A stretch of DNA of 22,335 nt from a virus, in the IMG/VR virus record IMGVR_UViG_3300012988_000174, positions 1 through 22,335 of that record, one strand, 5' to 3'. Numbering within the stretch: position 1 is the stretch's first letter; every line of letters begins with the position of its first letter. Under the pieces are notes generated by a model. The model was not told where the DNA came from. It searched no databases and saw only the letters and a program-made list of their open reading frames with translations. Positions 1 through 22,335 of this stretch are shown here, piece after piece. The translations under genes and the position numbers were made by a program.

Positions 1-3000
1 AATGCGATGGCTGCGGCACGTTTGCTCAAAGCCAACTCGCAGATGTTTGAGCGTGCCATGGGTCGTCCTCCGACTGCTCGTGAGATGTACCTTATGCATC
101 AGCAAGGTCTTGGGTTCTTTACCAAGGGCACGATGACCAATATCTCTGGCAACCTACCTGCCAGTGCGAGAACCCCTGCGAACATGAGCCATGAAGGGTT
201 CGCGAAGTATTGGGGTGACAGGATTGATAACCTCGTCGCTCAGGCCAAGGGTGCTGTGCCCACTGGGGATACCTCTGATCTGAGGGGCATGCTCGGCAGC
301 ACGCCCATGGCTCAGCAGAAGACTCCGCTTGAAGGCGGTTTGGCTAATACGCCTCAGCGTGCGGCTCAGACTGCTGCGCTGATGACTGGTACGCCCATCG
401 AGAAGATCAAGGCCATTGCTGAAATGGTCAATACCGCTGGCAACCGTGGTGCTATCAAGGGTGATGCTCGAACGCTCGCCTCGTCCTCGCGTGTGGCAAC
501 TCCTCGTGTGTCACACACAGAGATGCCCCAAGTGCCGCTACCCGGTCAGGCTCCCAATCAGGCTAACCTGCCCATTCCGGGTATCAGGCCGGACCCGATG
601 ATTACCGATACCATGAACCCAAGCGTCATGTCAACGATCAGGCAATATCAGGGGACAGGTGTGCCCACGTTACCGCCTCCTGCTGCTCCTGAGGTTAAGG
701 CACCCAGTCAGATCGAGGCAGAGAAGCCGAGCTTCGCAAACAATGCGATGAAGATTGCCTCGTACCTAGCCACTGGTGCTTCTGCTCCTGTTAACCCGCT
801 AGCTCTCGGCTCGCTGGCAGTTAAGGGAGTTACCGATGCTGTGCGTGGTACTCTGCCATCTGTTCCATCACTTGCCGACGCCAAGGGTTTTGCCAAGGGT
901 GTCGGTGCTGGTGTCGCTCAGCAACCTACTGATGCTGCTATGGGTACTCTCGTGCCTGCTGCTGCGGCTGTTGGGCTGCTTACTGGGTCTGATACTGGTA
1001 AAGACGTTGCTGTTTCTGGCATCCAAGGCAACGAAGATTGGAAAGGCGGTGTTAGGGATTTCTTCGGGATCGACCAAATAGCTCCGACAGAAGCCGAGTC
1101 CGCTGGTGAAACTCTAGGGCGTAACCTCAATCCTGTGAGTGCGCTCAAGACTGGGTTCAACCTCGGTGCCAGCTATCTAGGTGAGAAAGCCCAACCTTAC
1201 ATCTCCAGTTTCAGCCAGAAGTATCCTGTCCAGAACATCTTCTCGACCCCTGCCGAAGCTGCGAACATCTTTGGTGCGCCTCCCCGAGTGGTCCAAACTC
1301 CGGGTGGACCTGTTGTCATGAACGATGCCTCGCTCAGTGAGTTTGTCTATGGTGGTGTTGCAGCCATCGGATTTGGCATGGCTCCGGGTGTGACACACAA
1401 GACTGCCAACTATTTGAAGCACAATCCGACCATCGCCTATATCCCCAATCCCATCCCGCGTTGGTCTGATCCTCGGCGTGAAGTCATTGGCGCTCCCGGT
1501 ACAGTGGCAGCTAGCATCCCGCGTGACGTGCTCAAGGGTGGTATTGTCGATACTGCCAAGACGCTTGTGGACGTTGCAGATCGCCAAGCACGCTATGAGA
1601 AAGGCGCTCGCATCGGTGTCGATCCTGTCGCTGCTACAGAGGTCGAGCAGCGATTGAAGTTCCAGACTGGCTCGGGTCTACAGAACATGACCCAACAGAC
1701 TGTGACGAGCGGCCAGATGAACTCTGAGTCACATCAGTTCTATGTGGCTACGCCTCTGTCCAAGATACAGGAGTTCTCGACTGCCAACCCGGACTTCACT
1801 CACTACCTCAAGGCTCGTATGATCCATGAGCAGTTGTACGCGAATGAACGTTACAACCAATCACTATCACAGCAATCGAACCAGCCCCGTAAGCCGTCCG
1901 AGTACCATGACGCCGCTCAGAACCGCTGGGACTCGCATGAAGCAGCGAATACGATCATGTGGCTTGAGAGCCAGAACCCGCAGTTCAGGCAGGTGTACCG
2001 TGACTATCGGGACAACCTCGCCGAGACACGCAGGTTTGTGACCGAGGGACCGAACCATACAGAGAACCAACAGAGGCTAACGCAGGAAGCAGTCAAGCGT
2101 CCTACGTTCCCGATCTTTAGCGAACACGCTGATCCCGAAGCGATCTTTAAGCGTGTGCTCAATGATGACAGTCCCTTAGCCATCACCGAAGATGGTATCA
2201 AGGGTGCGGTTGGCAACATGCTTAAGAACGATGCTCACCTGTCCTATATCCAGCAACTAGGATCGAATGAGTCATTTACGCCTCGCTCGGCCGAGTGGGT
2301 TAAGAACGAAGGTCAGGTTGCAGACAAGCATGGTGCTATTGTTGAGTTCAAGGTGGACGGTAACAAGGTCTACTATACAACCGATCCCTTTATCGCCAGC
2401 CTGATTAGGACAGGTTCAGCCCCCGCGCCTCACTACATCAGCAAGGCTCTATCTGGTCCCAAGCGTGTATTCACGACTGGTGCAACTGGCTGGGCTGCGC
2501 CTTGGTTCGTGCCTACCGCCTCGATCAGAGCAATGGTCCAAGGCTGGACTACTGCTCCGAGGGACGTGCGTAATGCTAACGGTTGGCGTGTGCTGCCTGC
2601 TGGACCTATCAGCGGTGGCATTGGCGTCATGACCAAACTGTACCCGCAGCTTGCAAGGGCTATGATCCCCTCTGCACAGTGGTTTGAGTCACACATACAG
2701 AATGGTCCGTTGCGTGGTATGCCGGGCGGTGGTCTCATTTCGAGAACGCTGCAACGTGCATACTCGGAGTCATTCTACCGCCGTATGGAAGTGGCTGGTG
2801 CCTTTTCTGCTAACCCGCATTGGGAGTCGCAGATGAGCCATCAGAACGTGACGAAGCTTAAGAACCAGTATGCCCACACTCCCGCTGGTCCGATGATCGA
2901 CTTTCTACATGCTGCCAGTGAGCAATGGAGTCATTTCGCTGCTGGGCCAGTTGGTCAAGGCGGTAAAAAGGCGTTTCATGCTTACGACCAAACCCGAGTT

Positions 3001-4593
3001 GCCATGTCTGATCCTGCATGGGGTTGGGCGTGGAAGGCTGGGCGCAAGGGTAATCCGACTATCAATGGTCGAGTGATCTCTGACGCAGAGCTAGCTACGA
3101 TGTTCCGGCAGTATACGGGTGATCCCGGTACGAAAGGGAGTATCTATTCAGAGACGCGACAAGGCAACCCGTCCAAGTTGCAGTACGAGGGACCGGGCGA
3201 GTGGCGTGCCAATATGTACAGGGGGCTTGGCGGTGTTGTTGCAGAGGGTCGTCACCTTGTACCGTGGGCTGATATCCTGATCCAGAGCCCCGCTCAGACT
3301 ATTCGTGCTTTGAAGGAGAACCCGGTACGGGCGAGCCTCGCCTTTACTGCTAGCGGCGTACTGCCTGAGATGGTGGCGTACCTCTGGAACATGCAACAGG
3401 GTCAGGAGTATCTTGACTACCAGAGCAACCGACGTTCGAGCTACAACCTAGAGAACTACATCTATGTTGCTATGCCCGGTAGGCCACCGAAAGAGGGTAT
3501 CGAAGTTCCGATTAACCAAGAGACCATCTTTGCTCGTGCTGCTACCAGAGCGTTCATGCGTCAATGGGCTGGGCTTAGCTCTCAGAACATATATGACGAA
3601 GTGAACGGGGCACTCGGAGGCTTCTTAGGTCAGACGTTTATCCCTCCCTCGCCGCCCCTCGCTGCTGGGTTGTATACACTCGCCTCAGGTAAGCTTGTCC
3701 CTCAGGGTGCAGGACTGTTCACTGGTCAATCGTTCAGCGGCAGGAAGAACCAACTCGACTCCACAGGCAACAGCAATATGGAGAAGGCGCTCAGGCAGTG
3801 GGGTGCTGGTCTGGCTGATATCGGTATTCACTTCCACGATGCCTTTACCAGTTCTCCTGATGTTGTGTCTGGTGTCAAGGCTGGTACGGAAGCTGCAACG
3901 AAGCGTGCAGTGTCCAAGACAGCCGGTGCGCGTGACTTCATTGGCTATCGTCCCCCGGTTACAGGGTCGCCAGAGATCAATGACGAACTGTTCAAGAAGG
4001 ACAAGTTTATCCAAGACGTTGTGCAGATGATGAACGTTTGGGACAAGCGTAAGGGTGGTATCAGCACTAAGGGCTTTGGGCTTAAGGCCGAAGGCAAGGC
4101 GAAGGTTAAAGGGTTCATCCCTGAGGCACCGCCTGCTAAGGGTGATATGATCCCGAACCCCGGTCTCGACAAGGATATGACCAAGAACCCGCTGTACAAT
4201 ATCGTGGTCAAGGAGATTGAGAAGACCTTCACACAGGACCAGACTGCTGGTTACAAGTCCATGTGGAAGAACTACTCGATCTACTCGCAAGCGGTCAGAC
4301 GTATGTACGCGGTCAACACTGGCAACGAGGCTCAGTGGATTGAGCAGCAGAAGAAGAACGAACCGATGGTCGCGTTCCTTAGGAAGCACAACGTCGATCC
4401 GTTCAACTTCGGTGAGGTGCGAGACTTCTATAACTTGCAGAGGCAGACGACGGGTCAACAGATACTCTACACGATTAGGGCAACCGAGCAGAGGCTGAAT
4501 AAAGACCCGCGTGTCCAGAAGATGCTTAAGGGTAAGCCCTTCTCAGTGGAGATGCTCGACCCGAACAAGGAAGGCATCTCCGCCGAGGAATGA
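1..4593 (+). CDS. Giant virion protein, 5'-truncated by the window edge
   Basis: The frame is open from base 1 and continues through an ATG at 7 for 1,528 codons to TGA at 4591. Because no stop lies upstream and the first visible segment (about residues 13-34 from that ATG) contains FERAMGRPPTAREMYLMHQQG-like text, the true start is probably outside the window. That 'PTA-E-Y-L-HQQG' pattern is typical of the end of lytic transglycosylase/muramidase-like domains in phage virion proteins (family knowledge, not a search). A Pro/Ala-rich linker follows near residues 165-235, then an Ala/Gly-rich stretch at about 245-345. The remainder is long and featureless with many aromatic residues, as in internal virion or ejection proteins of podoviruses or large polyvalent proteins. 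It is the only + gene here and ends next to the convergent - block, as expected for the end of a late operon. Coding is certain; the exact role is an inference. Confidence 0.85.
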   Translation, partial: NAMAAARLLKANSQMFERAMGRPPTAREMYLMHQQGLGFFTKGTMTNISGNLPASARTPANMSHEGFAKYWGDRIDNLVAQAKGAVPTGDTSDLRGMLGSTPMAQQKTPLEGGLANTPQRAAQTAALMTGTPIEKIKAIAEMVNTAGNRGAIKGDARTLASSSRVATPRVSHTEMPQVPLPGQAPNQANLPIPGIRPDPMITDTMNPSVMSTIRQYQGTGVPTLPPPAAPEVKAPSQIEAEKPSFANNAMKIASYLATGASAPVNPLALGSLAVKGVTDAVRGTLPSVPSLADAKGFAKGVGAGVAQQPTDAAMGTLVPAAAAVGLLTGSDTGKDVAVSGIQGNEDWKGGVRDFFGIDQIAPTEAESAGETLGRNLNPVSALKTGFNLGASYLGEKAQPYISSFSQKYPVQNIFSTPAEAANIFGAPPRVVQTPGGPVVMNDASLSEFVYGGVAAIGFGMAPGVTHKTANYLKHNPTIAYIPNPIPRWSDPRREVIGAPGTVAASIPRDVLKGGIVDTAKTLVDVADRQARYEKGARIGVDPVAATEVEQRLKFQTGSGLQNMTQQTVTSGQMNSESHQFYVATPLSKIQEFSTANPDFTHYLKARMIHEQLYANERYNQSLSQQSNQPRKPSEYHDAAQNRWDSHEAANTIMWLESQNPQFRQVYRDYRDNLAETRRFVTEGPNHTENQQRLTQEAVKRPTFPIFSEHADPEAIFKRVLNDDSPLAITEDGIKGAVGNMLKNDAHLSYIQQLGSNESFTPRSAEWVKNEGQVADKHGAIVEFKVDGNKVYYTTDPFIASLIRTGSAPAPHYISKALSGPKRVFTTGATGWAAPWFVPTASIRAMVQGWTTAPRDVRNANGWRVLPAGPISGGIGVMTKLYPQLARAMIPSAQWFESHIQNGPLRGMPGGGLISRTLQRAYSESFYRRMEVAGAFSANPHWESQMSHQNVTKLKNQYAHTPAGPMIDFLHAASEQWSHFAAGPVGQGGKKAFHAYDQTRVAMSDPAWGWAWKAGRKGNPTINGRVISDAELATMFRQYTGDPGTKGSIYSETRQGNPSKLQYEGPGEWRANMYRGLGGVVAEGRHLVPWADILIQSPAQTIRALKENPVRASLAFTASGVLPEMVAYLWNMQQGQEYLDYQSNRRSSYNLENYIYVAMPGRPPKEGIEVPINQETIFARAATRAFMRQWAGLSSQNIYDEVNGALGGFLGQTFIPPSPPLAAGLYTLASGKLVPQGAGLFTGQSFSGRKNQLDSTGNSNMEKALRQWGAGLADIGIHFHDAFTSSPDVVSGVKAGTEAATKRAVSKTAGARDFIGYRPPVTGSPEINDELFKKDKFIQDVVQMMNVWDKRKGGISTKGFGLKAEGKAKVKGFIPEAPPAKGDMIPNPGLDKDMTKNPLYNIVVKEIEKTFTQDQTAGYKSMWKNYSIYSQAVRRMYAVNTGNEAQWIEQQKKNEPMVAFLRKHNVDPFNFGEVRDFYNLQRQTTGQQILYTIRATEQRLNKDPRVQKMLKGKPFSVEMLDPNKEGISAEE
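505..519. repeat. Palindrome copy 1 (inside giant virion gene)
   Basis: CGTGTGTCACACACA, 12 of 13 core bases; 6-bp arms around C512. It is read in frame within the virion gene, far from any start codon. Confidence 0.6.
1388..1399. repeat. Palindrome copy 2, degenerate (inside giant virion gene)
   Basis: GTGTGACACACA; 5-bp arms only. It encodes Val-Thr-His-Lys in the virion protein and could be a chance or decayed copy. Confidence 0.35.
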
Positions 4594-4608
4594 TGTGTGT
4601 GTCACACA
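4594..4608. repeat. Palindrome copy 3 (convergent gene junction)
   Basis: TGTGTGTGTCACACA begins one base after the TGA of the + virion gene. The - strand stop of the 80-aa gene (TGA, 4602-4604) lies inside it, so this copy is the entire space between two convergent genes. Confidence 0.8.
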
Positions 4609-4844
4609 AGGATTTCTGTCGTCGCTCTCCAAATGATGTCATTGTTGTACTTGAACTTCTGAGCCTTGTTCTCTTTCAACAGAAGCTCCAAGTACGCAAT
4701 GACATCTTCTTTGGGCTCAGTCTTGAAGTGCCGTACCAGCGCCCGCTGGGTGTAGCCTTCAAAGCCCCGCTCGATCAGGGTATTATTCATCTCCTGATGC
4801 CAGTGACGGAAGGTTAAAGTTTTACCTTCTTTAGACTCGACCAT
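4602..4844 (-). CDS. Small hypothetical protein (80 aa) after DNA polymerase
   Basis: An ATG at 4844 is preceded by a GGGAG ribosome-binding site at suitable spacing. The gene overlaps the polymerase 3' end by 31 bp, suggesting co-translation as the last gene of the leftward block. The 80-aa product is charged and probably mainly helical: an N-terminal segment with His and Trp (TFRHWHQEMNN), then KTEPKEDVIAYLELLLKENK, a likely amphipathic helix, and a basic/aromatic C-terminus. No cysteine cluster, signal peptide or membrane segment is visible. Its stop codon is supplied by palindrome copy 3, so the last codons are GTG-TGA. I do not recognise a family. Confidence 0.7.
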   Translation of the reverse strand: MVESKEGKTLTFRHWHQEMNNTLIERGFEGYTQRALVRHFKTEPKEDVIAYLELLLKENKAQKFKYNNDIIWRATTEILV

Positions 4845-7375
4845 CTATGCACTCCCTTCTTCTGGTCCTCGACATACACCTGTCGCCCCTTATCATCCAC
4901 GGTAAGAGTCACAGGGTATGACATCTTGGCATCCGCTGGAATAATCAGCGGCTCGATCTTCTTGGTGACAATGTTCCTGATCGGGATGGGCTCCTCGGCA
5001 TACTTAATCAATATGCTGAGAGCAGTTTTGATAGTACGTGGACTAGCAATGCACACCAAGCAGTCATGAACATCGAGAGCAACCCGAGCGTCACTAGGCC
5101 ACTTGTCATCTTCCTCAGATTGATACCAGACGCGCGTGATTTTGTCTCCAATTGTGGATTGGGGATAGAATGCAACAATTGACTTAAGAGCCTCGTCGTC
5201 AAGTCGTTGTATAACTTTGTGTCGTCTACCAAACGCATTGAAGACTTCACGGTTCTGACGGAACTCTCGCTCCTCAAGTTCCCACCACTTCTCAAGTTCT
5301 GGCGTATTTGCGTGGTAGAGTATGAAGTTCTTATTTGCTTCGTTGTAAGAAAGCCCCGTGACCTCAGATAGTTTATAACGCTCCATACGGTAATTAAGAC
5401 CGTGCCGACAACGCTTAGCGATATACCTAATCGTGGGCTTACCATTATCATCAATATCAACGACAGGCACAAGGTCATAGTCAATCTTAAACATATCCGA
5501 AGCGAGGGCGCGATGACAATCATATACACCATCCAAGCGCGCCTTCTCGAATTGCTCCACCCACTTAGGAATGTTCGCTCGCCATCCCACGACTCGGGCC
5601 TCAGCTTGGGCCAAGTCGAAGTATCCGAAGACCATTCCTTCGTCGCAGAGGTACATTTCTTTGGCTCGGTCAGGTTGGTTTTGTAGGTTCCCACCTTGAC
5701 CGTCGAGCAGAGCAGCCGAGGACAAACGTCCCGGTGCCCGTTGGACTCCAAACTGTCTGTACTCACATCGGAAACGTCCGTCTTCACCAACCTCAGACTC
5801 CGCATACGTTCCGAGGAACTTGGCCTCTTCGGCATATCTGTTGACATATCCTATCATCTCTTTTGCGAGAACTGGCGTCTCGGGGTTCTTTAACATCTGG
5901 GTGCGGTTGGCTTCGTCAGTGGACATACCACGACCACGCAACCCGAGCCTCTGGAAGTACAGCACTTTCATTTGCTGCCATGAGCCCGGATTGGGATTGT
6001 AGTTGTAGTCCCCTGTTAACTCATGAACACACTCATGGAACTTGGCAAGGATATCTGCCACGTCTTCTGAGACGAGTTCGACAATCTTCTTCTTACGTTC
6101 GAGATCGACAGCAACTCCATGGATCGTAGCATCGACTAGATGAGGATGCGCCCGCATAACGTGGTTGCGGTAGAAGTCCATGAGCCCTTGTTGCTCTAGC
6201 TCCTTATTCATTCGCATCCACGACGCTAGTGTAATGCAGGTGTCTTTCCCGTTGTACCTCCAGAAGTCGTCGATGTTCCCGCCTTCTTTCCAGTTCTCTC
6301 CCTCATCCTTATAGAAAGGGTGTGTGGTGTATTGAGAAGTGAGAAATCCGAGGCTATGTGGAAGTTGAGGGTAGAGGGTATGGTGTTGCAAGAGTGTATC
6401 ATCGCTAAAAGTAATGTCGAGCCAGTCCTTGAGCCTAAGAGCGTAGCAATCGAACTGAGCGTTCTGACCAATGAGCGGTACTCCGTTAGCCGTGTGTGTG
6501 TCACACAAGTCTTGAAAGGCGTACATAAGGTCCGCCTCCTCAGAGAGTGTGTAACGGTTATGTCGATGATCTCGCCAGTTGATGCATACGGAGTGATGTG
6601 GATCGTTAGCGAGCCCGATACAGGCGGTCTGCTTACTGATCCATTCGAGATCGACGACAGTAGGCTTTGCAGCTTTCTTAATTTCCTTAATTGCTGCCAT
6701 CGCCTGTTTATAGGACGGGTTAATAAGGGTGTCGATTTTGTATGGCTTGAACGTGCCATTGATAACAGGCCCCAGCTTGTTCACGATATCCAGCGTGAAG
6801 ACGGGCTCCAGCTTCAACTCACGCATTGCGTAAGCTGGATTGATAGTGCAGACATACGTCCCTGTTCGATTGCCCGGAAACCGCGCAGGTGTGACAACTG
6901 ACCCCCGCCAGTTGGTAATCTTGTTCTCACCGAGGAGAGCTTCCAGTGCATAGTTCCCCATAATGAGAATGTACTTGAGGTTGGGAAGTTGGGCGAGTTC
7001 CCAGTCCAGCATACTCACCCACTTCTCGAACTCGTCGCGTTTGACTTCCGCACGCTCCCCACCTGTACGCGATAGTGAGATTTGTCTCTTGACCACGTTC
7101 GTGACGTAAAGGTTATTACGATCCAACTTGATCTTCTTGAGCGTATCAAACAGAAAGCGGCCCGAACCTCCGATGAACGGGCGTCCCTTAGATACTTCAC
7201 TCTCGCCGGGGCCTTCCCCGACGAGAGCAATTTCAGCATTCGTTGGACCTTCGGAGAATACCTGAACTGCCAATCCGAAGTCAGAAGCGTGTGCCTCGAA
7301 GTCACCCCGCAGACCCTCGTGGCTCGTCATCTCCGGGACTTTGAACGTCGGCAGTTTTAATTTCGGTAGCGCCAT
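4814..7375 (-). CDS. UDG-like domain / family A DNA polymerase fusion
   Basis: 853-aa replicative polymerase. Residues about 45-205 carry a family-4-type uracil-DNA glycosylase-like domain: GEGPGESEVSKGRPFIGGSG at 53-72 and a late NPAY motif near 179-182. A DEDDy-type 3'-5' exonuclease follows: Exo I VDLEW (241-245), Exo II GQNAQFD (303-309), Exo III YNGKD (374-378). The family A palm/fingers show motif A YFDLAQAEAR (585-594), a motif B-like segment RYIAKRCRHGLNYRM (650-664) and motif C DVHDC (768-772), where most family members have VHDE. I chose the ATG at 7375 because GAGGA lies 8 nt upstream and palindrome copy 5 sits just 5' of that. A start 30 codons earlier has no such signal. Palindrome copy 4 is inside the gene and encodes Cys-Asp-Thr-His at 291-294. 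The fused UDG domain could screen template uracil or be a non-catalytic DNA-binding module. Confidence 0.95.
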   Translation of the reverse strand: MALPKLKLPTFKVPEMTSHEGLRGDFEAHASDFGLAVQVFSEGPTNAEIALVGEGPGESEVSKGRPFIGGSGRFLFDTLKKIKLDRNNLYVTNVVKRQISLSRTGGERAEVKRDEFEKWVSMLDWELAQLPNLKYILIMGNYALEALLGENKITNWRGSVVTPARFPGNRTGTYVCTINPAYAMRELKLEPVFTLDIVNKLGPVINGTFKPYKIDTLINPSYKQAMAAIKEIKKAAKPTVVDLEWISKQTACIGLANDPHHSVCINWRDHRHNRYTLSEEADLMYAFQDLCDTHTANGVPLIGQNAQFDCYALRLKDWLDITFSDDTLLQHHTLYPQLPHSLGFLTSQYTTHPFYKDEGENWKEGGNIDDFWRYNGKDTCITLASWMRMNKELEQQGLMDFYRNHVMRAHPHLVDATIHGVAVDLERKKKIVELVSEDVADILAKFHECVHELTGDYNYNPNPGSWQQMKVLYFQRLGLRGRGMSTDEANRTQMLKNPETPVLAKEMIGYVNRYAEEAKFLGTYAESEVGEDGRFRCEYRQFGVQRAPGRLSSAALLDGQGGNLQNQPDRAKEMYLCDEGMVFGYFDLAQAEARVVGWRANIPKWVEQFEKARLDGVYDCHRALASDMFKIDYDLVPVVDIDDNGKPTIRYIAKRCRHGLNYRMERYKLSEVTGLSYNEANKNFILYHANTPELEKWWELEEREFRQNREVFNAFGRRHKVIQRLDDEALKSIVAFYPQSTIGDKITRVWYQSEEDDKWPSDARVALDVHDCLVCIASPRTIKTALSILIKYAEEPIPIRNIVTKKIEPLIIPADAKMSYPVTLTVDDKGRQVYVEDQKKGVHRWSSLKKVKL
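6493..6507. repeat. Palindrome copy 4 (inside DNA polymerase gene)
   Basis: TGTGTGTGTCACACA within the exonuclease-domain coding region, encoding Cys-Asp-Thr-His between Exo I and Exo II. It is 870 bp downstream of the start, so it is not start-associated. Confidence 0.7.
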
Positions 7376-7568
7376 TTGCAGGTTCCTCGTGTGTGTCACA
7401 CGTCTTCGAGAGTACAGTTCCGCAGTTCGAGCACATCGTGTATCTGCCGGGTCCACCCCCGCCAAACAACCCGTAGAGTGTAAAGATCGTAGGCTTGTCC
7501 CTCGGGCTGCACCACGGACACTGGATCGACTCGTCGAACTCGGGTAACGGGTTTGCGTCTTCGATCAT
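7302..7568 (-). CDS. Small zinc-ribbon protein (88 aa)
   Basis: The start ATG at 7568 overlaps the TGA of the helicase gene (ATGA), a classic coupled junction. Residues 17-20 (CPWC) and 46-49 (CSNC) form a two-knuckle zinc ribbon separated by 25 residues with a Gly-rich turn (GGGGPG). The C-terminal part (CDTHEEP onward) is encoded by palindrome copy 5 and by sequence that overlaps the polymerase start by 74 bp, so it is likely a tail with little structural constraint. The position between helicase and polymerase suggests an accessory role in replication or regulation, which is inference. No named family is recognised. Confidence 0.75.
   Translation of the reverse strand: MIEDANPLPEFDESIQCPWCSPRDKPTIFTLYGLFGGGGPGRYTMCSNCGTVLSKTCDTHEEPANGATEIKTADVQSPGDDEPRGSAG
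7389..7401. repeat. Palindrome copy 5 (polymerase leader)
   Basis: GTGTGTGTCACAC, one mismatch to the core (G at the final A). It lies 13-14 nt upstream of the polymerase ATG, immediately before GAGGA, and is also read through by the 88-aa zinc-ribbon gene. Confidence 0.75.
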
Positions 7569-8797
7569 GGGTCGTATCTCCTCATGGACTTGGACATAGC
7601 TGTCCGGTCACAGATGACAATGACATTGGTCTTGGCTCTTGTGATTGCTGTGTAGAAGTTCCTCCTATTCAACATGCGGGGTGATCGCTGTGACATGCAG
7701 TATATAATCGTGTCGAACTCTGACCCCTGTGCCTTATGTGTAGTGATCGCGTAACCTAGCTCGATCTTCTTCCGTGGATCGTAGTTAATGATCGATCCAT
7801 GGTACGCCGAATACGCCTGAATAAACGGCGGAACGAGTATGGTTCTTTCATCTGTCGATATCTGGAGCGAACCATCCTCCGAGTTGACCCAATCGATATA
7901 CCCAATCTCGCCATTAAAGAGGCGAAGCTGATAATCATTCTGGGTCCATAGGAATTTGTCGCCGCCCTTGAGAGCAATGGGAGGATCATCTTTTTTTGTA
8001 AGTTTCGATTTACGATCAACTCTAAGGATATCTCCCTTCGGATTAAACCTGACTTGGACGGCAGGATTGACCCGGTTTGTCCCATAGTTACCATTACGAG
8101 TTGGCATGATAATCTGACACGATGTTTGCGTAACAATCTCGTCAAGCATTGAGATAAGCGCGGACACTGGATTAGGCGAGTATACGATCTCGAACCGATG
8201 ATTGCGGAGAGGGATACGGCCATTCTTTATCCTTTCAGCGTTCATGACTATCTCATCGTTACTCCGCCAACAGTGGAGCAACTCTTTCTTGGTCTTAGTT
8301 CTGAGCAAGTCGGCAAACGGCGTGCCTGTGTCCACCGGAGGCAACTGATAGTTGTCACCGAAGAACCTGATACTTCCATTGGGAGGGAGAGCTTCCATGA
8401 GTTGCTGATACAGTTCCTCGGATATCATGGACGACTCGTCTACATACACAATGCGCTGGAACAACGGACGTGAACGGTTGCGCCTCGGTTCAGGAGGAAG
8501 TGGATCACCGTTCGCGTCCTCGTCGTCAGGCTGAGGAAACTCTAACAACTTGTGGATGGTCGTGGCCTTGATGCCGGTTAGTTCTTGGATGCGCTTAGCG
8601 GCTCGGCCAGTAGGGGCACAGAGTACAACCTTGTCCCTACCCATTACTTTCATTGTTTCGTCGAAGGCACGTCCTAACACGCTGGTCTTGCCCGTACCTG
8701 CTCGCCCGGTAACGGAGAGGATGCGATGATCTCTATCGAGACACATATCAACCGCTTCTTCCTGCTCGTTAGACAGGGTTATGTCTTTCCTACTCAA
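7565..8797 (-). CDS. RecD/Dda-like SF1B DNA helicase
   Basis: 410-aa ATP-dependent helicase expected to unwind DNA 5'-3' in replication or recombination. All main SF1 motifs are visible: Walker A GRAGTGKT (31-38), motif Ia APTGRAA (61-67), Walker B/motif II VDESSM (119-124), motif III GDNYQLPPV (147-155), and the RecD-like C-terminal motifs TTHKAQGSEFD (352-362) and YTAITRAK (382-389). The length fits compact phage RecD-like or Dda-like enzymes. The start is TTG at 8797, supported by GGGGAG seven bases upstream. An ATG start would cut into the conserved region. It follows the 87-aa gene by a few bases and is coupled downstream through ATGA to the zinc ribbon. Family assignment is firm; its precise partner is unknown. 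Confidence 0.94.
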   Translation of the reverse strand: MSRKDITLSNEQEEAVDMCLDRDHRILSVTGRAGTGKTSVLGRAFDETMKVMGRDKVVLCAPTGRAAKRIQELTGIKATTIHKLLEFPQPDDEDANGDPLPPEPRRNRSRPLFQRIVYVDESSMISEELYQQLMEALPPNGSIRFFGDNYQLPPVDTGTPFADLLRTKTKKELLHCWRSNDEIVMNAERIKNGRIPLRNHRFEIVYSPNPVSALISMLDEIVTQTSCQIIMPTRNGNYGTNRVNPAVQVRFNPKGDILRVDRKSKLTKKDDPPIALKGGDKFLWTQNDYQLRLFNGEIGYIDWVNSEDGSLQISTDERTILVPPFIQAYSAYHGSIINYDPRKKIELGYAITTHKAQGSEFDTIIYCMSQRSPRMLNRRNFYTAITRAKTNVIVICDRTAMSKSMRRYDP

Positions 8798-9053
8798 TTA
8801 AAGTCTCCCCTTTGGACAAGTCCACATGCTCGTTTTGGACATACTCAATCTTGACGCCGAGTTCTTCCATAACTCGCTCGGCGCCCTTGATTAGTAGGAT
8901 GCGCATGAAAGCCGACTTTGACAATCCCATAGCCTCAGCGGCCACAGTGATCTTCTGCATGTCGTTCCCAGTCATGCGCACCATCTGGTTGCCAGACCCT
9001 GCGATTGGGTGCGGTGGCGCGAACGATATAGTTATTAGATTAATCTCTGGCAT
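8790..9053 (-). CDS. Ribbon-helix-helix-like small protein (87 aa)
   Basis: ATG at 9053 with GGAG/AAGG upstream. Residues 23-64 (NQMVRMTGNDMQKITVAAEAM followed by GLSKSAFMRILLIKGAERVM) resemble a MetJ/Arc-type fold: a short strand, then helix - 'GLSKSAF' turn - helix, a common pattern in CopG-like regulators. It is embedded between the ssDNA-binding-like gene and the helicase, so it could instead be an accessory replication protein. RHH proteins bind short palindromes as dimers, which makes it one candidate binder of the palindrome found throughout the window; that link is speculation. A longer in-frame start exists at 9107 but would place palindrome copy 6 in the coding sequence and has no ribosome-binding site. 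Confidence 0.75.
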   Translation of the reverse strand: MPEINLITISFAPPHPIAGSGNQMVRMTGNDMQKITVAAEAMGLSKSAFMRILLIKGAERVMEELGVKIEYVQNEHVDLSKGETLIE

Positions 9054-9079
9054 CACCTTACTCCGGTGTGAGTGGGGAC

Positions 9080-9094
9080 TGTGTGTGACACACA
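9080..9094. repeat. Palindrome copy 6 (8790-9053 gene leader)
   Basis: TGTGTGTGACACACA between the stop of the ssDNA-binding-like gene (9108) and the ATG at 9053, 26-28 nt upstream of that start. Confidence 0.85.
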
Positions 9095-9107
9095 GCCCCC
9101 TTCTCAA

Positions 9108-9638
9108 TTAGCGCCTGCGGGAACCCGCTTTGGCACGAGCCTTCGGAGCAGGCTTCTTCTCCTCCTCCGCTTCCTCTTCGTCAGCTTCCTCGGTCTGAGG
9201 AACGCCTTCCTCAGCGGCGAACAGTGAGCGGATCGCGCTCCTCGTCTCGCCTTCGAGGTTCTTCTCGGTCCCGATGACCAGACCAACCCGCTGGTTCATC
9301 CACTCGTTCGGATCGATCTCGTTCGTCTCAGCAGAGAGACCGATCTTCTCGACGAACTGACGCAGGTTCCACAGAGCCCTGCGGTCGTTGCCCTTCGGCA
9401 CGAGAAGACGGTTGTAGAAGAACAACGCTCCGTCCTCATAGTGCTCGGCAATGTCCGCCGGGATGTTCTCGGCCGGGATCAGAACGCGCATGGCAAAGTA
9501 GTCGTTGCCCTGTCCCGAGGTTTTCACCTCGATGTTCTGAATTTCGCCGATGTAACGGCCAACCGGGACATCCGGCGGGCGCTCCACGTCAGAGAGGTTC
9601 ATATCCAGCGAGATGATATCGAGGTCTTCGTCAGCCAT
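9108..9638 (-). CDS. Putative ssDNA-binding protein (DUF669-like)
   Basis: 176 aa. The core (about residues 24-140) has the alternating strands expected of an OB-like fold, with VPVGRYIGEIQNIEVKTSGQ (25-44) and DYFAMRVLIP (46-55), resembling phage proteins of the DUF669/ssDNA-binding type that accompany Sak4-like recombinases. The tail is unusual: a run of Glu/Asp (about 149-160, EEADEEEAEEE), then a Lys/Ala/Arg tail (161-176). Acidic tails in SSBs recruit partners; the added basic end could contact DNA. It lies directly after the Sak4-like ATPase, separated by palindrome copy 7. ATG 9638 has AGGA upstream. SSB function is inferred from context and shape, not from a diagnostic motif. Confidence 0.75.
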   Translation of the reverse strand: MADEDLDIISLDMNLSDVERPPDVPVGRYIGEIQNIEVKTSGQGNDYFAMRVLIPAENIPADIAEHYEDGALFFYNRLLVPKGNDRRALWNLRQFVEKIGLSAETNEIDPNEWMNQRVGLVIGTEKNLEGETRSAIRSLFAAEEGVPQTEEADEEEAEEEKKPAPKARAKAGSRRR

Positions 9639-9656
9639 GATGGCTTTCCTTCTTTA

Positions 9657-9671
9657 TGTGTGTGTCACACA
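9657..9671. repeat. Palindrome copy 7 (ssDNA-binding gene leader)
   Basis: TGTGTGTGTCACACA, starting just after the Sak4-like gene stop (9675) and 18-20 nt upstream of the ATG at 9638. Confidence 0.85.
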
Positions 9672-9674
9672 CGG

Positions 9675-10643
9675 TTAAGATGCCTTGATGGGTACGTCAG
9701 CATTATCCCTGTCATCCCCACCCTTGCGGTTATCCGGCACAGGGATGCGTTTCAGCCCTGACCGTATCCATTGATCGTGAAAGCCTGCGATAGTCATCTG
9801 TCCGGGTGCATTGTCTGGCTTGTCCGGGTTGTAGTTCAACACGAACGATGCTGACCCATGCTGGTCGAACATACGAGTTTTCATTGGCCTTCGCTTTGCG
9901 GATATCCTTGTTGTTATGATCCTGTTCCTTTGTCCTCCTTGTTCCTGACGGAAGTTCCATATCTCCGATATCCTATGTGAGACCTTGTTCACAAGTTGCC
10001 CACCTAGAGACATGGAGATAAGATCAATTGTTTCGACACCACCTTCGGATTTGGTTTGGGGATCGTTCTCATGTGACGTGAAGATCACATGACAACCCAT
10101 GACGGCACCAATCGCTGATATGGAACGCATTACTTCTAGCAAGTATTGGTTACGTCCTCCGAAAGCACTGCGACCGGGCTGGGCCATAGTCGGCTCGAAC
10201 TTAGGTGAGCCTCCTATCTTATCAGCCACAGCCTTAGACAGTGCTAAGTCTTGGATGGCGGTAAGAGAGTCACAGACAATCGTCTTGATGTTGTTATCAA
10301 TGATGACTTGCTTAATCCCAAATGGGTTCGAGCCGCCACCATGTTTGAATACATCATCATGAGATAGTCCGAACAACTCAATGCGGTACACGTCCGATCT
10401 GTGTGCGACCGGAACATGCTCGTTGTCACCGAATGAGAGCCATAGCTTATTGCCCGGTGCCGTCGCCGCAAAGGTTGTCTTACCCGTACCTGCCTGACCC
10501 CAAAGCAACATCACCATCCTCACATTCTTGTCTGCCCCCGACTTAACGGGGAACAGTCCTTTTCTTTCAACGTTCGAGACTGGCGCTAGCCGAGTATCGC
10601 TCGTTCGCTTGGTGAGGGTATTGCCTCGATCATTTGAGCCCAT
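9675..10643 (-). CDS. Sak4/RecA-like AAA ATPase
   Basis: 322-aa P-loop ATPase of the RecA-core group used by phages for single-strand annealing or recombination (Sak4 type). Walker A GQAGTGKTT is at 49-57, Walker B TIVCDS at 121-126, and a sensor-like strand HVIFTSHEND at 185-194. The N-terminal 40 residues are polar and probably flexible. The ATG at 10643 lies inside the preceding nuclease gene (58-bp overlap) with AAAGAG close upstream; a later start at residue 43 would remove only the linker. Nuclease, ATPase and ssDNA-binding-like genes in this order form a plausible recombination module. The P-loop assignment is certain; the Sak4 subtype is inferred from size and neighbours. Confidence 0.9.
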   Translation of the reverse strand: MGSNDRGNTLTKRTSDTRLAPVSNVERKGLFPVKSGADKNVRMVMLLWGQAGTGKTTFAATAPGNKLWLSFGDNEHVPVAHRSDVYRIELFGLSHDDVFKHGGGSNPFGIKQVIIDNNIKTIVCDSLTAIQDLALSKAVADKIGGSPKFEPTMAQPGRSAFGGRNQYLLEVMRSISAIGAVMGCHVIFTSHENDPQTKSEGGVETIDLISMSLGGQLVNKVSHRISEIWNFRQEQGGQRNRIITTRISAKRRPMKTRMFDQHGSASFVLNYNPDKPDNAPGQMTIAGFHDQWIRSGLKRIPVPDNRKGGDDRDNADVPIKAS

Positions 10644-11719
10644 TGCTCTTTACGTCCTTGACTGGTATCGGCGCAAAACGGAATGAGCGCACAGGGTCGA
10701 AAGAACCGATTGCAAGAGTGGGTCCGGCGTTCTGCTTGTTCCCAGCTTACCTTGTACTTCTCAAAGAGATCGGCCTGTATGCGTACCCAGTTCGCCCAAT
10801 GGTCGATAGCTTCTTTATCCCGTTTGACTGGTTCTACATGAACGTCCTCCCCTCGGTAGGTCGGTTTGATTTTGACTCCATAGATACGGGCATGCCACAT
10901 CTCCACGTTGAAGAGTGCTTGTCCGCAAGCCATGTAGCCGGTGACTTGGTGACGCATCTTGAAGCTCTCGACCCATGCTCGGTCAAGTCGCGAGGCTGTC
11001 TTGTTCTCAGCCATCGTAACGCGCATATTCTTGTCTGCATTACACAAGATGCCGTCAAGTGTTCCAATGAAACGGACTTGCCCACCGTCCTCGTATTCGA
11101 GCACAACGTCGAATACCTGTTCAATGCCAATGGGCTTCTCAGGGTTCTTGGGGTCCGCTACCCAGACCGGCCATGAATTGAGATACGGAAGGGTTTCCTT
11201 CACATACTCCATACATGACGTTTCCATATTGCCTAGTGTTCTGGTCTTGTCGTTAGGATCGTCATGGTATCCTGACGAATGCAGGATGAAATGAGCAGCG
11301 TATGCCAGTTGATCGACGGGTGACTTACCTTCGGCCATAGCCTTTCGTAACCCAGCGTACCGACCCGGCCCGAATATGCGAGTCCCCGCAGCCTTAGAAT
11401 GCGCGGGAAGCTTTTGCTTTTCAGCAAGTTGCCATACACGCATAGCGGCAAAGAACTGGTGCATCGCCTCTCCCGCTTCCAGCGCCAGTGCCCTTCCGTG
11501 CTGGGGGTATTGTCGTTGGATATGTACAACACCGAAAGTTGGGCACTCACTTATAGCTTCCAAACGACTGTTCGAGAAAACCCGGAGCGTCTTTGTCTCG
11601 TCCTTCAAGGTAGGACGTATCCTCACTAGCTTGTGATACAGGCTCGTCTGGCTGGTCGGGTTGCTCGAAGCTAGGCTCTGCCCCGTTGGTTTGTTTTGAT
11701 TGACAGTGACTGTCCGCAT
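10586..11719 (-). CDS. Cas4/RecB-like PD-(D/E)XK nuclease with Fe-S cysteines
   Basis: 377 aa. The catalytic core is visible: GEAMH (83-87) as motif I region, the Asp of GTLDG (219-223), the ExK of AENKTAS (237-243) and a QVTGY motif (258-262). One Cys near the N-terminal motif (ISECP, Cys59) and three near the C-terminus (Cys336, Cys343, Cys349; SCNRFFRPCALIPFC) match the four-cysteine 4Fe-4S layout of Cas4/AddB-like nucleases. The predicted role is end resection or processing with the neighbouring Sak4-like ATPase. Start: ATG at 11719 has AAAGGA eight bases upstream, but it implies a 173-bp out-of-frame overlap with the preceding gene; residues 1-45 could therefore be unstructured, and a GTG near residue 32 is an alternative without a clear ribosome-binding site. 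Confidence 0.9.
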   Translation of the reverse strand: MRTVTVNQNKPTGQSLASSNPTSQTSLYHKLVRIRPTLKDETKTLRVFSNSRLEAISECPTFGVVHIQRQYPQHGRALALEAGEAMHQFFAAMRVWQLAEKQKLPAHSKAAGTRIFGPGRYAGLRKAMAEGKSPVDQLAYAAHFILHSSGYHDDPNDKTRTLGNMETSCMEYVKETLPYLNSWPVWVADPKNPEKPIGIEQVFDVVLEYEDGGQVRFIGTLDGILCNADKNMRVTMAENKTASRLDRAWVESFKMRHQVTGYMACGQALFNVEMWHARIYGVKIKPTYRGEDVHVEPVKRDKEAIDHWANWVRIQADLFEKYKVSWEQAERRTHSCNRFFRPCALIPFCADTSQGRKEQWAQMIEAIPSPSERAILG

Positions 11720-11900
11720 TGTAGTATCCTTTAATGGGTTCATGCCACGAGTTAAGAAGTGATAGGAAGTTCTCTGGGTTGACGTTGTGTGTGTCACACA
11801 GAGCTTCGATCTTTTGCTGATAGACGTACCTATCACACTCCCATCTATCAGCAAAGAACTTGCCATCGGGCGCAAGGAAGCCCTTGACAGGCTTACTCAT
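11547..11900 (-). CDS. Hypothetical protein (117 aa) overlapping the nuclease gene
   Basis: The start ATG at 11900 overlaps the stop of the 91-aa gene (ATGAGTAA shared), implying translational reinitiation; no strong ribosome-binding site is needed or seen. The N-terminal half (SKPVKGFLAPDGKFFADRWE and following, rich in aromatic residues) looks folded; the C-terminal third is polar with Gln/Pro/Glu/Ser and overlaps the first 173 bp of the nuclease gene in another frame. Palindrome copy 8 is inside the gene and encodes Cys-Asp-Thr-His. No family recognised. The long overlap makes either this C-terminus or the nuclease N-terminus likely to be weakly constrained. Confidence 0.65.
   Translation of the reverse strand: MSKPVKGFLAPDGKFFADRWECDRYVYQQKIEALCDTHNVNPENFLSLLNSWHEPIKGYYNADSHCQSKQTNGAEPSFEQPDQPDEPVSQASEDTSYLEGRDKDAPGFLEQSFGSYK
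11786..11800. repeat. Palindrome copy 8 (inside 117-aa gene, before nuclease)
   Basis: TGTGTGTGTCACACA, inside the 117-aa gene and about 67-80 nt upstream of the nuclease ATG at 11719. It could serve the nuclease leader despite being coding. Confidence 0.75.
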
Positions 11901-12168
11901 CGTCATTGGTGATCGGCTGCGACTCAACGAACACGCCGCCTTCCCGGCCGATGATGTGGTTTCTCAGAGCCTTCATCTGCGAGTCCATCTGCTCGTTCAG
12001 GCTCATGAAGTTGTTCATCGTGTTGGCGAACTCCAACATGATCTTCCCTGACATATCCGTCTGCTTGGCTATGTCCAACAGCCTCTCGTATATCAGACCA
12101 AGACAGTACCTTGTTCCGGGATCGCTTATTCGGTTTTGCATTTCTCTGTTGAAGTCGTTCCAGTCCAT
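11893..12168 (-). CDS. Hypothetical helical protein (91 aa)
   Basis: ATG 12168 with GGAGAGG at good spacing. The product begins MDWNDFNREMQNRISD and is rich in Met, Asn, Gln and Leu with a regular helical pattern (SGKIMLEFANTMNNFMSLNE); a short coiled coil between residues 40 and 70 is plausible. It ends in an acidic ITNDDE tail. It overlaps the next start by 8 bases. No cysteine cluster or membrane segment, and no family recognised. Confidence 0.7.
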   Translation of the reverse strand: MDWNDFNREMQNRISDPGTRYCLGLIYERLLDIAKQTDMSGKIMLEFANTMNNFMSLNEQMDSQMKALRNHIIGREGGVFVESQPITNDDE

Positions 12169-12222
12169 TGGGCCTCTCCCACGTTACGGCAATAATGCCA
12201 AACCAATTCTCAATACGCCACG

Positions 12223-12558
12223 TCACGCCACGAACTCGTCACAATCCCCGCAGTACCATCCGTATCCCGGCTTCTGTTTACACGACGCTCCACACCTCGG
12301 ACATGCGAACTTTAACAATGAGCCCCTGCTCTTGCTCGGCCAAGGCTTAGCCGTTGTCTGCTGCGGTACGGGTGCGGGTGCTGCACCTGCTGCATCAGCA
12401 TAAAGCTTCTTGTTAAGCATCTGATCCAACTCGTCGTCTGCCTCGAAACAGACTTCAACTGTACCGGGGTCCTCCCTCGGCTTATCGTAGTCCATGATAG
12501 CCTTGGACTGCTTGTCGCACTCTTCCTTAATCGCCTTGTAGTTGTACACGATTGACAT
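12223..12558 (-). CDS. C-terminal zinc-ribbon protein (111 aa)
   Basis: ATG 12558 overlaps the upstream stop as TAATG, with GACAGGA just before it. The first 65 residues are charged and helical (YNYKAIKEECDKQSKAIMDY and on). An Ala/Pro linker (AAGAAPAPVPQQ) follows, then a zinc ribbon at the C-terminus: CPRCGASC, then CGDC about 11 residues later. Such ribbons occur in nucleic-acid-binding phage proteins; what this one binds is unknown. It forms a coupled set with the 85-aa gene upstream. Confidence 0.75.
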   Translation of the reverse strand: MSIVYNYKAIKEECDKQSKAIMDYDKPREDPGTVEVCFEADDELDQMLNKKLYADAAGAAPAPVPQQTTAKPWPSKSRGSLLKFACPRCGASCKQKPGYGWYCGDCDEFVA

Positions 12559-12815
12559 TATCCTGTCGCCTTTCTGCACGGTATGAACAAAGTCTTGGGG
12601 TCGTCGGGACGGCCAGCCGTTGTTACAGCAGCAACCGTCCCGCACTTGTTGCACTTGACCATCCAAGCTCCCACGCAATCAGCCGGATACGGAAGGTCAA
12701 CGCTACACGCTGGTCGCTTTCCAGTATCGACCACAATCCCATTAGGGTATTCAGGATTTGGTGCGCATTGAGCCTTACGATTATGGCTGATGAATGTGAG
12801 CTTGAAATCGTCCAT
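12558..12815 (-). CDS. Conserved phage-type hypothetical with zinc-binding Cys (85 aa)
   Basis: ATG 12815 has AGGA at good spacing. The text 'NPEYPNGIVVD', 'CSVDLPYPADCVGAWMVKC' and 'CNKCGTVAAVTTAGRPDDP' matches a pattern I associate with a common uncharacterised phage protein family carrying CxxC knuckles (C17, C37, C47, then CNKC near 55-58 and a late Cys near 80). Its function is unknown. It is coupled downstream by TAATG to the 111-aa zinc-ribbon gene. Recognition is from memory of the pattern only. Confidence 0.78.
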   Translation of the reverse strand: MDDFKLTFISHNRKAQCAPNPEYPNGIVVDTGKRPACSVDLPYPADCVGAWMVKCNKCGTVAAVTTAGRPDDPKTLFIPCRKATG

Positions 12816-12824
12816 GTGCTGTTC

Positions 12825-13058
12825 CTACTCCGGGATCGCTACCCAGTCCGTAGCGAGCAAGTCCGTTTGGGACGCCAGCCACGGCACGAGATCGCCTTTG
12901 ACAGTGCTCATGTAGATATATGGCAGCGTCATCTTCGAGTGTTCATCAGGCATCTGGAGTTCCAGCCACATGCCCTTGCCGTTCCAACCTTCACGGCACA
13001 CCTTGACGCCGTTACGCATTGCGTCGATTGCCTCACCGATATCCATCTTATGCTCCAT
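12825..13058 (-). CDS. tad2: DUF2829/Tad2-like anti-Thoeris candidate
   Basis: 77 aa. The family signature is clear: an N-terminal 'DIGEAIDAMRNGVKVCREGWNGKGMWLEL' type segment (the GWNGKGM block near residues 24-30) and a C-terminal PYIYMSTVKGDLVPWLASQ followed by TDLLATDW. DUF2829 proteins include Tad2, which sequesters the signalling nucleotide made by the bacterial Thoeris defence and so blocks ThsA activation. The compact length and the conserved aromatic/Gly positions fit. The ATG at 13058 overlaps the preceding stop (TAATG) with AGGGG upstream; palindrome copy 9 lies 15-17 nt further upstream. Family membership is strong; anti-Thoeris activity of this member is inferred. Confidence 0.85.
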   Translation of the reverse strand: MEHKMDIGEAIDAMRNGVKVCREGWNGKGMWLELQMPDEHSKMTLPYIYMSTVKGDLVPWLASQTDLLATDWVAIPE

Positions 13059-13195
13059 TACGTTTCCCCTTCTGTGTGTGTCACACATGGATGCAGTTTC
13101 ATTAGCTCTGTAATCGTTAGTCCTACCTCTGTCTCAGGTAGCACATGCTCTTGCAGAACCCTTAGTTTCCTTGCCTCGACTTGGTAGTCGAACAT
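13058..13195 (-). CDS. Short hypothetical protein (45 aa)
   Basis: Starts MFDYQVEARKLRVLQEHVLP and continues with a likely helix (GLTITELMKLH). ATG 13195 has only a weak GGAA upstream, but the stop (13058-13060) overlaps the Tad2-like start as TAATG, a junction used repeatedly in this block. Palindrome copy 9 is read through near its 3' end as Cys-Val-Thr-His. The 67 bases between it and the preceding stop hold no other signal. No family recognised. Confidence 0.5.
   Translation of the reverse strand: MFDYQVEARKLRVLQEHVLPETEVGLTITELMKLHPCVTHTEGET
13073..13087. repeat. Palindrome copy 9 (Tad2-like gene leader)
   Basis: TGTGTGTGTCACACA, 15-17 nt upstream of the Tad2-like ATG and just 5' of its AGGGG; also inside the short 45-aa gene. 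Confidence 0.85.
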
Positions 13196-13262
13196 TTCCG
13201 TGTCGTGTATCACCTGCGGCCATGGCAAGTTATGTAGGCCGCGATACCAGATGAAGAGAGTG

Positions 13263-13535
13263 CTATTCTTTCTCGTGACGACCGATGCCGTCGATGGCAA
13301 CGTAGGCGCGGATGAAACGATGGAAGTCGCTTTCAGTCCAGTGTCGTCTTCCGGCTTGCTCTTGGATTGCGAAGTTGAAGGTGTTGACCATCGCGGCTCC
13401 TGTCTTGAGCCTTGAACGGTCCTCTTCAACATCGAGCCTAACGAGATGATCTCGCCCCAGATCACCAATAATTGTCTCACTGTCGGGGTCACTGTCATGA
13501 TTGCCCTCTACTGTTGGTAACTTCCTGTCGCTCAT
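13263..13535 (-). CDS. Hypothetical acidic protein (90 aa)
   Basis: ATG 13535 with AGAGG upstream, four bases after the preceding stop. The N-terminal third is acidic and polar (VEGNHDSDPDSETIIGDLG), and the rest is mixed with several aromatic residues (NTFNFAIQEQAGRRHWTESD, HRFIRAYVAID). It looks soluble, without cysteines, signal peptide or membrane segment. No family recognised. A longer antiparallel frame shift of the same DNA (13058-13498) is not preferred because it lacks a ribosome-binding site. Confidence 0.65.
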   Translation of the reverse strand: MSDRKLPTVEGNHDSDPDSETIIGDLGRDHLVRLDVEEDRSRLKTGAAMVNTFNFAIQEQAGRRHWTESDFHRFIRAYVAIDGIGRHEKE

Positions 13536-13539
13536 TGGT

Positions 13540-13845
13540 TTACCTCTTTGCTAATGATATCCTGTCACGAGTTAGTCCAGCCTCGTCGTGGAGCATCTCG
13601 CACTTATCGAGATACTCTTGTATCTTCTCAATCTCCCGATCCAGTCGGATGATTGCCTTTCCTAGTTGGTCGTATGCTGTCGCTAGGCGCTTCTCGTTCT
13701 GCCCTAGCTCCCGCTCCAGCTTCAACTCCTTTCCCTGCTGGTACTCCAGAGCCGCCATCAAACGAAGGTTCCGCACTTCCTCCAGATGCTCCTCGACGGA
13801 CTCCCGCGTCTCGCTGTTGAAACTCGGGGCTAACACCAGCGGCAT
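13540..13845 (-). CDS. Coiled-coil hypothetical protein (101 aa)
   Basis: ATG 13845 is preceded by AAGGAG with spacing 7-8, one of the best ribosome-binding sites here. From residue 14 to about 90 the product is almost purely charged helix (VEEHLEEVRNLRL, then KELKLERELGQNEKRLATAY and DREIEKIQEYLDKCEML), typical of a two-stranded coiled coil. It may be a structural adaptor or an inhibitor; there is no sequence basis for choosing. It overlaps the 146-aa gene by 218 bp in another frame. Confidence 0.75.
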   Translation of the reverse strand: MPLVLAPSFNSETRESVEEHLEEVRNLRLMAALEYQQGKELKLERELGQNEKRLATAYDQLGKAIIRLDREIEKIQEYLDKCEMLHDEAGLTRDRISLAKR

Positions 13846-14068
13846 CTAGTATCTCCTTCGCTAGTTCTGGGTTGGTAGGCATGACCATCGCATTGACAAA
13901 CTCCATCGTTGCGAAGTCCGTACCCCTCTTGTATCCGTCGCTGAATGCGGCGGATGCGTAATCGATGACCCACATGGCGATCATTCTGTGATCGGTCATA
14001 TCGGGGATGCGCTCATGCATCTTCTCGACGAACTTCGTCACTAACTCCTCCGGGGGAGGCGGTCTCAT
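13628..14068 (-). CDS. Hypothetical protein (146 aa) with overlapped low-complexity tail
   Basis: ATG 14068 has AAGGAG 7 bases upstream and overlaps the preceding stop as ATGA. Residues 1-75 look folded (ELVTKFVEKMHERIPDMTD, then AMWVIDYASAAFSDGYKRG and VMPTNPELAKEILDAAGV). From about residue 76 the product becomes Gly/Ala/Arg/Ser-rich and coincides with the 218-bp overlap with the coiled-coil gene, so this tail may be a by-product of readthrough in a frame constrained by the other gene. No family recognised. Confidence 0.65.
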   Translation of the reverse strand: MRPPPPEELVTKFVEKMHERIPDMTDHRMIAMWVIDYASAAFSDGYKRGTDFATMEFVNAMVMPTNPELAKEILDAAGVSPEFQQRDAGVRRGASGGSAEPSFDGGSGVPAGKGVEAGAGARAEREAPSDSIRPTRKGNHPTGSGD

Positions 14069-14517
14069 ATGGCAACTCCTTGCTCAGTGACTTTAACAGT
14101 CCTCGACTGAGCGGTGCCCGGTCTCTTAGCGTCTTCATATAGAGATCGAGTAACGCTAGCTGGAACCTTATACTGTTTCTGCAATTGAGCGCAGAACCAT
14201 TCAAGGTTAAACTCTCGCCGGGGCTGGGTGATATCGACGATGACTGCAAGCTTACCAGCATTGCCGATAGTATGCGTACCCGCTGTCGTAATTGACTTAG
14301 GGTCTGTGATGAGTTCATTGGCGGTAAGCTCTTTGAGTTGAGCTTCGTAACGGTTGTCCGCAATCGACTTAACCTTCTTCCAGAGCGCGAGGAGACCATA
14401 GAGCTTACCTTTGTTTGACCTGTCGGGGAACGCGATACGTGAGGGCAGTTCGTCCAGTGCCTTCATGATCTGGGTCTGGAAGCCAATCTCGGATTTATCT
14501 TCAAACGCTTTTACCAT
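14065..14517 (-). CDS. Hypothetical protein (150 aa)
   Basis: ATG 14517 with AGGAGA at ideal spacing, preceded by palindrome copy 10. The product has a helical N-terminal part (SEIGFQTQIMKALDELPSRI), a central segment (YGLLALWKKVKSIADNRYEA), a beta-rich region (GTHTIGNAGKLAVIVDITQP) and a C-terminal WFCAQLQKQYKVPASVTRSL helix. No diagnostic motif is seen and I cannot assign a family. It opens a coupled set (ATGA to the 146-aa gene). Confidence 0.7.
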   Translation of the reverse strand: MVKAFEDKSEIGFQTQIMKALDELPSRIAFPDRSNKGKLYGLLALWKKVKSIADNRYEAQLKELTANELITDPKSITTAGTHTIGNAGKLAVIVDITQPRREFNLEWFCAQLQKQYKVPASVTRSLYEDAKRPGTAQSRTVKVTEQGVAI

Positions 14518-14533
14518 TGTCTTCTCCTGTCAG

Positions 14534-14550
14534 TTGTGTGTGACACACAA
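14534..14550. repeat. Palindrome copy 10 (14517 gene leader)
   Basis: TTGTGTGTGACACACAA, a perfect 17-bp palindrome (8-bp arms around G14542). On the - strand it runs into AC-TGACAGGAGA and the ATG at 14517; the copy-12 leader is almost the same over about 27 bp. Confidence 0.9.
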
Positions 14551-14703
14551 AGGGGCGTCCAATTCAGGTTCGTTTAAACTTTGCGATGGTCCTACGTGAG
14601 CGCAGTGTACGCGGCTCTGGGGGTTGGGGGCTAGAGCCATCACCACGGTCCACCTCACTAGATTGCAAAGTCCCCTATATGTTATGTATATATATGGGTG
14701 CCT

Positions 14704-14761
14704 CCCCCCTTCCTTTTATTGGTTTCCCCCCTCCAGAGGACCAACAAACAGGGAAGGGGGG
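14704..14761. repeat. C/G-tract inverted repeat at 3' end of DUF7694-like gene
   Basis: CCCCCCTTCC (14704-14713) and GGAAGGGGGG (14752-14761) are perfect 10-bp complements about 38 nt apart, flanking the stop at 14716-14718. A further C tract between them offers a competing pairing. No U-tract follows on the - strand, so it is not a standard terminator; it could protect or arrest the 3' end. The gap 14551-14703 holds no gene; it contains a weak GGCTCT/AGAGCC hairpin at 14613-14638. Confidence 0.5.
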
Positions 14762-15108
14762 GACGGACACGGCACGACTTTGTGCCGCCAAAGATGCAGA
14801 CAGTAAGGATGACAGTTGACGTATTCACTCTTCTTAGGGTGGAGTTGAAATACGATCTCTTCATCCTCCCACATCTGCTCTTTGATCCAACACATCTCCA
14901 ACCACGTTGGAGTGCGGTTAGGGCAAGAGACGCTTACGTGTTCCCAACCTTGGGCTTCATCATCGGTGCCGTCAGATGATAACACCTTAAGCCTGTGCTG
15001 CTTAATGTGTACCATGAATGCGCCGTTGCATCCATCCTTCATCGTTGAAGCATAAGGGCCTTTCAGAACTCGACACCGTTCCATGATGATGGTTGGGTAC
15101 TGACGCAT
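14716..15108 (-). CDS. DUF7694-like phage protein (130 aa)
   Basis: ATG 15108 overlaps the preceding stop as TAATG. The product has the features I associate with the DUF7694 family of phages: GWEHVSVSCPNRTPTWLEMC near the middle, WIKEQMWEDEEIVFQLHP, and YVNCHPYCLHLWRHK close to the C-terminus. The family is uncharacterised; its Trp/His/Cys-rich character suggests metal or nucleotide binding, but this is a guess. The last few residues and the stop lie in a C/G-tract inverted repeat (14704-14761). Recognition is from pattern memory. Confidence 0.75.
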   Translation of the reverse strand: MRQYPTIIMERCRVLKGPYASTMKDGCNGAFMVHIKQHRLKVLSSDGTDDEAQGWEHVSVSCPNRTPTWLEMCWIKEQMWEDEEIVFQLHPKKSEYVNCHPYCLHLWRHKVVPCPSPPSLFVGPLEGGNQ

Positions 15109-15425
15109 TAGTCGATCCTCGCTGCTACAAATGACCCATCCTGCTGGAACACGGCGCAAATGGCGTGATCGTAGAAGGCGAATGTCTCACCCCGCAACTC
15201 AAGCGTCGCGAGTGGGCACATGAGGGGATCGCCGGGATACTTGAGACACATCTCGCGAACCTTCTCGAACCCCTTGATCGGGTGGTTCTTGAACCCACCG
15301 AACTTATACCAATGGTCGATTTGATCGGCCATGCCACGCTTGTCGTCTTCGTTGATCCATCCCGGAATGAACCCGAGATGCTCCAGCGTCATAGCCGGAT
15401 GATGAAACTTCCAAACCAATGTCAT
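15108..15425 (-). CDS. Conserved phage hypothetical (105 aa)
   Basis: The pattern 'LEHLGFIPGW', 'KNHPIKGF', 'LKYPGDPLMCPLA', 'FYDHAICAVFQQDGSFVAARID' matches a widespread uncharacterised phage family as I remember it. The start is unusual: ATG at 15425 directly abuts palindrome copy 11, whose single-base variation gives a GAGA 8-10 nt upstream, the only Shine-Dalgarno-like sequence available. A later ATG at residue 12 is possible but would drop conserved-looking residues. It is coupled downstream by TAATG to the DUF7694-like gene. Confidence 0.75.
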   Translation of the reverse strand: MTLVWKFHHPAMTLEHLGFIPGWINEDDKRGMADQIDHWYKFGGFKNHPIKGFEKVREMCLKYPGDPLMCPLATLELRGETFAFYDHAICAVFQQDGSFVAARID

Positions 15426-15439
15426 GTGTGTCTCACACA
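15425..15439. repeat. Palindrome copy 11, variant merged with a start codon
   Basis: TGTGTG-TCT-CACACA. One substitution (G to C on +) relative to the TGT centre. On the - strand the last A is the A of the ATG at 15425, and the variant base turns GACA into GAGA. Confidence 0.8.
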
Positions 15440-15441
15440 AG

Positions 15442-15690
15442 TTAGCGGTTGCGGACAAACTTGGACTTGTATCCAAGCGAGTGAACGACTGCCATAACGG
15501 TAGCATACTGCGGCCGACGGGTTGTCCCCTCGAACCAGTTGTACAGGGTAGAGACGCTGACGCCAGACGCTGCACTAACCTGAGCATATGACTGCCCGCT
15601 ATCCTGTACAAGTGTACGAGTCGCATCGATCACAGGGTCTTTATCCTTGAACGAGTACGACTTGTAAAGCGATAATGATCCCTTGGACAT
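15442..15690 (-). CDS. HTH (XRE-like) DNA-binding regulator (82 aa)
   Basis: Residues 34-56 form a helix-turn-helix: SYAQVSAASGVSVSTLYNWF, with the 'GVS-S-L-NW' pattern common in Cro/XRE-type regulators, followed by GTTRRPQYATVMAVVHSLGY, the usual C-terminal helices. ATG 15690 overlaps the preceding stop (TAATG), so it is translated with the 67-aa gene, from an operon that starts at the 16.37-kb promoter. That promoter carries an operator-like palindrome over its -10, so autoregulation is plausible. The DNA-binding assignment is well supported; its target is inferred. Confidence 0.85.
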   Translation of the reverse strand: MSKGSLSLYKSYSFKDKDPVIDATRTLVQDSGQSYAQVSAASGVSVSTLYNWFEGTTRRPQYATVMAVVHSLGYKSKFVRNR

Positions 15691-15893
15691 TAAGCCATCT
15701 CCGGCATGTTGTTGACGACACGCTGGACAGCCCGAACGCAATCTTCCTCGGAACCGTAAAGCTTCGTACCTTCGTTGTTGAGGTAAACGCGGAACGACTT
15801 ATTGTCCCAGCGTTCGATTGTGTAGAAGCCAATCTTGGTCACATAAGTGCGCAAGACTTTCTTCTCTCGCCACCAGCGAAGAGCATGTGACAT
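15690..15893 (-). CDS. Hypothetical protein (67 aa)
   Basis: ATG 15893 overlaps the preceding stop as TAATG and the gene ends in another TAATG overlap, so it sits in a three-gene coupled string. The product is basic and beta-rich (MSHALRWWREKKVLRTYVTK, YTIERWDNKSFRVYLNNEGT) with a C-terminal helix containing DCVRAVQRVVNN. It could be a small nucleic-acid-binding protein; no family recognised. Confidence 0.7.
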   Translation of the reverse strand: MSHALRWWREKKVLRTYVTKIGFYTIERWDNKSFRVYLNNEGTKLYGSEEDCVRAVQRVVNNMPEMA

Positions 15894-16258
15894 TACACCA
15901 TGCCCCTCTTTGTGATCCTGTATGTGGCAGCGCCGGTACGATTGACCAGCTTCTTCACACACAGAATGTAGATGACGTTAGACAGAGATTTGGGATTGTG
16001 GCCATTGTTCTCTGCGAGGGCTCGCAGATCGGCAAGCTTTGTGGGCTTACCAGTATGGCGAAGGCGCTCTAAGACAAGCTCCCGCAACGACATAGCGGAG
16101 TTGTCTTCGAGCATCAGCGGAGCTTCATCAACAGTGTCAATGCGCTCCACCGCTGACTGATATGCTTGGATATCCATCCCAACATTCTCAGCCGCAACAG
16201 CTTTGAGAAGGCTCTCAACGCTGATATTAAAGCTAACTTTTAACATCTTGATAGGCAC
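15893..16258 (-). CDS. Winged-helix-like protein (121 aa)
   Basis: Start GTG at 16258, chosen because AGGAGA lies seven bases upstream within a leader nearly identical to that of the 14517 gene; an ATG four codons later is the alternative. Residues about 57-118 resemble a winged helix: MSLRELVLERLRHTGKPTKL, LADLRALAENNGHNPKSLSN, VIYILCVKKLVNR, then the wing GAATYRITKRG. The N-terminal half (MLKVSFNISVESLLKAVAAE and on) is a separate helical domain. It is the first gene after the 16.37-kb promoter and leads the operon with the HTH regulator, so a regulatory role is likely though unproven. Confidence 0.72.
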   Translation of the reverse strand: MPIKMLKVSFNISVESLLKAVAAENVGMDIQAYQSAVERIDTVDEAPLMLEDNSAMSLRELVLERLRHTGKPTKLADLRALAENNGHNPKSLSNVIYILCVKKLVNRTGAATYRITKRGMV

Positions 16259-16276
16259 TTGTAGTCTCCTGTCGGT

Positions 16277-16291
16277 TGTGTGTGACACACA
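16277..16291. repeat. Palindrome copy 12 (winged-helix gene leader)
   Basis: TGTGTGTGACACACA, 20 nt upstream of the GTG at 16258 and 61 bp downstream of the -10 at 16353. Leader continues AC-CGACAGGAGA. Confidence 0.9.
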
Positions 16292-16352
16292 GAAATGGAC
16301 CAATTTATATGCCAAATTTCCAGTTTTAAACACGAAATTAGCCCATTTTCGG

Positions 16353-16381
16353 AGTATAGCACTATGCTATACGGGTGTCAA
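16353..16381 (-). promoter_or_regulatory. Sigma70 promoter with operator-like palindrome
   Basis: Leftward promoter: -35 TTGACA (16376-16381), 17-bp spacer, -10 TATACT (16353-16358). The spacer and -10 contain GTATAGCA-CTA-TGCTATAC (16354-16372, + strand), a perfect 8-bp inverted repeat with 3-bp centre, ideally placed for a dimeric repressor. It drives the 16258, 15893 and 15690 genes. It closely resembles the promoter at 18429-18457. Confidence 0.88.
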
Positions 16382-16396
16382 GCACTATTTTTAGCC

Positions 16397-16645
16397 CTAT
16401 TTTATGTCTTCATCCTTCAAAACTGGCTCATATCCACGCAATTTGAGCCATTCTTGGGACTGTAACTTGAAACTACGGGGCAAAGTGGACACCGTAATCG
16501 TCTTATGCAGAAGCACGGCCATGGCTGTGTTGCTTTTTGGTACGGGCATTCTTCTTTCTTCCATGAACTTTCTTAGTCTTTGTATGTCTCCTGTCCTTAG
16601 CACTTGGTTTCGGTTTCGTATGAAGTCGCTTAGTGTCTCTCTCAT
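16397..16645 (-). CDS. Hypothetical protein (82 aa), overlapping
   Basis: The protein reads like a real product: basic helical N-terminus (DFIRNRNQVLRTGDIQRLRK), then NTAMAVLLHKTITVSTLPRS and FKLQSQEWLKLRGYEP. It overlaps the 133-aa gene by 143 bp in a different frame. ATG 16645 has only a weak AGCAG upstream; an orphan AGGAG-type sequence (GGACAGGAGA, - strand of 16587-16596) lies inside the gene but has no start codon at good spacing. It may be an intact gene, or the 3' half of an older gene displaced by a frameshift from the 133-aa frame. The stop is 15 bases upstream of the 16.37-kb promoter. Confidence 0.5.
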   Translation of the reverse strand: MRETLSDFIRNRNQVLRTGDIQRLRKFMEERRMPVPKSNTAMAVLLHKTITVSTLPRSFKLQSQEWLKLRGYEPVLKDEDIK

Positions 16646-16904
16646 CTGCTGGCCTATTCACTTTCTCTACAGTGTTGCCTGCGGGATATCGTGTGACACA
16701 CACAACCATCCCATTACGATGCACATCAATGTATGTGCCACACACACGCTCTAGATCATAAGACACCCAGATGCGGCAAAGCTTAGGACGCTTCACCACC
16801 TCTATCAATGGCATCTGAGATGTAAGATTGTCGAGCGCGACGAAATTAGTCAGCCGGTTCTGTTCGACTGTAGGCTGCTTTCGGAACCTCGATGGTTGGC
16901 GCAT
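16503..16904 (-). CDS. Hypothetical protein (133 aa) with extremely basic tail
   Basis: ATG 16904 with AGGAGA at ideal spacing, 59 bp inside the preceding gene. Residues 1-85 appear folded (FVALDNLTSQMPLIEVVKRP, LCRIWVSYDLERVCGTYIDV, MVVCVTRYPAGNTVEKVNRP). From about residue 92 the tail is Lys/Arg/His-rich (KPKPSAKDRRHTKTKKVHGR, KKNARTKKQHSHGRASA), and it coincides with the 143-bp overlap with the 82-aa gene, so it may be a frame artefact of a frameshift or a genuine basic nucleic-acid-binding tail. Palindrome copy 13 encodes Val-Cys-Val-Thr inside it. No family recognised. Confidence 0.65.
   Translation of the reverse strand: MRQPSRFRKQPTVEQNRLTNFVALDNLTSQMPLIEVVKRPKLCRIWVSYDLERVCGTYIDVHRNGMVVCVTRYPAGNTVEKVNRPADERDTKRLHTKPKPSAKDRRHTKTKKVHGRKKNARTKKQHSHGRASA
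16691..16703. repeat. Palindrome copy 13 (inside 133-aa gene)
   Basis: GTGTGACACACAC, 12 of 13 core bases with the preceding C. A further degenerate match, TGTATGTGCCACACA (16730-16744, 13 of 15), lies about 27 bp away in the same gene. Confidence 0.5.
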
Positions 16905-17256
16905 TGTTCTCTCCTGTCAGGATCATATGGACCTTCACCGTATCCAGCGGTAGCAGGCCCTGAAAGTCGAAATACTGTTTACCCTCGTTGTCCTTTGTCG
17001 TGTGTATCTTGTACTCACGATCCTTGGACACTTCTGCTATTGTCTTATAGAAGAGTTCGTGAAGCTCTTCTTCGTTGTAGAACAACTGCTGCAATGCTGA
17101 CACAGCATATACCAGCTTACTAAACGCTACAGGGATACGACCATCCAGACTAAGCCGATCCTTATTAGCCACGAAATACTTCATAGTCTCGATCTGCCGC
17201 TCCGCCTCCAGCAAATGCGAAGCGGCATCCATCATGATCTCTTTAGTGATATGCAC
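16846..17256 (-). CDS. Hypothetical protein (136 aa)
   Basis: Start GTG at 17256, chosen because AGGAGA lies 7 bases upstream after palindrome copy 14; ATGs at residues 8 and 9 are weaker alternatives. Helical N-terminus (DAASHLLEAERQIETMKYFV), central helix (LVYAVSALQQLFYNEEELHE), then a beta-rich half (YKIHTTKDNEGKQYFDFQGL, DTVKVHMILTGENNAPTIEV). No diagnostic motif; family unknown. Its 3' end overlaps the 133-aa gene start by 59 bp. Confidence 0.68.
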   Translation of the reverse strand: MHITKEIMMDAASHLLEAERQIETMKYFVANKDRLSLDGRIPVAFSKLVYAVSALQQLFYNEEELHELFYKTIAEVSKDREYKIHTTKDNEGKQYFDFQGLLPLDTVKVHMILTGENNAPTIEVPKAAYSRTEPAD

Positions 17257-17272
17257 TTTCCTGTCTCCTGCT

Positions 17273-17289
17273 TTGTGTGTGACACACAA
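17273..17289. repeat. Palindrome copy 14 (17256 gene leader)
   Basis: TTGTGTGTGACACACAA, perfect 17-bp palindrome (8-bp arms around G17281), 19 nt upstream of the GTG at 17256 and just after the preceding gene's stop (17291). Confidence 0.9.
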
Positions 17290-17290
17290 C

Positions 17291-17524
17291 TTACAAGTGG
17301 TTCGGCGCCTCCAGAAGTGGGACGCGGTACACAGCGAACACGTCGGCATTGATTACATCCTCGGTCTGTATCCTGACAGCATAGGAGTTTCTGTCAAGCT
17401 TTTCGATTGTGGCATTGAGCGTTGAGTAAGTAATCTGCAATGACTTGAGGATATCTCCCTCATTCGCAAACGCCCATTGCGATCTATCGTCCAGCCTAAC
17501 GAGCAGATAAACTTCCTTCTGCAT
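17291..17524 (-). CDS. Hypothetical protein (77 aa)
   Basis: ATG 17524 with AAGGGA upstream, one base after the preceding stop. Small, beta-rich product beginning MQKEVYLLVRLDDRSQWAFA, with LQITYSTLNATIEKL and a central DVINADVFAVYRVPLLEAPN segment. No cysteines, no membrane segment; no family recognised. Confidence 0.68.
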   Translation of the reverse strand: MQKEVYLLVRLDDRSQWAFANEGDILKSLQITYSTLNATIEKLDRNSYAVRIQTEDVINADVFAVYRVPLLEAPNHL

Positions 17525-17525
17525 G

Positions 17526-17909
17526 TTACTTCCCTTTCAACAGTGAGTTGAACGTAGCTTTGCCCTCGGGCGACTGTGCCCAAGCTTCACTCTCTTCGTG
17601 AGTTGCATCGAACTCACCATCAATCGCACGCTTGCGCAATGCGAGTGCCTCGACCGATCCAGCCTTAGCTAGATCGTTAACTAGGTCCATGATGTTGGTC
17701 GCGCTCTCAGACAGATAGTCGTCATAAGCGCCCTTCCGTGCCTTGTCGGCCATCTCGGTCAGTCCAATAGCCTCAAGCTCGCCAGCGAGCCTGTCCTTCG
17801 TATGCATCTTCTTAGTCTCCACGGTTGCGAGTGTGATCTTCTTCACGGTTGCTATCCCTGTTTGGGGAGCCTCTTTCGATAGCTCCCTCATGCGTCGTAG
17901 GTCGATCAT
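17526..17909 (-). CDS. Hypothetical helical protein (127 aa)
   Basis: ATG 17909 overlaps the preceding stop as TAATG. Charged and helical: RRMRELSKEAPQTGIATVKK, KDRLAGELEAIGLTEMADKA, YDDYLSESATNIMDLVNDLA. The C-terminal third (EFDATHEESEAWAQSPEGKA) is acidic and polar. No family recognised; it may be a small adaptor. Confidence 0.7.
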   Translation of the reverse strand: MIDLRRMRELSKEAPQTGIATVKKITLATVETKKMHTKDRLAGELEAIGLTEMADKARKGAYDDYLSESATNIMDLVNDLAKAGSVEALALRKRAIDGEFDATHEESEAWAQSPEGKATFNSLLKGK

Positions 17910-18172
17910 TAGTGCTTCACCACCTTCTTGTAGAAGTCCGTAAACGCTTTAATCTCAGCGAATTGGGGATCGTCCTCCAACTCTTTGAGTTCTTCTTGCG
18001 TGGCATTACGCAAGGTGAGATCATCTTGGAACGTCATCAGGTGATGACAGTATAGGCATATCGTGAGATCGCCGGGGTTAGGAGGGATACAGTCCTTCAA
18101 GTCTGCTGCATGGTTGAGCCGTGTGTCACACACAAGACACTTGATCTCAGGTATACGATGCATGTCAGCCAT
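17909..18172 (-). CDS. Cys-rich zinc-finger-like protein (87 aa)
   Basis: Start ATG at 18172, overlapping the preceding stop by 8 bases with GAGGA upstream. The N-terminal half holds two CxxC knuckles, CLVC (12-15) and CLYC (39-42), plus a Cys at 28, and HH right after the second knuckle, suggesting a zinc-binding fold. The C-terminal half is acidic-helical (NATQEELKELEDDPQFAEIK). Notably, palindrome copy 15 encodes the second Cys of the first knuckle (Cys-Asp-Thr), so the repeat is read as functional coding sequence. Function unknown. Confidence 0.78.
   Translation of the reverse strand: MADMHRIPEIKCLVCDTRLNHAADLKDCIPPNPGDLTICLYCHHLMTFQDDLTLRNATQEELKELEDDPQFAEIKAFTDFYKKVVKH
18121..18133. 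repeat. Palindrome copy 15 (inside zinc-knuckle coding sequence)
   Basis: GTGTGTCACACAC (6-bp arms around C18127), within the 87-aa gene, supplying Cys15-Asp-Thr of its CxxC knuckle. Confidence 0.7.
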
Positions 18173-18344
18173 TAGACTTCCTCACTGCTACGAAGATGAA
18201 TGAAGTGGCTTGAGGCTTGCTCTCGATCACAGCCCCTATTGCGTCCTGCAACTCAGCCAGTGACTTAGGCTCACCAATCGCAAAGGCTTCATCGCGATTA
18301 TCGAAGTTGATAGTTCCAGCTAATACAAATTTGTCGTTGTCCAT
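18165..18344 (-). CDS. Small hypothetical protein (59 aa)
   Basis: ATG 18344 with an AAGGCAGGA leader, 10 nt after palindrome copy 16. The product (DKFVLAGTINFDNRDEAFAI, EPKSLAELQDAIGAVIESKP, TSFIFVAVRKSNG) has a beta-alpha-beta feel and no cysteine. It is the first gene of the promoter at 18429-18457, ahead of a coupled string that runs to 17526. An upstream in-frame start (18464) is rejected because it would fall within the promoter. Confidence 0.75.
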   Translation of the reverse strand: MDNDKFVLAGTINFDNRDEAFAIGEPKSLAELQDAIGAVIESKPQATSFIFVAVRKSNG

Positions 18345-18354
18345 TGTCCTGCCT

Positions 18355-18369
18355 TGTGTGTCACACACA
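18355..18369. repeat. Palindrome copy 16 (18344 gene leader)
   Basis: TGTGTGTCACACACA, 7-bp arms around C18362; 10 nt upstream of the ATG at 18344 and 59 bp downstream of the -10 at 18429. Confidence 0.9.
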
Positions 18370-18428
18370 GTCCGTCCGTAATTAGAGCGTCCGGTCCGTG
18401 TTTTTAGGGCCGTTCTGGCCATTTTAGT

Positions 18429-18457
18429 AGTATAGCACAATGCAATACACTTGTCAA
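18429..18457 (-). promoter_or_regulatory. Sigma70 promoter with imperfect operator-like palindrome
   Basis: Leftward promoter: -35 TTGACA (18452-18457), 17-bp spacer, -10 TATACT (18429-18434). The + strand 18430-18448 reads GTATAGCA-CAA-TGCAATAC, an inverted repeat with one mismatch, matching the palindrome of the promoter at 16.37 kb. It begins right after the terminator of the 319-aa gene and drives the 18344 gene and coupled downstream genes. Confidence 0.88.
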
Positions 18458-18469
18458 TAGACAAAATTA

Positions 18470-18495
18470 TGGCCCATGGCGTTAACCATGGGCCA
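18470..18495 (-). terminator. Rho-independent terminator of the 319-aa gene
   Basis: TGGCCCATGG (18470-18479) and CCATGGGCCA (18486-18495) form a 10-bp stem with a 6-nt loop, 11 nt beyond the 319-aa stop. On the - strand it is followed by ATAATTTTG, a T-rich tail. The next promoter's -35 begins 12 bp later. Confidence 0.85.
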
Positions 18496-18505
18496 CAATT
18501 AGGAG

Positions 18506-19465
18506 TTAAGCAGCGTCTTTGTTCGCGGTTGCGTTGCGTTCCAATGCATTCTCAATCGCGGTTGCGAGTGCATCAAGCGCGTTCGCCACATCGTCATTGA
18601 AAGCCGAAAGCTTGTCAATGACCCCCTCACGGAACTTGTTAAGGCGTTCCGCGACTTGCTCGTTATTTGCCGGGTTAACCGTGGGGGTTGCACCGGCGGA
18701 ACGATCGCGCAAAACGGCACCGCCCATGCGAGCGAGTTCCGAAAGCGAAGGTTTCGCCTTAAGCTTAACCTCCGTATTACCGACGGTAATTTTCTGCTTT
18801 TCGTTAAGCAACACTCGATCTTGGTCAAAGTGTTCCTTAACAGCCTTGCCGGTCACAGCGAGCGAACCCGTTGCTTTGTCAATTTCCGCCTTCATTCCCT
18901 TGGAAATGATCGTATAGGCACCTTGCGCTGCAATCCGCATTTGGGTTGCGAAATTGCTGCGATTGGTTTCGCGACTGTCAAAGGTTGGCGAACCATCCTT
19001 TTTCTTTTCGCCCGGTTTCGGGAACATATCACCCGCCCATGGGGCGAAAGTGCGCTGTTCCGTTCCGTCTTCATTGCGCGTCAATTCATAGACGCCCAAA
19101 ACGACGCGCAAACGGTCGTTAAGTTCCGACTTTTCTTGCTTGGAACCGTTGACCGCAAGCGCCAGATTGATACGCTTATCAATCGCGGCCGCATTGTGGA
19201 AAAGCATTGTCATTTGCGACACTGCCTCAGACTTGGAAACTTGCGCGCGTCCAAGTTCAAATTCAAGCGAGTTAACCCGCGCGCTTTCAGCGCAAAGGCG
19301 TTCCACAACGGAACGGCCTTCCTTTGCATTGATTGCCTGAGGATTAACAAAGGCCAAAGCCTTGCTATCCTTTGCCATGGGTTTCGCGCTAGCTGCCGTT
19401 GCTGGCTTTGCCATTGTTTTCGCCTTTGTTGCGGTTGTGGGGGTTGCAGAAGTCTTTTTAGCCAT
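18506..19465 (-). CDS. Insulated 319-aa hypothetical protein
   Basis: ATG 19465 with GACAGGAAA directly upstream. An Ala/Lys/Thr-rich, probably disordered N-terminus (residues 1-40, with repeated AKP/AKT units) precedes a helical and mixed body: NAKEGRSVVERLCAESARVN, NSLEFELGRAQVSKSEAVSQ, then GAYTIISKGMKAEIDKATGS and a second helical stretch NALDALATAIENALERNATA near the end. No domain is recognised. The gene is monocistronic: its own promoter (19588-19616), a leader with palindrome copy 17, and a strong terminator at 18470-18495. The N-terminus resembles DNA-binding or scaffold proteins, which is only impression. Its base usage (many GCG, GAA and AAA codons) seems to differ from the left block. 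Confidence 0.8.
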   Translation of the reverse strand: MAKKTSATPTTATKAKTMAKPATAASAKPMAKDSKALAFVNPQAINAKEGRSVVERLCAESARVNSLEFELGRAQVSKSEAVSQMTMLFHNAAAIDKRINLALAVNGSKQEKSELNDRLRVVLGVYELTRNEDGTEQRTFAPWAGDMFPKPGEKKKDGSPTFDSRETNRSNFATQMRIAAQGAYTIISKGMKAEIDKATGSLAVTGKAVKEHFDQDRVLLNEKQKITVGNTEVKLKAKPSLSELARMGGAVLRDRSAGATPTVNPANNEQVAERLNKFREGVIDKLSAFNDDVANALDALATAIENALERNATANKDAA

Positions 19466-19526
19466 TTTCCTGTCTTTCATAATCGCGGCTGAATTGCCGC
19501 TATCACAAGCCGGTCTAAACCGCTTG

Positions 19527-19541
19527 TGTGTGTCACACACA
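19527..19541. repeat. Palindrome copy 17 (319-aa gene leader)
   Basis: TGTGTGTCACACACA (7-bp arms around C19534) in the leader of the 319-aa gene, 61 nt upstream of its ATG and 46 bp downstream of the -10 at 19588. Confidence 0.88.
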
Positions 19542-19587
19542 ATGTCTAGTCCGGTTATTAGTCCGATATCCAGCGAACTAATACCCG

Positions 19588-19616
19588 ATTAAGACACACT
19601 TTAACGGACCTGTCAA
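19588..19616 (-). promoter_or_regulatory. Leftward promoter of the 319-aa gene
   Basis: -35 TTGACA (19611-19616), 17-bp spacer, -10 CTTAAT (19588-19593; 4 of 6 to consensus). The promoter is bracketed by palindrome copies 17 (downstream) and 18 (22 bp upstream of the -35), about 111 bp centre to centre, roughly ten helical turns. Confidence 0.65.
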
Positions 19617-19637
19617 GCCCTGTTTTTAACAAAATTA

Positions 19638-19652
19638 TGTGTGTCACACACA
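19638..19652. repeat. Palindrome copy 18 (upstream of 19.6-kb promoter)
   Basis: TGTGTGTCACACACA, 7-bp arms around C19645, upstream of the -35 rather than in a leader. Confidence 0.85.
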
Positions 19653-19712
19653 AGCGAAAGCCTCTAAACCTCTCTAGGTTTACAGTCCGGGAATATGGCG
19701 ACCATGGGACGC

Positions 19713-19740
19713 TCCAGTGTGACATTTCTGCCACACTGGA
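19713..19740. repeat. Hairpin after the secreted-protein gene
   Basis: TCCAGTGTG (19713-19721) and CACACTGGA (19732-19740): 9-bp stem, 10-nt loop. No U-tract on either strand; possibly processing or protection of the 3' end. Confidence 0.55.
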
Positions 19741-19747
19741 ACTCCCA

Positions 19748-19785
19748 ATGGTGCGGTGCACGCGGAACCTGTTGCACCGCACCAT
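19748..19785. repeat. Strong 13-bp hairpin 3' of the secreted-protein gene
   Basis: ATGGTGCGGTGCA (19748-19760) and TGCACCGCACCAT (19773-19785) pair perfectly over 13 bp with a 12-nt loop, 8 nt beyond the stop of the 104-aa gene. It probably ends or stabilises that transcript, together with the 19713-19740 hairpin. No U-tract follows, so factor-dependent termination or a non-terminator role is possible. The stretch 19466-19793 has no gene: it holds these hairpins, copies 17 and 18, and the 319-aa promoter. Confidence 0.65.
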
Positions 19786-19793
19786 GGAACTTG

Positions 19794-20108
19794 TTACTGC
19801 TTAACCTCCGCAGTGTCTTGACCCTGCCGCATAAGGGCGTTGAGTTCCGCGCCGTAACCAGTGTTATAGAATGCACCGGCTTTCGTCACGCGCGGGAACG
19901 CCTTATCCGCACAAGCCTTGACCAAACGAACCGACTTCACAGCCTTATCGTTTGCGCAAACCGCAAGCGCCTTCTTTTCCAAATCGGGAAAGTCGGACAA
20001 TTCGTAAACGGTTCGCGTCACCTGCATTTCCTTTTTGGCATACGCCACGTTAGCGGAAAGCAGGGTTGCGAGGGAAACAGCGGCAACAATGAGGGAACGG
20101 TTAATCAT
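19794..20108 (-). CDS. Small secreted/periplasmic protein (104 aa)
   Basis: ATG 20108 with AGGA upstream. A textbook signal peptide covers residues 1-24: MINRS, a hydrophobic core LIVAAVSLATLLSANV, then AYA-KK with an Ala-x-Ala cleavage site. The mature part of about 80 residues (KKEMQVTRTVYELSDFPDLE, KALAVCANDKAVKSVRLVKA) contains two cysteines that could form a disulfide, and ends in a polar tail. Export to the periplasm is likely. Phage proteins of this type can block superinfection or modify the envelope; that is inference, and no family is recognised. Confidence 0.78.
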   Translation of the reverse strand: MINRSLIVAAVSLATLLSANVAYAKKEMQVTRTVYELSDFPDLEKKALAVCANDKAVKSVRLVKACADKAFPRVTKAGAFYNTGYGAELNALMRQGQDTAEVKQ

Positions 20109-20147
20109 GGCTTAGACTTCCTGTTATCGTGCTGGATTGCACGCCAT

Positions 20148-20169
20148 ATGCGAGGTTTGCACCTCGCAT
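20148..20169. repeat. Hairpin between the membrane and secreted-protein genes
   Basis: ATGCGAGGT (20148-20156) and ACCTCGCAT (20161-20169): 9-bp stem, 4-nt loop. In the transcript it lies between the 60-aa stop and the 104-aa ribosome-binding site, so it could affect processing or translation of the secreted protein. Confidence 0.6.
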
Positions 20170-20180
20170 AAAGCTTGCAA

Positions 20181-20363
20181 TCAGCGCGGAACGGAACCCA
20201 TGCCATTAAACCGCCATTCGCCGAAACGTTCGCCGAATGTTGCGTTTTTGGTATGCTGACTTTCGGCCTTAGCAACCGGAACCGTTTTACCCGTTCCGCT
20301 TGCATAGAGCGCAAACGCCAAGAAACCCAAAACCGCCAAAGCCTCAATACCGTGTTTATTCAT
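20181..20363 (-). CDS. Small membrane protein (60 aa)
   Basis: ATG 20363 overlaps the preceding stop (ATGAATAA shared). One hydrophobic segment, about residues 7-22 (EALAVLGFLAFALYASGTG), likely a single N-terminal transmembrane helix or uncleaved signal anchor, followed by a polar C-terminal part (KTVPVAKAESQHTKNATFGE, RFGEWRFNGMGSVPR). Length and location beside a secreted protein fit a phage membrane factor such as superinfection exclusion, but there is no direct evidence. Confidence 0.7.
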   Translation of the reverse strand: MNKHGIEALAVLGFLAFALYASGTGKTVPVAKAESQHTKNATFGERFGEWRFNGMGSVPR

Positions 20364-20520
20364 GGTCTAGTCTTTCTGCTATGCGAGCAAATCGCTTTGC
20401 TTGCGCCATATCGCCATTTGCAGAGCATTCTAGCGATTTATCGTCACAGATACGTTTAAGCGTATCCACAACGGCATAAATGCCGAAATGCTCCACAAAA
20501 GCCTCTAAGAGCTTTTGCAT
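20356..20520 (-). CDS. Short hypothetical protein (54 aa)
   Basis: ATG 20520 is preceded by AGGGG 8 bases upstream. The product begins MQKLLEAFVEHFGIYAVVDT and continues with LKRICDDKSLECSANGDMAQ, a compact helical protein with two Cys, ending RFARIAERLDHE. The stop TAA (20356-20358) overlaps the next ATG by 8 bases, so it heads a three-gene string. Coding is supported by the ribosome-binding site, amino-acid composition and coupling. No family recognised. Confidence 0.7.
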   Translation of the reverse strand: MQKLLEAFVEHFGIYAVVDTLKRICDDKSLECSANGDMAQAKRFARIAERLDHE

Positions 20521-20650
20521 GTTTATCCCCTAAGGATACCAACGATGTGAAACAGCCCAGAAAGAGGGAACCGGGGAACCCCGAAGAGGCGACGCCCGAA
20601 ACCGTTTCCGTGCTCCCTTTGTATAGATTGCTGCGAACCGTGCAAGCTTT

Positions 20651-20667
20651 TTGTGTGTGACACACAA
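20651..20667. repeat. Palindrome copy 19 (upstream of 54-aa gene)
   Basis: TTGTGTGTGACACACAA, perfect 17-bp palindrome around G20659, 131 nt upstream of the 54-aa ATG; no convincing promoter is seen nearby. Confidence 0.88.
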
Positions 20668-20857
20668 CGTTTTTCGATCACGGATTGTTACATTGAAACG
20701 GTTGCGGTTTCGGATTATCGGATTGCGCGCGGAACAAACCACAACCTTAACTAACCTTTATGCGCCGAAAGGCGCGGTCGAAACCCCTTCAATGTGACAC
20801 AATGTCGCACCTCCCAAATAAACCTGTTGACCAATCCCCAAATCTATGAACGCGCAA

Positions 20858-20872
20858 TGTGTGTTTCACACA
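20858..20872. repeat. Palindrome copy 20, TTT-centre variant
   Basis: TGTGTG-TTT-CACACA, intact arms with an altered centre, in the gene-poor region. A shorter degenerate piece, TGTGACACA, lies near 20793. Confidence 0.7.
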
Positions 20873-21159
20873 ATGGGTTTTTGATCCTAACAACCTATGG
20901 ATGGTCGCCCGTGTGTGTGCGCGCGTGTTCGCGATCACAATTTCCCCAACTTGTCAAATAGCTGAATTTCCGAAATTGGAGTGGGTGTGTCAAATCAGGT
21001 ACACCCTAAGGTTGTATGCATATTTGCATATCAGCTAGCTATGCGCTACACGCATGCCCCGTATCCCCCCCTATTTCAAAAATGTAACAATTCGTGATTT
21101 GACTTTTGCGGGGGTCCCGAAGGGGGGGGCCTACGCGACATCTTAGCGTTGTTTTTGAT

Positions 21160-21200
21160 GATTTTAGTGTGATTTAGTGTGATTTTGTGTGATTTTGTGT
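21160..21200 (+). repeat. Tandem AT-rich iteron-like repeats
   Basis: Four consecutive units: GATTTTAGTGT (21160-21170), GATTTAGTGT (21171-21180), GATTTTGTGT (21181-21190) and GATTTTGTGT (21191-21200). They lead into GTTTTACACG and an inverted repeat GCTCA-TTTT-TGAGC (21218-21231), with CATTTTTGAG repeated. Typical of iterons or DNA-unwinding elements. Confidence 0.75.
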
Positions 21201-21259
21201 GTTTTACACGCGATTTAGCTCATTTTTGAGCATTTTTGAGCATATTTAACTCAATTTCG

Positions 21260-21308
21260 CTATATATACTGAGTCATTCGCGACGCAAGCGTCTATATAT
21301 ACTGAGTC
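21260..21308 (+). repeat. 16-bp direct repeat pair flanking an inverted repeat
   Basis: CTATATATACTGAGTC at 21260-21275 and again at 21293-21308, 33 bp start to start. Between them GACGC-AA-GCGTC forms a 5-bp inverted repeat. Palindrome copy 21 starts two bases after the second unit. Confidence 0.8.
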
Positions 21309-21310
21309 GA

Positions 21311-21325
21311 TGTGTGTGACACACA
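21311..21325. repeat. Palindrome copy 21 (ahead of RNA promoter)
   Basis: TGTGTGTGACACACA, 7-bp arms around G21318, between the 16-bp direct repeats and the + promoter (66 bp upstream of its -35). Confidence 0.88.
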
Positions 21326-21390
21326 AGATTATGCACCATGGGGGTGTGACAATATGACGCAGTTTAAATGCGATTGAATTGAAAAAAGGG

Positions 21391-21419
21391 TTGACAACCG
21401 CGCCTACGGCGATTATAAT
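21391..21419 (+). promoter_or_regulatory. Fully consensus sigma70 promoter
   Basis: TTGACA (21391-21396), 17-bp spacer, TATAAT (21414-21419): a perfect match in both boxes. It points into a 79-nt segment that ends in a terminator and has no convincing protein gene. Confidence 0.92.
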
Positions 21420-21425
21420 GCTTTC

Positions 21426-21504
21426 AAATGATCGTTAAAAGGCTCTGGGCCTTAGATCAATGAGAAAACCCCCTCAGATGTAATGTCTGGGGGGGTTTAT
21501 CTTT
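21426..21504 (+). ncRNA. Candidate small RNA (~79 nt) ending in a terminator
   Basis: Expected start near 21426, seven bases after the -10 box. The transcript would carry a small hairpin AAGGC-TCTGG-GCCTT (about 21439-21453) enclosed by GATC/GATC, then the terminator hairpin 21466-21498 and TATCTTT. Size and layout resemble phage regulators such as the lambda oop RNA, but no family is recognised. An 11-codon ATG frame (21428-21463, MIVKRLWALDQ) begins 2 nt from the predicted start and could be a leaderless peptide; I consider this less likely than a non-coding RNA. Confidence 0.7.
21466..21504. terminator. Bidirectional terminator
   Basis: A 13-bp stem with one T-G wobble: 21466-21478 (AAACCCCCTCAGA) with 21486-21498 (TCTGGGGGGGTTT), loop 7 nt. 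The + side is followed by ATCTTT; the - side by TTTCTCATT after the A-T pairs. It can end both the candidate small RNA and the - transcript of the 149-aa gene. Confidence 0.88.
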
Positions 21505-21558
21505 GGGTACATTAAAGAAGGAAGTGGGCGGCCACGTATGAACGTGAATTGCGCTTCG

Positions 21559-22008
21559 CTATATAGTCTTATTCTTCTTTTGGACTGCTCGCTTTTTATC
21601 AGTTCGATATTGAACGAACTTAGCAGCGTTCTTTTTAATCTTCTCAGCAATCTTCTTTGGGTTCTGTCTACGCTCAGTCATGCGTTCAGCTATCAATGGA
21701 TATTCAGTTAGGTTATTAACGTCATATAACCTTACAGCCTCATCCAAAGCGGCTTGGGTTATTTTAGGAGCGCGGTCATCCCTGAATTGTAATATGTTCC
21801 TTTCCGTCGCGATTGTACTAGGGACTCCTATATAACCACGTTCAACATTAACCGCTACAAGGCTTTTAGGCAGCCATGCATATCCTGCGGTTTCACTGTC
21901 TGCAAACTCAACCTTAATCCCCTTATCAGTCTCATTCAATATCTTCGTGAATTTCATATAGATCATGTTGAATAGTTTTAGATCACTGCCGTATATCCTG
22001 TATGGCAT
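21559..22008 (-). CDS. Hypothetical protein with basic C-terminus (149 aa)
   Basis: Start ATG at 22008 with GGAGG seven bases upstream; an ATG at 22020 and a start at 22035 are alternatives without a better site. The body is mixed alpha/beta (MPYRIYGSDLKLFNMIYMKF, IKVEFADSETAGYAWLPKSL, NVERGYIGVPSTIATERNIL). The C-terminal 40 residues are Lys-rich (NPKKIAEKIKKNAAKFVQYR, DKKRAVQKKNK), suggesting nucleic-acid or membrane-surface binding. It is the first - gene from the divergent promoter region and thus probably an early gene. No family recognised. Confidence 0.75.
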   Translation of the reverse strand: MPYRIYGSDLKLFNMIYMKFTKILNETDKGIKVEFADSETAGYAWLPKSLVAVNVERGYIGVPSTIATERNILQFRDDRAPKITQAALDEAVRLYDVNNLTEYPLIAERMTERRQNPKKIAEKIKKNAAKFVQYRTDKKRAVQKKNKTI

Positions 22009-22023
22009 GTTCGCCTCCATACT

Positions 22024-22038
22024 TGTGTGTGTCACACA
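22024..22038. repeat. Palindrome copy 22 (149-aa gene leader)
   Basis: TGTGTGTGTCACACA, about 15-17 nt upstream of the ATG at 22008 and 68 bp downstream of the -10 at 22107. Confidence 0.88.
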
Positions 22039-22074
22039 TGGGTTTATCGATGCGGTACTCGCTCCCCCCAGTCC

Positions 22075-22088
22075 CCCCCATATGGGGG
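22075..22088. repeat. Palindrome in the 149-aa gene leader
   Basis: CCCCCATATGGGGG, a perfect 14-bp palindrome flanked by further C tracts. In the leftward transcript it lies near the 5' end and could form a hairpin ahead of palindrome copy 22. Confidence 0.65.
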
Positions 22089-22106
22089 CCGAGATGGAAT
22101 GTAAGG

Positions 22107-22135
22107 ATCATACACGAGTGTACAGCACTTGTCAA
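22107..22135 (-). promoter_or_regulatory. Leftward promoter of the 149-aa gene
   Basis: -35 TTGACA (22130-22135), 17-bp spacer, -10 TATGAT (22107-22112). Divergent from the + promoter about 85 bp to the right. Confidence 0.85.
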
Positions 22136-22192
22136 GCATTATTTAACTGGGTTCCATGCCTGCGACGATATGTCGCACCCTGTGACAGGCTA

Positions 22193-22207
22193 TGTGTGTG
22201 TCACACA
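22193..22207. repeat. Palindrome copy 23 (between divergent promoters)
   Basis: TGTGTGTGTCACACA, between the two divergent -35 boxes, 10 bp upstream of the rightward -35 (22218). Confidence 0.88.
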
Positions 22208-22217
22208 GAGAAAACGC

Positions 22218-22248
22218 TTGACACGGGTGTAGAATATGCTATTATAAT
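22218..22248 (+). promoter_or_regulatory. Rightward promoter reading out of the window
   Basis: -35 TTGACA (22218-22223) and TATAAT (22243-22248) with 19-bp spacing; TATTAT (22240-22245) gives 16 bp. The spacer contains ATATGCTAT, resembling half of the palindrome at the 16.37-kb promoter. The regulated gene is beyond the window; AGGAAGG after copy 24 may be its ribosome-binding site. Confidence 0.75.
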
Positions 22249-22281
22249 GCTCGGTGGTGTTGCGCGCGGGCCTCGGAACCT

Positions 22282-22296
22282 TGTGTGACACACACA
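22282..22296. repeat. Palindrome copy 24 (rightward leader)
   Basis: TGTGTGACACACACA, 33 bp downstream of the rightward -10 and directly followed by GGAAGG. No start codon giving an open frame at good spacing is clear in the last 40 bases. Confidence 0.85.
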
Positions 22297-22335
22297 GGAA
22301 GGTGGAATTGATCCAGCGAGTCCATCTTTCATGAG

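Follow-up and report, generated by a model that had tools for sequence, protein, structure and literature searches.

The put RNAs of phage HK022 are structured leader RNAs near a phage promoter. The OOP RNA of phage lambda is 77 nt long and has an antisense role on cII (PMC12197685). In the AlpA system the binding element sits between −35 and −10, a sequence resembling a −10 element covers −1 to +5, and an intrinsic terminator follows (PMC9371919). Q proteins require the same kinds of element as AlpA (PMC9371919; PMC7171158), and the known Q families are unrelated to one another (PMC7171158).

The locus described here was found in a 22,335-base stretch of DNA (the window), which is a complete virus record. 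It resembled the OOP unit of lambda (promoter pO) in its similar length, its own promoter and terminator, its place beside an origin-like region and its convergent gene, but differed from that antisense RNA of cII in that the opposing gene was not conserved, the hairpin covaried and the promoter contained an invariant spacer motif. With lambda pR′-tR′ and AlpA/PalpB-tB it shared an element between −35 and −10, a −10-like RNA start, a short leader, an intrinsic terminator and the strand of the downstream genes; unlike in those systems, the late operon had its own promoter, no antiterminator was found among the early proteins scanned, and the unit had two additional features, the covarying hairpin and an inverted second motif copy. 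Compared with the general description of the HK022 put RNAs, it had a single bulged hairpin before a terminator.

Organisation and genome setting of the unit

As shown in Table 1, a full-consensus promoter was followed by a short predicted transcript and an intrinsic terminator. It was the sole 12/12 promoter with 16–18-bp spacing in the window, and 0.0027 such sites (17-bp spacing, both strands counted) were expected per dinucleotide-shuffled window. The terminator stem (~21465–21498) was flanked by T-rich tails on the + strand (TTTATCTTT) and the − strand (TTTTCTCATT), and the 85-nt fold of −35.4 kcal/mol (z = −4.4) was equalled by none of 200 shuffles. The first-pass annotation had described this promoter, a strong bidirectional terminator hairpin and a 79-nt product with no convincing gene in between. 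Its promoter positions and spacing and the T-rich tails on both strands were confirmed, the length held as a prediction, and no ORF was conserved among 12 members of the family (see below). A unit with its own promoter and terminator and without a conserved ORF is what a phage small RNA would be expected to have. A second hairpin ahead of the terminator, absent from that annotation, was the part found conserved.

Table 1. Features of the unit and its surroundings, with positions in the window
Feature	Position	Strand	Remarks
Consensus promoter TTGACA-17-TATAAT	21391–21419	+	12/12; conserved in all members
−35 TTGACA	21391–21396	+	17-bp spacer to −10
−10 TATAAT	21414–21419	+	
Spacer motif CGCGCCTACGGCG	21399–21411	+	between −35 and −10; family CGCGCCTN(N)CGGCG
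−10-like hexamer AATGAT	21427–21432	+	~+2 to +7; possible sigma-dependent pause
Predicted 79-nt RNA	21426–21504	+	start inferred from −10, end from terminator
Bulged hairpin	21429–21459	+	covariation; found by covariance model R1
P1	21429–21433/21455–21459	+	
5′ bulge	21434–21438	+	
P2	21439–21443/21449–21453	+	
Loop UCUGG	21444–21448	+	
Intrinsic terminator	21465–21504	+	T-rich on both strands; common to convergent gene
Convergent 158-aa ORF	21559–22035	−	no Pfam/PHROG match; would end at common terminator; outside conserved unit
Late-operon promoter	22218–22248	+	separate, near-consensus; equivalents (10–12/12) before first late gene in relatives tested
Inverted second motif copy CGCGCCTTTCGGCG	20763–20776	−	~620 bp upstream of promoter; no good promoter
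Palindrome TGTGTGTGACACACA	21311–21325	.	upstream of promoter
TGTGTGWCACACA (example sites)	4596, 6495, 9082, 13075, 14537, 17276, 19527, 20654, 21313, 22026, 22195, 22282		
Inverted TGTAACAATTCGTGA elements	20677–20694, 21081–21098		
GTGTGATTTA tandem repeats	21160–21206		
CTATATATACTGAGTC direct repeats	21260, 21292		

The annotation had also offered an 11-codon frame as an alternative product. This frame does exist in the window phage, its ATG lying 2 nt past the expected start, but it was not conserved: near-5′ starts gave 1–52 codons in ten members, and two members had no start codon. Selection acted on the hairpin rather than on a reading frame, and a peptide product is barely credible.

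The genes from ~4.6 to 20.7 kb pointed leftwards and included a DNA polymerase, a helicase, a Sak4-like protein and an exonuclease. An 87-aa protein of this stretch (12825–13088, −), with relatives in G004 and G020, matched PF11195 (Tad2-like, E 5.9e-25), one of the Thoeris anti-defence families. A near-identical contig (G001) ran beyond the right end of the window, and its rightward late genes started just past 22335. The unit therefore separates the early genes from the late ones, lying on the late strand and convergent with the 158-aa ORF.

This convergent layout, with a bidirectional terminator in common, raised the reading of an OOP-like antisense RNA against the 158-aa mRNA. The overlap, however, was confined to the 3′ UTR and terminator, and the ORF was restricted to the window and G001, being missing from all other phages with the RNA. 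An antisense RNA of the OOP type would pair with the 3′ part of an opposing regulator gene that is itself conserved, and the 158-aa ORF was not. Target prediction, proposed by the first-pass annotation, was run as a simple duplex scan against gene starts in eight phages and gave no shared mRNA target, which is a weak argument because accessibility was ignored. Thus, of the comparison with lambda oop made in that annotation, the anatomy stood (a short RNA with its own promoter and terminator, an origin-like neighbour and a convergent gene), but the antisense action did not, since the ORF was absent from relatives and no conserved mRNA target was found. We consider antisense control of the 158-aa mRNA highly improbable.

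Distribution among relatives

About 80 relatives were collected from viral contigs by a polymerase search and a polymerase-profile search. DNA and promoter searches of 30 of them showed that six close relatives possessed the unit and its conserved spacer. A spacer-motif scan of all viral contigs gave 11 contigs, every one a member, and a looser pattern scan added L233 and L241; most other matches to the loose pattern were coding sequence, and only these two were accepted. After near-duplicates were removed, 12 distinct members from independent contigs remained (the window, G008, G010, G011, G012, G013, G033, L145, L148, L149, L233 and L241). Of the close relatives, defined by a polymerase identity of at least 74%, all those with near-complete contigs had the unit. 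Among ~40 more distant records (polymerase identity below ~62%), no match to the RNA model was obtained, and a promoter-plus-terminator scan at the same junction of such distant relatives detected no equivalent unit.

Searching isolated phages with the window unit gave no DNA match, and searching them with the units of two relatives gave only short, weak, partial matches; a plasmid search gave no match. Fifteen genome_contigs matches to the spacer pattern were rejected as chance because they had neither a TTGACA in place upstream nor a hairpin, and a 19-base match in G004 was merely a similar terminator tail. Judged from these sequences, the unit is a conserved feature of a single clade of tailed phages, all uncultivated, with genomes of ~40–46 kb.

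Where flanks were mapped, the unit was always on the late strand, between the early block and the late operon and 0.95–1.5 kb before the first late gene; the genes lying between unit and late operon varied. A terminator-like hairpin was present downstream in the members, but it was weak, with poorer T-tails, in G013, L145 and L148. These three members also had an additional small hairpin (CGCACTGGTGCG-like, with UGG in the loop) between the bulged hairpin and the terminator, and in G013 an ORF with a ribosome-binding site followed immediately after the terminator.

Covariation in the bulged hairpin

A covariance search among relatives, suggested by the first-pass annotation, was carried out and revealed a covarying hairpin in the 12 members. 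The sequence of P1 varied widely while its pairing was kept, and a 5′ bulge of 2–8 nt, usually A/T-rich, preceded the P2 stem. The loop was NNUGG in 11 of 12 members, the exception being L145 (AUUCG). In ten hand-aligned members, 98.1% of cells paired and both-side changes were found at 8 of 11 pairs, in an alignment made to fit the structure. In twelve model-aligned members, which included two left out when model R1 was built, 96.9% of cells were paired, with 31 double-change cells and both-side changes again at 8 of 11 pairs, figures that are uncorrected for kinship. These two members scored 23.5 and 22.8 bits with R1.

The covariation score was 0.668, against 0.206 (sd 0.036) in shuffles, none of 500 reaching it, and was at most 0.11 (maximum 0.106) with slid partners. 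The number of pairs changed on both sides, taken alone, was less discriminating, 27 of 500 shuffles attaining the observed 8, whereas none did so by the other measures. Four G-U cells against one A-C cell were counted in the aligned hairpin, indicating that the + strand was favoured as the RNA. The hairpin was kept by compensating changes, and therefore selection acts on RNA shape, a further property looked for in a phage small RNA unit. Rfam 15 gave no match at the gathering threshold, and the best permissive matches were far under family cut-offs, none being credible. We are highly confident that this is a genuine unit, both conserved and structured, and its RNA would appear to represent a new phage regulatory RNA family.

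The earlier claim of a short non-coding RNA running from promoter to terminator was thus well supported, the relatives making the candidate a conserved unit with a covarying hairpin; it can be read either as a free RNA or as the default product of an antitermination leader.

DNA motifs and possible control of the unit

The spacer motif CGCGCCTN(N)CGGCG was found in 12 of 12 members while the RNA and flanks diverged, indicating that it is likely a protein-binding site. An inverted copy (GCGCC-N3-5-GGCGCGG) lay 422–629 bp upstream in 10 of 10 testable members, G008 and G033 being cut off. A GTGTG/CACAC palindrome was located at −47 to −80 from the −35 sequence in all 12. At the predicted RNA start, every one of the 12 members showed the pattern xANNNT (3.8 on average in shuffles; none of 5000 gave 12), in a test where the offset range was picked after inspection and the members are related.

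Other repeats were seen around the control region. A palindrome, TGTGTGWCACACA, occupied many gene junctions (~25 window sites; 53 overlapping matches with at most 2 mismatches, 0.67 expected), and related G004 contained TGTGTGACTCACACA versions, in which matching outer arms differed from copy to copy. These sites resemble a set of operators or “stoperators” spread over the genome. A second dyad type, TGCGACANNATGTCGCA-like, had three copies near the control region (20793–20811, 21345–21363 and 22161–22179) and was also found upstream of the unit in G008, G033, G010, L233 and L241.

The stretch from 20650 to 21390 was non-coding and repeat-rich, with a motif copy at each boundary, and is a candidate replication origin. 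Transcription from the promoter could accordingly be supposed to activate or prime replication in this adjoining region; the 500–630 bp between the motif copies were non-coding and repeat-rich, with conserved TGTAACAATTCGTGA elements in several members. But the transcript heads out of the region, the covarying hairpin is left unexplained and the origin is itself only a candidate, and we regard an origin-linked transcript as improbable.

The anatomy of the unit also suited a Q/AlpA-type control region, like lambda pR′-tR′ or Pseudomonas PalpB-tB, in which the 79-nt RNA would be the default product made without antiterminator. Bound at the spacer motif, the antiterminator would be loaded onto polymerase during its pause at the −10-like sequence and take it past the terminator in the direction of the late genes. 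In agreement with this, all 12 members had a conserved element between −35 and −10, to which a protein presumably binds, a −10-like sequence near the start of the predicted transcript (xANNNT at the equivalent offset) and a terminator, and the late operon lay downstream on the same strand at the distances given above. Against it, the late operon had its own promoter, matching consensus at 10–12 of 12 positions at −156 to −276 in 10 of 10 phages tested, which argues against dependence on readthrough, though readthrough may also occur, and opposing ORFs lay between unit and late operon in several phages. Nor does the mechanism predict a covarying leader hairpin or the promoterless inverted copy of the motif ~0.5 kb upstream. 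No Q-like protein was detected among the early proteins scanned, a weak argument because Q families are mutually unrelated. We consider an antitermination leader of this type the main alternative, possible but doubtful.

In the late leader, immediately beyond the right end of the window (L007), a long hairpin whose apical loop, (T)TTCCTGTC, is conserved was observed after the late promoter and ahead of the ribosome-binding site of the first late gene; it occupied the same place in G008, G010, G011, G013, G033, L149, L233 and L241. It is possibly a second RNA element controlling the late operon.

A combined, previously undescribed element may also be imagined, comprising a spacer loading site for an antiterminator or regulator, a distal inverted site and a selected bulged leader hairpin, in which the DNA site and the shape of the nascent RNA would jointly determine whether transcription stops after 80 nt or continues in the direction of the late genes. 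We rate this as rather unlikely.

The explanation we prefer, and think somewhat probable, is a stand-alone unit under operator control for a small non-coding RNA that is recognised by its structure. Counted in its favour were the 12 members, the late-strand place at the junction even where the 158-aa neighbour was missing, the covarying hairpin, the spacer motif with its inverted copy, the lack of a conserved ORF and the lack of an Rfam match; counted against it were an anatomy that also suits a Q/AlpA leader, the weak T-tails in G013, L145 and L148, the ORF just behind the terminator of G013, the AUUCG loop of L145 and the absence of the unit below ~62% polymerase identity. Host RNA polymerase would start at ~21426 from the consensus promoter and stop ~80 nt on at the intrinsic terminator. 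Anatomically this would match other small RNAs that phages produce next to an origin or switch region, such as lambda OOP. A phage DNA-binding protein may control the promoter via the motif between −35 and −10, with the inverted copy ~0.5 kb upstream probably taking part, and the RNA would thereby be made at a set time. Clade-specific early proteins that are candidate regulators include a ribbon-helix-helix-like protein (8790–9107, weak Pfam matches), an HTH protein (15442–15741) and a 133-aa basic protein (16503–16904). Because the stems change freely while fold, bulge and loop persist, the free RNA would be recognised by its structure and not act as antisense via its stems, a protein being the simplest partner to suppose.

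Beyond the model systems, few phages have structured small RNAs that are backed by comparative evidence. The element described here is found in twelve diverse members, always with a covarying fold and an invariant motif in its promoter spacer, has a distal partner site for that motif and keeps its place where early and late genes meet. For a phage group that only metagenomes have revealed, it offers defined, testable predictions on the RNA, on the protein that would partner it and on when early expression gives way to late.
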